A DNA stretch of 64,000 nucleotides, from positions 5,642,165-5,706,164 of the forward strand of contig NZ_AP028672.1 in NCBI RefSeq assembly GCF_041154505.1. The letters run 5' to 3'. Positions 1-64,000 of this stretch are shown here, piece after piece (position 1 is the first letter of the stretch; every line of letters starts with the position of its first letter). This DNA comes from Acidovorax sp. A79. Its GTDB lineage: Bacteria > Pseudomonadota > Gammaproteobacteria > Burkholderiales > Burkholderiaceae_C. The notes under the pieces are model-generated. The model worked only from the letters and a program-made list of their open reading frames with translations, did not search any database and was not told where the DNA came from. The position numbers and the translations under genes were made by a program.

Positions 1-1621
1 CAAGTGCGATAGTCAGCCCGCCTTCAAGCCGTGCCGGCAGGTACGTCATGTAGTCGAGCTTGCTGTCCGATGTGACACTGTGCGTGGCGATGCCGTTGAT
101 CTTGATGCCCAGCGGTCTTACTGCATGGATATCCGTCTCGCCGACGGAATCGACGATCTCCAGCCCCTTCGTGAAATCAAACCTCGCCGCATCCTGCCGG
201 GAGTGGATGAAATAGTCCTGAGACTGCGGGGTTGCCGGGGCGCAGGAAGGCAACTGGAATGTCCTGTTCGTGGCATCGCGCACCAGCATGGAGCTCAGGC
301 CTGCAATGTCGGCCTGGCATATGCCCCGGCCGGCCAGTGCTGTGCGCAGGTCGTTCAGATATCTGTATGTATATCCCGGGATCTTGAAGCCCGCCTCTTC
401 CAGCTTCGGGAAGAACAAGGGGGCCACCAGGAGGTCGTACTTTCCGCGTTTTTCAAGCTGGCCATAGAAAAGTACGTGCGCCGAAAGGACCAGCACGAAG
501 GCTGCGACAGCCAGGCCGTGAAAGCGCAGGCTGGAGAGCCGCAGCCTGTCGCTTGCGCGTGCCAGCCCGAAAGCAGCCAGCAAGGCAAGCCAGGGGTGTA
601 TGACGTCCAGGTGCCAGAAGGCTCCCTGGCTCAGGAACGCCATGGACACCGCGAACCAGAGCACCGTGGTGGCCCATATCCAGCGAATGGTGCGGTCCGT
701 GCGGCAGGCGGCGATGCTCAGCAGGAGTCCGGCCAGCATCACCGCGAGCAGGATTCCTGTGAGGATTTTCAAGGGTGCTATGGCAGGCGCTATCGCCGCG
801 ATGGTGCTGTAGGGCATCAGGAGGACGTCGTGCCACTTGCCGACATCCAGGAGATTGGTGAGCCACCCCTGGGTCGGTTGCGCTGCGGCTGGATGGGGTG
901 CTGTGGATTGGAGTTTTTCCACGATGCCTGACTTGACGGCCCACAACGCCGTCATGCCGATGATGACGAGCACGGTGGTGATCGTCTTGGGGCTTGAGAG
1001 CACACGAGGGTTCAGCAGCACGTAGGCTGCAAAACCCACGAGCAGCGGTGCGGCAGAGGGATGGATCTGCACCAGCAGGAATGCAACGAGGGGAAGTGCC
1101 AGCCAGTCGTGGCGGCGATGTTGCACGAGCTGGATGAACAGACCCAGAACCACGTTGCTGAGTGTCATGACCAGGGCTGGATTCCAGGCGCTGTGGGTAT
1201 ACAGCGATGAAAAGACCGGGAATGCCAGCACGGCGTAGGCAAGCGCACACCGCGGGCCGAAACAGGCGCTGATGTTCCTCCACAGGTACCACACCGACAA
1301 CGCGAAGAGGATGCCGAAGGCGATGAATACGGAAACTTCGCTGTCCCGGATCAGCAGGGGGGCCGCGAGCAGATAGTAAAACCCGGGGGGCAGGCTCAGG
1401 CGTTCTCCAAAAAGTGGAGGGCCGCGCAAGGGCCATTCGCCGTTGTGGATCAGCTTCCGTGCAATTTCCATGTCCCTGATCTGATCCGGGCCGTGGAACG
1501 TGATGTCGTAAAAATAGATCTGGATCGCGCCCAGCAGCGCAATGAAGAGCAGTGCGATCCAATGACTCGGCGATCTGTCGGCAGATGGAGGGGGTGCTGT
1601 CGGCATGTCTTCTGTTTCCAT
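1..1621 (-). CDS. Polytopic membrane glycosyltransferase, GT-C type (partial, 3' end off the window)
   Basis: An open frame starts at an ATG at 1621 and runs off the left edge, giving at least 540 residues. I translated it by hand: after a short N-terminus come about eleven or twelve hydrophobic segments over the first ~400 residues, then ~150 residues of soluble C-terminal sequence. The first large loop, following the first membrane segment, holds HGPDQIRD. This resembles the acidic catalytic loop of GT-C enzymes that use lipid-linked sugars (Dol-P-Man/ArnT-like families). The gene lies downstream of GtrA- and GtrB-like genes on the same strand. In known gtr cassettes this third position is the serotype-specific transferase that adds the sugar to O-antigen in the periplasm. 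That role is inferred; the sugar and acceptor cannot be told. The frame is less GC-rich than the core genes to its right. Confidence 0.75.
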   Translation of the reverse strand, partial: METEDMPTAPPPSADRSPSHWIALLFIALLGAIQIYFYDITFHGPDQIRDMEIARKLIHNGEWPLRGPPLFGERLSLPPGFYYLLAAPLLIRDSEVSVFIAFGILFALSVWYLWRNISACFGPRCALAYAVLAFPVFSSLYTHSAWNPALVMTLSNVVLGLFIQLVQHRRHDWLALPLVAFLLVQIHPSAAPLLVGFAAYVLLNPRVLSSPKTITTVLVIIGMTALWAVKSGIVEKLQSTAPHPAAAQPTQGWLTNLLDVGKWHDVLLMPYSTIAAIAPAIAPLKILTGILLAVMLAGLLLSIAACRTDRTIRWIWATTVLWFAVSMAFLSQGAFWHLDVIHPWLALLAAFGLARASDRLRLSSLRFHGLAVAAFVLVLSAHVLFYGQLEKRGKYDLLVAPLFFPKLEEAGFKIPGYTYRYLNDLRTALAGRGICQADIAGLSSMLVRDATNRTFQLPSCAPATPQSQDYFIHSRQDAARFDFTKGLEIVDSVGETDIHAVRPLGIKINGIATHSVTSDSKLDYMTYLPARLEGGLTIAL

Positions 1622-1659
1622 GTGGATGTTCTTGGCAGACAGCTATCTGCCGTGTGGCA

Positions 1660-2052
1660 TCAACGGGACGGGGCTTTCTGGGTGAAGGTCCAGGCGTTGT
1701 TCAGAACAAAATTGTTGAGTGCGACGGCGCCCACGGCGAAGAAGGCTCCCCATCCGTACCACAGGCCCAAATAGTCCGTGAACAGCTTGATGATGAGGAT
1801 ATTCAGGCCCAGTCCGATCACCGAGACGATGCAGTACTTGACGAGCGATGCCCAATAGCTTCCGGTGAAGCCGAACGTCCATATCCTGTTCATTGCGTAG
1901 GAGATCAGCAGCGCCACCAGAAACCCGGCGGTGGTGGCGACGACAGGGCCCGCGAAATCGAATTCCACCAGGAGGAAGAGCGTGGACATGTGCGACACCG
2001 CCCCGATAACGCCCACGACGCCGTAGCGAAGGAGCTTTGATAGCTTTGGCAT
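1660..2052 (-). CDS. gtrA: GtrA-family membrane protein (putative sugar-lipid flippase)
   Basis: A 130-residue protein starting MPKLSKLLRYGVVG with four hydrophobic segments, the size and pattern of the GtrA family. The conserved family features seen are the N-terminal RYGVVGVIG and the NRIWTFGF and LNNAWTF segments. GtrA proteins are thought to flip bactoprenol-linked sugar across the inner membrane. The frame stays open to 2184, but the extra N-terminal residues are polar and unlike the family, so I choose the start at 2052. It sits between a GtrB-like gene upstream and a GT-C gene downstream, 38 bases before the latter's start, so the three probably form one transcript. The symbol is by family only. 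Confidence 0.85.
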   Translation of the reverse strand: MPKLSKLLRYGVVGVIGAVSHMSTLFLLVEFDFAGPVVATTAGFLVALLISYAMNRIWTFGFTGSYWASLVKYCIVSVIGLGLNILIIKLFTDYLGLWYGWGAFFAVGAVALNNFVLNNAWTFTQKAPSR

Positions 2053-2220
2053 GGCAGTGGCGGGTATCCGTAATTGTGAGGTGTGGGCTTGCGGCAGGCG
2101 GTGGCTGAAGGGCTGTTGCCACAAAGGTTTGTTTTCACCGGCCGTCTGCTGGCATGCCATGGATGGTGTTCCCGTGCCAGGCACGGTGGCGCCGCCCTGG
2201 CGGCACCGGTGCGTATCGGG

Positions 2221-3168
2221 TCAAGGCCCGTCCTTGGGCAGTTCCGTGGAAACGATGTATCGCGGGCGGTACTTCACTTCGTCATAGATGCGTGCCAGGT
2301 ATTCGCCAATGATTCCCAGGCCCATCATCAGAAAACTGCCGATGATCAGCAGCAGCAGTATGACCGTGGTGAATCCGTCAACCGCCATTCCACTCAATTT
2401 CATGTAAACGGTGTGCATGCCCAGGAGCACAGAGAAACACAGAAATACCGCGCCGAAAATCGTGATCAGGTGCAGGGGGAAGGAGCTAAAACTGGTGACT
2501 GCCACGGCCGCAAGGCGGATCAATCCGAAGACGGACCAGCCGGAGTCTCCAGCGACCCGCGGTTCCACTTCGAAGGGAATCTGGATCGAGCGGAAGCCCA
2601 TCCAGCTCACCATGCCCCTGAAGAAAACGTTGCGCTCCTTCATGGTGAGATAGGCGTCGACAACTCGCCGGTCCAGCAGTTTGTAGTCTGAGGCACCCTT
2701 GAGGTCGTGGCCCGAGAACACCCTCAATATGAAGTAGAAGAGCTTGGCGCGTGCCGCAGACAGACGGGTTTCGTCGCCCCTGTTCGATTTGACGGCTTCC
2801 ACGATGTCGACCGTGCCGCTGCGCCATGTTTCGATCATCTGGGGCAGCAGGGAAGGGGGGTGCTGCATGTCTCCATCCATGATGACAACCGCCTTGCCCC
2901 TGGCGGCTTCCATTCCCGCGGAGACCGCGGCCTCCTTTCCAAAGTTGCGGCTCAGCTTCAGCGCCCTCAACTGCGGAATTTTCTGGGAGATGGCGCTGAG
3001 CTGGCCCCAGGTGTCATCGCGAGACCCGTCATCCACCACCACGATTTCCCAGGAAGATGCTGTCGCGCTGAGGAATCTATCCACTTCGTGCAGCGTGACG
3101 TGGATTCCCTTTTCTTCGCAGTAGACCGGGATGACGACGGAAATCTCTGGGTGCATAAACGTTCTCAT
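2221..3168 (-). CDS. gtrB: GtrB-like bactoprenol sugar transferase (GT2 family, DPM1-like)
   Basis: A 315-residue GT2 glycosyltransferase. The N-terminal domain opens with ISVVIPVYCEEKGI and carries VDDGSRDDT and MDGDMQHPP, the nucleotide-sugar and metal-binding DxD region of the DPM1/GtrB/ArnC branch. Two hydrophobic segments near residues 230-260 and 268-300 anchor it in the inner membrane, as in GtrB. The family moves a sugar from a nucleotide donor to undecaprenyl phosphate on the cytoplasmic face. It is the first gene of the minus-strand cassette; gtrA follows after about 170 bases. The start at 3168 could instead be the ATG at 3156, which gives the more family-like MHPEISVVIPV. Sugar specificity is not readable. 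Confidence 0.85.
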   Translation of the reverse strand: MRTFMHPEISVVIPVYCEEKGIHVTLHEVDRFLSATASSWEIVVVDDGSRDDTWGQLSAISQKIPQLRALKLSRNFGKEAAVSAGMEAARGKAVVIMDGDMQHPPSLLPQMIETWRSGTVDIVEAVKSNRGDETRLSAARAKLFYFILRVFSGHDLKGASDYKLLDRRVVDAYLTMKERNVFFRGMVSWMGFRSIQIPFEVEPRVAGDSGWSVFGLIRLAAVAVTSFSSFPLHLITIFGAVFLCFSVLLGMHTVYMKLSGMAVDGFTTVILLLLIIGSFLMMGLGIIGEYLARIYDEVKYRPRYIVSTELPKDGP

Positions 3169-3561
3169 AAGCCAATGGGCCCGTGGCGGCTGGTCTGCAG
3201 GGCGGGCGTGCGTTGCACGGGCTGAGCGCGCGGTCGTGTCCTGGCAAGAGCACTGGCGGCCCTTGCAGGCAAGTCAAGTCACGCGCCAATACACACGGGG
3301 CATCTTCGCCAGGCATCTGGGCGTGGTATCGCTGTCGTTTCGAGTGCTGCCTGCGCTCGCGCGCATTACTGTCTCACATTTTGGCGAGCCGCCAGGCATC
3401 ACGCGGTGTTTGCGAGAGCGGTGGCGTGTGTTTGCAACGCAACTGTGTGGCGCAAAAACCATTGAACCCCGGGTAAACGCCGGCACAAATGGAGGATCCA
3501 GGGCGGCAGGGGTAAAATGAAGGCAAATTCACTGCACAAGAGCGAGAAAGGCAATCTGGTT
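3169..3561. other. Intergenic region between gtrB-like gene and thrS leader
   Basis: Divergent control region of about 390 bases in which I find no credible gene. A TAAAAT at 3513-3518 is a possible -10 element for thrS, placing a transcript start near 3525, but no good -35 partner is evident. Confidence 0.4.
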
Positions 3562-3603
3562 ATGACACCGCGAACTACATCGGAGATGTTGACCGGCCGT
3601 TGA
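3562..3603 (+). CDS. Threonine-rich leader peptide of thrS
   Basis: A 13-codon frame, ATG at 3562 to TGA at 3601-3603, encodes MTPRTTSEMLTGR. Four of the thirteen codons are threonine (2, 5, 6 and 11), two of them adjacent. A purine-rich GAGAAAGG at 3544-3551 lies about ten bases before the ATG and could be its ribosome binding site. The frame ends 131 bases before thrS and immediately precedes alternative pairing segments and a terminator, the classic layout of an attenuation leader peptide. A ribosome stalled for lack of charged tRNA-Thr at codons 5-6 would cover 3569-3575. Function is inferred from this layout. Such leaders are well known for thrABC and, with phenylalanine, for pheST in enterobacteria. 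I do not know a described one for thrS in this group. Confidence 0.7.
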   Translation: MTPRTTSEMLTGR

Positions 3604-3680
3604 GGCTGGCTGTTCGCGCCTGCACGAGATTGCACACCTCCTCCAGAAAGCGCGGACCCGTTCCGCGCTTTTTTGTTTTT
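3569..3680 (+). promoter_or_regulatory. Candidate thrS transcription attenuator
   Basis: Four segments can pair alternatively. Segment 1 (3569-3575, CGCGAAC, inside the leader peptide) is the perfect complement of segment 2 (3612-3618, GTTCGCG). Segment 2 (3612-3619) also pairs over eight positions, one of them G-U, with segment 3 (3650-3657, GCGCGGAC). Segment 3 is the left arm of a perfect 9-bp terminator (3648-3656 with 3662-3670, loop 3657-3661) followed by a T-rich tract to 3680. A small hairpin, 3593-3598 with 3604-3609, lies inside the 1:2 structure. Stalling at the Thr codons would hide segment 1, allow 2:3 and prevent termination. Pairing was read by eye and no energies were computed. 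Confidence 0.65.
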
Positions 3681-3734
3681 GGGCCTGGCGCGTGCCCGCA
3701 CCCATTGCACTGATCGAAAAGAAAGAGTTATCCC

Positions 3735-5654
3735 ATGATTCACATCACGCTTCCCGACGGCTCGCAGCGCGAATTCCCGGGTCCGGTCACGGTGGCCGAA
3801 GTGGCCGCATCCATTGGTTCGGGCCTGGCCAAAGCCGCCCTGGCCGGCAAGATTGGCGACAAGGTGGTGGACACCAGCTACCAGATCACGGCCGACAGCC
3901 CGCTGGCGATCGTGACGGCCAAGGATGCCGATGGGCTGGAAGTCATCCGCCACTCCACGGCCCACTTGCTGGCCTATGCCGTCAAGGAATTGTTCCCCGA
4001 GGCGCAGGTGACCATCGGCCCGGTGATCGAAAACGGCTTCTTCTACGACTTCTCGTACAAGCGTCCTTTCACGCCTGAAGACCTGGTGGCCATCGAAAAG
4101 CGCATGGCCGAGTTGGCCGCCAAGGACGAGCCGGTGGTGCGGCGCGTGCTGCCGCGCGACGAAGCCGTGGCCTACTTCAAGGGCCTGGGTGAGCACTACA
4201 AGGCCGAGATCATTGCCAGCATCCCCAGCAATGAAGATGTGAGCCTGTACCGCGAAGGCAATTTCGAAGACCTGTGCCGTGGCCCCCACGTGCCCAGCAC
4301 GGGCAAGCTCAAGTTCTTCAAGCTCATGAAGGTGGCGGGCGCCTACTGGCGCGGCGACCACCGCAACGAGATGCTGCAGCGCATCTATGGCACGGCTTGG
4401 ACCTCCAAGGAGGAGCTGCAGCAATACCTCACGATGCTGGAAGAGGCCGAGAAGCGCGACCACCGCAAGCTTGGCCGCGAACTGGACCTGTTCCACATGG
4501 ACGAGCATTCGCCGGGCACGGTGTTCTGGCACCCCAAGGGCTGGGCGCTGTGGCAGGAGGTGGAGCAGTACATGCGCCGCGTGTACCGCAACAACGGCTA
4601 CCAGGAGGTCAAGGGGCCGCAGATCCTGGACAAGAGCCTGTGGGAGAAAACGGGCCACTGGGACAAGTACCGCGACAACATGTTCACCACCGAATCGGAA
4701 AAGCGCGAGTACGCGCTCAAGCCGATGAACTGCCCCGGCCACATCCTGATCTACAAGCAGGGCATCAAGAGCTACCGCGACCTGCCGCTGCGCTACGGCG
4801 AGTTCGGTGCCTGCCACCGCAACGAGCCCACGGGCGGCCTGCACGGCATCATGCGCGTGCGCGGCTTCACGCAGGACGACGGCCACATCTTCTGCACCGA
4901 AGAACAGGTGCTGGAAGAGTGCGCCAACTACACGGCGCTGGTGCAGAAGGTCTACAAGGACTTCGGCTTCACCGACATCATCTACAAGGTGGCCACGCGG
5001 CCCGAGGCGCGCATCGGTACCGATGAATCGTGGGACCGCGCTGAGAAGGCACTGATGGATGGTCTGCGCCATTCGGGCTGCGAGTTCGAGATCGCCGAAG
5101 GCGAGGGTGCCTTCTACGGGCCCAAGATCGAGTACACGCTCAAGGACGCGCTGGGCCGGCAATGGCAGTGCGGCACGATGCAGATCGACCCCAACCTGCC
5201 CGAGCGCCTGGATGCGGAATACGTGGCCGAAGACGGCAGCCGCAAGCGCCCGTTGATGCTGCACCGCGCCACGGTAGGCAGCATGGAGCGCTTCATCGGA
5301 ATGCTGATCGAGCACTATGCGGGCGCATTCCCGGTGTGGCTTGCGCCCGTGCAGGTTTCGGTGCTCAACATCACCGATGCGCAGGCCGATTACTGTCGCG
5401 AAATTGCTGCAAAGCTGCAAAAAGCGCTGCCGAATCAAGACCTTAGGGTGGCGGTCGATCTGCGCAATGAGAAGATTACGTATAAAATACGTGAGCATTC
5501 GTTGCAAAAGCTGCCATACATCCTCGTCGCGGGCGACAAGGAAAAGGCCGCAGGCGCCGTTGCAGTACGCGGCCGGGGCAATCGTGACCTCGGAGTGATG
5601 TCCATCGAAGCGTTCGCTGAGCTGATCGCCCAGGACATCGCCACCAAAGCCTGA
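3735..5654 (+). CDS. thrS: Threonyl-tRNA synthetase
   Basis: A 639-residue class II synthetase charging tRNA-Thr, close to the 642 of E. coli. It has an N-terminal TGS domain (about 1-62), the editing domain with HSTAHLL, the catalytic core with MNCPGH near residue 331 (zinc-ligand cysteine 333), [10 protein letters not shown] and LHRATVG (the other zinc-site histidines), and a C-terminal anticodon-binding domain ending near 639. The start at 3735 follows a modest AAAGAG ribosome site. It is first in the thrS-infC-rpmI-rplT-pheS-pheT-ihfA order conserved in proteobacteria. In E. coli ThrRS represses its own translation through a tRNA-like operator. Here the leader instead shows a transcription-attenuator layout with a Thr-rich peptide, so control may have switched mechanism. 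Confidence 0.97.
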
Positions 5655-5740
5655 GTTTGATTCAAAACGTGCTTTGTCGCATGCCAGCTGTGCGGTTGTA
5701 GCTACATTTTTTGTAGTATTTTGATTGAAGGAAGATAGCC

Positions 5741-6343
5741 ATCGCTACTGAATTTCGTGATCGTCGCCACCGTGAAGAGCGCAAGCACCGCCTGAACCGT
5801 GAAATCATGGCCCCGGAAGTCCGTCTGTCCGGGCCAGAGAATGAGCCTTTGGGCGTGGTCAGCCTCATGGAAGCCCTGCGCATGGCAGGCGAGCTGGATG
5901 TGGATCTGGTGGAAATCGCTGCCACAGCGAACCCACCGGTGTGCCGCCTGATGGACTACGGCAAGTTCAAGTACCAGGAGCAAAAGCGCGCTGCGGAGGC
6001 GAAGGCCAAGCAGACGGTGATCGAGATCAAGGAAGTCAAATTCCGTCCGGGCACGGACGATGGCGACTACAACATCAAGATGCGCAACATCCGCCGCTTC
6101 CTGGCCGATGGTGACAAGTGCAAGATCACGCTGCGTTTCCGCGGCCGTGAAATCACCCACCAGGAACTGGGTCTGGCGCTGCTCAACCGCATTCGCGATG
6201 AGCTGGCCGATTCCATCATCATCGAGCAGTTTCCCAAGCTGGAAGGCCGCCAGATGATCATGATGATCGCGCCGGGCAAGAAGAAGCCTGCTGCAGCCAA
6301 GCCGGCAGCCGCTGAAAGCACGCCTTCGGGCAGTGCGGCCTGA
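5741..6343 (+). CDS. infC: Translation initiation factor IF-3, AUC start codon
   Basis: IF-3 binds the 30S subunit and checks initiator tRNA and start codon. The first in-frame ATG is at 5807, but homology runs upstream through [21 protein letters not shown], a typical betaproteobacterial N-terminus. That segment starts at an ATC codon (5741) preceded by GAAGGAAG at 5727-5734. Read from there the protein is 200 residues. Rare AUU/AUC/AUA starts are the known device by which IF-3 represses its own synthesis, so this start is very likely real and autoregulatory. The rest has the IF-3 N domain (about 20-90) and C domain with [10 protein letters not shown], plus an Ala/Pro/Lys-rich tail of about 20 residues. 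It lies 86 bases after thrS. Confidence 0.93.
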
Positions 6344-6395
6344 GCGGCCCGCGCAGAAGAGACAGAGATTTGCCAGGGGTGGCCCGCAAGGGACA

Positions 6396-6496
6396 CTATC
6401 CGGCGATAGGCAGTGCGAAGGCACTGCCGCACAGCCGGTGAATACCGGCTGAAAAAGTGGCTCGGGGCCAACAAGTTTGCAGATCGGTTTGCAAAC
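6396..6496 (+). promoter_or_regulatory. Three-hairpin array before rpmI (candidate L20 operator)
   Basis: The infC-rpmI gap holds three strong inverted repeats: 6409-6416 with 6421-6428 (8 bp, loop GAAG), 6432-6439 with 6444-6451 (8 bp, loop GAAT), and 6475-6481 with 6490-6496 (7 bp, 8-base loop). A weaker CTATC/GATAG pair at 6396-6409 overlaps the first. None is followed by a long T run, so these are not plain terminators. In E. coli L20 represses rpmI-rplT through a structured RNA in this same gap. A similar role here is inferred from position only. Confidence 0.5.
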
Positions 6497-6528
6497 GCCT
6501 CACGAGCACAACGAAAAGGAGCATTCAC

Positions 6529-6732
6529 ATGCCCAAAATGAAGACCAAGAGCAGCGCGAAAAAACGTTTCCGCGTTCGTCCCGGTGGCACCGTCAAGCGC
6601 GGTCAAGCCTTCAAGCGTCACATCTTGACCAAGAAGACCACCAAGAACAAGCGCCACCTGCGTGGTGCAGTTGCTGTGCATGAGACCAACATGGGCTCTA
6701 TCGCACAAATGCTGCCCGGTGCTGGCCTTTAA
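6529..6732 (+). CDS. rpmI: 50S ribosomal protein L35
   Basis: A 67-residue basic protein starting [14 protein letters not shown], the hallmark L35 N-terminus, with the conserved [18 protein letters not shown] segment. The start at 6529 has an AGGAG ribosome site about eight bases upstream; the longer frame from 6457 adds non-homologous residues. L35 is a component of the large ribosomal subunit. It lies between infC and rplT, 24 bases before rplT, so the two are surely cotranscribed and probably coregulated by L20. Confidence 0.97.
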
Positions 6733-6756
6733 TAACGACGAACAAGGAGTACTCAC

Positions 6757-7116
6757 ATGCCTCGCGTCAAACGTGGTGTAACGGCCCGTGCCCGTCACAA
6801 GAAAGTTCTCGCCCTCGCCAAGGGCTTCCGTGGTCGCCGCGGTAACGTCTTCCGCATCGCCAAACAGGCGGTAATGAAGGCTGGGCAATATGCCTACCGT
6901 GACCGCCGCACCAAGAAGCGCGTGTTCCGCCAGCTGTGGATCGCCCGTATCAACGCCGCTGCCCGTGAACTGGGCCTGACCTACAGCCAGTTCGCCAACG
7001 GCCTGAAGAAGGCATCCATCGAGATCGACCGCAAGATGCTGGCCGACCTCGCAGTGCACGACAAGGCTGCCTTTGGCAGCATCGTGGAGCAAGTCAAGGC
7101 TAAGCTGGCTGCTTGA
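6757..7116 (+). CDS. rplT: 50S ribosomal protein L20
   Basis: A 119-residue basic protein beginning [18 protein letters not shown], the standard L20 start, with [17 protein letters not shown] and the [12 protein letters not shown] segment of the family. L20 binds 23S rRNA early in 50S assembly and in E. coli represses its own operon by binding the rpmI leader. An AAGGAGT ribosome site precedes the ATG. Length matches the usual 117-119 residues. It follows rpmI closely and is separated from pheS by about 100 bases that hold a strong inverted repeat. Confidence 0.97.
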
Positions 7117-7130
7117 GTTCACGATGGGTG

Positions 7131-7200
7131 GCTATCTTTTTGATAGCTGCTTGCGCAATAACAGCAAGGGCTAGGGCTTGAAAAGGCGCTAGCCCTTGTT
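7131..7200 (+). repeat. Dispersed palindromic repeat copy with terminator-like stem, before pheS
   Basis: GCTATC (7131-7136) and GATAGC (7142-7147) flank five Ts, followed by a perfect 10-bp inverted repeat, 7165-7174 with 7189-7198, then TTCATTTTC. The ATAGCTGCTTGCGC core is shared with copies near 26920, 49591 and 58107, so this is a member of the short dispersed repeat family. Its second stem could slow or end transcription between rplT and pheS. Confidence 0.6.
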
Positions 7201-7217
7201 CATTTTCAAGAGTCGAT

Positions 7218-8270
7218 ATGAACGAGTTGGATTCCCTGGTCGAGAGCGCGACGCAACTGTTTGCCCAAAGCGCCACCCCTGCTGATCTGGAAAACGCCAA
7301 GGCGCAGTTCCTGGGCAAGTCGGGTCGCGTGACCGAGCTCATGAAGGGCATGGCGCAGCTGTCGGTGGATGAGAAGAAGTCCCGCGGCGCCGCCATCAAC
7401 GTCGCCAAGCAGGCCATCGAGGCCGCGCTCACCGCGCGCCGCCAGGCATTGGCCGATGCGGAACTGCAGGTCCAGCTCAAGGCAGAGGCCCTGGACGTGA
7501 GCCTGCCAGGGCGCCAGCGCGGGCAGGGCGGCCTGCACCCCGTGTCGCTCACGCTCGAGCGCATCGAGGGCATCTTCGGCTCCATGGGTTTTGACGTGGC
7601 CCAGGGCCCCGAGATCGAGACCGACTGGTTCAACTTCACCGCACTGAACACGCCGGAAGACCACCCCGCGCGTTCCATGCACGACACCTTCTACGTGGAA
7701 GGCGGCACCCCCGAGGCGCCCAACCTGCTGCGCACGCACACCAGCCCCATGCAGATCCGCCACGCGGTGCAGCATGTGAAGAAGCACCGCGCGCTGCTCG
7801 ACGCCGGACAGCCCATGCCCGAGATCCGCGTCATCGCGCCGGGCCGCACCTACCGCGTGGACAGCGATGCCACGCACTCGCCCATGTTCCACCAGTGCGA
7901 AGGCCTGTGGATTGGTGAGAACGTGAGCTTCAAGGATCTGAAGGTGATCTTCACGGCGTTTTGCCGCACCTTCTTTGAAAGCGACGACCTGGTTCTGCGC
8001 TTTCGCCCGAGTTTTTTTCCTTTCACGGAGCCCAGCGCCGAGATCGACATCCAGTTCCAGACCGGCCCCCTGGCCGGCCGCTGGCTGGAGGTGGCGGGCT
8101 CGGGCCAGGTGCACCCGAACGTGGTGCGCAACATGGGTCTGGACCCCGAAAAATACATCGGCTTTGCCTTCGGCATGGGCCCCGACCGCCTGACCATGCT
8201 GCGCTATGGCGTGAACGACCTGCGCCTGTTTTTTGACGGCGACATCCGTTTTCTGTCGCAGTTCCAGTAA
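7218..8270 (+). CDS. pheS: Phenylalanyl-tRNA synthetase alpha subunit
   Basis: A 350-residue catalytic subunit of the (alpha-beta)2 PheRS that charges tRNA-Phe. An N-terminal coiled-coil region (about 1-90) is followed by the class II core with [13 protein letters not shown] (motif 2 region), [21 protein letters not shown] and [13 protein letters not shown] (motif 3). Length agrees with the usual 327-350. The ATG at 7218 follows GAGTCGATATG; no strong ribosome site is visible. pheT follows after 128 bases. Unlike E. coli there is no phenylalanine-rich leader peptide in the short upstream region. Confidence 0.97.
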
Positions 8271-8398
8271 CCAGCAGGGCCGGACGGCTGCCATTCGGGC
8301 AGCCCGGCGGTCCGCCCAGCCGTTTTCACCCTGGCGCATGTGTCCTGAGAGGCCGCGCAGGGTAGTTTCCGTATACGACCCCGTACAAGAGTTCGACT

Positions 8399-10846
8399 AT
8401 GCAATTCCCTGAATCCTGGTTGCGTGAGTTCTGCAACCCACCCCTTTCGACCGCCGAGCTGGCCGAGACGCTGACCATGGCCGGCCTGGAGGTGGAGGAG
8501 CTGCGCCCCGTGGCGCCGCCGTTCGCGAAGATCGTTGTGGGCGAGATCAAGGAAGCCGTGCAGCATCCCGATGCCGACCGCCTGCGCGTGTGCCAGGTGG
8601 ACGTGGGGCAGGGCGCCCTGCTCAACATCGTGTGCGGCGCACCCAATGCGCGCGTGGGCATCAAGGTGCCCTGCGCCCTGGTGGGCGCCGAGCTGCCGCC
8701 GGGCGACGACGGCAAGCCCTTCCTGATCAAGGTCGGCAAGCTGCGCGGTGTGGAAAGCCAGGGCATGCTGTGCTCGGCGCGCGAGCTCAAGCTGTCGGAA
8801 GACCACGGCGGCCTGCTCGAACTGGATGCCTCCGCGCCCGTGGGCCAGGACATCCGCGAGCACCTGAACCTGGACGACACGTTGTTCACGCTCAAGCTCA
8901 CGCCCAACCTGGCGCACTGCCTGAGCGTGTACGGCATCGCCCGCGAAGTCTCCGCGCTGACCGGCGTGCCCCTCTCGCAGCCGGCCTTCCCGGCAGTGGC
9001 CTCCAAAGTCCCGGACACCCTGGCCGTGAAGATCAGTGCCCCTGACCTGTGCGGCCGTTTCAGCGGCCGCGTGGTGCGCAACGTGAACACCCGCGCCACC
9101 ACGCCGCAGTGGATGCTCGACCGTCTGGCGCGCTGCGGCCAGCGCGGCGTGTCGCCGCTGGTGGACATCTCCAACTACGTGATGTTCGAGCTGGGCCGTC
9201 CCTCGCACATCTTCGACCTGGACAAGATCCATGGCGGGCTGGATGTGCGCTGGGGCAAGGCGGGCGAGTCGCTCAAGCTGCTCAACGGCAACACCATCAC
9301 CGTCGACGAAAAGGTCGGCGTGATCGCCGACAGCCAGCAGGTCGAGTCGCTCGCCGGCATCATGGGCGGCGACGCCACCGCTGTCTCGGACGACACCAAG
9401 CACATCTACATCGAGGCTGCCTTCTGGTGGCCCAAGGCAGTGGCCGGGCGTTCGCGCCGCTACAACTTCTCGACCGATGCGGGCCACCGCTTCGAGCGCG
9501 GCGTGGACCCTGCGCTGACGGTGGAGCACATCGAGCGCATCACCCAGCTGGTGATTGACATCTGTGGCACGCCCGAGACGGCCTGCGGCCCGATGGACGA
9601 CCAGCGCGTGAACCTGCCCGTGCCCCAGCCCGTCACGCTGCGCGTGGCGCGCGCGGCCAAGGTCATCGGCATGCCGCTCACGCAGGTGCAGTGCGCTGAC
9701 GTGTTCAGGCGCCTGGGCCTGCCGTTCACGGAAGGCGATGGCACTCTCACCGTGGCGCCACCGGCCTACCGCTTCGACATCACCATCGAAGAAGACTTGA
9801 TCGAAGAGGTTGCGCGCATGGTGGGTTACAACAACCTGCCCACGACGCCGCCGCTGGCCCCCATCACCCCCAAGCTGCCGCCCGAGGCCACGCGCAGCCC
9901 GTTCGCCGTGCGCCGTACGCTGGCGGGCCTGGGTTACCAGGAAACCATCAACTTCAGCTTCGTGGAAGAGCGCTGGGAGCGGGAGCTGGCGGCCAACGTG
10001 CAGCCCATCAAGCTGCTCAACCCCATTGCCAGCCAGATGAGCGTGATGCGCTCGAGCCTGCTGGGCTCTCTGCTGCAGGTGCTCAAGTTCAACCTGGATC
10101 GCCGCGCCGAGCGCGTGCGCGTGTTCGAGCTGGGCCGTGTGTTCCTGCGGGATGCCAGCGTGGCCAACACCGACACCACGGTGGAAGGCTTTCACCAGCC
10201 CATGCGCGTGGCCGGTCTGGCTTATGGACCCAACGATGCGCTCCAGTGGGGCCGCAAGGAGCAGTCGATCGACTTCTTCGATGTGAAGGGCGATCTCGAG
10301 GCCTTGCTGGCGCCGCTGCAAGCCACGTTCGAGCCGGCCGTCCATCCTGCGATGCACCCCGGCCGTTGCGCGCGGGTGCTCCTCAACGGGCGGGCCGTGG
10401 GTTTCGTGGGCGAGCTGCACCCGCAATGGCGCCAATCGTGGGAGCTCCCGCAAGCGCCGGTGATGTTTGAACTCGAACTGGATGCCGTATTGCAGCGTGC
10501 AGTGCCCCAATTCAAGTCCGTGGCCAAGCACCAGTCCGTCGAACGTGATCTGGCGGTGGTGGTCGCTGAGCGGGTCACCCATGCCGAGGTCATGGCGGCG
10601 GTCCAGCAAGCGGTGCCTGGCGCAATGCTGCGTTCGGCTGTGCTGTTCGATGTGTACCGGCCCAAGGCGCTGCGTGCGGGCGAAGAGGCACCCGCCGGTG
10701 GCCTGGCTCCCGGGGAGAAGAGCCTGGCGGTGCGCCTGACTCTGGGCAGCGACGAGGCGACGCTCACCGAGGCCGAGATCGATGCCGCTGTTCAAGCGGT
10801 GGTGGGGCAATTGGCCCAGCGCATGGGCGCACGGCTGCGTGTCTGA
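8399..10846 (+). CDS. pheT: Phenylalanyl-tRNA synthetase beta subunit
   Basis: An 815-residue beta subunit (E. coli 795). In order it has the N-terminal tRNA-binding OB domain (about 40-150, with [15 protein letters not shown]), the B3/B4 editing domain with [19 protein letters not shown], the B5 domain, a catalytic-like core with [14 protein letters not shown], and a C-terminal anticodon-binding (FDX-ACB) domain with [10 protein letters not shown]. It partners with PheS to bind tRNA-Phe and to edit mischarged tyrosine. Its stop TGA (10844-10846) overlaps an ATG at 10846, but the downstream ihfA more likely starts at 10870. Confidence 0.97.
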
Positions 10847-10869
10847 TGATGTTCAAGGGAGCTGACGCC

Positions 10870-11196
10870 ATGATCGAATTCGCCGTCGAAAGCCTGGAAA
10901 CGCCAGCGCTGACCAAGGCACAACTGGCCGATCTGCTGTTTGACCAGATTGGCTTGAACAAGCGCGAGTCCAAGGACATGATCGACGCATTCTTCGACCT
11001 GATCTCGCAGAGCCTGGTGGAGGGCAAGGATGTGAAGTTGTCGGGTTTCGGCAACTTCCAGATTCGCACCAAGGCACCACGGCCCGGGCGCAACCCGCGC
11101 ACGGGCGAGGCCATTCCGATCAAGGCACGCCGCGTGGTGACGTTTCACGCCAGCAGCAAACTCAAGGAACAGATCCAGACGGCTGCCGGATCGTGA
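10870..11196 (+). CDS. ihfA: Integration host factor alpha subunit
   Basis: A 108-residue DNA-bending protein that pairs with IhfB. It has the HU/IHF fold: helical N-terminus with [20 protein letters not shown], the GFGNFQIR strand, the arm with [14 protein letters not shown] containing the DNA-intercalating proline region, and the C-terminal helix. The frame is open from an ATG at 10846 that overlaps the pheT stop, but AAGGGAG at 10856-10862 sits eight bases before the ATG at 10870, which also gives the family-like [16 protein letters not shown]. Position after pheT is conserved in proteobacteria. Confidence 0.95.
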
Positions 11197-11293
11197 ATTT
11201 GTGCCGTTTTTGTGACCAGAATGTTGCCGATGACTGGCGGTCTGTGCGCGTCTGCAGTACGCTAGCTGGCTGACCGGTTTGAATCCACCACCC

Positions 11294-11728
11294 ATGGGCA
11301 CCCCCCTTCCTTCGATCCCCGCCAAGCGCTACTTCACGATTGGTGAGGTCGCGGAGCTTTGTGGCGTCAAGCCCCATGTATTGCGTTACTGGGAGCAGGA
11401 GTTCACTCAACTGCGTCCCATGAAGCGGCGTGGCAACCGGCGCTACTACCAGCATCATGAAGTGCTCATGATCCGCCGCATCCGGGATCTGCTGTATGAC
11501 CAGGGGTTCACCATCAGTGGCGCGCGCAATCGCCTGCAGGAGCTTGCGCATCCCGCCCGCGATGAGGCAGGGGCCGACGGCGCGATGAACGGGTTTGATT
11601 CCGAGATGCCCAGCATGCTGGTGGACAGTGCACGCGATCTTTCCATCGATGCGATGGGCATCACGCTGGACTCCAATGCGGTGCGCAAAGAATTATTTGA
11701 AATTCGGGCGCTACTTTCTCTGGGTTGA
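11294..11728 (+). CDS. MerR-family transcriptional regulator
   Basis: A 144-residue protein with an N-terminal winged helix of the MerR family: YFTIGEVAELCGVKPHVLRYWEQEF and the RRGNRRYYQHHEVLMI wing. The C-terminal part (about 80-144) is short, has no metal-binding cysteines and no recognisable effector domain, so it is not a CueR/MerR-type metal sensor. It looks like the small regulator commonly found after ihfA in betaproteobacteria, of unknown target. A TTG at 11279 is an alternative start five codons upstream; neither has a clear ribosome site. The gene ends 30 bases before tRNA-Pro. Confidence 0.85.
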   Translation: MGTPLPSIPAKRYFTIGEVAELCGVKPHVLRYWEQEFTQLRPMKRRGNRRYYQHHEVLMIRRIRDLLYDQGFTISGARNRLQELAHPARDEAGADGAMNGFDSEMPSMLVDSARDLSIDAMGITLDSNAVRKELFEIRALLSLG

Positions 11729-11741
11729 CCTTTTTTCTGCA

Positions 11742-11747
11742 TATAAT
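11742..11747 (+). promoter_or_regulatory. -10 element of tRNA-Pro
   Basis: A perfect TATAAT lies eleven bases before the tRNA 5' end. A TTGACC at 11725-11730 is only eleven bases upstream, too close for a standard -35, so the matching -35 is not identified. Confidence 0.5.
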
Positions 11748-11758
11748 CTAAGTCTTGT

Positions 11759-11835
11759 CGGCGTGTAGCGCAGCCTGGTAGCGCACTTGCATGGGGTGCA
11801 AGGGGTCGCGAGTTCGAATCCCGCCACGCCGACCA
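11759..11835 (+). tRNA. tRNA-Pro (GGG anticodon)
   Basis: A 77-base cloverleaf with CCA encoded. The acceptor stem CGGCGTG pairs with CACGCCG, followed by discriminator A and CCA. The anticodon arm CTTGC-ATGGGGT-GCAAG gives anticodon GGG, reading CCC/CCU proline codons. GTTCGAATC forms the T loop. It stands alone after merR and has its own terminator. Confidence 0.97.
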
Positions 11836-11845
11836 TTGTTAGCAA

Positions 11846-11877
11846 AAGCCCAGAACCGAAAGGTTCTGGGCTTTTTT
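11846..11877 (+). terminator. Rho-independent terminator after tRNA-Pro
   Basis: A 12-bp perfect stem, 11846-11857 with 11862-11873, closed by a GAAA tetraloop and followed by a T run. Confidence 0.93.
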
Positions 11878-12080
11878 GCTTGGTCGCGGAAAAACATGCC
11901 ACACGGCCTGGGGTGAAATGAAAGGCGGCTTGCTGCTGCGTGCTGTGCAGGCATGGTGGCGATACCGAGCCCCCGCTGATCAGCAGGCTCCCTGTCGAGG
12001 TAGTGCTGACATGTGGTCAGCCCGTGTTGCGGTTGCCCCCGTCAAAACCAAAGTAGCGGCTCGCCCCGCAAAGGACTCTC

Positions 12081-12380
12081 ATGATCGATGGACTGGTGGC
12101 CGGCAGGCTGTATGGCGAGGCCGAGCGGCGTACTGACAAGGCCGGGAAGCCTTTTACCGTCTCCAAGGTGCGAGCAAGCACGGCGGATGGCGAGACGCTG
12201 TTCGTCAACGTGATTGCATTTGAGGCAGGGGTCTGCGCCTCCATGCACGCCCTGCGCGATGGAGACTCTGTGGCGCTGGCGGGAAGCATCACGCCAAGGG
12301 TCTGGACGGACAAGCAGGGAAACACGCGGCCCGCGCTGGACATGGTCGCGCACCGCCTGCTCACGCTGCACGGCGAATAA
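12081..12380 (+). CDS. Single-stranded DNA-binding protein-like (OB fold), orphan
   Basis: A 99-residue protein, MIDGLVAGRLYGEAE..., with an OB-fold pattern like short SSB or PriB proteins: a GRLYGEAERR strand, KPFTVSKVRAST, LFVNVIAFE in place of the SSB strand that ends in a W-x-x-V/F-type motif, and a second half with GDSVALAGSITPRVWTDKQG. It lacks the acidic C-terminal tail that ordinary SSB uses to recruit partners, and is far shorter than housekeeping SSB (~150-180). AAGGA about ten bases before the ATG supports the start. It stands alone after tRNA-Pro, with no replication or phage gene nearby. It may be an isolated relic of a mobile element, or a small accessory SSB. Similarity is judged by eye. 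Confidence 0.65.
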   Translation: MIDGLVAGRLYGEAERRTDKAGKPFTVSKVRASTADGETLFVNVIAFEAGVCASMHALRDGDSVALAGSITPRVWTDKQGNTRPALDMVAHRLLTLHGE

Positions 12381-12560
12381 AAAACAAGGCGATGCAAAAC
12401 TGATTCTGCGACTCGCGCTCGCCACGGCGTGACGTGCCAACGGGCGGTGCAAGAGGAGAGGGCGGGCGAGTCCAGCCGCCTGCCTGGGCGGTGCTTGCGA
12501 CGGATACCCTGCCGCGCACGAAACAGCATTGAAAACGTGGCTGCTGCCAGGTCGCAGCGA

Positions 12561-12764
12561 TCAGGTTGGTTTTTGGGGTGCTGGCTGGTCCTGCGCGAAT
12601 CCCAGTGCCTTGAGTTCTTCTTCGCTCAGGTGCAGTTCCGTCAGCTCGGGTTGCCGCGCTTCGACCGTGCGCCTGCGTTCATAGTTGGTGGGCGGCCCTT
12701 TTTCCACTTGCCGGCGGTCCTTTCCGCTGCGCCTGTCCGCGCTGCCTCTGCGTTCCACGCTCAT
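12561..12764 (-). CDS. Small Arg-rich hypothetical protein
   Basis: A 67-residue protein starting MSVERRGSADRRSGKDRR. Its N-terminal half repeats a short acidic-Arg-Arg unit (ERR, DRR, DRR, ERRR) and is strongly basic. The C-terminal half, with LTELHLSEEELKALGF, looks helical and acidic. TGAGGA about nine bases upstream of the ATG at 12764 fits a ribosome site; an ATG at 12779 would add five residues. I do not recognise a function. The longer frame upstream is not protein-like. The gene is isolated and convergent with the SSB-like gene. Confidence 0.55.
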   Translation of the reverse strand: MSVERRGSADRRSGKDRRQVEKGPPTNYERRRTVEARQPELTELHLSEEELKALGFAQDQPAPQKPT

Positions 12765-13384
12765 GTTGGTAGTCCTCATATAGGAAAAAAGCTCTGGGAT
12801 TCCTGCCCTGGCTGGCCATCCTTTCAGGAGCACTGAACAGGTGTCCTGACCGGCCGGACTGCATCGTCTCAGTCTGCATGAGGCGGGCACGTTTGAAAAA
12901 GAAAGAATGGCAACAAACCAGCACACGGCACGCGTTCCAGGTACCAGAACTCCTGGCTGTCCCTGGGGCATTCCGACGCGGTCTGCCTGCGGCAATTTGT
13001 CCCAACCTGAGGCGATGCCCTGATTTGGTGATGGTTTGCACCGCATTGATGCGACTCCGTGCCGGCCGGGTCGCTGATGCCAACCCGCTTGCCCGCTCCT
13101 GGCGAGCGCTATGTGGCCGCAGGGGCTGAAAGGGCGGCATGGATATTGCGATCTACCGTTGCATGTCTGCCGGTGAAGCTGCCGTCGGACCGACCAACAC
13201 CCTCCGCTAATGATGGCGGAACCCCCGGACGAGCGAGGCTATGAGCCTCTCGTGGGGTCGTTCCAATCCACACCCGTGCCGTTGCGGAGGGTGAGGTGCA
13301 CTGGTTGCCTCCCTCGGGGCTGCCGATGCACAGCATCCCTGCACTTGCCCTCCGGGCGGCCCGGTCCATTGCAGGATCACTAGC
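12765..13384. other. 620-base region upstream of nirB without a recognised gene
   Basis: No convincing coding frame on either strand. Inverted repeats seen are GAGGCT/AGCCTC around 13245-13260 and GAGGG/CCCTC around 13297-13325, but neither is followed by a T run. A TTTGCACC-type half site near 13034-13041 faintly recalls NtrC sites without a full dyad. The nirB promoter must lie here but I cannot place it. Confidence 0.4.
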
Positions 13385-15919
13385 ATGAAAATCGTTCTCA
13401 TTGGCCACGGCATGGTCGGCCACAAGTTCCTCGAAAGCCTGGCCGAGACCGGCATGACCGGCGTCGAGGTCACAGTGCTGTGCGAGGAGCCACGCCCCGC
13501 CTACGACCGGGTGCACCTCTCCGCCTTCTTCAGCGGCACCACGGCCGAGCAACTCTCCCTGGTCGAGCCCGGCTTCTTCGAGCGCACCGGCTTCACCCTG
13601 CGCCTGGCGGCGCGGGCCGCATCGGTGGACCGCCGCATTCGCACCGTGACCACGGTCGACGGCGAGGTGCTGCACTACGACAAGCTGGTGCTGGCCACCG
13701 GCTCCAACCCCTTCGTGCCCCAGGTGCCGGGGCGCGACCGTGACCACTGCTTCGTCTACCGCACCATCGAGGACCTGGAGGCCATGCAGGCCTCGGGCGC
13801 CAAGTCCAAGACCGGCGTGGTCGTGGGCGGCGGCCTGCTGGGTCTGGAATGCGCCAAGGCGCTGCGCGACATGGGCCTCGAAACCCATGTGGTCGAGTTC
13901 GCCCCCCGGCTGATGGCCGTGCAGGTGGACGAGGGCGGTGGCCGCGTGCTGCGCGCCAAGATCGAGGAGCTGGGCGTGCAGGTGCACACCGGCCGCAACA
14001 CTCAGGAGATCACCAATGGCGCCCGTGCGCGCCACCGGATGGTGTTTGCCGACGGGACCTGGCTGGAGACGGACATGATCGTCTTCTCCGCCGGCATCCG
14101 CCCGCGCGACGAGCTGGCGCGCCAGAGCCTGCTGGCCGTCGGCCCGCGCGGTGGCGTGGCCATCGACAGCGCCTGCCGCACCAGTGACCATGACGTGTAT
14201 GCCATCGGCGAATGCGCCTCGTGGAACGAGCAGACCTTCGGCCTGGTGGCACCCGGCTACGACATGGCGCGCGTGGCGGCCCGCCACATCGCGGGTGAGA
14301 CAGACGCTGCCTTCGTCGGCGCCGACATGAGCACCAAGCTCAAGCTCATGGGCGTGGACGTGGCCAGCATCGGCGACGCCCATGCGAAAACGCCCCACAG
14401 CCGCACCTGCCAGTATGTGGACGAGCGCCGCCAGGTCTACAAGAAGATCGTCATCAGCGAAGACGGCAAGCAACTGCTGGGCGCCGTGCTGATCGGCGAC
14501 GCCACCGAATACGGCACGCTGCTGCAGATGGCCCTGAACGGCATCACGCTGCCCGAGGACCCCGAGTTCCTGATCTTCCCGTCCAGCGATGGCAAGGCCA
14601 AACCCGGCCTGGGCGTGGATGCCCTGCCCGACACGGCACAGATCTGCTCGTGCAACAACGTCACCAAGGCCGGCATCTGCGAAGCCGTGGGCAATGGCGC
14701 CTGCACCATCGCAGAGATGAAGGCCTGCACCAAGGCCGGTGCCACCTGCGGCGGCTGCGTGCCCCTGGTCACCCAGGTCATGAAAGCCGAGATGGCGCGC
14801 CGCGGCATGGCCGTGAACAACCACATCTGCGAGCACTTCGCGTACTCGCGCCAGGAGATCTACCACCTGGTGCGCGTGGGCAACATCAGGAGCTTCGGCG
14901 AACTGCTGGCCCAGCACGGCAAGGGCATGGGCTGCGACATCTGCAAGCCCGTGGCGGCCAGCGTATTCGCCTCGTGCTGGAACGAGTTCGTGCTCAAGAA
15001 GGAGCTGGCCGGCCTGCAGGACAGCAATGACTACTACCTGGGCAACATCCAGAAGGACGGCACCTACTCGGTGGTGCCGCGCATGCCCGGTGGCGAGGTC
15101 ACGCCCGACGGCCTGATCGCCGTGGGCCAGGTGGCCAAGAAGTACGGCCTGTACACCAAGGTCACCGGCGGTGCGCGGGTGGACATGTTCGGTGCGCGCC
15201 TGGAACAGCTGCCCCTGATCTGGGAGGAGCTGATCACCGCCGGGTTCGAGTCCGGCCATGCCTACGGCAAGTCCCTGCGCACGGTCAAAAGCTGCGTGGG
15301 CTCGACCTGGTGCCGCTATGGCGTGGGCGACAGCGTGGGCCTGGCCGTGGAGCTGGAGAACCGCTACAAGGGCCTGCGTGCTCCGCACAAGATCAAGTTC
15401 GGCGTCTCGGGCTGCACGCGCGAATGCGCCGAGGCGCAGGGCAAGGACATCGGCATCATCGCCACCGAAAAGGGCTGGAACCTCTACATCTGCGGCAACG
15501 GCGGCATGAAACCGCGCCATGCCGAGCTGTTCGCGTCCGACCTGTCCAAGGAAGACCTGGTGCGCATGATCGACCGGGTGCTGATGTTCTACGTGCGCAC
15601 GGCCGACCGGCTGCAGCGCACCAGCACCTGGCGCGAGAACCTCGAAGGTGGCCTCGACTACCTCAAGGATGTCTTGCAAAAGGACAGCCTGGGCCTGTGC
15701 GCCGAGCTCGAATCGCAGATGCAGAACGTGGTCGATACCTACCAGTGCGAATGGAAGACCGCCGTGACCGACCCCGAGACGCGCAAGCGCTTCCGCTCGT
15801 TCGTGAACAGCGACAAGGCCGACGAGAACGTGCTCTTCGTCGAGGAGCGCGGCCAGATCCGCCCGGCCCGCGCGGAGGAGCGCGGCGCCAAGGTCATCCC
15901 CATCCACCAGGCCGCCTGA
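13385..15919 (+). CDS. nirB: Assimilatory nitrite reductase [NAD(P)H], large subunit
   Basis: An 844-residue siroheme enzyme reducing nitrite to ammonium in the cytoplasm. N-terminal FAD/NAD(P) domains (VLIGHGMVGHKFLE; VVVGGGLLGLECAKAL) are followed by a BFD-like [2Fe-2S] domain with CSCNNVTKAGIC and CGGC (about residues 420-460). The nitrite/sulfite reductase core comes last, with the siroheme-[4Fe-4S] cysteines CVGSTWC (637, 643) and CTREC (677, 681) and CGNGG. Length matches the usual ~840-850. AGGA eleven bases before the ATG supports the start. nirD follows after 206 bases occupied by a dispersed repeat. Confidence 0.96.
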   Translation: MKIVLIGHGMVGHKFLESLAETGMTGVEVTVLCEEPRPAYDRVHLSAFFSGTTAEQLSLVEPGFFERTGFTLRLAARAASVDRRIRTVTTVDGEVLHYDKLVLATGSNPFVPQVPGRDRDHCFVYRTIEDLEAMQASGAKSKTGVVVGGGLLGLECAKALRDMGLETHVVEFAPRLMAVQVDEGGGRVLRAKIEELGVQVHTGRNTQEITNGARARHRMVFADGTWLETDMIVFSAGIRPRDELARQSLLAVGPRGGVAIDSACRTSDHDVYAIGECASWNEQTFGLVAPGYDMARVAARHIAGETDAAFVGADMSTKLKLMGVDVASIGDAHAKTPHSRTCQYVDERRQVYKKIVISEDGKQLLGAVLIGDATEYGTLLQMALNGITLPEDPEFLIFPSSDGKAKPGLGVDALPDTAQICSCNNVTKAGICEAVGNGACTIAEMKACTKAGATCGGCVPLVTQVMKAEMARRGMAVNNHICEHFAYSRQEIYHLVRVGNIRSFGELLAQHGKGMGCDICKPVAASVFASCWNEFVLKKELAGLQDSNDYYLGNIQKDGTYSVVPRMPGGEVTPDGLIAVGQVAKKYGLYTKVTGGARVDMFGARLEQLPLIWEELITAGFESGHAYGKSLRTVKSCVGSTWCRYGVGDSVGLAVELENRYKGLRAPHKIKFGVSGCTRECAEAQGKDIGIIATEKGWNLYICGNGGMKPRHAELFASDLSKEDLVRMIDRVLMFYVRTADRLQRTSTWRENLEGGLDYLKDVLQKDSLGLCAELESQMQNVVDTYQCEWKTAVTDPETRKRFRSFVNSDKADENVLFVEERGQIRPARAEERGAKVIPIHQAA

Positions 15920-15928
15920 CATGAAGCA

Positions 15929-16075
15929 CCCCCTGAGTCGCTTCGCGCCTTCACCCTTCTCTCGACGCGCTGTGCGAGTCCGGGAGGGGGACGCCCCCAG
16001 CGCATGCGCTGGATACGCCGCCTTCGCGGCGGGGCGGCCCTTGCGTGGGGCACTGGTGTCGGCTGCGCCAGTTGC
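15929..16075 (+). repeat. Dispersed intergenic repeat, long family, copy A (between nirB and nirD)
   Basis: Starts CCCCCTGAGTCGCTTCGCG, has a central GGGGCGGCCCTTGCGTGGGG and ends at TGCGCCAGTTGCG. The same order of blocks recurs at 19161, 29298, 36118 (inverted) and 56935, always between genes. This copy lies inside the nirBD unit, just after the nirB stop. Confidence 0.75.
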
Positions 16076-16125
16076 GCGCGTTGCGGGCAACCTGTAGCGC
16101 AATGAATCAATAACGGAGAACTCCC

Positions 16126-16482
16126 ATGAGCGCACTTCCCATGAACAGCACCGACCCCCTTGCCTGGACCGACATCTGCGCGGTCGACGACATCCTGCCC
16201 AGCACCGGCGTCTGCGCCCTGGTGGCCAACCGCCATGTGGCGGTGTTCCGCACCGGCAGCGACCAGTTCTTCGCCATCGACAACGTGGACCCGAAGTCGG
16301 GCGCCAGCGTGCTCTCGCGCGGGCTGATCGGTAACCTGGGCGAGCGCGTCGTGGTCGCCTCGCCGCTGTACAAGAACCATTTCGACCTGCGCACCGGCGA
16401 ATGCCTGGAGGCGCCCGAGCATTCGGTGCGGGCGCACGGTGTGCGCGCCGAGGGCGGGCGCATCAGCATTGCAATGGCCTGA
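16126..16482 (+). CDS. nirD: Nitrite reductase [NAD(P)H], small subunit
   Basis: A 118-residue Rieske-fold protein that partners NirB. The fold is recognisable from VANRHVAVFRTGSDQFFAIDN and SPLYKNHFDLRTGECL. The Cys-His cluster ligands are absent, as is normal for NirD (IDNVDPKSGA stands where a Rieske protein has C-x-H), so it carries no iron-sulfur centre. The second methionine (residue 6) is an alternative start; GGAGAA upstream supports 16126. It lies downstream of nirB, separated by repeat copy A. Confidence 0.93.
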   Translation: MSALPMNSTDPLAWTDICAVDDILPSTGVCALVANRHVAVFRTGSDQFFAIDNVDPKSGASVLSRGLIGNLGERVVVASPLYKNHFDLRTGECLEAPEHSVRAHGVRAEGGRISIAMA

Positions 16483-16647
16483 GGGCCTGCCCTTGAGGTC
16501 TCTTGAGGCCGTGTCCCGGCAACTCTTCGGGCCGGGTTGTGCGGAAGTGCATTGCATCGCGTTCCGCGCAGGCCCCTGGAGGCTTGGCGGGCGCGCGGCA
16601 GGTTCTGGGGTTAGCATTCCCTCGTATCGATTTTCTGGAGTTCCCGC

Positions 16648-17958
16648 ATGCCCGACCAGGCCGCGTCCCTGACCGTTTCGACCCTTGTGCTGCGCTCGCG
16701 CCAGCTGGAGATCGACGCGGTGCGCCACCTCGCCAGCCGGGCCGTTCTGGTGGACACGATCGGCCAGCTGATAGAAGGTCTGCAGCGCGAGCGCGGCGCA
16801 TCGGGCGCCTACCTGGCGTCCAATGCCCAGCGTTTTGCCGACATGCGCAGCCGGATCATCCAGGAGGTGCTGCCCCTGGAGGCGCGACTGCGCCAGGAAT
16901 TTGCCCAGCATGTGGAACCCGAACAGGGCGCGACGGCCAAGGCCTTGTCGCTCATGGCGTGGGCCCTCCTGGGGCTTGATTCTCTGCCCGCGCTGCGCAG
17001 CCAGATTGACAAGCAGGCGATGACCGCACACGACTCGATCGCTGCGTTCAGCCACCTGATCGCGGGTCTGATCGAGCTGGTCTTCCATGTGGCCGATGCG
17101 GCGGGGCTGCCCAGCGTATCGCGCCAGCTGGTGGCTTTGCTGCACCTGGTGCAGGCGCAGGAAGAGGCGGGCCAGGAGCGCGCCATGGGCGCGCTGCTCT
17201 ATGCCTCTGGCCAGGGCAGCGACGCGCACCAGCAGCGGGTGCTGCACCTCATCGACGCGCAGGAGCGCAGCTTGCGCGTGTTTTCCGAGTTTGCCGATCC
17301 GGCCCTGCGTGGACGCTGGGAGCAGCAGCAGCTTGCCCCCGGCATGGCCCAGCTGGAGCGGCTGCGGCGCACGCTGTGCGTGGTGCGCCCCGGCGCCGCC
17401 CTGGACAGCAACCTGAGCGACGCCTGGTTCGACGTGTGCACGGAGCGCATCAACGCGCTGTGGCAACTGCAGGTCGAACTGGTCCAGCGTCTGCGCGAGG
17501 ACTGCGAGGCTCGCATCCTCGAAGCGCAGCAGGACCTGCAGGACTCCAGGGGCCTGCTGCGCGGCCTGCGCGACAACCCGCCGCAGCGCACGCACGCGGT
17601 GGACCGGTTCTTCGACATCGCGATTGCACCCACGTCCGTGCCGGAGGCGGCGGCCGGCACGCACGGGGCCGAATCGGCTTCGCTGCTGGAACTGCTGCAG
17701 GCCCAGTCGGCGCGCATGGCCGGCATGGAGGCCGAGCTGGAGGCGGCGCGCCGCACGCTGAACGAACGCAAGGTGATCGAGCGCGCCAAGGGGGTGCTGA
17801 TGGCCCGCCTGGGCATGAACGAGGAAGTCGCCTTCCGCGTGTTGCAGAAAACCTCGATGGACCAGAACCGCCGGCTGCTCGAGGTGGCGGAGGCCACGCT
17901 GTCCCTGCCCGATCTCGCCTTTGCGCAGTCTGCGCTGTCAGGCGCCAAGTCCTCATAG
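16648..17958 (+). CDS. nasR: NIT-ANTAR nitrate/nitrite-responsive transcription antiterminator (NasR type)
   Basis: A 436-residue protein. Residues ~40-290 form the NIT nitrate/nitrite-sensing domain, a helical sensor recognisable from GLQRERGASGAYLAS. Residues ~365-425 form an ANTAR RNA-binding domain (ERKVIERAKGVLMARLG...AFRVLQKTSMDQNRRL), preceded by a coiled-coil stretch rich in Glu and Arg. In Klebsiella NasR binds a two-hairpin leader and stops termination when nitrate or nitrite is present. The gene follows nirBD and precedes the nitrite channel gene, whose leader carries a strong terminator, so that leader is the obvious target. GGAG upstream of the ATG supports the start. Confidence 0.9.
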   Translation: MPDQAASLTVSTLVLRSRQLEIDAVRHLASRAVLVDTIGQLIEGLQRERGASGAYLASNAQRFADMRSRIIQEVLPLEARLRQEFAQHVEPEQGATAKALSLMAWALLGLDSLPALRSQIDKQAMTAHDSIAAFSHLIAGLIELVFHVADAAGLPSVSRQLVALLHLVQAQEEAGQERAMGALLYASGQGSDAHQQRVLHLIDAQERSLRVFSEFADPALRGRWEQQQLAPGMAQLERLRRTLCVVRPGAALDSNLSDAWFDVCTERINALWQLQVELVQRLREDCEARILEAQQDLQDSRGLLRGLRDNPPQRTHAVDRFFDIAIAPTSVPEAAAGTHGAESASLLELLQAQSARMAGMEAELEAARRTLNERKVIERAKGVLMARLGMNEEVAFRVLQKTSMDQNRRLLEVAEATLSLPDLAFAQSALSGAKSS

Positions 17959-18100
17959 ATAGCGTCGCGGTGCCCCGCAACGGGGCGGGCAGGCACTGGT
18001 GACCCACTGTGGTGCCGGTGCCGCACCGAGTGGAGGCTCATTTCTTGCGGTGGTCGCCGCGCATGCGCCAGAGAGGGACGGGCCACGCTCCGATGCACCA

Positions 18101-18280
18101 TTCCATCAGGGGTATGGAACTTGCATGGAGAGAAGTGGTTGTCGGCTAAAGGCGGCTTGCCAACCCACCGTCCGTGGTCTTCCGCGGGCAAAGGAATCGC
18201 GCATCCAAGGATAACGGCGTCCCTTGCGTCTCCTCCAGATGACTGGAGGACGGCGCAGCGGACGCCGTTTTCTTTTTTCC
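18101..18280 (+). promoter_or_regulatory. Structured leader with terminator before the nitrite channel gene (candidate NasR target)
   Basis: Four structures precede the channel gene. Hairpin A is 18101-18106 with 18114-18119 (6 bp, loop CAGGGGT). Hairpin B is 18137-18140 with 18162-18165, enclosing GGC/GCC and AAG/CTT steps. Hairpin C is 18170-18177 with 18182-18189 (8 bp with two G-U pairs, loop TCTT). The terminator has an outer 10-bp stem 18213-18222 with 18260-18269, an inner perfect 8-bp stem 18231-18238 with 18243-18250, and a TTTTCTTTTTT tail. An internal terminator directly after an ANTAR antiterminator gene suggests antitermination control. The published ANTAR hexaloop consensus is not matched exactly. 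Confidence 0.6.
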
Positions 18281-18348
18281 TCCTTGCGCGTTCCGCCGGC
18301 CCGCCGTCCGGGACGCTGTCAATAGTCTCCCGTCCCAAAGGAAATTCA

Positions 18349-19158
18349 ATGGCCTACCTTGCCCCTGCCGAGTTCGTGACCAAGATGGTCGACTCCGGTG
18401 AATCCAAGCTCCTGATGTCCACCCGCGACACGCTGATCCGCTCCTACATGGCCGGCGCCATCCTGGCGCTGGCGGCCGCGTTTGCCGTGACCGTCACGGT
18501 CAACACCGGCAACCCGCTGGTCGGCGCCATGCTGTTCCCCGTGGGCTTCATCATGCTGTACCTGATGGGTTTCGACCTGCTGACGGGCGTTTTCACGCTC
18601 GCACCGCTGGCGGTGTTCGACAAGCGCCCAGGCGCCACCTGGGCGGGCGTGCTGCGCAACTGGGGCCTGGTGTTCGTGGGCAACTTCGCGGGCGCACTGA
18701 CGGTGGCGGTCTTCATGGCCATCATCTTCACCTTCGGCTTCAGCGAGGCGCCCAATGCCGTCGGCGAGAAGCTCGGCCACATCGGCGAGGGCCGCACGGT
18801 GGGCTATGCCGCCCATGGCGCTGCCGGCATGCTCACGCTGTTCGTGCGTGCCGTGATGTGCAACTGGATGGTCTCCACCGGCGTGGTCGCCGCGATGATG
18901 TCCACCACGGTCTCGGGCAAGGCCATTGGCATGTGGATGCCGGTCATGATCTTCTTCTACATGGGTTTCGAGCATTCCATCGTCAACATGTTCCTGTTTC
19001 CCACCGGCCTGATGCTGGGCGGCAAGTTCACGCTGATGGACTATCTGATCTGGAACGAGCTTCCCACGGTGCTCGGCAATCTGGTCGGAGGCCTTACCTT
19101 CGTCGGTGCCACGCTGTATTCCACGCACTACAAGACCGCGCCCAAGCGCCATGTCTGA
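18349..19158 (+). CDS. nirC: Formate/nitrite channel (NirC/FocA family)
   Basis: A 269-residue protein with about six hydrophobic segments, in the formate/nitrite transporter family. It has GFDLLTGVF and the family signature NWMVSTGV followed by MWMPVMIFFYMGFEHSIVNMF. It probably carries nitrite across the inner membrane for NirBD. The ATG at 18349 has AAAGGAAA seven bases upstream; the frame remains open further 5' only across the leader. It sits downstream of nasR and behind a terminator-bearing leader, and upstream of a PP2C-kinase fusion. Formate cannot be excluded as substrate from sequence; the context favours nitrite. Confidence 0.9.
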   Translation: MAYLAPAEFVTKMVDSGESKLLMSTRDTLIRSYMAGAILALAAAFAVTVTVNTGNPLVGAMLFPVGFIMLYLMGFDLLTGVFTLAPLAVFDKRPGATWAGVLRNWGLVFVGNFAGALTVAVFMAIIFTFGFSEAPNAVGEKLGHIGEGRTVGYAAHGAAGMLTLFVRAVMCNWMVSTGVVAAMMSTTVSGKAIGMWMPVMIFFYMGFEHSIVNMFLFPTGLMLGGKFTLMDYLIWNELPTVLGNLVGGLTFVGATLYSTHYKTAPKRHV

Positions 19159-19160
19159 GC

Positions 19161-19270
19161 TTCTCCCTGAGCGACCTCGCCGCTGCGCGCTGCGGGCATG
19201 GGGACGCCGCCAGCGCGGCGGGGCGACCCCCGCGCGGCGGCTGGCGGGTGGGCCGCGCCGGTTGCGTGGG
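19161..19270 (+). repeat. Dispersed intergenic repeat, long family, copy B (divergent)
   Basis: CTCCCTGAGCGACCTCGCC...GCGGGGCGACCC...GGCCGCGCCGGTTGCG matches copies A, C and E in block order but with more substitutions. It fills the gap between the nitrite channel gene and the kinase fusion. Confidence 0.6.
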
Positions 19271-19302
19271 CTGGCGGTGGCGTGCAGCGCCATGGACCGC
19301 TG

Positions 19303-21057
19303 ATGGGCCACGGCACGGATCCGGGCGGGCTGCGCGTCACGCTGGGCCAGCACTCGCGGGCGGGGCGCAAGGGCGTCAACCAGGACTTTCATGGTGCCAT
19401 GTTGCCCGGTGAGCCGCTGCGCGGCTCCAAGGGGATCGTCGTCGCCCTGGCCGATGGCATAGGGTCCAGCACGGTCAGCCAGGAGGCCAGCGCGGCCTCG
19501 GTGCGCAGTTTCCTGGACGACTACTACGCCACCTCCGACGCCTGGTCGGTGCGTCGCTCGGCCCAGCGCGTTCTGAGTGCCACCAACGCGTGGCTGCATG
19601 CGCAGACCATGCGCAGCCACGCGCGTTTCGACAAGGACCGCGGCTATGTGACCACCTTCAGCGCGCTGATCCTGAAAGGCCGCGATGTCCATGTGCTGCA
19701 TGTGGGGGATGCGCGCATCTATCGCCTTCACGGGCAGTCGCTCGAGCAGCTGACGCAGGACCACCGTGTCCACCTGTCGTCGGCCGAATCGTTCCTGGGC
19801 CGCGCGCTTGGCACGAGTGCCCATGTCGAGATCGACTATTGCTGCCTGCCGGCCGATGTGGGGGCCCTCTACGTGCTGGCCACCGACGGTGCGTACACGC
19901 ATTTCGATGCAGCCGCAGTGCATGCGGCTCTGGCACGGTTTCCCGGGGACTTCGATCAGGCCGCGCAAGATCTCGTGGAGGGTGCGCAGGCCCGCGGCGC
20001 CGACGACGACATGACCGTGCAGATCCTGCGCATCGATGCGCTGCCCGATCCTGAAGCCCACCGCCTGCATGCGCTGCGCGAAGGCCTCGCGTTCGCGCCG
20101 CCGCTGTCGCCCAGGATGCGTTTCGAAGGCTACACCGTGGTGCGCGAACTGCACGCGAGCGCGCGCAGCCACGTGCACCTCGCGGTGGACGACGCGACGG
20201 GGCAGCAGGTGGTACTGAAGACCCCATCGACGGCGTTGCGCGATGACGCCGGCTATCTCAACAGCTTCCTGCTGGAAGAGTGGGTGGCGCGGCGTATCCA
20301 TAGCCCCCATGTGCTTCGGCCACACACCAGCGACCGGCCGCGCCAGCATGTCTACGTGGCCATGGAATTCGTGGAAGGCCAGACCCTGGCGCAGTGGATG
20401 ATCGACCATCCCCGCCCGGATCTCGACGCGGTGCGCAGCCTGGTGGCGCAAGTGGCGAAGGGACTGCAGGCCTTCCATGGCAAGGAGATGCTGCACCAGG
20501 ACCTGCGGCCGGAGAACGTGATGATTGACCGCACGGGAACCGCCCGGATCATCGACTTCGGCTCCACGCTGGTCGCTGGCCTGGCCGAGGAAGCGCACGG
20601 CCTGGACATGGGCTCATCCATTGCCGGCACCTTGCAGTACACCGCGCCGGAGTATTTTGCGGGCATGGGGGGCAGCGCGCGTTCCGACCTGTTCTCGCTG
20701 GCGGTGCTCACGTACCAGATGCTGTCCGGGCAGCTGCCGTATGGCCTGCAGGTGGTGCGCATCCGCTCGGCGGGTGACGTGAAACGGCTGCGGTACGTGC
20801 CGGTCCGCCACTTGCGGGCCGACCTGCCGGATTGGCTGGATGCCGTGCTGCAGAAGGCCTTGCACCCCGATCCGGCCAGGCGCCAGGAGGCGGTGTCGGA
20901 GTTCGTCCACGACCTGCAGTCCCCAGGGCTGCGGTTCCAGCGCCGCAGGGCGGCACCGCTGGTGGAGCGCAATCCGGTCGTTTTCTGGCAGACCGCCACG
21001 CTGGTGCTGGCGCTGGCCGTGCTCTTGCTGGCCGGGTTGCGTGTTTTTGGGCGCTGA
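19303..21057 (+). CDS. Bifunctional PP2C phosphatase-Ser/Thr protein kinase, C-terminal membrane anchor
   Basis: About 584 residues in three parts. First is a PP2C-type phosphatase (about 1-230) with VNQDFHG, ALADGIGSS, HVGDARIYRL and LATDGAY metal-binding motifs. Second is a Hanks-type kinase (about 260-520) with VVLKTPS (ATP lysine), HQDLRPENVMID and IIDFG. Third is a single C-terminal membrane helix (TATLVLALAVLLLAGL). The catalytic loop reads HQD rather than HRD, so it is a non-RD kinase. Related fusions sit in nitrite-assimilation clusters of Pseudomonas next to nirBD and a transporter; the same neighbourhood here suggests a role in nitrate/nitrite uptake control, substrate unknown. The frame is open from 19198, but those residues are repeat-derived. 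The chosen ATG at 19303 has no strong ribosome site. Confidence 0.85.
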   Translation: MGHGTDPGGLRVTLGQHSRAGRKGVNQDFHGAMLPGEPLRGSKGIVVALADGIGSSTVSQEASAASVRSFLDDYYATSDAWSVRRSAQRVLSATNAWLHAQTMRSHARFDKDRGYVTTFSALILKGRDVHVLHVGDARIYRLHGQSLEQLTQDHRVHLSSAESFLGRALGTSAHVEIDYCCLPADVGALYVLATDGAYTHFDAAAVHAALARFPGDFDQAAQDLVEGAQARGADDDMTVQILRIDALPDPEAHRLHALREGLAFAPPLSPRMRFEGYTVVRELHASARSHVHLAVDDATGQQVVLKTPSTALRDDAGYLNSFLLEEWVARRIHSPHVLRPHTSDRPRQHVYVAMEFVEGQTLAQWMIDHPRPDLDAVRSLVAQVAKGLQAFHGKEMLHQDLRPENVMIDRTGTARIIDFGSTLVAGLAEEAHGLDMGSSIAGTLQYTAPEYFAGMGGSARSDLFSLAVLTYQMLSGQLPYGLQVVRIRSAGDVKRLRYVPVRHLRADLPDWLDAVLQKALHPDPARRQEAVSEFVHDLQSPGLRFQRRRAAPLVERNPVVFWQTATLVLALAVLLLAGLRVFGR

Positions 21058-21114
21058 GCGGCCAGAAAGGGCGGTGCTGCCGGGCAGCAGGCCCTCCCGG
21101 CATGCGCAAAAAAT

Positions 21115-21147
21115 AAAGCCCCGCCATTTATCCAATAGCGGGGCTTT
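21115..21147. terminator. Bidirectional terminator between kinase fusion and tRNA-Thr
   Basis: A perfect 10-bp stem, 21115-21124 with 21138-21147, with A-rich sequence on the left and T-rich on the right, so it can serve both the plus-strand kinase gene and the minus-strand tRNA. Confidence 0.9.
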
Positions 21148-21158
21148 CTTTGCTGACT

Positions 21159-21234
21159 TGGTGCCGGAGAGATGAATCGAACACCCGACCTTCTCATTAC
21201 GAATGAGCTGCTCTACCGACTGAGCTACACCGGC
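21159..21234 (-). tRNA. tRNA-Thr (CGT anticodon)
   Basis: A 76-base cloverleaf on the minus strand with CCA encoded. The anticodon arm CTCAT-TCGTA-ATGAG region gives anticodon CGT, reading ACG. The acceptor GCCGGTG pairs with CTCCGGC except for a T-T mismatch at position 6-67. GTTCGATTC forms the T loop. It lies upstream of the minus-strand terminator at 21115-21147. Confidence 0.95.
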
Positions 21235-21246
21235 GTAAGCCTCAGA

Positions 21247-22254
21247 TTATAGCGTGGAATGGTAGGCTGTCACGCGCTCCACCTCATTTTTTGATCCCAG
21301 GATCACGCTGACGCGCTCGTGCAGCTGGGTGGGCTGGATGTCCAGGATGCGCTGCTTGCCGTTGGTGGCGGCGCCGCCGGCCTGCTCCACCAGCCAGCCC
21401 ATGGGGTTGGCCTCGTACATCAGGCGCAGCTTGCCGGGTTTGTTGGGTTCGCGCTTGTCCCAGGGGTACATGAAGACGCCCCCGCGGGTGAGGATGCGGT
21501 GCACATCCGCCACCATGCTGGCGATCCAGCGCATGTTGAAGTCCTTGCCGCGCGGGCCGTCCTTGCCCTGCAGGCATTCGTCGATGTAGCGCTTCACGGG
21601 CTCGTCCCAGTGGCGCATGTTGCTCATGTTGATGGCGAATTCCTTGGTGTCCTCGGGAATGCGCACGTTCTCCTCGGTGAGCACGAACGAGCCCTGTTCG
21701 CGGTCGAGCGTGAACATGGCGACGCCGTCGCCCACGGTGAGCACCAGCGTGGTCTGCGGGCCATAGATGCAATACCCCGCAGCCACTTGCTGGGTGCCGG
21801 GCTGCAGGAAGTCGCCTTCCTCCACGCCACGGTCGCCATCGGGCTTTTTCAGCACGCTGAAGATGGTCCCGATGCTCACGTTCACGTCGATGTTGCTGGA
21901 GCCGTCCAGGGGGTCGAACAGCAGCAGGTATTCGCCTTGCGGATAGCGGTTGGGCACCAGGTAGATGCCGTCCATTTCCTCCGAGGCCATGGCCGCGAGG
22001 TGGCCGCCCCATTCGTTGGCCTCGATCAGCACCTCGTTGGCGATGATGTCGAGCTTCTTCTGGATCTCGCCCTGCACGTTTTCGCTGCTGGCCGTGCCCA
22101 GCACGCCGCCCAGCGCGCCCTTGTTCACGGCGTGGCTGATGCTCTTGCAGGCGCGGGCCACCACTTCCAGCAGCAGGCGCAGTTGCGAGGGGATGAGGCC
22201 GTCCACCCGTTGCTGTTCAACGAGGTAGCGGGTCAGGCTGATGCTTTTTGCCAT
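21247..22254 (-). CDS. fbp: Fructose-1,6-bisphosphatase, class I
   Basis: A 335-residue enzyme of gluconeogenesis and the Calvin cycle, hydrolysing fructose 1,6-bisphosphate. Typical class I features are [10 protein letters not shown] at the N-terminus, the metal site ASEEMDG and [16 protein letters not shown], and the sugar-phosphate region [20 protein letters not shown] with [15 protein letters not shown]. Length agrees with the family (332-337). It is the last gene of the minus-strand prfB-HAD-pepN-fbp run, starting 23 bases after the pepN stop, so it is probably cotranscribed. Confidence 0.97.
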
Positions 22255-22277
22255 GTCAGTCCTTTCTTGGTCGTGGT

Positions 22278-25019
22278 TTATTCGGCGAGTGCACGGGTCA
22301 CGACCTCGCGCACGTCGTTGGAGAGCGCGGGCCTGGCGGCAACACGGGCGATGGCTTCGCGCGCGGAGGTGCGCCAGGGGGCTGCGAGTTTCTTCCAGCG
22401 GTCCAGGGCCCGGGCCAGGCGTGCGGCCACCTGGGGATTGATGGCGTCCAGCTCGATCACGCGGTCGCTCCAGAACACGTAGCCCGCCGCGTCTGCGCGG
22501 TGGAAGGCGCCGGGGTTGGCGCTGCAGTAGCTGAAGATCACGCTGCGCGCGCGGTTCGGGTTCTTCAGGCTGAAGTCAGGGTGCTGCATGAGCTGGCGCA
22601 CGGCGGGCAGCACGTTGCCGCCACGGTCCGGCGCGCCGGCCTGCAGCGCGAACCACTTGTCGATGACCAGGGGTTCGTCCTTGAACAGCGCATGGAAGCG
22701 TGCCAGGGCAGGGGCCGCCAGTTCACTGCCGCTGGCCACCAGGGCGGTCAGTGCGTTGAAGCGGTCCGTCATGTTGCTGGCCACCTTGAAGCGCTGGTAG
22801 GCCTTGCCGGGCCAGACCACATCGCCCGTCTTCTGGGCGGCGATGCACAGCATGTGCAGCGCCAGCCCGCTGAGCGCGCGGCGGCCCGAAGAGACAGGAT
22901 CGGGGCTGTAGCCGCCGGTGTCCTGGTTCTGCTCCCAGGCCGACTCCCAGTCCGCCTGCAGCGACAGGGCCAGCTGTTCGCGCATGGCTTCGCGCACGGC
23001 GTGGATGCGCTGCGGGTCCACCACATCGAGCTGCTCGGCGATGTAGGTCTCGGACGGCAGGGTGAGCACGAGTTCCTTGAAGGCTGCATCCAGCAGGGGG
23101 TTGCGCAGCACCGCGCGCATCGCTTCCACAAACGCGGCCGGCAGGATCTGGTGATCAAAATGGCCCCCAGCGCTTGTCTGTTGTGCGCTGTCAGCTATTG
23201 CATTGATAGCAATGCGCAGTGCCAGACGCTGGCCCGCTTCCCAGCGGTTGAAGGCGTCGGCATCGTGCGCCAGCAAGGTGAGCAGCTGGGCATCGGTGTA
23301 GTCGATGTCCAGCACCACGGGCGCGCTGAAGTTGCGCAGCAGCGAGGGCACGGGTTCGCTGTCCAGGTCCGTGAAGGTCAGCGTCTGCGAGGCTTCGGTC
23401 AGCACCACCACGCGCGAGGCTGCCTGCGCGGCGCCTTCGCCCGCCAAGTGAAGGGGCAGGGGGGCGCCGCTGTCGCTGAGCAGGCCCAGCTCCACGGGGA
23501 TGACGAAGGGTTCCTTGGCGGGCTGGCCGGGCGTGGGGGCGCAGCTTTGCGACAGCGTGAGCGCATAGCAGCGCGTGGCGGCGTCGTAGCGGCCCGTGGC
23601 CCGCACGCGCGGCGTGCCTGCCTGGCTGTACCAGCGCTTGAACTGGGGCAGCAGGCGTGCCAGGTCGCTCGCGGGGTTGGCATCGGCGATGGCCTGGGCG
23701 AAGTCGTCGCAGGTCACGGCCTGGCCGTCGTGGCGCTCGAAGTACAGCTTCATGCCCCTGGCGAAGCCGTCGCGGCCCACCAAGGTGTGCATCATGCGCA
23801 CCACCTCGGCACCCTTTTCGTAGATGGTGACGGTGTAGAAGTTGTTGATCTCGACGTAGCTGTCGGGGCGCACCGGGTGGGCCATGGGGCCCGCGTCCTC
23901 GGGGAACTGGGCGGTGCGCAGCACGCGCACGTCCTCGATGCGCTTGACGGCGCGGGCCGAGGGGCTGCCCGCCAGGTCCTGGCTGAATTCCTGGTCGCGA
24001 AAGACGGTCAGGCCTTCCTTCAGGCTCAGCTGGAACCAGTCGCGGCAGGTCACGCGGTTGCCGGTCCAGTTGTGGAAGTATTCGTGGCCCACCACGCTTT
24101 CGATGTTGGCGAAGTCGGTGTCGGTGGCCGTGGCCTCGCTGGCCAGAACGTACTTCGTGTTGAAGATGTTCAGGCCCTTGTTCTCCATGGCGCCCATGTT
24201 GAAGTCGCTGGTGGCGACGATCATGAAGCGCTCCAGGTCCAGCGGCAGGCCGAAACGGGCCTCGTCCCAGGCCACGCTGTACATCAGCGAATTCATGGCG
24301 TGTTCGGTCTTGCCCAGGTCGCCGGGGCGCACGTACACCTGCAGCAGGTGCTCGGTGCCCGAACGGCTCTTGATCTTCTGCTCGCGGGCCACCAGCTTGC
24401 CCGCCACCAGGGCGAACAGGTAGCAGGGCTTCCTGTGCGGGTCCACCCACTTGGCGAAGTGGCGGCCGTCCTCCAGGTCGCCGCTGTCCACCAGGTTGCC
24501 GTTGGACAGCAGCACCGGGTACTGGGCCTTGTCGGCGCGCAGGGTGACGGTGTAGCTGGCCATCACGTCCGGGCGGTCCAGGAAGTAGGTGATGCGGCGA
24601 AAGCCCTCGGCCTCGCACTGCGTGAAGAACGTGCCCTGGCTCACGTACAGGCCCATCAGGTGCGTGTTCTTGGCGGGGCAGCAGGTGGTGAAGATCTCGA
24701 GCGCGAAGGCGTCCGTGCCCGTGGGCAGGTTCTCCAGCACCAGGCGCGAGCCCTCCATCTTGAACGAGGTGCCCTGGCCGTTGACCAGCACGCGCGCCAG
24801 GTTCAGGTCCTCGCCGTCGAGCTTGAGCGGCTGCTCGGCCACCTCGGGGTTGCGGCGCAGCAGCATGCGGTTGAGCACGCGGGTCTTGGCGGGGTCCAGG
24901 TCGAACGTGAGCTCGACGCTGTCGATCCAGTAGGCAGGCGCGGTGTAGTCCTCGCGGCGGATGGCGACGGCCGGGCCGGCGCCTTCTCCGCTTCCGTCGG
25001 CTTTATGCAGTTGCAACAT
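22278..25019 (-). CDS. pepN: Aminopeptidase N (M1 family)
   Basis: A 913-residue zinc aminopeptidase (E. coli 870) removing N-terminal residues from peptides in the cytoplasm. It shows GAMEN at residues 276-280, HEYFH with the zinc histidines at 312-316, and the downstream glutamate region. A segment around residues 602-625 ([18 protein letters not shown]) is encoded by a copy of the short dispersed repeat and probably accounts for extra length. Its start at 25019 overlaps the upstream HAD gene's end (25003) by 17 bases, indicating translational coupling. fbp follows. Confidence 0.96.
23155..23216 (-). repeat. Short dispersed palindromic repeat inside pepN
   Basis: Read on the minus strand it contains ATAGCTGACAGCGC, a short loop, AAGCGCTGGGGGCCATTTTG, the same blocks as the intergenic copy at 26920-26974 (ATAGCTGCCAGCGC... 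AAGCGCTGGAGGCCATTTTTG). It is in frame and read through by pepN. Confidence 0.7.
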
Positions 25020-25677
25020 GGAGGCTCTCCAGAAAGTCGGTGTTCATGAGTTCGGTGTAGTCGCGCACGGCGGCCAGCACGTGGGGTCCGGCCAGTTCCT
25101 GCGCGCTGTGCGTGCTGCAGATCGCCACGGCGCGCATGCCCGCGCGGCGCGCGGCTTCGATGCCGAAAGGCGCATCCTCGAAGACGATGCAGTGTGCGGG
25201 GCTGGCGCCGATGCGGCGCGCCGCCTCCAGGAAGATCGCGGGCTGGGGTTTGCCGGGCAGGCCTTCGTCGCCGCGCACGATGGCCAGGGGCGCGGGCTCC
25301 AGGCCCAGGCGTGTCATCGCGAACTGCACGTTGTGGATATCGCCGGCGGTGCCCACGGCCACTTTCAGGCCGCGTTCGCCGAGCTGCGCGGCAAAGCGGC
25401 GAAAGCCCGCCACTTCGGTGAAGCGGGGCCCGAACAGCTCGCGGTAGATGTCTTCCTTCTCGCGGGTGAGCGCGTCGGCCTCATCCTGCGGCACATCGCG
25501 GCCCAGCAGCTCGCGGATGCACTCGGTGCCGTTGCGGCCCGTGGTGCGCGCCATGAGATCGGGCACGTCGATGTCCATGCCGCGGCGCCGGGTGAATTCG
25601 ACCCAGGCCTTGGCGTGCCAGGGCATGGAGTCGATCATGGTGCCGTCCATGTCGAAGATGATGGCCTCGGCGTGCAT
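25003..25677 (-). CDS. HAD-superfamily phosphatase (beta-phosphoglucomutase-like)
   Basis: A 224-residue protein, [26 protein letters not shown] is HAD motif I with nucleophile and general acid aspartates; VAVGTAGD is the motif II region; GKPQPAIF is motif III; VFEDAPFGIEAARRAGM is motif IV. A helical cap lies between motifs I and II, as in the beta-PGM/GPH branch that dephosphorylates small sugar phosphates. Substrate cannot be told. Its ATG at 25677 overlaps the prfB stop by one base (TGATG), and its 3' end overlaps pepN by 17 bases, so it is embedded in a translationally coupled run. Confidence 0.88.
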   Translation of the reverse strand: MHAEAIIFDMDGTMIDSMPWHAKAWVEFTRRRGMDIDVPDLMARTTGRNGTECIRELLGRDVPQDEADALTREKEDIYRELFGPRFTEVAGFRRFAAQLGERGLKVAVGTAGDIHNVQFAMTRLGLEPAPLAIVRGDEGLPGKPQPAIFLEAARRIGASPAHCIVFEDAPFGIEAARRAGMRAVAICSTHSAQELAGPHVLAAVRDYTELMNTDFLESLHVATA

Positions 25678-26781
25678 CACACGCCCTGCTTCAGGCTGGC
25701 TTCGATGAACGCGTCCAGATCGCCGTCCAGCACCTTCTGCGTGGCCGATATCTCGACGTTGGTGCGCAGGTCCTTGATGCGGCTGTTGTCCAGCACGTAG
25801 CTGCGGATCTGGTGGCCCCAGCCCACGTCGGTCTTGGTGTCCTCGAGCTTTTGCTGCTCTTCCTGGCGCTTGCGCATCTCGTGGTCGTACAGGCGCGAGC
25901 GCAGTCGCTGCCACGCGATGTCGCGGTTGCCGTGCTGGCTGCGGCCGTCCTGGCACTGCACCACGATCCCGGTGGGGATGTGCGTGAGGCGCACGGCCGA
26001 GTCGGTCTTGTTGATGTGCTGCCCACCCGCGCCGGAGGCGCGGTAGGTGTCGGTGCGCACGTCGGCCGGGTTGATGTCGATCTGGATCGAGTCATCGATC
26101 TCGGGGTAGACGAACAGGCTGGCGAAGCTGGTGTGGCGGCCGCCCGACGAGTCGAACGGGCTCTTGCGCACAAGGCGGTGCACGCCGGTTTCGGTGCGCA
26201 GCAGGCCGTAGGCGTATTCGCCCTCGACCTTGATCGTGGCGCTCTTGATGCCCGCCACGTCGCCCGGGGTTTCTTCCTCGACGGTGGTCTTGAAGCCCTT
26301 GCGCTCGGCGTACTTGAGGTACTGGCGCAGCAGCATGCTGGCCCAGTCGCAGGCCTCGGTGCCGCCGGCGCCGGCCTGGATGTCCACAAAGCAGTTGAGC
26401 GGGTCGGCCTCGTTGCTGAACATGCGGCGGAATTCCAGCTCTTCGATGAGCGGGCGCAGCTTGGCCGTCTCGGCCTCGATGGTCAGGAGGCCGGGTTCGT
26501 CGCCTTCTTCCTTGCTCATTTCATAGAGCTCGGTGTTGTCGGCCAGCTCGCGCGTGAGCTTGTCGAGCGTGAGCACGACGGAGTTCAGCGACTTCTGTTC
26601 CTTGCCCAGCTCCTGGGCCTTCTTGGGATCATTCCAGACCGAAGGGTCTTCCAGCGACGCGTTTACCGTGCGCAGGCGTTCGAATTTGGCATCGAAGTCA
26701 AAGATACCTCCGTAACTCTTGCGTGCGCAGGGCCAGGTCGCCGAGGGTGGTGCCGATGAGGTTGATGCGTTCTGCGTCCAT
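25677..26781 (-). CDS. prfB: Peptide chain release factor 2, with programmed +1 frameshift
   Basis: RF2 recognises UGA and UAA stop codons. Reading starts at the ATG at 26781 and continues 27 codons to an in-frame TGA at 26700-26698. Just before it stands CGGAGGTATCTTTGAC, the classic RF2 slippage signal: an internal Shine-Dalgarno-like CGGAGG, then CTT, then TGAC. A +1 shift at CTT (26703-26701) continues as [19 protein letters not shown] to the stop at 25677, giving 367 residues in all. The body has [13 protein letters not shown] and the GGQ loop [14 protein letters not shown]. When RF2 is scarce the UGA is read slowly and shifting rises, which autoregulates the gene. Confidence 0.96.
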
Positions 26782-26919
26782 GATTCTTGTCCTGTGTGTT
26801 CTGTGGAATAACCAGCGATTTTCTCATGGGACGGCACCGCGCCCCGGCAAAGCCCCCAGGCGGGCCGCCCGCCCGGGCCGCCTTGGCCCGTGGTGGCGCC
26901 ATCGGATGCCGGGTCTTTC

Positions 26920-26974
26920 AAAAATGATAGCTGCCAGCGCTTGATGGATAAGCGCTGGAGGCCATTTTTGCTTG
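26920..26974 (+). repeat. Short dispersed palindromic repeat, intergenic copy
   Basis: AAAAATGATAGCTGCCAGCG followed by CTTGATGGATAAGCGCTGG and AGGCCATTTTTGCTTG. CCAGCGCTT and AAGCGCTGG form a hairpin. It lies between prfB and the downstream alpha/beta hydrolase, close to the latter's stop. Confidence 0.75.
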
Positions 26975-26982
26975 AAGGCTGC

Positions 26983-27891
26983 TCAGGAGGGGGCGAGAAA
27001 CTGCTCGATGAGCTGTGCCACCTGCCCGGGCTGGTCGTGGTGCAGCATGTGCCCGGCGTCCTGCACGACGGCGGTGCGCACGTCGCGCACATGGGTCAGG
27101 CGCTGGTGGTATTCCTCCAGGCTGTACTTGCCTTTCCACCACTGGCCCAGGCTGTCGTCGCTGGCCTCCACGGCCAGCACGGGCGCGGAGATGCGGCCGT
27201 ACAGCGCGAGCGCCTCGTCCAGCCGGTAGAGCTGCGCGCTGGTGATCTTGTGGGCCGGGTCGCCCAGGATTTCCCACTGGCCCTGCGCGTTGGGCCGGGC
27301 CCAGTGGCCGGCCAGCCACCGGGCCTTGTCTTCGGACAGGCGCGGGTTGGTCTTCATGAGGCGGCGGGCCACGCCGTCCTGGCTGTCGTAGGTCTTGAGG
27401 GCCAGTTCGCCGCTGCGCAGCTGCTTGAGCTCGTCGATCCACTGCGCATAGCGCCTGGGCGCCTGCTCGGGCCGCGAGGCGGGCATGCCGAAGCCCTCCA
27501 GGTTGACGAGGCGGCGGATGCGCTCGGGCCGCACGCCCGCGTACATCATGGCGATGTTGCCGCCCATGCTGTGGCCCACGAGGTCGATGGCTTCGCCGGG
27601 CGCGCAGTGGTCCAGCAGCAGGTCCAGGTCGGCCAGGTAGTCGGCAAAGAAGTAGTGGTCGGCCTGGGCGGCGGAGGTCAGGCCGAAGCCGCGCCAGTCG
27701 GGCGCGATGATGCGGCGCTCCTGCCGCAGCGCGTCCACCGTGAACTGGTAGGACGCGCTCACGTCCATCCAGCCGTGCAGCAGGACGAGGGTGGGCAGCG
27801 CGCTGTCCTCGGGGCCCCAGTGGCGGACGTGGTAGTTCAGGTGGCGCAGGGGCAGCGTGCTGCTGCGGGAGGGCTTGAGCGGGGTGTACAT
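26983..27891 (-). CDS. Alpha/beta-hydrolase
   Basis: A 302-residue cytoplasmic hydrolase. [16 protein letters not shown] holds the oxyanion [17 protein letters not shown] the nucleophile serine elbow, VEASDDS the acid region and [12 protein letters not shown] the catalytic histidine. The overall pattern resembles lipase/esterase or haloalkane-type hydrolases of broad specificity; the substrate is unknown. The start at 27891 is the first methionine at the edge of recognisable similarity ([10 protein letters not shown]); no strong ribosome site is seen and the frame is open much further upstream, where it is antisense to another gene and not protein-like. Confidence 0.82.
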
Positions 27892-28231
27892 GGGCGGCGG
27901 CGCGAAGTGGGGCGGCAGGAAAGTCCCGCAAAGCCCAGGGCCTGCGGGTGCCCCCGGATGGTAATGGGGCGGCCGGATGCCTGCCGCCCTCGGTGTCGCC
28001 TGCGCGGCTGGTGGCTCAGCGGCGATGCGGTGGACTTGCGGGTGGACCCGGACGGTCCTTGCCGATGGACGTGTTGTGGTCGGAGCCCTCGATCGCCCCG
28101 CCGGCAAGGGCGGCAGCCAGCTCGCGCGGGATGGCGGGGCAGGGGCCTTCGGGCATGGCGAGGCGGCCTGCAGAGCACGGCGAAATCCATTATTCTGCGC
28201 AGTCCTTCGTTTGCCCGTACTCCTTCTTCCC
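27892..28231. other. Divergent intergenic region, no gene seen
   Basis: About 340 bases between the minus-strand hydrolase and the plus-strand aldo-keto reductase. It must hold both promoters; I see no clear -10/-35 pair, palindrome or terminator. Confidence 0.4.
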
Positions 28232-29293
28232 ATGCAAAAAATCCAACTCGGCACCAGCGATCTGCAGGTCACTCCCATCTGTCTGGGCACCATGACCTTT
28301 GGCGAGCAGGTGGGTGAAGCCGATTCGCACGCCATCCTGGCGCGCTCGCTCGACCGTGGCGTGAACTTCATCGACACGGCCGAGATGTACTCGGTGCCCG
28401 CCAGGGCCGAGACCTTTGGCGCCACCGAAACCATCATCGGCAACTGGTTTGCCCGGAACCCCGGCGCGCGCCAGAAGCTGGTGGTGGCCACCAAGGTGGC
28501 GGGTCCTTCGCGCGGGATGCCCTGGGTGCGCGAAGGCAAGGGCATGGCCGCCGCCGACATCGTGGCGTCGTGCGAGGGCAGCCTGCGCCGCCTGCAGACC
28601 GACGTGATCGATCTCTATCAGATCCACTGGCCCGAGCGCCACGTGCCTGCCTTTGGCAACCTGTACTACGACCCGGCCAAGGAAACGTCGCAGAACCCCA
28701 TCCGCGAGCAGCTCGACGCGCTGGCGGGCCTGGTCAAGGCCGGCAAGGTGCGCCACATTGGCCTGTCGAACGAAACACCCTATGGCGTGCACGAGTTCGT
28801 GCGCCTGGCCGAGCAGCACGGCCTGCCGCGCGTGGCCACGGTGCAGAACCCGTATTGCCTGATCAACCGGACCTGGGAAAACGGCCTGGATGAAACCTGC
28901 CATCGCTTGAATGTCGGGCTGCTGGCGTATTCGCCCCTGGGCTTTGGCCTGCTGACGGGCAAGTACGACGGCAGCGGCCTCACCGGCCCGGGTGCCCCGC
29001 AGGGTGCGCGCATCGCCACGTATGAATCCGTGCGCAAGCAGCGCTGGGGCCGCCCCGAGGCGCTGGCCGCCGCGCGCCGCTACAACCAGCTGGCCCGCGA
29101 CAACGGCCTCACGCCCACCCAGATGGCGCTGGCGTTCTGCTACACCAAGTGGCAGGTGGCCAGCACGATCATCGGCGTCACGTCGGTGGCGCAGCTCGAC
29201 GAAGACCTGAACGCCTGGGGCACCCAGCTGCCGCCCGAGGTGCTGCAGGCGATCGACGCGATCCGCTGGGAAGTGCGCGACCCGGCACTGTAA
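28232..29293 (+). CDS. tas: Aldo-keto reductase, Tas type
   Basis: A 353-residue NADPH-dependent oxidoreductase. It follows E. coli Tas closely in motifs and order: LGTMTFGEQ, NFIDTAEMY (catalytic Asp/Tyr), VATKVAGPSR, LYQIHWPERHVP, IGLSNETPYGVHEF, VQNPYCLINR and LLAYSPLGFGLLTGKY. Family members reduce aldehydes and ketones; the physiological substrate of Tas is not settled. The ATG at 28232 matches the MQ- start of the family. It stands alone, divergent from the hydrolase, followed by a dispersed repeat. Confidence 0.9.
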   Translation: MQKIQLGTSDLQVTPICLGTMTFGEQVGEADSHAILARSLDRGVNFIDTAEMYSVPARAETFGATETIIGNWFARNPGARQKLVVATKVAGPSRGMPWVREGKGMAAADIVASCEGSLRRLQTDVIDLYQIHWPERHVPAFGNLYYDPAKETSQNPIREQLDALAGLVKAGKVRHIGLSNETPYGVHEFVRLAEQHGLPRVATVQNPYCLINRTWENGLDETCHRLNVGLLAYSPLGFGLLTGKYDGSGLTGPGAPQGARIATYESVRKQRWGRPEALAAARRYNQLARDNGLTPTQMALAFCYTKWQVASTIIGVTSVAQLDEDLNAWGTQLPPEVLQAIDAIRWEVRDPAL

Positions 29294-29297
29294 GGGC

Positions 29298-29403
29298 TCC
29301 CCCTGAGTCGCCTGCGGCGCCTTCCCCCTTGAAGGGGGACGAAACCCTCGCTGCGGGGCGGCCCTTGCCTGGTGTCTCTCGCCTGGGGCCGCGCCAGTTT
29401 TTC
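29298..29403 (+). repeat. Dispersed intergenic repeat, long family, copy C
   Basis: CCCCCTGAGTCGCCTGCGGCG, then a CCCCCTTGAAGGGGG stem, GCGGGGCGGCCCTTGCCTGG and GGGGCCGCGCCAGTTTTT. It lies between convergent genes (Tas and the M20 peptidase). Confidence 0.75.
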
Positions 29404-29434
29404 AGGCCACGCGCAATGGGTCGCGGCCAGTAGC

Positions 29435-30865
29435 TCACGCCGTCGCTGGGGCTTCTTGTGTGTTCGGCGCGCCGGCTTTCCACGGCACGCCTTGGGCCTC
29501 GCCCAGGTCCCAGAACAAGCCCGCCATCACCGCCAGCCCTTCGCGCGCCACGGAGGCCAGCAGATGCTCGTTGGGCGCGTGCTGGGCACAGGCCGGGTAC
29601 GAATGCGGCACCCACAACGTGGGCAGGCCCAGCTGGTCGGCGAAGATGTCGTTGGGCAGCGAGCCCGCCAGGTTGGGCAGCAGCGTGGCGCGCTGGCCCG
29701 CGCTGGCCTGCAGCGATGCCAGCGTCCAGTCCACCCAGGGGTTGTGCAGGTCCAGCCGCGTGGCGCCGCACACCATGCCCATGCCGATGGCCACGTCGGT
29801 GAAGCCACGGGCGTCCAGGTGTTCGCGCAGCGTGCGCTCGACGTTGCGCCAGTCGGTGCCCACCACGAAGCGCAGCTGGCAGTGCGCCACCGCACCGGAC
29901 GGAATGGCATTGACCGGGCGCTGGGGAGAGCCCGCGCCCAGGGCCAGCACTTCGAGCGTGTTCCAGCCCACCAACTGCTCGGCCGGCGTGAGGCCCGGCT
30001 CGCCCCAGCCGGGCGTGAGCGCGGGGTCGTCGGCGCCTGCGCCGATCACCACATCCTTGAGGGCTGTGCGCAGCTTGCCGGGCACCGCGGGCGGCAGCAG
30101 GCCCTTGACGAGGATGCGGCCTTTGGCATCGACGAGCGTGGCCAGCGCGTGCGTGAGCACGGTGGCCGGATTGGCCAGCACGCCACCCCAGTTGCCCGAG
30201 TGATAGGCCTTGTCGCGGCTGCGCACGGTGAGCGAGAAGTTGATCGCGCCGCGCGAGCCCAGGAAGAGGGTGGGGTGGCCCGCATTCACGCGCGGGCCGT
30301 CGCTGGCGACGAACAGGTCGGCCTTCAGCGCGTCGCTGTGCTGCTCGCAGAACGCGCCCAGGCCGGGCGAGCCGGCCTCTTCGCCCATCTCCATTATCAA
30401 GGTCACGTTGTAGCCCAGCCGGCCGCCGCGCGCCTCGATGGCGTGGGCCAGGGCCGCCAGGCTCACCGTGTGCTGGCCCTTGTTGTCGGCGGTGCCACGG
30501 CCATACCAGCGCTCGCCCTCGATGGTCAGTTCCCAGGGCGAGAGGCCTTCGCGCCAGTTGCTCTCCTGGCCATTGACCACGTCGCCGTGCCCGTAGGTCA
30601 GCACGGTCGGCAGGGCCGGGTCTTCCACGCGCCGGGCGATGAGGAAGGGCCCGCCCAGGGGCGAGGGATTGTCCAGCACCTGGCATTCGAAGCCCAGGGG
30701 CGCAAGCCACGGCACCATTTCGTCGGTGAGGTAGGTGCGCAGTTCAGGCGGCACCTTGCCGGTGTCGCTCTCGGTGCGCCAGGCCACGCGGCGGCGCAGG
30801 TCGCCGGCAAAGCGGCCGTCGTCGAAGTAGCGCTGGACGTTCTGGATCAGTTGCTCTCGGTTCAT
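29435..30865 (-). CDS. M20-family metallopeptidase
   Basis: A 476-residue two-domain zinc amidohydrolase of the ArgE/DapE/CPG2 superfamily. Metal-site elements are TYGHGDVVNGQ (first His), GRGTADNKGQH (bridging Asp), MEMGEEAGSPG (general base and ligand Glu), VASDGPR (Asp) and QHAPNEH near the C-terminus. A lid/dimerisation domain lies between about 200 and 340. Family members cleave dipeptides or N-acyl amino acids. It is followed 5' to 3' from a Bug receptor gene on the same strand with a 21-base gap, and a divergent LysR regulator lies upstream, so the trio probably handles import and hydrolysis of one substrate, unknown. Confidence 0.88.
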   Translation of the reverse strand: MNREQLIQNVQRYFDDGRFAGDLRRRVAWRTESDTGKVPPELRTYLTDEMVPWLAPLGFECQVLDNPSPLGGPFLIARRVEDPALPTVLTYGHGDVVNGQESNWREGLSPWELTIEGERWYGRGTADNKGQHTVSLAALAHAIEARGGRLGYNVTLIMEMGEEAGSPGLGAFCEQHSDALKADLFVASDGPRVNAGHPTLFLGSRGAINFSLTVRSRDKAYHSGNWGGVLANPATVLTHALATLVDAKGRILVKGLLPPAVPGKLRTALKDVVIGAGADDPALTPGWGEPGLTPAEQLVGWNTLEVLALGAGSPQRPVNAIPSGAVAHCQLRFVVGTDWRNVERTLREHLDARGFTDVAIGMGMVCGATRLDLHNPWVDWTLASLQASAGQRATLLPNLAGSLPNDIFADQLGLPTLWVPHSYPACAQHAPNEHLLASVAREGLAVMAGLFWDLGEAQGVPWKAGAPNTQEAPATA

Positions 30866-30886
30866 CGTGTTCTCCTTTTGTCAGCT

Positions 30887-31876
30887 TCACTCCACCACGA
30901 TCTGCGCGCGGTGGGCCAGCGCACGGTAGCGGCCGATCTCGTCGTCGATCACGGCGCGCGTGGCCGCGGGCCCCAGGTGCACGGGTTCCATGCCCTGGGC
31001 GCGCATCTGCTCCTGCATGCCGCTGTCGCGGGTCACGGCCTCCACGTCAGCCACCAGCTTCCTGATGATGGCCGCCGGTGTCCTGGCGGGTGCGGCAATG
31101 GCATACCAGGCGTCGAACACCGCATCGGGCAGCTTCAGTTCTTCCACCGTGGGCACGCCGGGCAGCATGCTCGAGCGCGATTTGCCCGCAATCGCCAGCG
31201 CGCGCAGCTTGCCGGCCTTCACCTGCGGCGCGGCGGCGGCCACGGTGTCGATGCCGAGCTGGATTTCCCCGCCGATGAGGGCCATCAGCGACTGGCTGCT
31301 GCCCCGGTAGGGCACGTCCTGCAGCTTGATGCCCGCGGCCTGCTCCAGCAGCGCCCCCGCCAGGTGCGGGCCCGAGCCGGAACCGAACGTGGCGTAGTGA
31401 ATGCCCTTGGGCGCGGCCTTGGCTGCGGCGATCAGCGCGTTCAGGTCCTTGTAGGGCGCGGTGGCGCTGACCACCAGCACCAGGGGCGCGCGGGCCACGG
31501 TGGCCACGGGCACCAGGTCCCTGGCGGGGTCGTAGGGCAGCTTGCTGCGCAGGGCCGGGTTCACCGTGTAGCTGGTGGAGCCAGACACCAGCAGCGTGTA
31601 GCCGTCGGGGTCTGCCCGCACCACGGCCTCGGTCCCGATGATGGTGGAGGCCCCTGGCTTGTTGTCGATGACCACGGGCTTGCCCAGGCGCACCGACAGC
31701 TTCTGGCCCAGTGCGCGGGCCACGGCATCCGTGCCGCCGCCGGGCGGAAAGGGCACGACCATGCGCACCGGGCGCTGGGGCCACGCATCGGCGGGCGCCG
31801 CCGCCTGGGCATGGGAGAGGCTGGCGGCGCAGGACAGGGCGGCGGACAGCAAAGAGGCTTGAACAAGGCGTTTCAT
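30887..31876 (-). CDS. Bug-type periplasmic solute receptor (tripartite tricarboxylate transporter receptor)
   Basis: A 329-residue secreted protein: signal peptide [23 protein letters not shown], then the Bug fold with [36 protein letters not shown], and [17 protein letters not shown]. Bug proteins bind small carboxylates or amides in the periplasm and are hugely expanded in Burkholderiales, often without adjacent membrane subunits. None are adjacent here. CCGGAGT upstream supports the ATG at 31876; a longer frame from 31951 lacks a sensible signal peptide. It is upstream of and probably cotranscribed with the M20 peptidase gene, and divergent from a LysR gene. Confidence 0.92.
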
Positions 31877-32054
31877 GCGGACTCCGGAAGGTGGGGCCCG
31901 TGGCGCAGGCGGTGCCACCTTGAAGGCGGCACCGCTGTGGCACACGGCCATGGGTGAATTGGAGCCTTAAACCATGCAAGATGGGCGCCGGTTTACCATT
32001 GCCATGGATAGAGATTTGGCAATTGACCATTCTCTTTTTGTTCATTTCCCCACC

Positions 32055-33014
32055 ATGCCCGTTTCACTGCTCAGCCTGCCCCTGCGCTACTTTCTGGAAG
32101 TGGCGCGCACCGGCTCCGTCAACCAGGCGGCGCAGCGTCTGCATGTGGCCGCGTCCGCCGTGAGCCGCCAGCTCGGCAAGCTGGAGGACAGCCTGGGGGT
32201 GGTGCTGTTCGAGCGCCAGGCGCGCGGCATGGCCTTGACCGAGGCGGGCACCCGCCTGCTGGCGCATGCCAACGCCCATGACGTGCAGTCCGTGGAGCTC
32301 ATGGCGCAGTTGCGGGGGCTGTCGGCCCAAGGCGCGGTGCGCGTGCGCGTGGCCTGCACCGAGGGCTTCGCCGCCACCTTCATGCCCCTGGTGATGTCGG
32401 CCTTCCGGCAGGCGCACCCGCAGGTGCAGCTGCAGTTGCAGGTGGCCGTGCCGCACGAGGTGTCGGCCCTGGCGCTGCGCGGCGAGGTCGACCTGGCGCT
32501 GAAATACAGCGTCGCTCCCGAGAAGGGGCTGCAGCTGCTGCACTCGGCCATTGCACCGATCTACGCCATCATGCCGGCGCAGCACCCGCTCGCGTGCCAG
32601 CGCAGCGTGTCGGTGGCCGATGTGGTGCGCTACCCGCTGCTGCTGGGGGCCAGCAGCATCACCGGGCGGCAGCTGTTTGACCTGAGCTGCGCGGTGCAGG
32701 GCCTGCGCTACGTGCCTGCCGTGGAGAGCAATTTTTCCTCGGCGCTGCTGCCGCTGCTCAGCGGCCAGGACGTGGCCCTGGCCAGCTATCTGACGGCTGC
32801 GCGCTGGGTGGAGGCCGGGCTGCTGGCGGCCAGGCCGTTCGATGAAACACAGCTGCAGCAGCGGCGCCTGCAGGTGCTGGCGGCCGAGGGGCGGGTCCCG
32901 TCGGCCCTGGTGCAGCAGTTCACGCAGGCGCTGGTGGCGGCCATCGAGCAGTACGGCAAGCGCAAGGTGGGGCGGCGCAGGACCGCGGTGGCCATGCGGC
33001 CCGCCGCACCCTGA
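32055..33014 (+). CDS. LysR-family transcriptional regulator
   Basis: A 319-residue regulator. The N-terminal winged helix-turn-helix (LRYFLEVARTGSVNQAAQRLHVAASAVSRQLGKLEDSLG) is typical of LysR; residues ~90-300 form the effector-binding domain. The start MPVSLLSLPLRYFLEV at 32055 is chosen because the longer frame from 31974 adds non-homologous residues. It is divergent from the Bug receptor-M20 peptidase pair, across a 178-base gap that contains CAATTGACCA and other AT-rich sequence, so it most likely controls that pair in response to their substrate. Confidence 0.9.
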   Translation: MPVSLLSLPLRYFLEVARTGSVNQAAQRLHVAASAVSRQLGKLEDSLGVVLFERQARGMALTEAGTRLLAHANAHDVQSVELMAQLRGLSAQGAVRVRVACTEGFAATFMPLVMSAFRQAHPQVQLQLQVAVPHEVSALALRGEVDLALKYSVAPEKGLQLLHSAIAPIYAIMPAQHPLACQRSVSVADVVRYPLLLGASSITGRQLFDLSCAVQGLRYVPAVESNFSSALLPLLSGQDVALASYLTAARWVEAGLLAARPFDETQLQQRRLQVLAAEGRVPSALVQQFTQALVAAIEQYGKRKVGRRRTAVAMRPAAP

Positions 33015-33068
33015 CCGCCGAGGGGCGTTCACAACTGGATACCATTCGCTTCCTACGCACACCGCACC

Positions 33069-33560
33069 ATGGCCAAGAAAGAACACGTTTCCGAGACCCA
33101 AGCCACCCAGTTGCTCAAGGCCAACAAGGTGGCTTTCACCGAGCACCCCTATGACTACCTGGAGCACGGAGGCGCATTGCACAGCGCCGAGGTGCTGGGG
33201 CTCGACCCCTTCACCGTGGTCAAGACGCTGGTCATGCAGGACCAGGATGCCAAGCCGCTGCTGGTGCTGATGCACGGCAACCGCAAGGTCTCCACCAAGA
33301 ACCTCGCACGCCAGATCGGCGCCAAGTCGGTGGAGCCCTGTGCCCCCGAGGTGGCCAACCGCCACAGTGGCTACCTGGTGGGTGGCACTTCGCCGTTCGG
33401 CACACGGCGCGCCATGCCGGTGTACATCGAGGAGACCATCCTCGCCTTGCCCCGCATCGCCATCAACGGCGGGCGCAGGGGCTTTCTGGTGCAGCTGGAC
33501 CCGCAGGTGTGTGTGCAGCTGCTGGGGGCGAAGCCCGTGCATTGCGCGCTGGCAGAATAG
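33069..33560 (+). CDS. ybaK: YbaK/EbsC-type Cys-tRNA(Pro) deacylase
   Basis: A 163-residue editing protein related to the INS domain of ProRS. It has HPYDYLEHGG, the conserved lysine in FTVVKTLVM, RKVSTKNLARQIGAKSVEPC, and GGTSPFGTRRAMPVYIEE. YbaK clears cysteine mischarged onto tRNA-Pro. It lies between a LysR gene and plsY on the same strand with modest gaps. No strong ribosome site is visible. Confidence 0.93.
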   Translation: MAKKEHVSETQATQLLKANKVAFTEHPYDYLEHGGALHSAEVLGLDPFTVVKTLVMQDQDAKPLLVLMHGNRKVSTKNLARQIGAKSVEPCAPEVANRHSGYLVGGTSPFGTRRAMPVYIEETILALPRIAINGGRRGFLVQLDPQVCVQLLGAKPVHCALAE

Positions 33561-33638
33561 GCCGCCGGGAAAAACAGCCCATGAATAGCCATTGAACAGC
33601 CTCCAAGGGCTGAACCATCCGATTACCGAGGAGTTGCT

Positions 33639-34301
33639 TTGACCGCCGTCTATCCCGTTCTCGCCGCCGTGGCCGCCTACCTGCTGGGCTCGCTCTCTTT
33701 CGCCGTCATCGTGACGCGCGTGATGGGACTGAGCGACCCGCGCACCTATGGCAGCAAGAATCCGGGGGCGACCAATGTGCTGCGGTCGGGCAGCAAGGCC
33801 GCGGCCATCGTGACGCTGCTGCTCGACGCCCTGAAGGGCTGGCTGCCCGTGGCGCTGGTGATGTGGTTCGGCCGCCCCTACGGGCTGGAGGACGGCACCG
33901 TGGCCATGGTGGGTCTGGCCGCCTTCCTGGGCCACCTGTGGCCGGTTTTCTTCCGCTTCCAGGGCGGCAAGGGCGTGGCCACGGCGCTGGGCGTGCTGCT
34001 GGGCATCAGCGTCTGGCTGGGGCTGGCCACGGCCGTCACCTGGCTCATCATCGCCTTCTTCTTCCGATATTCGTCGCTTGCCTCGCTGGTGGCCGCGGCA
34101 TTCGCTCCGGTGTACTACCTGCTGGTGGATGGCGTGGTGTGGTACGCCGAAGGCACGATTGCCGCGTCCATCGTCGTGATGGGCGTGCTGCTGGCATGGC
34201 GCCACAAGGAGAACATCCAGCGGCTCATCGAAGGCAAGGAGTCGCGCCTGGGCAGCAAGAAGGCCAAGCCGGGAGCCGAGGCGGCACCCGGCAAGCGCTG
34301 A
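33639..34301 (+). CDS. plsY: Glycerol-3-phosphate acyltransferase PlsY
   Basis: A 220-residue inner-membrane enzyme that acylates glycerol-3-phosphate from acyl-phosphate, the first step of phospholipid synthesis. It has five or so membrane segments and the three family motifs: GSKNPGATNVLR, GHLWPVFFRFQGGKGVATALG and, toward the end, the HKENIQRLIEG region. The start is a TTG at 33639 with GAGGAG eight bases upstream, so the unusual start is well supported. A short Lys/Ala-rich tail follows the last motif. A terminator follows. Confidence 0.95.
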   Translation: MTAVYPVLAAVAAYLLGSLSFAVIVTRVMGLSDPRTYGSKNPGATNVLRSGSKAAAIVTLLLDALKGWLPVALVMWFGRPYGLEDGTVAMVGLAAFLGHLWPVFFRFQGGKGVATALGVLLGISVWLGLATAVTWLIIAFFFRYSSLASLVAAAFAPVYYLLVDGVVWYAEGTIAASIVVMGVLLAWRHKENIQRLIEGKESRLGSKKAKPGAEAAPGKR

Positions 34302-34332
34302 GGCCGGGCGGCGCTGGCCGCTGCCGGGCACC

Positions 34333-34360
34333 AAGGCGGCCGGGAACCGCCTTTTTTTTG
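34333..34360 (+). terminator. Rho-independent terminator after plsY
   Basis: A 7-bp stem AAGGCGG (34333-34339) with CCGCCTT (34347-34353), followed by a run of Ts. Confidence 0.9.
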
Positions 34361-34389
34361 CATGGCCCCACCCGGTTTTTTCATCGGGA

Positions 34390-35415
34390 TCAGAGCGACC
34401 CTGGCCCGGTGATGAGTCCCCGCAGCCCCGCGCTGTGCTGTGCCGCATACAGTCCCAGGCGCACCATGGTGCGGTGGTTGAGCTCCAGCCCCACGGCGGA
34501 GCGGGCCAGCGCGGACTGGATGCGGGGTTTTCCACTGGCTGTCTGGTACAGGCTGGGCTGGGCGTGGTGGTGGCCGCTGCGGTCCAGCAGGCTTGCCACC
34601 AAAGGGTGGTTGGCCTTTTCGCTGCGGCGCAGCACGATGGCCGTCTCGCCGTTGTCGAGCTTCACGAAGGTGCCTGGCGGGCACAGCCCGATGGAGCGCA
34701 CCAGGGTGTAGCTCACTTCATCGCGCTGGTCCACTTCCTGGCCCACGAGGGCGCGCACCGAATCGGTCGCGCTGCGGCCTGCGCGCGACTTGCGCGGGCT
34801 GATCATGGCCGCGTAGCGGTCAATGGTGCTCAGGACGCGGGTGAGGCGGTCTTCGGGCTCTTGCTGGGCCAGCGGAACACGGTCGGCAATGCTGGCGTGG
34901 TGCTGCCCGACCACGTCCAGCCAGAGCGCGTCATTGATGAACAGGCGCTCCAGCAGCGCCTGGCTTTCCAGCGGGTGGCTCTTGATGGCCTCCTGCTGGG
35001 CCGTGGTGGGGCGCTCGCGCTGCTCGGCCAGTTCGTCCTGCAGGGCGGTCATGCCGATGTTCATGGTCAAGGCCGCGCGCACCAGGCTGTCGCGCTCGCG
35101 CGCGGGCAGTTCCAGCTCATGGGCCATGATGTGGCACAGCGTGCCGCACACCAGGGCGTGGGAGGCGCTGTAGCCCACGGTGGAGGTGGAGGCCAGCTGG
35201 AACATCAGGTACAGCGCGGCGTCGATATCGTGTGCCACCAGGTCTTGCAGCCAGCCATCGAACTGGCGCACCTTGGCGGCGAAGTCCTGCACCTGCAGCG
35301 GGCGGGACAGCAGCACCGACAGCGCGGACTCCAGGTCCGCCCACAGGCTCAGCAGGTCCTCGTATTCGCCTTCGGCGTGGTGGTGGTGGTGGCCGGCGTG
35401 ATGGTGGACGGACAT
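34390..35415 (-). CDS. Degenerate HD-GYP-like domain protein with histidine-rich N-terminus
   Basis: A 341-residue cytoplasmic protein. The first 13 residues hold eight histidines (MSVHHHAGHHHHH), a likely metal-binding tail. The middle (about 80-260) follows the layout of HD-GYP phosphodiesterases: GYSASHALVCGTL, an IGM-containing helix, SHPLESQALLERL, and VVGQHHASIADRVP, then LTRVLSTIDRYAAMISPRKSR. The HD pair itself is replaced (LTMNIGMTAL where HDIGK is expected) and no GYP is seen, so cyclic-di-GMP hydrolysis is doubtful. The C-terminal part contains a small beta-rich stretch (GTFVKLDNGETAIVL). It is convergent with plsY and downstream of the retropepsin gene. Confidence 0.7.
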   Translation of the reverse strand: MSVHHHAGHHHHHAEGEYEDLLSLWADLESALSVLLSRPLQVQDFAAKVRQFDGWLQDLVAHDIDAALYLMFQLASTSTVGYSASHALVCGTLCHIMAHELELPARERDSLVRAALTMNIGMTALQDELAEQRERPTTAQQEAIKSHPLESQALLERLFINDALWLDVVGQHHASIADRVPLAQQEPEDRLTRVLSTIDRYAAMISPRKSRAGRSATDSVRALVGQEVDQRDEVSYTLVRSIGLCPPGTFVKLDNGETAIVLRRSEKANHPLVASLLDRSGHHHAQPSLYQTASGKPRIQSALARSAVGLELNHRTMVRLGLYAAQHSAGLRGLITGPGSL

Positions 35416-35434
35416 GGCGATGCGCGTCGGGGGC

Positions 35435-36082
35435 TCAGTTGCGCTTTTCCAGCACCATCTGGTCGTTGATGCGGGTCATCTGGAACTCGGTCAGGAAGCT
35501 GTTGCCCAGCAGCACGTAGGGCATGGCCTGCGAGGTGATGACGGCTTCGACCCCGAACACCTCGACGTCGCCGATGCGCACCGAGTCGAGCTTCATGCGC
35601 CACCCTTGTGCCACCCCGTTGGCGGTGCTCATGCGCACGGGCTGGCCGCTCTGGTAGTTCAGGCCCATCCGCTCCGCGTCGGGCCGCCCGATGGCCACGG
35701 TGGAGGCGCCCGTGTCGACCATGTACTGCATCACGCGGCCGTTGATCGTGCCGCTGTTGACGAAATGCCCGCGGCTGTCGGCCATCAGCACAATGCGCTT
35801 GCCGCTGCCTCCCCGGCTGCCCACGCTCACGGGGGCCTCGCCCAGCCGCAGGGTGCGGCGCGTGCCATTGACTTCGATGGTGGCTTCTTCTTTGGTGACG
35901 GTAATGACCTTGACGCCCTGGTACTCATCCCCAGCACCCACCGCCTTGGGTGGGTTGGCATCCACCACCAGCAAGGCCTTGCTGCCCAGCATGCCCGCCA
36001 GCGCCACCGCCTGCGCATGAGCCCAGGACGGGGCCAAGCACAGAGCAACCAGCGCGGCCAGAGCAAAGGAGTGGATCGTCAT
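35435..36082 (-). CDS. Periplasmic retropepsin-like aspartic protease (TIGR02281 type)
   Basis: A 215-residue exported protein: signal peptide MTIHSFALAALVALCLAPSW ending in AHA, a variable region, then a single retropepsin domain from about residue 105 with VDTGASTVAIG (catalytic DTG) and a C-terminal VLLGNSFL. One-domain proteins of this class act as dimers. The substrate is unknown. The frame is open to 36223, but those residues come from an inverted dispersed repeat, so the start at 36082 directly before the signal peptide is chosen. The next minus-strand gene, for the HD-like protein, begins 19 bases after its stop. Confidence 0.85.
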   Translation of the reverse strand: MTIHSFALAALVALCLAPSWAHAQAVALAGMLGSKALLVVDANPPKAVGAGDEYQGVKVITVTKEEATIEVNGTRRTLRLGEAPVSVGSRGGSGKRIVLMADSRGHFVNSGTINGRVMQYMVDTGASTVAIGRPDAERMGLNYQSGQPVRMSTANGVAQGWRMKLDSVRIGDVEVFGVEAVITSQAMPYVLLGNSFLTEFQMTRINDQMVLEKRN

Positions 36083-36117
36083 TCGTCGATGGCGCTGTGC
36101 GCCTCCCCCGTACCTCG

Positions 36118-36216
36118 GAACTGGCGCGGCCCAGGTGAGGGACGCCAAGCCAGGGCCGCCCCGCAGCGAGGGCGTCGTCCCCCTGGAGGGGGAAGGCGCG
36201 AAGCGACTCAGGGGGT
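36118..36216 (-). repeat. Dispersed intergenic repeat, long family, copy D (inverted)
   Basis: On the minus strand it reads CCCCCTGAGTCGCTTCGCG, CCTTCCCCCTCCAGGGGG, GCGGGGCGGCCC and GGCCGCGCCAG, the same block order as copies A and C. It lies between yajQ and the retropepsin gene. Confidence 0.75.
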
Positions 36217-36224
36217 GCTCCATC

Positions 36225-36710
36225 TCAGTCGCGGAAGTTGTCGAAGGACAGGGGCACGTCGGTCACGTCCTTGCGGATGAGCGCCATGGCCGCCTGCAGG
36301 TCGTCGCGCTTGGCGCCGGTCACGCGCACCTTGTCTTCCTGGATGGCGCCCTGCACCTTGAGCTTGCTCTCCTTGAGCAGCTTCTGGATCTTCTTGGCCA
36401 GCTCGCTTTCGATGCCGTTGCGCACCTTGATGACCTGCTTGACCTTGTCGCCACCCATTTTCTGGACATCGCCCAGGTCGAGAAAGCGCACATCGACGTT
36501 GCGCTTGGTGAGCTTGTTGCGCAGCACGTCCTCGATCTGGGTGAGCTGGAAGTCGGCGTCGCCGATCAGCGTGATGTCCTTGTCCTTGATCTCGATGCTG
36601 GCCGAAGTGCCCTTGAAGTCGAAGCGGGTGGCGATTTCCTTGGCGGTGTTCTCGACCGCGTTTTTCACTTCGACGAGGTTGGCTTCGCAGACGGTGTCAA
36701 AAGATGGCAT
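36225..36710 (-). CDS. yajQ: YajQ family nucleotide-binding protein (UPF0234)
   Basis: A 161-residue protein starting [20 protein letters not shown], highly conserved across the family, with [20 protein letters not shown] and [21 protein letters not shown]. The fold has two ferredoxin-like domains. YajQ homologues bind nucleotides, and one in Xanthomonas is a cyclic-di-GMP effector; the role here is not known. The start is placed at the conserved MPSF; upstream open frame is antisense to murB. It is divergent from murB with a 73-base gap. Confidence 0.95.
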
Positions 36711-36783
36711 GGTGGCTCTCAATCTCAGGGGAAACGGTGCAATTCGCAGGGGGCCGAAAGGGCCCGGTGCGACAATCGGGCCA

Positions 36784-37857
36784 ATGGTAGTCGAGAAAAA
36801 CGCCCCTTTGCAGCCCTGGAACACCTTTGGCATCGCTGCGCGCGCCCAAACCCTGGTGCGCGTGCGCTCGGCGGCCGATGTGCTGGCCGTGCTGAACGAT
36901 TCCGATCTGGCCGCGGCGCCCAAATTCGTCCTGGGCGGCGGCAGCAACATCATCCTGACGGGCGATGTGAAACCCGTCGTGCTCAAGATGGAGATCAAGG
37001 GCCTGCGCCTGGTGGAGGACACGCCCAAGGCCTGGATCGTGGAGGCGGGCGCGGGCGAGGTCTGGCACGACTGCGTGGCCTGGACGCTGGAGCAGGGCTA
37101 CGCGGGCCTGGAGAATCTGGCGCTGATCCCGGGCACCGTGGGGGCTGCGCCCGTGCAGAACATCGGCGCGTATGGCGTGGAACTGCAGGACCGCTTCGAG
37201 TCGCTGGACGCGATGGACCTGGCCACGGGCCGGTCGTTCACGCTGGATGCCGCCCAGTGCGGCTTTGGCTACCGGGATTCGGTGTTCAAGCATGCGCCGT
37301 CGGAGGCACTGGATGCGGGCGGGTTGCCGCGCGGCATGGGCCTGGAAGGCCGGGCGGTGATCACCCATGTACGCTTTCGCCTGCCCAAGCCCTGGAAACC
37401 GGTGCTGGGCTACCTCGACCTGGAGCGCCGCCGCATGGAAGAGGGCGTGGAGCATCCCACGGCGCGGCAGATCTTCGGCTGGGTCTGCGACATCCGTCGC
37501 GCCAAGCTGCCCGATCCGGCCGTGGTGGGCAATGCGGGCAGTTTCTTCAAGAACCCCACGGTGTCGCCGGACCAGTGCGCCGACATCATCGCGCGCGAGC
37601 CGCGCATCGTGCACTACCCCATGCCCGACGGCAGCATCAAGCTGGCCGCGGGCTGGCTGATCGATGCCTGCGGCTGGAAGGGCAAGTCCATCGGCAAGGC
37701 CGGCGTGTATGAAAAGCAGGCCCTCGTGCTGGTCAACCGGGGGCGGGGTGCCGACAGCGTGACCGGCGGCGAGGTGATGACCCTGGCCAAGGCCATCCAG
37801 ACCAGCGTGTACGAGCGCTTCGGCATCCGGCTGGAGCCCGAGCCCGTGGTGGTATAG
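36784..37857 (+). CDS. murB: UDP-N-acetylenolpyruvoylglucosamine reductase
   Basis: A 357-residue FAD enzyme of peptidoglycan precursor synthesis, reducing UDP-GlcNAc-enolpyruvate to UDP-MurNAc. FAD-binding features are [12 protein letters not shown] and [25 protein letters not shown]; the substrate-binding part has [10 protein letters not shown] with the catalytic serine and [12 protein letters not shown]. It belongs to the longer type I branch. The start [17 protein letters not shown] at 36784 lacks a clear ribosome site, and upstream open sequence is antisense to yajQ. A terminator follows. Confidence 0.95.
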
Positions 37858-37914
37858 CCTTCTGCACAGGCACCCGGAGTCCGCCAGAACACCGGCAACC
37901 GGAGCCGCATAAAA

Positions 37915-37937
37915 AAAGCCACCTGATCGGTGGCTTT
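37915..37937. terminator. Bidirectional terminator between murB and argG
   Basis: A 9-bp perfect stem, 37915-37923 with 37929-37937, with an A run to the left and T-rich sequence to the right. It lies between convergent genes and can serve both. Confidence 0.9.
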
Positions 37938-38057
37938 GCTATTTATTTAATAGCTTGTCGCGCTTTCCTGTCCAGCGGCAGGGCATGTTTTTGTGCCTGT
38001 TAGGCAGGGTGCGGGGGGCGGGCGTGCTTCCGGCCGCCCGCGCCCTTGCCAGCATCA

Positions 38058-39434
<1,377 letters not shown>

Positions 39435-39752
39435 TCAGCCGAAATGGCAGATGTAGTGGTAGGCCTCGGTCACGCGGATGTCGAACTTGGAGTTGCCTGG
39501 CACGCTGAACTTCTCGCCAGCGGAGGACTTCACCCAGTTGTCGGTGCCCGCCAGCTTGTACTCGCACGAGCCCGCCACGCATTCCATGATTTCCGGCGCG
39601 CCGGTGTTGAAGGTGAGCGTCGCTGGCAGCACCACGCCCACCGACTTCTTCGTGCCATCGGGGAAGGTGATGCCGTGGCTCACGCACTTGCCGTCAAAGT
39701 ACACATTGGCCTGGGTGGTGACGGACACGCCGTCGATTTTTTCGGTGGTCAT
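39435..39752 (-). CDS. ppnP: Pyrimidine/purine nucleoside phosphorylase
   Basis: A 105-residue cupin-like protein (formerly DUF1255) with VYFDGKCVSHGITFPDG, GVVLPATLTFNTGAPEIMEC and CEYKL...FSVPGNSKFDI. PpnP phosphorolyses a range of nucleosides to free base and ribose-1-phosphate. It precedes argG on the same strand. Start and length match the family. Confidence 0.95.
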   Translation of the reverse strand: MTTEKIDGVSVTTQANVYFDGKCVSHGITFPDGTKKSVGVVLPATLTFNTGAPEIMECVAGSCEYKLAGTDNWVKSSAGEKFSVPGNSKFDIRVTEAYHYICHFG

Positions 39753-39857
39753 GGGTGCGCTGGATAAGGTTGGAGGAAACCCGCGATTTTAGGGCAGGGG
39801 GGCGGCGGCCTGGCCGGCGGGGCCCCACTAAAAACCCCCCGCCCGCAGATCGCCCAA

Positions 39858-39884
39858 GCAAAAGAGCCCCGAAGGGCTCTTTGC
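39858..39884 (-). terminator. Terminator after the glycine-zipper gene
   Basis: A 9-bp stem AAAGAGCCC (39861-39869) with GGGCTCTTT (39874-39882), loop CGAA. It lies just past the minus-strand gene's stop at 39904; T-rich flanks allow termination in that direction. Confidence 0.85.
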
Positions 39885-39903
39885 GATGGCTGGCGCCAGG
39901 GGC

Positions 39904-40557
39904 TCAGCGCCAGTAGGGATTGCGGTGGTGCGGGTAGTAGGGACGGCTGTCGTAGCCGTATTCGATCACGGTGACGGGCGGCGTCACATAGGTGGGCTGC
40001 TGGTACACCGGTTGCGCGGGATAGGTGGAGGTCACCACGCCAGGCTGGCTGTACACGCCTTGCGAAGCGTACGGGTCGGGCTGCGTGGAGTAGGTCTGGC
40101 CCGCGGGCTGCACGCTCAAGGGAATCCAGCGGCCCGGGTCCGTCTGGGTGCGGGTGGTGTACTGGCGCCCGGCGTACTCATAGACCACGTCGTAGCCGAC
40201 CGTGCGATTTTCGTAGTACGTCTCGGTGGTGCAACGCTGCACGTTCTGGTACTGGGGCTGTCCGCCTTCGATCTGGTTGCCCAGCACGGCACCGCCCAGC
40301 ACGCCGATGGCGGTGGCGGCGGCACGGCCGCTGCCTTTGCCGATGGCATTGCCGGCGGCGCCCCCGGCAATGGCGCCCATCACGGCGCCAGCGCCGCTGG
40401 TGCGGTTGCCGCTGTACACCGTTTCATTGCCGCACACCTGCTGCGGCGTGGCGACCTGCTGCACGACGGGGGTGGCGGAGAGCACGCGGCCCTGCTCCTG
40501 CGCGCTGGCCATGGTGGCGATGGCCGCCATGGCGGAAAAAATGACGATCTTTTTCAT
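39904..40557 (-). CDS. Glycine-zipper 2TM-domain envelope protein
   Basis: A 217-residue protein with a signal peptide (MKKIVIFSAMAAIATMASA), then a glycine-zipper stretch (GAGAVMGAIAGGAAGNAIGK... VLGGAVLGNQIEGG, about residues 50-95), a Cys/Tyr region (QRCTTETYYENRTVGYDVVYEYAGRQY), and a Tyr/Pro/Gln-rich tail ending in PHHRNPYWR. This is the Rickettsia 17-kDa-like/YMGG family of outer-envelope proteins. No lipobox cysteine follows the signal peptide. Role unknown, probably structural in the envelope. GAAAGGAG before the ATG at 40557 is a good ribosome site. Confidence 0.88.
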   Translation of the reverse strand: MKKIVIFSAMAAIATMASAQEQGRVLSATPVVQQVATPQQVCGNETVYSGNRTSGAGAVMGAIAGGAAGNAIGKGSGRAAATAIGVLGGAVLGNQIEGGQPQYQNVQRCTTETYYENRTVGYDVVYEYAGRQYTTRTQTDPGRWIPLSVQPAGQTYSTQPDPYASQGVYSQPGVVTSTYPAQPVYQQPTYVTPPVTVIEYGYDSRPYYPHHRNPYWR

Positions 40558-40691
40558 GGAGAAACTCCTTTCGGGTCGGTACATAACGCACCAGACTGTG
40601 GAAAAGTTTAGGCCGGCAAGGTCAATCCAGGGCCTGGTCGCCGTAAATCTGCGTAAAGATTTGTGCAATTTCCCCGGTCTGTGCGCTTGAT

Positions 40692-41078
40692 TCACGCGGC
40701 CGCAGGCCGTTCCATCCAGGTTTGCCACTGATCGGGGGCAAAACCCACCGAGATGTGGGTCTTGCCGCCCTGCTGCCACTCGACCACCGGGCGCTTGATC
40801 ACGCTGGGCTGGGCCTGCATCAGGGCACTGGCGCTGTCTTCGCCTTGCACGGCTGCCTGGACGTTCGAGTCCAGCTTGCGCCAGGTGGTTCCCTGGCGAT
40901 TGACCAGCTTCTCCCAGCCGACGGCCAACATCCAGCCGGGGAGGCGGGCGGCGGGAACGCCCTGTTTCTTGAAATCATGGAACGCGTAGTCCAGCCCCTG
41001 TTCCGTGAACCAGGCGCGGGATTTCTTGACGGTGTCGCAGTTGGGAATGCCGTAGACGGTGATGTGTGAGGTTGTCAT
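40692..41078 (-). CDS. ArsC/Spx-family protein (YffB-like)
   Basis: A 128-residue thioredoxin-fold protein with YGIPNCDTVKKSRAWF: one active-site cysteine, no CxxC, as in the YffB branch of the arsenate reductase family. YHDFKKQG-like (FHDFKKQG) and KRPVVEW segments also match. True arsenate reduction needs further residues that I cannot confirm, and no ars genes are near, so a glutathione- or thiol-linked role is as likely. The start at 41078 (MTTSHITVYG) could instead be nine bases upstream. It is divergent from folC. Confidence 0.88.
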   Translation of the reverse strand: MTTSHITVYGIPNCDTVKKSRAWFTEQGLDYAFHDFKKQGVPAARLPGWMLAVGWEKLVNRQGTTWRKLDSNVQAAVQGEDSASALMQAQPSVIKRPVVEWQQGGKTHISVGFAPDQWQTWMERPAAA

Positions 41079-41126
41079 GCCGCGCATCATCCGCCAATTG
41101 CGGCCTGGGCGACAATCCCGCCCTGT

Positions 41127-42452
41127 ATGCATACCAAAATCCACACCCTGGAAGGCTGGCTTCGCCACTGCGAACAGCTTCACCCCCGCAATATCGAGAT
41201 GGGCCTGGACCGCGTCCGTGAAGTGGCGCGCCGGATGGCCTTGCGGTTCGACTGCCCCGTGGTCACCGTGGCGGGCACCAATGGAAAAGGCTCCACCTGC
41301 GCCATGCTGGAAGCCGTGGCCCTGCAGGCGGGCTACCGCACGGGGGTGTACACATCGCCCCACCTCGTGCATTTCGAGGAGCGGTGCCGTGTGCATGGCG
41401 AGATCATTCCTGCTTCGGACCTGATAGCACATTTCGAAGCTGTGGAAAGCGCCAGGACCCAAAATGGCGATGAAGTCTCCCTTACTTACTTCGAGTTCAC
41501 CACGCTGGCCATCCTGCGCCTGATGAGCCATTCCCGGCTGGATGTGGCCATCCTCGAAGTGGGCCTCGGGGGGCGGCTGGATGCCACCAACATCATTGAT
41601 GCCGACTGCGCCGTCATCACCAGCATCGACATCGACCACACCGAGTTCCTGGGGCCGGACCGCGAGAGCATCGGCCGGGAAAAGGCCGGCATCATGCGCA
41701 CGGGGCGCCCGGTGATCGTGAGCGACCCGATGGCGCCGCAGAGCATCGCCGACCACGCCCTCGAAATCGGGGCTGATCTGTGGCGGTTCGGCAAGGATTT
41801 CAATTTCTCGGGCGACAAGCTGCAGTGGAACTGGGCCGGCCGGGGCCGCCGCTACGCGGGGCTGGCCTATCCATCGCTGCGTGGCGCGAACCAGCTGATC
41901 AATGCATCGGGCGTGCTGGCCGCGCTGGAAGCCCTGCGCGAACGCCTGCCGGTGACGGCCCAGGCGGTGCGCAATGGCCTGGCCATGGTGGAGTTGCCGG
42001 GACGGTTCCAGATCGTGCCTGGCCAGCCCACGCTGGTGCTGGACGTGGCGCACAACCCGCACTCCGTGGCCGCGCTCACGGCCAATCTGGACGCCATGGG
42101 CTTCTTTCCCACGACCCACGCGGTCTTCGGGGCCATGGCCGACAAGGACTTGGCCCCCATGCTGGCCAAGGTAGGGCCGCTGATCGACCGCTGGTACTTC
42201 ACCAATCTGTCCACGCCCCGGGCCGAGACGGCCGCCGTGCTGCAGCAGAAATGGAATGCCGTGCAGATGGTGGCGGGCGGGCGCCGCGACGTCACCTCGA
42301 CCTTGCACCCGGACCCCATGGATGCCCTGCAGGCGGCAGTCGCCGCGGCGGACCCCGCTGATAGAATCGTGGTCTTTGGCTCGTTTTACACGGTGGGCGG
42401 TGTGCTGATCAATGGAACACCTCGCCTGCACGCCAAACATCTGGGCGCATAA
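41127..42452 (+). CDS. folC: Bifunctional folylpolyglutamate synthase/dihydrofolate synthase
   Basis: A 441-residue Mur-ligase-like enzyme that adds glutamate to dihydropteroate and folates. It has VTVAGTNGKGST (P-loop), TSPHLVHFEERC, EVGLGGRLDATN and LDVAHNPHS. The stretch around residues 98-118 (LIAHFEAVESARTQNGDEVS) is encoded by DNA resembling the short dispersed repeat (41421-41475), lying between conserved blocks and so tolerated as a loop. It starts the folC-dedD-cvpA-purF run, which is conserved in proteobacteria; dedD follows after 22 bases. Confidence 0.95.
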   Translation: MHTKIHTLEGWLRHCEQLHPRNIEMGLDRVREVARRMALRFDCPVVTVAGTNGKGSTCAMLEAVALQAGYRTGVYTSPHLVHFEERCRVHGEIIPASDLIAHFEAVESARTQNGDEVSLTYFEFTTLAILRLMSHSRLDVAILEVGLGGRLDATNIIDADCAVITSIDIDHTEFLGPDRESIGREKAGIMRTGRPVIVSDPMAPQSIADHALEIGADLWRFGKDFNFSGDKLQWNWAGRGRRYAGLAYPSLRGANQLINASGVLAALEALRERLPVTAQAVRNGLAMVELPGRFQIVPGQPTLVLDVAHNPHSVAALTANLDAMGFFPTTHAVFGAMADKDLAPMLAKVGPLIDRWYFTNLSTPRAETAAVLQQKWNAVQMVAGGRRDVTSTLHPDPMDALQAAVAAADPADRIVVFGSFYTVGGVLINGTPRLHAKHLGA

Positions 42453-42474
42453 GGTCCGCACGAGTCGTTACTCC

Positions 42475-43275
42475 ATGGCATTTTTCAAGTTTCGGTGGCC
42501 CGGTCACAGTGAGCAACCTCAGGCCGAAAAGCCGTCCAAGCGTCCGCGCACCCCGCAGGCCGAGAGCATCGAAGTGATGCGCCGGCGTGCGCGCCACCGG
42601 CTGATCGGCGCGGCCGTCCTGGTGCTGATCGGGGTGATCGGATTTCCGATGCTGTTCGACACGCAGCCCCGCCCGATTCCGGTGGACATTCCCATCGAAA
42701 TTCCGGACCGCAACAAGGTCGCTCCCCTGGTGGTGCCCGGGCCTGCGACACCCACGACTCCGGAGGCGCCTGCCCAGCGTCCGGCCCCCCCCGCACGTGG
42801 CAACGTGGCCGGCAATGGCCTGACGGAGGGCGAGGAACTGGTGCAGGGGTCGCGCCCGGCGGCATCCAGGCCGGCCGCGGCGGTCACGCCTGCCAAGCCG
42901 GAAGCAAAGCCCGAACCCAGGCCTGAGCCCAAACCCGTGCCTGAACACAAGCCCGCAGTACCGCGTCCGGACGACGCTGCGCGCGCCCGTGCCTTGCTGG
43001 AAGGCCGCCCGGCGGAATCCGCGGGTGCTGCCGCCAAGGCCGATGAAAACCGGTTCATCGTGCAGGTCGGTGCCTTCGCGGACGCGGACAAGGCCCGCGA
43101 AGCGCGCACCAAGGTGGAGCGCGCCGGCATGAAAACCTATACCCAGGTGGTGGATACCAAGGACGGAAAACGCACGCGGGTTCGCGTGGGGCCGTTCGCC
43201 GACCGTGCCGAAGCCGACAAGGCGGCAGCCCGGATCAAGGCTCTTGATCTGTCCGCGTCCGTGCTGTCGCTGTAA
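42475..43275 (+). CDS. dedD: SPOR-domain protein (DedD-like)
   Basis: A 266-residue protein with a single membrane helix (about residues 42-62, HRLIGAAVLVLIGVIGFPML), a long Pro/Ala/Lys-rich periplasmic linker with PEPKP repeats, and a C-terminal SPOR domain (about 190-266, RFIVQVGAFADADKAREART ... RVRVGPFADRAEAD). SPOR domains bind septal peptidoglycan lacking stem peptides, and DedD helps cell constriction. The start at 42475 gives the family-like MAFFKFRWP. Its position between folC and cvpA is as in E. coli. Confidence 0.92.
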   Translation: MAFFKFRWPGHSEQPQAEKPSKRPRTPQAESIEVMRRRARHRLIGAAVLVLIGVIGFPMLFDTQPRPIPVDIPIEIPDRNKVAPLVVPGPATPTTPEAPAQRPAPPARGNVAGNGLTEGEELVQGSRPAASRPAAAVTPAKPEAKPEPRPEPKPVPEHKPAVPRPDDAARARALLEGRPAESAGAAAKADENRFIVQVGAFADADKAREARTKVERAGMKTYTQVVDTKDGKRTRVRVGPFADRAEADKAAARIKALDLSASVLSL

Positions 43276-43299
43276 GGCGCGCGCAGGCTGAGCGTATCC

Positions 43300-43788
43300 G
43301 TGGCTGCCCTGGACTGGATTTTCGTGGTGGTGCTGCTGGCATCGATGCTGATCGGCGCCTGGCGCGGTCTGGTGTTCGAGGTGCTGTCCCTGCTGGGGTG
43401 GGTAGTGTCGTTCTTCGTGGCGCAGTGGTTTGCCGAGGACATGGCGGCGGTGCTGCCCGTGGGCGAATCGGCGGGCTCCCTGCGCTATGCGGCGGGTTTC
43501 GTGGTGGTGTTTGTCGCGTCGGTATTTGCCTGCGGGTTCGTGACCTGGCTGATCAAGAAGCTGGTGGACTCCATCGGCCTGCGTCCGGCGGATCGCACGC
43601 TGGGGGCCGTTTTCGGAGTGCTGCGGGGGGCGATGCTGCTGCTGGCGGTGGCCGTGGTGGCCGGACTCACGCCCCTGCGAGAAGCGCCGTGGTGGCAGGA
43701 GTCGCAGGGGGCACCGTTGCTGGCCGAAGTGCTCAAGGGCTTGAAACCGGCGTTGCCGGAAGAATTTGGAAGGCATCTGCCTTCTTGA
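43300..43788 (+). CDS. cvpA: CvpA family membrane protein
   Basis: A 162-residue inner-membrane protein with four hydrophobic segments, starting at a GTG (43300). It has DWIFVVVLLASMLIGAWRGLVFEVLSLLGW and SIGLRPADRTLGAVFGVLRG, both conserved in CvpA. The protein is needed for colicin V production in E. coli and for envelope resistance in others; its precise function is not settled. It precedes purF, as in E. coli. Confidence 0.92.
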   Translation: MAALDWIFVVVLLASMLIGAWRGLVFEVLSLLGWVVSFFVAQWFAEDMAAVLPVGESAGSLRYAAGFVVVFVASVFACGFVTWLIKKLVDSIGLRPADRTLGAVFGVLRGAMLLLAVAVVAGLTPLREAPWWQESQGAPLLAEVLKGLKPALPEEFGRHLPS

Positions 43789-43866
43789 TATCGATGCGGC
43801 AGTGGCCAGAAGCTGCTGCTGCGAGGTTGCCGCGGGGCTGTTCCCGCAAACGGATGGAATACAACT

Positions 43867-45372
43867 ATGTGTGGAATCGTCGGCGTCGTCAGTCCAGCGC
43901 CCGTCAATCAGCTGATCTATGACGCATTGCTGCTCCTGCAGCACCGCGGCCAGGACGCAGCGGGCATCGTGACCCAGCAGGGCCGCAAATTCTTCATGCA
44001 CAAGGCCAAGGGCATGGTGCGCGATGTGTTTCGTACCCGCAACATGCGGGCGCTGCCGGGCAATGTGGGCCTGGGCCAGGTGCGCTATCCGACCGCAGGC
44101 AACGCCTACAGCGAGGAAGAAGCCCAGCCGTTCTACGTCAACGCCCCCTTTGGCATCGTGCTGGTGCACAACGGCAACCTGACCAATGCCCGCGAGCTGC
44201 GCACCGAACTGTTCCTGACCGACCACCGGCACACGAACACTGAAAGCGACTCCGAGGTCCTGCTGAACGTGTTCGCGCATGAGCTGGAGCGGTCGACTCG
44301 CGGCGTGCCGCTGCAGCCCGAGGACGTCTTCACGGCGGTGCGAGCCGTGCACAAGCGCATCAAGGGCTCCTACGCCGTGATCGCGCTGATCGCCGGCCAT
44401 GGTCTGCTGGCCTTTCGTGACCCGCATGGCATCCGCCCGCTGGCCATGGGGCGCAGCCAGGATGGCACCGTGATGGTGGGCAGCGAGTCGGTGGCGCTGG
44501 AGGGCACCTCGCATGTGTTCGAGCGCAACATCGATCCTGGCGAGGCGATCTTCATCACGCTCGATGGCAAGGTGCATGCCAGCCAGTGCGCGGAAAACCC
44601 GCAGCTCAATCCGTGCATCTTCGAGTTCGTGTACCTCGCGCGTCCCGACTCGGTGCTCGACGGGATTTCGGTCTACCAGGCCCGCCTGAACCTCGGCGAA
44701 GCGCTGGCCAAGCGCGTGGTGTCCACCGTGCCGCCCAATGAGATCGACGTGATCATCCCGATCCCCGAGTCGAGCCGTCCGAGCGCCACACAGCTGGCGC
44801 ACCTTTTGGGTATTCCGTACCGTGAAGGTTTCGTCAAGAACCGCTACGTCGGCCGCACCTTCATCATGCCGGGGCAGGGCGTGCGCAAGAAGTCCGTGCG
44901 CCAGAAGCTCAATGTGATCGCCAGCGAGTTCAAGGGCCGCAATGTGCTGCTGGTGGATGATTCCATCGTGCGCGGCACCACCAGCCGCGAAATCGTGCAG
45001 ATGGCGCGCGACGCTGGCGCCCGCAAGGTGTACCTGGCCAGCGCCGCCCCGCCGGTGCGCTACCCGAACGTGTACGGCATCGACATGCCCACCAGCAGCG
45101 AGCTCGTGGCACACGGCCGCACGGTCGAAGAGATCCGCCAGGCCATCGGCTGCGATGCGCTGATCTACCAGGATGTGGATGGCATGAAGAAGGCCGTGGG
45201 CTCGCTCAATGCGTCCATCGTGGGGTTTGATGCATCGTGCTTTGACGGCGTGTACGTCACGGGGGATATCACCGCCGCCGACATCGCCCGCCTGAACGAG
45301 GGGCGCGTGGGCATGGAAGAGGGCGAGGAGGATACTTCCCGCCTGGCGCTTCCGAACGCGCAGGAGGCGTGA
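43867..45372 (+). CDS. purF: Amidophosphoribosyltransferase
   Basis: A 501-residue enzyme for the first step of purine synthesis. The N-terminal glutaminase begins MCGIVGV with nucleophile cysteine 2; LLLQHRGQDAAGI and YPTAGN follow. The C-terminal PRTase half has VLLVDDSIVRGTTSREIV, the PRPP-binding loop. Length agrees with E. coli PurF (505). It ends the folC-dedD-cvpA-purF run. Two G/C-rich hairpins without T runs follow in the gap to gltX. Confidence 0.97.
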   Translation: MCGIVGVVSPAPVNQLIYDALLLLQHRGQDAAGIVTQQGRKFFMHKAKGMVRDVFRTRNMRALPGNVGLGQVRYPTAGNAYSEEEAQPFYVNAPFGIVLVHNGNLTNARELRTELFLTDHRHTNTESDSEVLLNVFAHELERSTRGVPLQPEDVFTAVRAVHKRIKGSYAVIALIAGHGLLAFRDPHGIRPLAMGRSQDGTVMVGSESVALEGTSHVFERNIDPGEAIFITLDGKVHASQCAENPQLNPCIFEFVYLARPDSVLDGISVYQARLNLGEALAKRVVSTVPPNEIDVIIPIPESSRPSATQLAHLLGIPYREGFVKNRYVGRTFIMPGQGVRKKSVRQKLNVIASEFKGRNVLLVDDSIVRGTTSREIVQMARDAGARKVYLASAAPPVRYPNVYGIDMPTSSELVAHGRTVEEIRQAIGCDALIYQDVDGMKKAVGSLNASIVGFDASCFDGVYVTGDITAADIARLNEGRVGMEEGEEDTSRLALPNAQEA

Positions 45373-45420
45373 CGGGGGGAGGGCGCCTTGTGCCCTGCCC
45401 TGAATTGCCGGGTACCGGGG

Positions 45421-45489
45421 CAGGGGCGCGGCCTGGCGCCCCTGCCTTCGGACGGACTGAATCTTGAAACTGGCCCCGAGAGGGGCCAG
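45421..45489 (+). promoter_or_regulatory. Two hairpins between purF and gltX
   Basis: First: CAGGGGCGC (45421-45429) with GCGCCCCTG (45436-45444). Second: CTGGCCCC (45470-45477) with GGGGCCAG (45482-45489), loop GAGA, ending eleven bases before the gltX ATG. The second occupies the place of a ribosome site, so it may limit gltX translation. The first may be a purF 3' stem; neither has a T run. Confidence 0.5.
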
Positions 45490-45500
45490 AACTTATTGAC

Positions 45501-46928
45501 ATGACTGAAACATCCACCATTGCTTCCAGCACGGGCCGCGTGCGCACCCGCTTCGCCCCGTCACCGACGGGCTTCATCCACCTGGGCAACATCCGTTCGG
45601 CCCTTTATCCCTGGGCCTTCGCGCGGGCGACGGACGGGGATTTCATCCTGCGCATTGAAGACACCGACCTCGAGCGTTCCAGCCAGGCCGCCGTGGATGT
45701 GATCATCGAGGGCATGCGCTGGCTGGGCCTGGACCACGACGAGGGGCCGTTCTATCAGATGCAGCGCATGGACCGCTACAAGGCGGTGCTGGCCGACCTG
45801 CAGGCGGCGGGCCATGTGTACTCCTGCTACATGAGCGTGGCCGAGCTGGATGCCTTGCGCGAGAAGCAGATGGCCGCCAAGGAAAAACCCCGGTATGACG
45901 GCACCTGGCGCCCCGAGGCCGGCAAGACCCTGCCGCCCGTGCCGCAAGGCGTCCAGCCCGTGCTGCGCTTCAAGAACCCGCAAGGCGGCGTGGTGGCATG
46001 GGACGACAAGGTCAAGGGCCGCATCGAGATCAGCAACGACGAGCTCGACGACCTGGTGATTGCGCGCCCCGACGGCACGCCTACCTATAACTTCTGCGTC
46101 GTGGTGGACGATATCGACATGGAGATCACGCACGTGATCCGTGGCGACGACCATGTGAACAACACGCCGCGCCAGATCAACATCTTCCGCGCCCTGGGCA
46201 AGGAACCGCCGGTGTATGCCCACCTGCCCACCGTGCTGAACGAGCAGGGCGAGAAGATGAGCAAGCGCAATGGCGCCAAGCCCGTCACGCAGTACCGCGA
46301 TGAGGGCTACCTGCCCGACGCCATGGTCAACTACCTGGCGCGCCTGGGCTGGAGCCACGGCGACGACGAGATATTCAGCCGCGCGCAGTTCCTGGAATGG
46401 TTCAACCTGGACCACCTGGGCCGCAGCGCAGCCCAGTTCGACGAGGCCAAGCTGCGCTGGGTGAACGCCCAGCACCTGAAGGCCATGGCCGACGATGCGC
46501 TGGCCGCCCTGGTGGCGCCGCAATTGCAGCAGCGCGGTATTACGGCCCAGGCACTGGCCGACGGCCGGCTCGCGCGGATCTGCGCGCTGTTCAAGGACCG
46601 GTGCGACACGACGGTGGCGCTCGCCAACTGGGCCCAGGTGTTTTACGGTGACGTGACCCCGGTGGATGCCGAGCGCGCACAGCACGTCACCGAAGCCATT
46701 GCCCCGGCGCTCGATGCGCTGGCCGATGCGCTGGCCGCCTGCGAATGGGACAAGGCTTCCATCAGCGCTGCATTCAAGCAGGTGCTTGCCAGCCAGGGAC
46801 TGAAAATGCCGCAACTGGCCATGCCTGCGCGGGTTCTGACCGTGGGCACGGCCCACACTCCGTCGGTCGATGCCGTGCTGGAATTGGTCGGACGTGAAAA
46901 AGTTGTAGCGCGTTTGCGAAACCGCTAA
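45501..46928 (+). CDS. gltX: Glutamyl-tRNA synthetase
   Basis: A 475-residue class I synthetase charging tRNA-Glu. [21 protein letters not shown] holds the HIGH-type motif (HLGN), and [12 protein letters not shown] the KMSKS-type motif (MSKRN). The C-terminal helical anticodon-binding domain runs from about 330. Length matches the family (465-480). No clear ribosome site precedes the ATG, which follows a perfect 8-bp hairpin. Downstream lie two tRNA clusters, each including tRNA-Glu, its own substrate. Confidence 0.96.
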
Positions 46929-46943
46929 AAATCTGTCTATAAT
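46914..46943 (+). promoter_or_regulatory. Promoter of the first tRNA-Ala-Glu-Asp cluster
   Basis: TTGCGA (46914-46919) and a perfect TATAAT (46938-46943) are 18 bases apart. The -35 overlaps the last codons of gltX, and the tRNA begins 50 bases after the -10. Confidence 0.65.
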
Positions 46944-46993
46944 TCAAGGCTCAGATGATGACAACAAACACAGTGTGTTTCGAGTCATTCAGT

Positions 46994-47069
<76 letters not shown>

Positions 47070-47099
47070 AGGTTTGTTATCGGTTAGTTCCAAGGTTTT

Positions 47100-47175
47100 G
47101 ACCCTATCGTCTAGAGGCCTAGGACATCACCCTTTCACGGTGAGTACCGGGGTTCGAATCCCCGTAGGGTCGCCA
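47100..47175 (+). tRNA. tRNA-Glu (TTC anticodon), copy 1
   Basis: 76 bases, discriminator G and CCA encoded. The loop CTTTCAC gives TTC; acceptor GACCCTA pairs with TAGGGTC. Confidence 0.97.
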
Positions 47176-47228
47176 AGTTGTAGCGCTTGGCTTGTGTTGA
47201 TGAAATGCAAGCGAAAAGCTGCCTGCCA

Positions 47229-47305
47229 GGAGTGGTAGTTCAGTTGGTTAGAATACCGGCCTGTCACGCCGGGGGTCGCGGGTTCGAGTCCCGTCCACTC
47301 CGCCA
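47229..47305 (+). tRNA. tRNA-Asp (GTC anticodon), copy 1
   Basis: 77 bases, discriminator G and CCA encoded. The loop CTGTCAC gives GTC; acceptor GGAGTGG pairs with CCACTCC. Confidence 0.97.
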
Positions 47306-47308
47306 GTC

Positions 47309-47345
47309 AAAAACCCTTGCAGGTCTTTGATATGCAAGGGTTTTT
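47309..47345 (+). terminator. Terminator between the two tRNA clusters
   Basis: A 13-bp inverted repeat, 47309-47321 with 47333-47345, ending in a T run. The second cluster therefore needs its own promoter or read-through. Confidence 0.9.
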
Positions 47346-47369
47346 CTTTGGTGTCATCCAGAGAATCGT

Positions 47370-47445
<76 letters not shown>

Positions 47446-47475
47446 AGGTTTGTTATCGGTTAGTTCCAAGGTTTT

Positions 47476-47551
47476 GACCCTATCGTCTAGAGGCCTAGGA
47501 CATCACCCTTTCACGGTGAGTACCGGGGTTCGAATCCCCGTAGGGTCGCCA
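47476..47551 (+). tRNA. tRNA-Glu (TTC anticodon), copy 2
   Basis: Identical in sequence to copy 1, 376 bases downstream. Confidence 0.97.
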
Positions 47552-47603
47552 AGTTGTAGCGCTTGGCTTGTATTGAGAGATGCAAGCGAAAAGCTGCCTG
47601 CCA

Positions 47604-47680
47604 GGAGTGGTAGTTCAGTTGGTTAGAATACCGGCCTGTCACGCCGGGGGTCGCGGGTTCGAGTCCCGTCCACTCCGCCA
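47604..47680 (+). tRNA. tRNA-Asp (GTC anticodon), copy 2
   Basis: Identical in sequence to copy 1, 375 bases downstream. Confidence 0.97.
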
Positions 47681-47725
47681 GATTCACATGGCACAGCCCG
47701 TCGCTGGTTGTGTCGTGGTCCAAAT

Positions 47726-47764
47726 AAACGGACTGCAGTATTGATTGCTGCAGTCCGTTTTTCT
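47726..47764 (+). terminator. Terminator after the second tRNA cluster
   Basis: A perfect 13-bp stem, 47726-47738 with 47748-47760, loop TATTGATTG, then Ts. Confidence 0.92.
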
Positions 47765-47868
47765 TTGCCCATTTCCAGTTGTTTTTGTGGGTTTCATGGC
47801 GGATATCGGTCTTGTCACTGCCACCCACCCCTGCATTGACGGCATGGCGGCGGGCTCCTGCTTTTCCC

Positions 47869-48747
47869 TCATCCCAGTGACTGCAGGGCCGCCATTGTTT
47901 CGCGCAGGCCCCGGTGCAGGCGCTTGTCCCGGCGCATGACGACGGCCAATGTGCGGCGCAGGGGTGGCGACAGTGGCCGTACTTCGAGGTTGCCCTGGTG
48001 CCCGTCCCGTACGGCCATGCCCGGCAGCACGGCGCAGCCCAGGCCGGCCGCGACCAGCTCCTTGATCGCCTCCACGCTGCCCAGCGACATGGCCGGCTGC
48101 AGTGCCACCCCCGCCCGGGCGAACCAGGCATCGGCGATCCGGCGGGTGTGGCCGCCGGGCTCGTACAGCAGCACGGGATGCCGCGCCAGTTCCTTGGCGC
48201 CAATCCGCGCCGGCAGCGCGGTGCCTCGCGGGGCGATCGCGACGAACGAGTCGTCCAGCAGGGGTGACACCTCCAGCATGCGCCCGCTGGCGGGCAGCGT
48301 GACCAGTCCCAGGTCCAGCGTGTTGTCCTCCACCGCCTGGACAATGTCGGCCGTGTTGCCGGTGCGCACGGTGATGTCGAGGCCGGGAAAGCACTGCCGC
48401 AGCGACCGCAGCACCGGTGGCAGCAGGTAGATGCAGGCCGTCGCGCCGGTGCCCAGGCGTACGCGACCGGTGGCACTGTCGGCATGGCGGGAGACGGCCT
48501 CCAGGGCCTCGGCCACCACCGCATCGATGCGGCCCACATGGGCCAGCAACTCGGCACCCGCCGCCGTGGGGCGCAGCACCCGGCCGACGCGCTCGATCAA
48601 AGGCGTGCCCAGGCGCTTTTCGAGCTGGCGCACCTGCAGGCTCACGGCCGGTTGGGTGAGGTCCAGGCGCTGCGCCGCGGCAGAGAAGCTGCCGAGTTCA
48701 AGGGCGGTGGCAAAGCCGTGAAGCTGGTCGAGATTGATGCGTTCCAT
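47869..48747 (-). CDS. LysR-family transcriptional regulator
   Basis: A 292-residue regulator. The N-terminal helix-turn-helix (LHGFATALELGSFSAAAQRLDLTQPAVSLQVRQLEKRLG) is typical; residues ~90-290 form a CysB/LysR-like effector domain. The start at 48747 (MERINLDQLHGF) is chosen from similarity; the open frame upstream is antisense to the GNAT gene. It is divergent from that GNAT gene, with a TGCATAA/TTATGCA inverted repeat in the gap, so it probably regulates it. Effector unknown. Confidence 0.9.
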   Translation of the reverse strand: MERINLDQLHGFATALELGSFSAAAQRLDLTQPAVSLQVRQLEKRLGTPLIERVGRVLRPTAAGAELLAHVGRIDAVVAEALEAVSRHADSATGRVRLGTGATACIYLLPPVLRSLRQCFPGLDITVRTGNTADIVQAVEDNTLDLGLVTLPASGRMLEVSPLLDDSFVAIAPRGTALPARIGAKELARHPVLLYEPGGHTRRIADAWFARAGVALQPAMSLGSVEAIKELVAAGLGCAVLPGMAVRDGHQGNLEVRPLSPPLRRTLAVVMRRDKRLHRGLRETMAALQSLG

Positions 48748-48768
48748 GGCAAAGAATTTCTCATACTT

Positions 48769-48798
48769 TGCATAACTTGAGAAAGCTTCTTTTATGCA
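48769..48798. promoter_or_regulatory. Inverted repeat between LysR and GNAT genes
   Basis: TGCATAA (48769-48775) and TTATGCA (48792-48798) are perfect inverted copies 16 bases apart, in the divergent 75-base gap. A likely regulator site; the span is longer than a minimal LysR T-N11-A box. Confidence 0.45.
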
Positions 48799-48822
48799 TG
48801 GAAGCTTGCCACACTGTCGGTC

Positions 48823-49482
48823 ATGCACACCTCGACGACCATTCCCCTGCCCATCTTGAAATCCACCCCGCCAGCGCCACCGAACCGGACTCGCGCAGCA
48901 GCCGCCGCCGGGCGCTCCGCACCCGTGGTGCGCGGCGCCAGCGAGAACGACCTGCCCGCCATCCAGGCGCTGTACGCCCACCACGTGCTGCACGGGCTGG
49001 CTTCTTTCGAGGAAATACCTCCGACGGTTGATGAACTGCGCGCACGGCGCGCTGCCGTGGTGGCTGCCGGCCTGCCCTATCTGGTGGCGGAACTGGACGG
49101 CATGGTGGCCGGGTTTGCCTACGCCGTGCCGCACCGGGCCCGGGTGGCCTACCGCCACACGGTGGAGGACTCGGTGTACGTGGCGCCCGATCTTTCAGGG
49201 AGAGGCCTCGGGGCTGCGCTGCTGGGCGAACTCATCCGGCATTGCGAGGCGGGGCCGTGGCGCCAGATGCTCGCGGTGGTGGGGCAGGGCGATGACAACG
49301 CCGGCTCGATGGCATTGCATGCCCGCATGGGGTTCGAGCGCATTGGCGCACTGCGCTCCGTGGGCTTCAAGAAAGGCCGCTGGCTGGACACCGTTTTGAT
49401 GCAGCGGCCGCTGGGTGCAGGGGATTCGGTGCTGCCCGCCGCGCAGCCGCCGCGCCCGGCGCCGCAGCGGCACGCGGCCTAG
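48823..49482 (+). CDS. GNAT N-acetyltransferase (phosphinothricin acetyltransferase-like)
   Basis: A 219-residue acetyl-CoA-dependent transferase. From about residue 35 it follows the Pat/MnaT pattern: VRGASENDLPAIQALYAHHVLHGLASFEE, AGFAYAVPHRARVAYRHTVEDSVYVAPDLSGRGLGAALLGEL (acetyl-CoA loop GRGLG), and NAGSMALHARMGFERIGALRSVGFKKGRWLDTVLMQ. Relatives acetylate phosphinothricin or methionine derivatives. The first ~33 residues are low-complexity Ala/Pro and may not be translated; GTG or later starts are possible. It is divergent from a LysR gene. Confidence 0.87.
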   Translation: MHTSTTIPLPILKSTPPAPPNRTRAAAAAGRSAPVVRGASENDLPAIQALYAHHVLHGLASFEEIPPTVDELRARRAAVVAAGLPYLVAELDGMVAGFAYAVPHRARVAYRHTVEDSVYVAPDLSGRGLGAALLGELIRHCEAGPWRQMLAVVGQGDDNAGSMALHARMGFERIGALRSVGFKKGRWLDTVLMQRPLGAGDSVLPAAQPPRPAPQRHAA

Positions 49483-49590
49483 GCTGGCGGACGCACCGCC
49501 GCGCCCCATGGCGCCTGGGGGAAGCGCCCGGCCTCCGCCCTGGTTCTTCCATGAAACAGCCCCGGACAAGCCCAGGGCTCAGGAGTTATG

Positions 49591-49647
49591 GGAAAAATGG
49601 CCCCAGCGCTTTCACAATAAGCGCTGGATGCTATAAATTGAATAGCA
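49591..49647 (-). repeat. Short dispersed palindromic repeat, at the SDR gene's 3' end
   Basis: On the minus strand it reads TGCTATTCAATTTATAGCATC then CAGCGCTTATTGTGAAAGCG and CTGGGGCCATTTTTCC. CCAGCGCTT and AAGCGCTGG can pair. It begins directly after the SDR stop. Confidence 0.7.
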
Positions 49648-50406
49648 TCAGCGGGGTGCGAGCCGGATCGCGCCGTCCAGGCGGATCACTTCGCCGTTGA
49701 GCATGTCGTTTTCGAAAATGTGCTGCACGAGCTTGGCATAGTCCTGCGGCGTTCCCAGGCGGCTGGGGAAGGGCACTCCGGCCGCGAGCGCATCCTGCAC
49801 CTCCTGGGGCATGCCAAAGAGCATGGGCGTGCCGAAGATGCCGGGCGCAATCGTCATGTTGCGGATGCCGTTGCGGGCCAGGTCGCGCGCGATGGGCAGG
49901 GTCATGCCAACCACGCCGCCCTTGGAGGCCGAATAGGCCGCCTGGCCGATCTGGCCGTCGTAGGCGGCCACGCTGGCGGTGGAGATCAGCGCGCCGCGCT
50001 CGCCCGTGGGCTCGGGGTCGTTCTTGCACATCGCCTCGGCGGCCAGGCGGATCATGTTGAAGCTGCCGATCAGGTTCACGGTGACGGTCTTGCTGAAGAC
50101 GGCCAGCGCGTGCGCACCGTTCTTGCCGACCGTCTTTTCCGCGGGTGCGATGCCCGCGCAGTTCACCAGGCCCATCAGCTTGCCCATCGAAACGGCCTTC
50201 GCCACCACGGCCTGGCCGTCGGCCTCGCTGCTCACATCGCACTTCACGAAGGCACCGCCAATGTCCTTGGCCACGGCCTCGCCTTTTTCCGCCTGCATGT
50301 CGGCAATGACCACCTTGCCGCCCTGGGCGGCAAGCATGCGCGCCGTGCCTTCGCCCAGGCCGGACGCGCCGCCGGTCACGATGAAAACCTTGCCTTTGAT
50401 GTCCAT
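49648..50406 (-). CDS. Short-chain dehydrogenase (type II 3-hydroxyacyl-CoA dehydrogenase-like)
   Basis: A 252-residue SDR. The cofactor motif is [16 protein letters not shown] (residues ~10-25); [10 protein letters not shown] and the active-site [24 protein letters not shown] (Ser, Tyr, Lys) follow. It resembles HSD10-type enzymes that oxidise 3-hydroxyacyl-CoA in isoleucine or short fatty-acid breakdown. The start at 50406 precedes the conserved [14 protein letters not shown] 20-base near-palindrome at 50424-50443 lies just upstream and is probably an operator. No other catabolic gene is adjacent. Confidence 0.88.
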
Positions 50407-50423
50407 GTTCTGTCTCCAGTGAG

Positions 50424-50443
50424 TGACGTTAACGTAAACGTCA
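50424..50443 (-). promoter_or_regulatory. Palindromic operator before the SDR gene
   Basis: TGACGTTAACGTAAACGTCA matches its own reverse complement at 18 of 20 positions. It is 18 bases upstream of the SDR start. The ACGT-rich dyad is similar to what I recall for MerR-family LiuR sites of branched-chain amino-acid catabolism genes; that identity is from memory and not searched. Confidence 0.6.
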
Positions 50444-50538
50444 ATTATGGCGCATCCGCCTGGTTTCCGACAGGCGAAAAAAAGCCCGGCGAGGCCGGGC
50501 CTGGCGCAAACCCCGCGCCGCGGGGCCGCACGGGCGGG

Positions 50539-51591
50539 TTACTGGAAGCCCACGCGGTCCAGCATCTGCTGCACCTTGGTCGTGTTGGCGCCCACCGCGC
50601 TGATCGGAATGGTCTCGCTCTTGAAGGGCGCACCGCCGGTCATGGCCTTGAGAGCGGGGTTGTCGATGCTGACGCCCTTGGCGGCGGGCCATTCGTTGTT
50701 GCCGTTGGCAAAGTAGTTCTGCGCTTCAGGGCTGACCAGGTACTCGAGGAACTTGATGGCGTTGGCCTGGTTCTTGGAGTGCTTGGCCACCGCGCCGCCG
50801 GCAATGTTCAGGTGCGTGCCCCAGGAATCCTGGTTGGGGAACACCACGCCGACCTTGTTGACCACGGCCACGTCCTCGGGCTTGGTCGAGCGCATCATGC
50901 GCGCGAGGTAGTAGCTGTTGGTGACGGCGATATCGCATTCGCCCGCGGCCACGGCCTTGATCTGGTCGGTGTCCCCGCCCTTGGGAGGGCGCGCCAGGTT
51001 GGCCACCATGCCCTTGAGCCAGGCCTCCGCCTTCTGTTCGCCCAGATGCTCGGTCACGGCGCCGAAGAGGCTCAGGTTGTAGGGATGCGAGCCGGAGCGG
51101 ATGCACAGCTTGCCCTTGTTCTTGGGGTCGCCGAGCTCCTCATAGGTGTCGACCTCCGACTTCTGCACCTTGATCTTGCTGTAGACGATCACGCGTGCGC
51201 GCGTGGACAGCCCGAACCAGGAAATGCCCCCGTCTGCCGCTGGCGCGCTGCGCAGATTGGCGGGAATGGCGTCGCTGAGCACCTTGGACTGGATGGGCTG
51301 GAACAGGCCGTCGACTTCCCCCTTGTAGAGGCGGGCGGCATCCACCAGCAGGATCACGTCCGCCGGAGATGCCGTGCCTTCGGCCTTCAGGCGTGCCAGG
51401 ATGCCGGCGTCGTCCGCATCCACGCGGTTGATCTTGATGCCCGTGGCCTTGGTGAATCCGCTGTACAGCGCTTCGTCGGTGGAGTAGTGGCGGGCCGAGT
51501 AGAGATTCACCACCTGGTCCTGGGCGGAAACGGCGCCGGCGGCAACGGCCAGCGTGCACGCGCTCAACAAGGCTTTCACAGTCTTCGACAT
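50539..51591 (-). CDS. Iron(III)-type ABC transporter substrate-binding protein
   Basis: A 350-residue periplasmic protein: signal peptide MSKTVKALLSACTLAVAAG (cleavage near VSA-QD), then VVNLYSARHYSTDEALYSGFTKATGIKINRV, the FbpA/FutA family start. ISWFGLSTRARVIVYSK, LCIRSGSHPYNLSLFGA and the twin-tyrosine-like NSYYLARMM follow, consistent with ferric ion binding through tyrosines. No permease or ATPase gene adjoins it, so partners must lie elsewhere. The ATG at 51591 is chosen for the signal peptide. AT-rich upstream sequence includes a weak Fur-like element. Confidence 0.88.
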   Translation of the reverse strand: MSKTVKALLSACTLAVAAGAVSAQDQVVNLYSARHYSTDEALYSGFTKATGIKINRVDADDAGILARLKAEGTASPADVILLVDAARLYKGEVDGLFQPIQSKVLSDAIPANLRSAPAADGGISWFGLSTRARVIVYSKIKVQKSEVDTYEELGDPKNKGKLCIRSGSHPYNLSLFGAVTEHLGEQKAEAWLKGMVANLARPPKGGDTDQIKAVAAGECDIAVTNSYYLARMMRSTKPEDVAVVNKVGVVFPNQDSWGTHLNIAGGAVAKHSKNQANAIKFLEYLVSPEAQNYFANGNNEWPAAKGVSIDNPALKAMTGGAPFKSETIPISAVGANTTKVQQMLDRVGFQ

Positions 51592-51635
51592 GGATGCGTC
51601 TTTCAAGGTTGTAACTCTGGCGATGATAAAACAAA

Positions 51636-51652
51636 CGCGAATTATTCTTAAT
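51636..51652. promoter_or_regulatory. Weak Fur-like element upstream of the iron-binding protein gene
   Basis: GCGAATTATTCTTAA matches about 9 of 14 fixed positions of the 7-1-7 Fur dyad. Position 45-60 bases before the start fits a promoter-overlapping operator. Confidence 0.3.
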
Positions 51653-51734
51653 AAATGTCTGGGGCGCGCCAAGGAATTCAGAGGGAATTCCTGACGCAGC
51701 GCAAGCGCCGGAAGGGTGTTGCCAGGACACGGGC

Positions 51735-51764
51735 AAAAAAAAGCCCGGTCATGAACCGGGCTTT
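51735..51764 (-). terminator. Terminator of the phasin gene
   Basis: A perfect 10-bp stem, 51740-51749 with 51755-51764, loop CATGA. On the minus strand it ends in a run of eight Ts. Confidence 0.9.
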
Positions 51765-51909
51765 AAAAGGATCCCTGAAACGGGGGTTTCGAGAGGATCC
51801 AAGGAGACAACTGGTGCGCTTGTGGAGGGCTTCCGCAGCGCGTGGTTGAATTATCAGGGTATTCCCTGAACGCGGCCTAGAGGTTGCACTCCAGACCGCA
51901 GATGGCTCA

Positions 51910-52458
51910 TCAGCGCTTGCGGGGTGCAGCGGTCTTGGCGGCGTTGGCAGCGGTGCTGGCCACGGCGTTGAAGTTGGCTTCGGCCACGTCGGACGCTTGC
52001 TTGACGGCCTTCTGCACCGATTCAAAAGCGTTGTTGGCGGCAGAGACGGCGCTCTTCATCACGGCCACGGCGGTTTCGGAACCGGCGGGAGCGTTCTTGG
52101 CGGCGCTGTCCACCAGGTTGGTGAATGCCTTTTGCGCGTCGGTGGCCTGGCTCTCGAAAGCCTTGCCGAATTCAGCGCCGGTGCCCGAAGCGATGTCGTA
52201 CAGGTGGCGGCTGTAGGCGGCAGTCTTCTCAGCCAGTGGCTGGAACAGGCCGGCTTGCAGGGCCAGCAGCTCTTGCGCATCCTTCACGCCCAGGACGGCC
52301 TGGGTGTGGTTGGCGGCTTCCGACAGGGCAGCGCGCGAAGCGGTCACGTTCAGTTCGACCAGCTTTTCCACGCCTTCGAAGGCCTTGGTGGTCAGACCGA
52401 ACAGGGTTTCGATGTTGGCTTTGTGCGAGGCCAGGATTTGTTCAGCGGTCAGCGTCAT
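51910..52458 (-). CDS. phaP: Phasin family protein (PHA granule-associated)
   Basis: A 182-residue, Ala-rich, largely helical protein starting [37 protein letters not shown], typical of phasin_2 proteins, with a Lys/Ala tail. Phasins coat polyhydroxyalkanoate granules. AGGAGATATGAC gives a clear ribosome site at the ATG at 52458. It stands alone with its own terminator; no PHA synthase is in the window. The symbol is by family. Confidence 0.92.
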
Positions 52459-52657
52459 GTCATATCTCCTAAAAAATGGGGCCCGGGGGCCAAGGTGGTT
52501 CGCGGACATCTGCGCTGGCCCTGACCTGGTGAGTCATGTTGCAGTGCAGCATGGGATGAATTTTAGGCACTTGGCGTGGTATTGCAAGGGGTTTTTGTTG
52601 CGCTGCAGCAAATTAGGGACGGCGCCCCAGAAATCCGCCGCTTGCCACAATCGCGTC

Positions 52658-53602
52658 ATGCATGCCTATTACGCAGACCATTTCGTGCTGCCGCTTCCCG
52701 AGGGCCACCGGTTCCCGATGGCCAAGTACCGGCTGCTGCGCGACCGCATCACGCAGCACCTGCCCGGCGTGTCGCTGCAGGTGGCCATGCCCGCGTCGGA
52801 CAGCGAGCTCGCGCTGGCCCACACGCCGGAGTACGTCGATGCGATTGCCGACGGCACGCTGGCACCGCCCGCCCAGCGCGAGATCGGCTTCCCCTGGAGC
52901 GATGCCATGGCCGAGCGCGCACGGCGGTCCGTGGGCGCGACGGTGGCCGCCGCCCGCGTGGCGCTGCGCGAGGGCATTGCGGGCAACCTCGCAGGGGGCA
53001 CGCACCATGCGTATGCGGACAAGGGCAGCGGCTTCTGCGTGTTCAATGACGTGGCGGTGGCCGCGCGGCTCATGCAGGTGGAATGGGCGCGCACGGAGGG
53101 CGCGGGGCGTGTGGCCCGCCCGCTGCGGGTGGCGGTGATCGACCTCGACGTGCACCAGGGCAACGGCACGGCGCACATCTTCCGGGGCGACCACAGCGTG
53201 TTCACGCTGTCACTGCACGGGGCGCGCAATTTTCCGTTCCGCAAGGAGCCCGGCGACCTGGATGTCGAGCTGCCCGACGGCTGCGCCGACCCCGACTACC
53301 TGCAGGCCCTGGAGCAGGCGCTCGAGACCCTGGAGCAGCGGTTCGCGCCCCAGCTCGTTTTCTATCTGGCCGGTGCCGATCCGCACGAAGGAGACCGCCT
53401 GGGGCGGCTGGCCGTGACCCACGATGGCCTGGAGGCGCGCGACCGGCGCGTGTTCGACTGGGCGTGGCAGCGCCGCATTCCCCTGGCTTTCGCGATGGCG
53501 GGGGGCTATGGCCGCAATCTGGAAGACACGGTGCTGGCGCAGCTGAACACCTGGCGCGTGGCCTGGCAGTACCATCAGCGCTGGCAGAATGTGCGGCCAT
53601 GA
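52658..53602 (+). CDS. Histone deacetylase-family amidohydrolase
   Basis: A 314-residue zinc amidohydrolase of the HDAC/AcuC/acetylpolyamine deacetylase superfamily. It has [19 protein letters not shown] (catalytic His-His), [11 protein letters not shown] (zinc Asp and His), [13 protein letters not shown] (zinc Asp) and AMAGGYGR. Bacterial members deacetylate polyamines, acetoin-linked enzymes or unknown amides; which applies here is not clear. Its TGA overlaps the thioesterase ATG (ATGA, 53599-53602), indicating translational coupling. Confidence 0.9.
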
Positions 53603-54084
53603 CTTCTGCCGCCAGCACCACCCCTGCCGCTGCGTCCGCGCCGGCCGCCCGCCCGTCCCCGCAGCCGCGCAGCGCCTACCGGGCCTTTCGCCCCATCACC
53701 ACGCGCTGGGCGGACAACGACGTGTACGGCCATGTGAACAACGTCGTGTACTACAGCTGGTTCGACACGGCGGTGAATGCCCACCTGATCGACCAAGGCG
53801 TGCTCGATATCCATGCGGGCGAGACCATAGGCCTGGTCATTGAAACCCAGTGCAACTACTTCGCGCCACTGGCCTTCCCGCAGACGATCGAGGCCGGCAT
53901 CCGGGTGGCACGGCTGGGTGGCTCCAGCGTGCGGTATGAGGTGGGCCTGTTTGCCCAGGGCGAGCCGCTGACCGCTGCGGCCGGCCATTTCATCCATGTG
54001 TATGTGGACCGCGAGACCCGCCGGCCCGTGCCGGTGCCAGAGGCCCTGCGCAAGGTCCTGCAAGAGCTGGTGGTGGCCGGCTGA
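53599..54084 (+). CDS. Acyl-CoA thioesterase (4HBT/hotdog family, FadM/YbgC-like)
   Basis: A 161-residue protein. After an Ala/Pro-rich ~25 residues comes the hotdog fold with [26 protein letters not shown], where the aspartate is the likely catalytic residue, and [18 protein letters not shown]. These enzymes hydrolyse acyl-CoA thioesters in the cytoplasm. It is coupled to the upstream HDAC-like gene by a four-base start/stop overlap, so the two probably serve one pathway, unknown. Confidence 0.9.
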
Positions 54085-54099
54085 GCACCGGCGGGCCTG

Positions 54100-54160
54100 C
54101 TATTGATCCGTTAGCTTCTCGCGCTTCTCCCAAGGGCGCGAAGGGCGTTTTTCCCCAGCG
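54100..54160 (+). repeat. Degenerate short dispersed repeat before pncB
   Basis: TGCTATTGATCCGTTAGCTT, CTCGCGCTTCTCCCAAGGGC and GCGAAGGGCGTTTTTCC follow the block order of the short family with many changes. The rest of the 192-base gap shows nothing else clear. Confidence 0.45.
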
Positions 54161-54276
54161 CATGGCGTCGCATGCCCGTGGCGCGGGGGCAGAGTCCCTG
54201 CACGGTGCGGGATGCCCCGATGGCCTACACTTTGAGGCTTTGCTGACCAGCCCGCGGTCTGAGGCCTGCCCTGTCC

Positions 54277-55497
54277 ATGATCATCACCAGCCTGCTCGAC
54301 ACCGACCTGTACAAGTTCACCATGATGCAGGTGGTGCTGCACCAGTTTCCGGGGGCTCAGGTCGAATACCGCTTCAAGTGCCGCAACCCTGGCGTGCAGC
54401 TGGCGCCGTTCGTCAATGAGATCCGCGACGAGATCCGCTCGCTGTGTTGCCTGCAGTTCCAGGATGCCGAACTGGCCTACCTGCGTTCCATGCGCTTCAT
54501 CAAGAGCGACTTCGTGGACTTCCTGGGCCTCTTCAAGCTCAACGAGAAGTACATCACCGTCACGCCACAGCACAACGGCGAGATCGACATTTCCATCCGC
54601 GGGCCCTGGCTGCACACCATCCTCTTCGAGATCCCGGTGCTGGCCATCGTCAACGAGGTCTACTTTCGCAACACGCAAAAGGTGCCCGACTTCCTGGAAG
54701 GCCGCAAGCGCCTGGATGCCAAGATCGCGCTGCTGCAGGGCGAGGGCCTGTCGGACCTCAAGATCGCCGACTACGGCACGCGCCGGCGGTTTTCCCGCGC
54801 CTGGCACGAAGAGGTGCTGCGGGTGCTGGTGGCCCGCCTGGGCACGGGCGACCGCCGCCCCGGCGCACCCGCGGGCCCCGGCCAGTTCGCGGGCACGAGC
54901 AACGTGCTGTATGCCATGAAGCTGGGCGTGACGCCGCTGGGAACCATGGCGCACGAATACCTGCAGGCCTGCCAGGCCCTGGGGCCGCGCCTGCGCGACA
55001 GCCAGGTGTTCGGCTTCGAGATGTGGGCCAAGGAATACCGCGGCGACCTGGGCATCGCGCTGTCCGACGTGTACGGCATGAGTGCCTTCCTGCGTGATTT
55101 CGACCTGTACTTCTGCAAGCTCTTTGACGGCGCGCGGCATGACAGCGGCGACCCGTTCGCCTGGGGCGAGCGCCTCCTGGACCACTACCGCAAGAACCGG
55201 GTGGACCCCCTGACCAAGACGCTGATCTTCAGCGATGCGCTCACCATTCCGCGCACCATCGAGCTGTACCAGCAGTTCCGGGGGCGCTGCCAGCTGGCGT
55301 TCGGCATCGGCACCAACCTGACCAACGACCTGGGCAGCCCGCCCGCACACGAGCCTTTGCAGGTGGTCATCAAGATGACGCGCTGCAACGACCAGCCGGT
55401 GGCCAAGCTGTCCGACACGCCGGGCAAGGGCATGTGCGACGACGAGAAATACCTGGCCTACCTGCGCCAGGTGTTCGACATCCCCGCGGTGGCATGA
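54277..55497 (+). CDS. pncB: Nicotinate phosphoribosyltransferase
   Basis: A 406-residue enzyme making nicotinate mononucleotide from nicotinate and PRPP for NAD salvage. It begins [18 protein letters not shown], with [16 protein letters not shown] (regulatory histidine region), [28 protein letters not shown] and the late [12 protein letters not shown] phosphate-binding segment. Length agrees with E. coli PncB (400). The next gene starts inside its stop (ATGA), indicating coupling. Confidence 0.96.
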
Positions 55498-56927
55498 TGG
55501 CCCGCGCCACCCGGATGCCGGCGCCCCGCGCGCTGGGCCTCTTGATCACCCTGCTCGTGTTGCCGGGCCTGGCCGTGGCCGCGGATGTGGACGGCAGCAC
55601 CCTGTCGGTGCTGTGGGGCGTGCCCTTCGCGGGCATCCTGCTGTCGATCGCGCTCATGCCGCTGCTGGCACCCATTTTCTGGCACCACCATTTCGGCAAG
55701 GTCGCGGCCGCGTGGGGCCTGGCGTTTCTGCTGCCGTTCGCCATCGCCTTCGGCCCTGGCGTGGCCGGGGCCAGCCTGGTGCATGCGCTGCTGGCCGAGT
55801 ACATCCCGTTCGTGGTGCTGCTCACGGCGCTGTTCACCGTGGCGGGGGGCATCTACATCCGCGGCAACCTGCATGGCAGTCCGGGGCTCAACACCGCCCT
55901 GCTTGCGATCGGGGCGCTGCTGGCCAGCTTCATGGGCACGACGGGGGCCTCGATGCTGCTGATCCGTCCGCTGATCCGCGCCAACGACAACCGCCGGCAC
56001 GTGGCGCACGTGGTGGTGTTCTTCATCTTCATCGTGTCCAACGCGGGGGGCTCGCTCACCCCGCTGGGCGATCCGCCACTGTTCCTCGGTTTTCTCAAGG
56101 GCGTCGATTTCTTCTGGACGGTGGGCCACATCTTTCCGGAAACATTGTTCCTGGTCGGTGCGCTGCTGGCGATATTCTTCCTGCTGGACACCTGGTACTG
56201 CCGGCACCGCGAGGAGGTGCTGCCCGCCGACCCGACGCCCGACAGCCGCTCCATCGGCTTCGACGGGAAGATCAACTTCGCCTTGCTGGGCGCGGTCGTC
56301 GCGCTGGTGCTGCTCAGCGGCTTCTGGAAGTCGAGCGTGGCGTTCGACGTCGCGGGCACCCTGGTGGGGCTGCCGGGCATCGTGCGCGATGCGGGGCTTG
56401 TGCTGGTGACGCTCGCATCGCTGTGGCTCACCCCCCGGCAGGTGCATGCCGACAACCAGTTCGGCTGGGCGCCGATGCAGGAGGTGGCCAAGCTGTTCGC
56501 GGGCATCTTCCTCACGATCATTCCGGTCATCGCGATGCTCAAGGCGGGGAACCAGGGGCCGTTCGGCGCCATCATCTCGGCGGTGACCCGGCCGGACGGC
56601 GCGCCCGACCCGGCCATGTATTTCTGGGCCACCGGCCTGCTGAGTTCGTTCCTCGACAATGCGCCCACCTACCTCGTGTTCTTCAACACGGCGGGTGGCG
56701 ACGCGGCGGTGCTGATGACCACGCTGGCACCCACCCTGGCCGCCATTTCCGCGGGTGCCGTGTTCATGGGCGCCAACACCTACATCGGCAATGCCCCCAA
56801 CCTCATGGTCAAGGCCATCGCGGAAGACCGGGGCGTGAAGATGCCCAGCTTCTTCGGCTACATGCTGTGGTCGGGCGGCATTCTGGTGCCGCTGTTCATT
56901 GTCATGACCTTCATCTGGTTCCGGTAG
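55494..56927 (+). CDS. Sodium:proton antiporter-like membrane protein (ArsB/NhaD superfamily)
   Basis: A 477-residue polytopic protein with a leading signal-like segment ([20 protein letters not shown]) and about twelve hydrophobic segments. [37 protein letters not shown] and [15 protein letters not shown] are characteristic of the NhaD/citrate-permease-like ion transporter superfamily. Substrate is not certain: Na+/H+ exchange is the usual annotation. The ATG at 55494 overlaps the pncB stop; a second in-frame ATG at 55497 is possible. A long-family repeat follows. Confidence 0.85.
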
Positions 56928-56934
56928 TGACCAT

Positions 56935-57060
56935 CCCCCTGCGCGGCTGCGCCGCTTCCCCCTTCTCTCATCGCTGCGTGATGGGAAGGGGGATGCCACC
57001 AGAGTGCAGCGGGGCGGCCCTTGCACGGTGGCCGCTGGTGCGGGCCGCGCCAGTTGCAAG
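56935..57060 (+). repeat. Dispersed intergenic repeat, long family, copy E
   Basis: CCCCCTGCGCGGCTGCGCCG, CTTCCCCCTTCTC, GGAAGGGGGATGCC, GCGGGGCGGCCCTTGCACGG and GGGCCGCGCCAGTTGCAAGG, matching copies A and C block for block. It lies between the antiporter and reductase genes. Confidence 0.78.
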
Positions 57061-57099
57061 GCACGGCAACCGTATCGATACATTGGAGACTAAAGATTC

Positions 57100-58095
57100 A
57101 TGAGCAAACCCCGCATCCTGGTCGCCCGCGCCATCTTCCCCGACATCGTGGAGCGCCTGCGCGCGCACTTCGAGGTCGAGGCCAACCCGGACGACGTGAT
57201 CTGGACCCCGGCCGAGCTGGCCGCGCGCCTGGCCGACAAGGATGGCGTGCTGACCACCGGCAGCCAGCGCATCGACGCGGCCCTGCTGGCCGCCGCGCCG
57301 CGCCTGAGGATCGCGGCCAACATGGCCGTGGGCTACAACAACTTCGACGTGGGCGCCATGACGGCGGCCGGCGTGCAGGGCACCAACACGCCCGACGTGC
57401 TGACCGAAACCACCGCCGACTTCGGCTTCGCGCTGCTGATGGCCACGGCCCGGCGCATGACCGAGAGCGAGCATTACCTGCGCGCCGGCCGGTGGACCAA
57501 GTGGAGCTACGACATGTTCGCCGGCAGCGACATCCACGGCAGCACGCTGGGCATCATCGGCATGGGGCGCATCGGGCAGGGCATCGCCCGGCGTGGCGCG
57601 CACGGCTTTGGCATGAAGGTGGTCTACCACAACCGCTCGCGCCTGCCGCCCGCGCTGGAGGCCGAATGCAAGGCCAGCTACCTGGGCAAGGAAGATCTGC
57701 TGCGCACCGCGGACCATGTGGTGCTGGTGGTGCCTTACACGCCTGCCTCGCACCACACCATCGGCGCCGCCGAGCTGGCGCTCATGAAGCCCACGGCCAC
57801 GCTCATCAACATTGCGCGCGGCGGCATCGTGGACGATGCCGCGCTGGCCGCGGCGCTGCGGGAAGGCCGCATCGCGGCAGCGGGCCTCGATGTGTTCGAG
57901 GGCGAGCCCGGCGTGCACCCCGACCTGCTCACCGTGCCCAACGTGGTGCTCACGCCCCACATTGCCAGCGCCACCGTGCCCACGCGCCGTGCCATGGCCA
58001 ACCTGGCGGCCGACAACCTGATCGCCTTCCTGGGGGGGCGTGGGCCACTCACGCCGGTGAACCAGCCGGTGCCCGGCCCGCGTGGCCGGCAGTGA
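57100..58095 (+). CDS. Glyoxylate/hydroxypyruvate reductase (2-hydroxyacid dehydrogenase)
   Basis: A 331-residue NAD(P)-dependent D-2-hydroxyacid dehydrogenase. The Rossmann motif is LGIIGMGRIGQGIARRG; substrate and catalytic residues lie in NMAVGYNNFDV, NIARGGIVDDAAL (Arg), VFEGEPGVH (Glu) and LTPHIASAT (His). The NNFD and ARG features fit the GhrB/GyaR branch acting on glyoxylate and hydroxypyruvate. It starts at 57100, shortly after repeat copy E, and is followed by a short-family repeat before rmuC. Confidence 0.92.
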   Translation: MSKPRILVARAIFPDIVERLRAHFEVEANPDDVIWTPAELAARLADKDGVLTTGSQRIDAALLAAAPRLRIAANMAVGYNNFDVGAMTAAGVQGTNTPDVLTETTADFGFALLMATARRMTESEHYLRAGRWTKWSYDMFAGSDIHGSTLGIIGMGRIGQGIARRGAHGFGMKVVYHNRSRLPPALEAECKASYLGKEDLLRTADHVVLVVPYTPASHHTIGAAELALMKPTATLINIARGGIVDDAALAAALREGRIAAAGLDVFEGEPGVHPDLLTVPNVVLTPHIASATVPTRRAMANLAADNLIAFLGGRGPLTPVNQPVPGPRGRQ

Positions 58096-58106
58096 CATCG
58101 AGAATT

Positions 58107-58166
58107 TAAGCAAGAAGGGCCGCTGGCGCTTTATTCATATGCGCAAGCAGCTATCAAAAACATAGT
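58107..58166 (-). repeat. Short dispersed palindromic repeat before rmuC
   Basis: On the minus strand it reads TTTTTGATAGCTGCTTGCGC, a loop with ATATGAAT, AAAGCGCCAGCGGCCCTTCT and TGC. The ATAGCTGCTTGCGC core equals that of the copy before pheS. Confidence 0.75.
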
Positions 58167-58175
58167 ATTCCTGCC

Positions 58176-60002
58176 TTGACTACCGATACCCTCATCCTGC
58201 TGGCCGCGCTGGCTCTCGTGCTGGTTTTGCTGGTGCTGCTCATGCTGCGCCGCCCCCGCGTCGATCTGCCGCCCGAGTGGCTGGCCCGCCTGCAGGCGCT
58301 GGAACACACCGCCCAGGCCACGCAGATTGCCGTGGCCAAGAACGACGGCGCGCTGGACGGCATGGGCCAGCAGCTGCGCGGCTTCACGCACACCACGCAG
58401 GCCACGCTGGAGACCCTGCGCCACGCGGTGGACGAGCGCCTGGCCCAGGCCGTGGCCGAGTCCCGCAACGGCCGCGCTGAACTGTTGGCGGCGTTCGGCG
58501 TGTTTGAAGGGCGGCTGGAGCAGCGCCAGGCCGCGCAGGATGCGGCCCTGGCCCAGCGTTTCGATGCCTTGCAGAATGCCGTGGCCGGGCGGCTGGAAGA
58601 AAGCAGCAAGGCCCTGCTGGCCCATCTGGCGCAGGGCCAGGCCGATGCCGCCACCGCGCGCACCGAGCTGTCGGCCACCCTGGTGGGCTTTCGCACCGAA
58701 CTCACGGCCACCACGGCCGCGCTGGCGGCCGAAAGCGTCAAGTCGCGCGAGGCGATGGGCGAAAGCGCCGCGCTGTTCGAAAAGCGCATCCAGGAGCGCT
58801 TCGAGGCCCTGCAGGCGGCCACGCGCCTCACGCTCGATTCGCTCAAGGGCGACATCCAGACCCAGCTGGGCACGATGTCCAGCGCGCTCAAGGACCAGCT
58901 GGAAGCCAATGGCTTCCAGATCAGGAACCAGTTCTCGGTGCTGCAGGATGCGGTCTCGCAGCAGCTCACGGGGCTGGTGCAGGGCAGCCAGCAAAACGCG
59001 GAGCAGCTGCGCAACGCGCTCAACGAGCGGCTGGCCGCGATCCAGGCCGACAACTCCACCAAGCTCGAGGAGATGCGCCGCACGGTGGACGAAAAACTCC
59101 ACGCCACGCTGGAGCAGCGCCTGGGCGAATCCTTCAAGCTGGTGAGCGACCGGCTCGAACAGGTGCACAAGGGCCTGGGCGAAATGCAGACCCTGGCGGG
59201 CAGCGTGGGGGACTTGAAGCGTGTGATGACCAACGTGAAGTCGCGCGGCACCTGGGGCGAAATGCAGCTGGGCGCCATCATCGACAACGTGCTCACGCCC
59301 GACCAGTTCGCGCGCAACGTCAAGACCGTGCCGGGCAGCGATGAGCTGGTGGAGTTCGCCATCCGCCTGCCGGGCAAGAGCGACGAGCATCCGGTGTGGC
59401 TGCCCATCGACTCCAAGTACCCCGTGGAGCAGTACCAGCGGCTCATGGACGCGCAGGACGCGGCCGACAAGGGGCTGATCGCCTCGGCCGGCAACGCGTT
59501 CGAGGCCTCGATCAAGCTCGAAGCCAAGAAGATCTTCGCCAAGTACGTCTCGCCGCCGCACACCACGGACTTCGCCGTGCTGTACCTGCCCACCGAAGGC
59601 CTGTTCGCCGAGGTGATACGCCGCCCCGGCCTGGTCGAGGCCATCCAGAACGACTGCCGCGTGATGATCACCGGCCCCGCCAACCTGGCCGCCATGCTCA
59701 ACAGCCTGCAGATGGGCTTCAAGACACTGGCCATCGAGAAACGCTCGTCCGAGGTGTGGAGCCTGCTGGGCATGGTCAAGACCGAATTCGCCAAGTTTGG
59801 CGACGTGGTGGAGGCCACCAAGAAGTCCATCGACGCGGCGGCCAAGCGTTTCGACGAGGTGGGGGTGCGCACCCGCGCCATCCAGCGCAAGCTGCGTGAT
59901 GTGCAGGACCTGCCGGCGCCCCCCGGCGCCACCCTGCCGCTGCCCGTGGGCGGTGGCACGGCGGCGCTGCCCGGACTGGACGCGGAGGACGACCCGCTGT
60001 GA
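58176..60002 (+). CDS. rmuC: DNA recombination protein RmuC
   Basis: A 608-residue protein starting at a TTG (58176). It has an N-terminal membrane helix (LILLAALALVLVLLVLLML), a long Ala/Gln-rich coiled coil (about 30-340), and a C-terminal RmuC nuclease-like domain (about 350-560) with RGTWGEMQLGAIIDNVL, LPIDSKYPVEQYQRL and FAVLYLPTEGLFAEV. RmuC limits recombination at inverted repeats in E. coli. The downstream MFS gene starts inside its stop (GTGA), so the two are coupled. Confidence 0.94.
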   Translation: MTTDTLILLAALALVLVLLVLLMLRRPRVDLPPEWLARLQALEHTAQATQIAVAKNDGALDGMGQQLRGFTHTTQATLETLRHAVDERLAQAVAESRNGRAELLAAFGVFEGRLEQRQAAQDAALAQRFDALQNAVAGRLEESSKALLAHLAQGQADAATARTELSATLVGFRTELTATTAALAAESVKSREAMGESAALFEKRIQERFEALQAATRLTLDSLKGDIQTQLGTMSSALKDQLEANGFQIRNQFSVLQDAVSQQLTGLVQGSQQNAEQLRNALNERLAAIQADNSTKLEEMRRTVDEKLHATLEQRLGESFKLVSDRLEQVHKGLGEMQTLAGSVGDLKRVMTNVKSRGTWGEMQLGAIIDNVLTPDQFARNVKTVPGSDELVEFAIRLPGKSDEHPVWLPIDSKYPVEQYQRLMDAQDAADKGLIASAGNAFEASIKLEAKKIFAKYVSPPHTTDFAVLYLPTEGLFAEVIRRPGLVEAIQNDCRVMITGPANLAAMLNSLQMGFKTLAIEKRSSEVWSLLGMVKTEFAKFGDVVEATKKSIDAAAKRFDEVGVRTRAIQRKLRDVQDLPAPPGATLPLPVGGGTAALPGLDAEDDPL

Positions 60003-61189
60003 ACCGGGCACTGGCCCGTCTGATCGCAGGGCAGGTCTGCGTGCATGCCAGCATGGCCGGCATGCGCCTGGCCGCGCCGCTGCTGGCGCTGCGCGAAGGG
60101 TACAGCGCGGCGGCGGTGGGGCTGCTGGTGGCGCTGTTCGCGCTCACCCAGGTGTTCCTTGCCCTGCCCGCGGGCCGGTACGCGGACCGCCGCGGCCTCA
60201 AGCGCCCCGTGGGCTATTCGGTGGCCGTGGCCTGCGTGGGCGCGGGGCTGGCGGTGGTGTTTCCGACCTTTCCCGTGCTGTGTGTCTCCGCGCTGATGAC
60301 CGGTGCGGCGGCGGGCCTGGCCACCATAGCGGTGCAGCGCCACGCCGGCCGCGCGGTCCATGACGCCACCGAACTCAAGCAGGTGTTCAGCTGGCTGTCC
60401 ATCGGCCCGGCGGTGTCCAACTTCATCGGGCCTTTTTGCGCGGGCCTGGCCATCGACCACGCGGGTGGCGCGGCGGGCAGCCTGGAGGGCTACCGCGCGG
60501 CCTTCGTGCTGCTTGCGCTGCTGCCGCTGCTCAGCTGGTTGTGTGTGCGCGGCACGCAGGAACTGCCCAGCGTCGCCGCCGCCACGGGCGGCCCGCCCCA
60601 GCGGGCGTGGGACCTGCTGAACGACCCGCCGTTTCGCCGCCTGCTGATCGTGAACTGGCTGATCTCCTCATGCTGGGACGTGCACGCTTTTGCGGTGCCG
60701 CTGCTGGGGCACGAGCGTGGGCTGTCGGCCGCGGTGATCGGCACCATCTTCGGCGCGTTTGCGATCGCCGCCACGGTGATCCGCGTGCTCATGCCCTTTG
60801 TCGCCGAGCGCCTGCGCGAGCGCGGCGTGATGGCGGGGGCCATGCTGGTGACGGCGGTGCTGTTCGGGGCCTATCCGCTGCTGGACAGCGCATTCGCCAT
60901 GGGGGTGTGCTCGGTGCTGCTGGGTTTTGCGCTGGGCACCGGGCAGCCCATGGTGATGAGCCTGCTGCACCAGATCACGCCATCGCACCGCCAGGGCGAG
61001 GCGCTGGGCCTGCGGCTGATGGCCATCAATGCATCGAGCGTGCTGATGCCGCTGCTGTTCGGGTCGGCCGGCGCGGTGATCGGGGTCAGCGGCCTGTTCT
61101 GGGCCGTGGGCGCGACGGGGCTGGGTGGCGCCCGGCTGGCGTGGCGCATCGGCGGGGAGAAGCCGGAGAAAGCGCACGGGCCGCAGTAG
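59999..61189 (+). CDS. MFS transporter
   Basis: A 396-residue, twelve-segment major facilitator protein, starting at a GTG (59999) that overlaps the rmuC stop. PAGRYADRRGLKRPVGY after the second helix is the MFS loop motif; RLRERGVMAG mirrors it in the second half. Large hydrophobic segments otherwise fill the protein. The substrate is unknown. It is convergent with the LOG-family gene across a 74-base gap that has no clear terminator. Confidence 0.88.
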   Translation: MNRALARLIAGQVCVHASMAGMRLAAPLLALREGYSAAAVGLLVALFALTQVFLALPAGRYADRRGLKRPVGYSVAVACVGAGLAVVFPTFPVLCVSALMTGAAAGLATIAVQRHAGRAVHDATELKQVFSWLSIGPAVSNFIGPFCAGLAIDHAGGAAGSLEGYRAAFVLLALLPLLSWLCVRGTQELPSVAAATGGPPQRAWDLLNDPPFRRLLIVNWLISSCWDVHAFAVPLLGHERGLSAAVIGTIFGAFAIAATVIRVLMPFVAERLRERGVMAGAMLVTAVLFGAYPLLDSAFAMGVCSVLLGFALGTGQPMVMSLLHQITPSHRQGEALGLRLMAINASSVLMPLLFGSAGAVIGVSGLFWAVGATGLGGARLAWRIGGEKPEKAHGPQ

Positions 61190-61263
61190 CGTGGCGGGAG
61201 GCCACGCCCCCGCACGCGGCCGCCGGCAGGTGGTGCCGTACCGTGCCGCGACGCAGCGCGGAT

Positions 61264-62127
61264 CTACAGCTGGTAGAACGACTTGATCAGGCCCCAGGCT
61301 TCCTGCGGGTCGTCGGTGTAGTGGAACAGGCCCAGATCCTGTGCCGAGATCGTGCCCTGTTCGACCAGCACCTCGAAGTTGATCAGGCGCTTCCAGTAGT
61401 CCGTGCCGAACAGCACGATGGGCACGGGCTTGGCCTTTTTCGTCTGCACCAGCGTGAGCACCTCGAACAGCTCGTCCAGCGTGCCGAAGCCGCCCGGGAA
61501 GGCCACCAGGGCCTTGGCGCGCATCATGAAATGCATCTTGCGCAGCGCGAAGTAGTGGAACTTGAAGCTCAGGGTCGGCGAGATGAAGCGGTTGCCGCTT
61601 TGCTCATGGGGCAGGGCTATGTTCAGCCCCACGTTGAGCGCGCCCACGTCATGCGCGCCGCGGTTGGCGGCCTCCATGATGCCGGGGCCGCCACCGGTGC
61701 AGATGTAGATGCGGTCGGCGGGCGGCTGCAGCTCGCTGTGTTCCGCGACGATGCGAGCGAACTGGCGGGCCAGGTCGTAGTAGCGGGCGTTGCGCACGGC
61801 CTGGTGCGCGCGCTGCAGGCGCACTTCGTCGCCGCTGGCCTCGGCTTCGGCCAGCTGGGACGCGGCCTCGTCGGGCGCGACGAAACGGGCGCTGCCGTAG
61901 ACCACGATGGTGTTCTCGATGCCCTGCTCGATCTGGCCGAGGTCGGGCTTGAGCATCTCCAGCTGGAAGCGGATGCCGCGCGTTTCGCGGCGGAACAGGA
62001 ATTCGGGGTCTGCAAACGCGAGCCGGTAGGCGTCGGCGTGCAGCGGATTGCCGTTGGCGGCGTGGCTTTGCAGCTCCGCCCAGGCATCGGCCAGGCGGCG
62101 TTCATTCAGTTGGGTGTTGGCATCCAT
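61264..62127 (-). CDS. LOG-family nucleotide phosphoribohydrolase-like protein
   Basis: A 287-residue Rossmann-type protein of the LOG/lysine-decarboxylase-like family. IVVYGSARF, ICTGGGPGIMEAANRGA and the signature FPGGFGTLDELFEVLTLVQ (PGGxGTxxE) are all present. Family members release free base from nucleoside monophosphates (cytokinin activation or nucleotide salvage), not decarboxylate lysine. The ~70-residue N-terminal extension is typical of the longer TIGR00730-related branch. crcB lies upstream on the same strand, about 100 bases away. Confidence 0.9.
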   Translation of the reverse strand: MDANTQLNERRLADAWAELQSHAANGNPLHADAYRLAFADPEFLFRRETRGIRFQLEMLKPDLGQIEQGIENTIVVYGSARFVAPDEAASQLAEAEASGDEVRLQRAHQAVRNARYYDLARQFARIVAEHSELQPPADRIYICTGGGPGIMEAANRGAHDVGALNVGLNIALPHEQSGNRFISPTLSFKFHYFALRKMHFMMRAKALVAFPGGFGTLDELFEVLTLVQTKKAKPVPIVLFGTDYWKRLINFEVLVEQGTISAQDLGLFHYTDDPQEAWGLIKSFYQL

Positions 62128-62228
62128 GGCAGATCAGGAAAACGCGGCCGGCCGGTGCGCGAGCGCGGGTCGGCAGTGGGTTGAATGGGGGGTGGTTGGC
62201 GGCCGTTGTGCCCGATTATCACGCACGA

Positions 62229-62615
62229 TCAGGCGCGCCCTGCTAGCAAAAGAGTAGCAGTGTGGATGCCCAGCACGGTCAGCGTGAGCGAACCGAGCAG
62301 GTGCACGGAGGTGGTGCCCAGCGCGAGCAGGTAGCGCTGCTGCTGCAGCATGCCCACGACCTCGGCCGAAAAGCTGGAGAACGTGGTGAGGCCGCCGAGA
62401 AAGCCTGTGACGAGGGCCAGCCGCCACACCGGGTCCAGCTGGGGCAGGGCCTGGAACACGGCCACGCACACGCCTACCAGATAGCCCCCAACGAGGTTCG
62501 CGGCCAGCGTGCCCCAGGGCATGAGCGCTCCCACGGTGTTCAGCCACATGCCCAGCCGCCAGCGCGCCAGCGCGCCCAGACTGGCGCCGATGCAGATAGC
62601 CATGACTGCGAGCAT
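62229..62615 (-). CDS. crcB: Fluoride channel CrcB/FluC
   Basis: A 128-residue, four-helix membrane protein that exports fluoride as an antiparallel dimer. It has GGxLGALxRW-like IGASLGALARWRLGMWLN, PWGTLAANLVGGYLVGV and GFLGGLTTFSSFSAEVV, the family's conserved blocks with the pore phenylalanines. The start at 62615 (MLAVMAICIGASLGA) is chosen; upstream open residues are not membrane-like. I looked for a fluoride (crcB) riboswitch upstream and did not recognise one. Confidence 0.94.
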   Translation of the reverse strand: MLAVMAICIGASLGALARWRLGMWLNTVGALMPWGTLAANLVGGYLVGVCVAVFQALPQLDPVWRLALVTGFLGGLTTFSSFSAEVVGMLQQQRYLLALGTTSVHLLGSLTLTVLGIHTATLLLAGRA

Positions 62616-62749
62616 GGTGCGATCACTCCCCGTAAATTGGATGCGGGCGCTATTGTGGCCCACGCCGGCCGTTCACGGCCTGCGCCCCGCGGCGGGGCCG
62701 GCCTCGCCGCAGCCTTCCGGGCGCGGCGGCGTGGACCGGCTGAGGGCGG

Positions 62750-64000
62750 CTACTTCTCCACGCCCATGACCAGGTCGGGAAGGATGGTCACGATCTGCGG
62801 GAAGATCGTGATGAGTGCGATGCACACCACCAGGCACAGGAAGAAAGGAATGGCGGCGCGCGCGATGGTGTTGCTGTCCTTGCCGGTCATGTTCTGCAGC
62901 ACGAAGAGGTTGAAACCGACGGGCGGCGTGACCTCGGCGATCTCCACCAGCAGCACGATGAAGATGCCGAACCAGATCAGGTCGAAGCCGGCCTGCTGGA
63001 TCATGGGCAGCACCACGGCGCTGGTGAGCACGATCATGCTGATGCCGTCGAGCGCGGTGCCCAGCACCAGGTAGACCACCACCAGCACGCTGATGAGCGC
63101 GAACGGCGACAGGTGCATGGCGTTGACCCATTGGGCCAGCTCGCGCGGAATGCCGGTGAAGGCCATGGTCTTGGTGAGGAAGGCGGCGCCGGCCAGGATG
63201 AACATGATCATGCAGCTGGTGCGCGTGGTGCCCATCAGGCCTTCCTTGAAGTTCTGCCAGGTGAGCGAGCGGCTCCACAGCGCCAGGCCCAGCGATCCCA
63301 CCACGCCGTAGGCCGCGCACTCGGTGGCGGTGGCGTAGCCCGTGACGAGCACCGCCACGATGAACACGATGAGCACGCCCACGGGGATCAGGTTGCCCGA
63401 CTTGCGGATCTTCTCGCGCAGGGAGGAGGGCGGGTCGGCGGCGGGCACCTTGTCGGGGTTGCGCAGGCTCCACCAGCCGATGTAGCCCGAGAACAGCAGC
63501 ATCAGGAGGATGCCCGGCAGGAAGCCCGCCAGGAAGATGCGGATGATGGAGGCATCGGCGGCCACGGCGTACACCACCATGGTGATGGAGGGCGGGATCA
63601 GGATGCCCAGCGTGCCGGCCGTGGCCAGCGCGCCCAGCGCCAGCTTCTCGTCGTAGCCGCGCTTCATGAGCTCGGGCAGCGCCACCTTGCTGATGGTGGC
63701 GCAGGTGGCCGCCGACGAGCCCGAGACCGAGCCGAAGATGCCGCAGCCCAGGATGGTGGTGTGCATCAGCCGGCCGGGCACGCGGTTGAGCCAGGGGCGC
63801 AGCCCTTCGAACATCTCCTCGGAGAGCTTGGTGCGAAACAGGATCTCGCCCATCCAGATGAACAGCGGCAGCGCCGCCAGCTCCCAGCTCGCGTTGCTCT
63901 CCCAGAACGCCGAGAACAAATTCTTGGCCGGCTGCGTGGAGGTGAAGAACGCCTGCCCGACCCAGCCGCAGATCGCCAGGGTCATGGCGATCCACACCGC
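62750..64000 (-). CDS. TRAP transporter large permease subunit (DctM), partial
   Basis: At least 416 residues; the 5' end lies beyond the window. Multiple long hydrophobic segments and PLFIWMGEILFRTKLSEEMFEGL, GSVSGSSAATCATISKVALPEL and LGILIPPSITMVVYAVAADASI identify the DctM subunit of TRAP transporters, which imports organic acids using a periplasmic binding protein and sodium or proton gradients. The small permease and binding protein genes are presumably to the right. The substrate is unknown. Confidence 0.93.
   Translation of the reverse strand, partial: AVWIAMTLAICGWVGQAFFTSTQPAKNLFSAFWESNASWELAALPLFIWMGEILFRTKLSEEMFEGLRPWLNRVPGRLMHTTILGCGIFGSVSGSSAATCATISKVALPELMKRGYDEKLALGALATAGTLGILIPPSITMVVYAVAADASIIRIFLAGFLPGILLMLLFSGYIGWWSLRNPDKVPAADPPSSLREKIRKSGNLIPVGVLIVFIVAVLVTGYATATECAAYGVVGSLGLALWSRSLTWQNFKEGLMGTTRTSCMIMFILAGAAFLTKTMAFTGIPRELAQWVNAMHLSPFALISVLVVVYLVLGTALDGISMIVLTSAVVLPMIQQAGFDLIWFGIFIVLLVEIAEVTPPVGFNLFVLQNMTGKDSNTIARAAIPFFLCLVVCIALITIFPQIVTILPDLVMGVEK

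Follow-up and report, generated by a model that had tools for sequence, protein, structure and literature searches.

The trpL, hisL and thrL leaders of Escherichia coli combine a short open reading frame (ORF) rich in the regulatory codon with a terminator and a mutually exclusive antiterminator, and the leader stop codon adjoins segment 2. In the E. coli pheST operon, with its pheM leader, synthetase genes are attenuated in response to their own amino acid. T-box leaders, which precede synthetase genes in Gram-positive organisms, attenuate transcription according to tRNA charging and sense the tRNA directly. To our knowledge, the E. coli thrS operator has neither a leader peptide nor a terminator. 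The leader of the E. coli thr operon contains eight ACC codons, according to the available text of PMC1183508. In Streptomyces lividans, a putative thrL-thrS leader peptide with two Thr in 18 residues has been proposed (PMC8079986, available text), and this proposal predates ours as far as the general idea of a thrS leader is concerned. The open-access literature yielded no description of a thrS attenuator in the Burkholderiales; the supplementary candidate tables of PMC2965389, which lay outside this search, could list such leaders, and the available portion of that article mentions ThrRS only as an E. coli example.

Here we analyze the region preceding thrS in the window, the whole 64,000-nucleotide stretch of Acidovorax sp. 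A79 DNA that was studied. Comparison with related sequences indicates that the leader found there is very probably a classical ribosome-mediated transcription attenuator, which would make thrS transcription dependent on the charging of Thr-tRNA.

The thrS leader in the window

The features of the locus are collected in Table 1, in which pairing percentages refer to A2, our alignment of the own family (70 sequences picked, 66 with coordinates, 54 aligned). Direct reading of the sequence places the leader ORF, MTPRTTSEMLTGR, between ATG 3562 and TGA 3601-3603, with the Thr codons ACA (codon 2), ACT (5), ACA (6) and ACC (11), which bears out the 13-codon Thr-rich frame upstream of thrS that the first-pass annotation had reported at 3562-3603. 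An in-frame ATG at 3517 would lengthen the ORF to 28 codons. This longer frame was rejected because several members of the genus have no ATG there, and the start at 3562 is further preferred because the TAAAAT box (3513-3518) lies at a nearly constant distance from it, 48-57 nt upstream in 41 of 42 genus leaders and exactly 49 nt in 32. The conserved -10-like box makes a transcript start upstream of the leader probable; a two-hexamer scan of the window locus found no promoter-like site either 5' or 3' of the terminator. Across the genus, the stretch 5' of the leader ATG (GAGCGAGAAAGGCA) hardly varies, and it is also frequent in the own family; this degree of conservation surpasses the needs of an attenuation mechanism and is more than pairing explains.

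Table 1. Positions of the thrS leader, its predicted control elements and neighboring genes
Feature	Position	Strand	Remarks
Glycosyltransferase-like gene	2221-3168	minus	under curated cut-offs
TAAAAT, -10-like box, probable leader promoter	3513-3518	plus	predicted transcript start about 3525
GAAAGG, putative ribosome-binding site of leader ORF	3546-3551	plus	inside nearly invariant stretch of alignment A1
Thr-rich leader ORF	3562-3603	plus	stop included; start, Thr codons and stop conserved
Segment 1, pairs with segment 2	3569-3575	plus	CGCGAAC
Small hairpin CCGGCC/GGCTGG, leader stop codon in loop	3593-3609	plus	75% of A2 cells paired
Segment 2, partner of 1 or of 3	3612-3619	plus	2:3 paired in 94.8% of A2 cells
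Intrinsic terminator with T tail	3645-3680	plus	pattern scan
Segment 3, terminator 5' arm and partner of segment 2	3648-3657	plus	direct reading, terminator scan, A2 pairing counts
Segment 4, terminator 3' arm	3662-3670	plus	3:4 paired in 93.5% of A2 cells
thrS, threonine--tRNA ligase, predicted regulated gene	3735-5654	plus	TIGR00418, 722 bits
infC, next co-directional gene	5741-6343	plus	TIGR00168 on 5807-6340; probable ATC start at 5741 by eye

Three overlapping complementarities and a perfect terminator had been described for this leader, and all of them are present. CGCGAAC (3569-3575) pairs perfectly with GTTCGCG (3612-3618), GTTCGCGC (3612-3619) forms eight pairs, one of them G-U, with GCGCGGAC (3650-3657), and AAGCGCGGA (3648-3656) pairs perfectly with TCCGCGCTT (3662-3670), next to which lies a T-rich tail. 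The hairpin at the leader stop codon, in which 3593-3598 pairs with 3604-3609, was absent from the earlier description. The folded leader of the window has a z of -3.8. Scanning positions 3000-4200 on both strands for terminators gave a single match, and with 1.3 expected in shuffled sequences the scan alone is no proof.

At gathering scores, Rfam matched only tRNAs in the whole window and no T-box; within 3450-3760 it gave three weak matches (E 0.052 to 4.1), all far under the gathering scores and none of them a T-box. Plasmid records had no similarity to the leader, and the leader RNA model matched the own genome only once, with no second leader copy. At 46994-47680, the window contains a cluster of tRNA-Ala, -Glu and -Asp twice in tandem, about 376 nt apart.

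The genes of the thrS-infC-rpmI-rplT-pheST-ihfA run are co-directional, and a simple terminator scan of the gaps from thrS to ihfA found no terminator on that strand. It is only plausible that the switch governs the whole run, which may have internal promoters, since even the promoter of the leader escapes the scan used. Were the downstream genes co-transcribed, synthesis of IF3 and L35/L20 would be coupled to threonine charging. In the gap between rplT and pheS (7116-7217), two strong hairpins stand one after the other (-43.5 kcal/mol, z -5.4). A short T-rich stretch follows the second hairpin, which could be a further control point before pheST. By eye, infC appears to start with ATC (5741-5743), a rare start codon; E. 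coli infC likewise has a rare start codon, AUU.

Occurrence and coding signature of the leader

Our genus set comprised 47 genomes, 43 of them with a full-length thrS (G007, G031, G035 and G041 were excluded for lack of it). MTPRTT and the hairpin occur in 42 of the 43 thrS upstream regions, and these are the genus leaders (n = 42; four identical ones were merged). Thr 2, 5 and 6 are kept in 42 of the 43 loci, the later codons being variable; one leader (L036) lacks Thr 11. In the sole exception, L022, core and terminator are both missing from the 700 nt 5' of thrS, and an open frame of about 200 codons lies between an apparent leader remnant and thrS (3300-4200, minus strand of that locus). 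We regard L022 as a natural loss of the attenuator. The first-pass annotation had named two signs to be sought in relatives, of which conservation of the Thr codons was found, as at codons 2, 5 and 6 in the genus, but covariation was weak. The pattern that it named as speaking against an attenuator, loss of the Thr codons or of the alternative pairing with the terminator kept, was not encountered; L022 has lost the terminator as well as the core, and the folding switch persists across the order.

Among 300 genomes of the order, an RNA model of the genus leaders matched in 44, all nine from the own family being among them. The model search made no use of thrS, and yet 27 of the 30 best loci are situated before this gene, the window's own included; L067, L070 and L073 are not. 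The core pattern GGTTATGASACCGCNRACT is present at at least 119 loci in public genomes. Among those listed, 117 precede thrS by tblastn, with the thrS start 124-310 nt past the match start; L131 is under the tblastn threshold, with thrS beginning near the fragment end by eye, and the fragment carrying L134 ends 47 nt past the match start. Named holders among the matches listed are Comamonas, Delftia, Variovorax, Polaromonas, Rhodoferax, Hydrogenophaga, Roseateles, Massilia, Janthinobacterium, Herbaspirillum and Cupriavidus. The core pattern fixes codons 1-5 save for a few letters, so that in A2 and the core set the fixed letters are conserved by construction, whereas the genus and order sets were found via thrS or the RNA model and not via the pattern. 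In a class-wide survey of 369 genomes, the core pattern occurred in only three, all of the own family. Four leaders (L058, L061, L063 and L065) have MVMTPLTT and no obvious ribosome-binding site 5' of the ATG; their translation may rely on a processed or leaderless end.

For the order as a whole, 69 loci were chosen by family, among the higher-scoring places listed, from 293 genomes with thrS. With the ORF picked by eye and the terminator by script, a leader was called in 43 of the 69 loci, representing 17 of 28 families; L225 and L229 have a visible leader and yet were counted as having none called, since the terminator scan missed them. Diverged leader peptides unlike the core, some of them Thr-rich in quite another way, include MNTNTTRTTTTRHT (L228), MFRTTTTTGK (L237), MFRTRTTTQSC (L235), MSFRTTTTGSLNLA (L253), MFKRTTTTRISR (L263) and MPRTRTTTGVFSRRG (L232). 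An amino-acid enrichment test served as a control free of picking by eye. Short ORFs were enriched in Thr at 12 of the 69 loci, from 7 of the 28 families (0.00 in shuffles), in Tyr at one and in each of the other 18 amino acids at none. Before thrS in other orders of the class, a Thr-enriched short ORF (P<1e-3) was found in 0 of 29 loci. All 206 leaders have a stop, and in 199 of them it is followed by a terminator. Judging from these comparisons, many families of the order retain the logic of attenuation in spite of differing sequences.

The leader frame is closed by a stop before the terminator in all 178 distinct core leaders and the other frames in 55 and 40, a result that is partly by construction, as the terminator was sought 3' of the stop. 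The search pattern does not extend to codon 6; 115 of 148 distinct core ORFs encode Thr there, using each of the four Thr codons, and Thr accounts for 170 of 1128 codons from codon 7 onward, in counts that are not independent because the sequences are related. Out of frame, the core leaders have Thr in 19 of 980 (1.9%) and 28 of 980 (2.9%) triplets, and past the stop in 69 of 1924 (3.6%). The number of Thr codons is four in 95 of 199 leaders, more than four in 46, three in 36 and two in 20; a single Thr codon is found in L233 and L252.

Alternative pairing and computed switching

Our first, cruder folding measure, the fraction of the terminator 5' arm that is paired, revealed little difference (above 0.4 at 25 of 199 loci, where 12.7 were expected, and at none of the 40 genus loci), and opening energies were used instead. 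Switching was measured as the free energy required to open the terminator 5' arm before the 3' arm exists, with a ribosome placed on the leader. At an assumed ribosome edge of +16, the mean opening cost is 8.7 kcal/mol with the ribosome at the core Thr codon and 3.8 at the stop, as against 6.3 and 5.7 kcal/mol, respectively, with shuffled spacers. The difference between stall and stop is at least 3 kcal/mol at 146 of 199 loci (35.0 expected) with this edge and at 110 of 199 (34.7 expected) with an edge of +13, so that the energy result depends on the edge and 53 to 89 of the 199 loci fall under 3 kcal/mol. Of the 40 loci that belong to none of the genus, own-family and named sets, 28 show the difference at edge +16 vs 8.4 expected.

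In the profile of the window leader (edge +15), the opening cost is highest at codons 4-6 (12.5-12.8 kcal/mol) and 11-12 (11.7-12.8), among them Thr 5, 6 and 11, and lowest at codons 8-9 (6.3-6.7) and the stop (6.6); with no ribosome it is 6.7. A stall at Thr 2 gives only 8.4, and the non-Thr codons 4 and 12 are as favorable as codons 5-6. The best partner of the 5' arm starts 0-20 nt past the leader stop in 36 of 38 genus leaders, 119 of 140 other core leaders and 12 of 18 other leaders (16.2, 58.0 and 8.0 in shuffles), which puts segment 2 in the position needed for masking by a ribosome at the stop. At equilibrium the complete terminator prevails at every ribosome position (P about 0.85-0.91), and the switch must therefore be kinetic.

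For 2:3, 25 of 38 genus leaders, 55 of 140 core leaders and 7 of 18 others have a pairing stronger than in shuffled sequences (P<=0.05). For 1:2, the energies are -15.4 vs -16.0 kcal/mol with shuffled spacers in the genus and -14.6 vs -14.6 kcal/mol in the core set, exceeding the shuffles at P<=0.05 in 0 of 38 genus and 9 of 140 core leaders; in the diverged leaders, 10 of 18 are above shuffles. In A2, 89.1% of the 1:2 cells are paired and its two A-U pairs are broken in 18 and 17 of the 54 relatives. These changes are never compensated, and no covariation of 1:2 was found in A2, where it is hardly possible because the search pattern dictates segment 1 in most rows. Conserved, but no stronger than its shuffles in the genus and core sets, the 1:2 pairing is a putative arm of the attenuator. 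In the terminator, three pairs of A2 have changed on both sides, a number reached by 3 of 500 shuffles; only the terminator has covariation beyond shuffles, and one slid control equals its score. The stop-codon hairpin has changes on both sides in 4 of its 6 pairs in A2, which is not above shuffles. Covariation was dropped as the main proof, being too weak.

As far as sequence analysis can tell, the arrangement of the leader is more than chance, on the strength of the folding z, the genus and core counts, the Thr enrichment, the switching and the frame tests. The 1:2 / 2:3 / 3:4 attenuator suggested by the first-pass annotation gains support, apart from its 1:2 arm, from the retention of Thr codons and from the folding switch across the order.

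Proposed mechanism, alternatives and known systems

The leader has a short ORF rich in the regulatory codon, with translation predicted from the coding signature and the Thr enrichment, and the regulatory amino acid fits the downstream gene, a Thr leader preceding threonine--tRNA ligase. An intrinsic terminator lies between the leader ORF and thrS. By computation, the 2:3 antiterminator excludes this terminator, and a stall frees segment 2 whereas a ribosome at the stop masks it (at best in 146 of 199 loci). We propose that RNA polymerase would start at about 3525 and transcribe the leader and that, as the coding signature suggests, a ribosome would translate MTPRTTSEMLTGR. When Thr-tRNA is scarce, the ribosome would stall at Thr codons 5-6 (or 11) and cover segment 1; segments 2 and 3 would then pair, as folding favors, blocking the terminator and allowing transcription of thrS. 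When Thr-tRNA is plentiful, the ribosome would reach the stop codon at 3601 and cover the start of segment 2, 3:4 pairing would be favored in the folding, and transcription would end near 3680. Without translation, 1:2 would form and termination might again prevail, this being the weakest step.

The hairpin could instead merely end an upstream unit, tRNA-Val in many relatives, with the thrS promoter downstream and the ORF incidental. Of the 69 order loci, 40 have a tRNA-Val gene on the same strand no more than 420 nt 5' of thrS; 15 of the 40 have no called leader, and in L203, L204, L254, L264 and further order loci tRNA-Val(GAC), terminator and thrS follow in direct succession with no leader ORF by eye. 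However, no upstream tRNA was found at the window locus, nor in the own-family loci sampled (9 and 8 loci in two samples), and the glycosyltransferase-like gene upstream in the window is on the other strand, so the terminator at 3645-3680 cannot end that gene. A plain terminator would not predict the frame-specific Thr enrichment, the closed frame or the switching geometry, and the scan gave no promoter-like site 3' of the terminator, though none 5' of it either. We consider this explanation very unlikely. The terminator of the tRNA-Val unit may well be the evolutionary origin of the leader terminator. A leader was called in 25 of the 40 loci with an upstream tRNA-Val, the tRNA often being directly before the leader, and we infer that the leader arose in the interval from tRNA-Val to thrS, the own family having later exchanged the tRNA promoter for one with the TAAAAT box. 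Upstream of thrS in other orders of the class, tRNA-like 3' ends, a simple motif, also recur.

Another explanation is that ThrRS or a different protein binds the conserved leader RNA directly, the peptide being secondary. Such control would resemble that of E. coli thrS, which in the available text of PMC3858243 is repressed by ThrRS bound to a hairpin at the ribosome-binding site, and it would fit the near invariance of GAGCGAGAAAGGCA in the genus. In other families, however, the RNA sequence has been replaced and the Thr richness, the terminator and the switching have been retained, and the leader Thr codons vary synonymously, so that we find direct binding highly improbable. It is scarcely credible that the terminated leader RNA or peptide acts mainly in trans, as a small RNA or small protein, with thrS control not its main role: the 5' part of the leader is highly conserved and another leader peptide, peTrpL, is reported to act in trans (PMC7298713, available text), but this leader sits before thrS and its amino acid matches the downstream enzyme.

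We thus return to an attenuator of thrS as the preferred reading. For the Burkholderiales (betaproteobacteria), it offers a testable answer to how threonyl-tRNA synthetase tracks demand, unlike the repression by the enzyme in E. coli, and the diverged leaders are natural material on the evolution of attenuators, apparently between a tRNA gene and thrS. The Arg-Thr (CGA-ACT) core recurs in families whose other codons have turned over. A wider and rather doubtful suggestion is that the leader does more than count Thr, that this core and the nearly invariant initiation region form a tuned stalling or RNA-binding element and that, in the many relatives with an upstream tRNA-Val, the switch governs whether the tRNA transcript continues into the thrS-infC-ribosomal-protein mRNA. 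If true, a single transcript would tie together tRNA output, tRNA charging and ribosome synthesis.

The thrS leader shares its general anatomy with the trpL, hisL and thrL attenuators of E. coli, but it precedes a synthetase and translation genes and not a biosynthetic operon. As with pheM and pheST, a synthetase gene is predicted to be attenuated by its own amino acid, although the amino acid and the gene are different and the leader is upstream of the entire thrS-infC run, not inside it. Like the T-box leaders, it is predicted to attenuate the transcription of a synthetase gene according to tRNA charging; unlike them, the proposed mechanism has no direct sensing of tRNA, and the window has no T-box match. 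The window leader has four Thr codons, in contrast to the eight ACC codons of the E. coli thr operon leader (PMC1183508, available text). The E. coli thrS operator acts on the same gene, but by translational repression through ThrRS, as the available text of PMC3858243 describes. The S. lividans thrL-thrS proposal likewise has a Thr-containing leader peptide before thrS; in the available text of PMC8079986 it concerns a leaderless transcript of an actinobacterium with an unrelated peptide and no clear terminator, whereas the leader described here has a terminator, alternative pairing and an occurrence through much of the order. The kind of switch is classical, and what is new in this probable attenuator is its target gene and the breadth of its occurrence.
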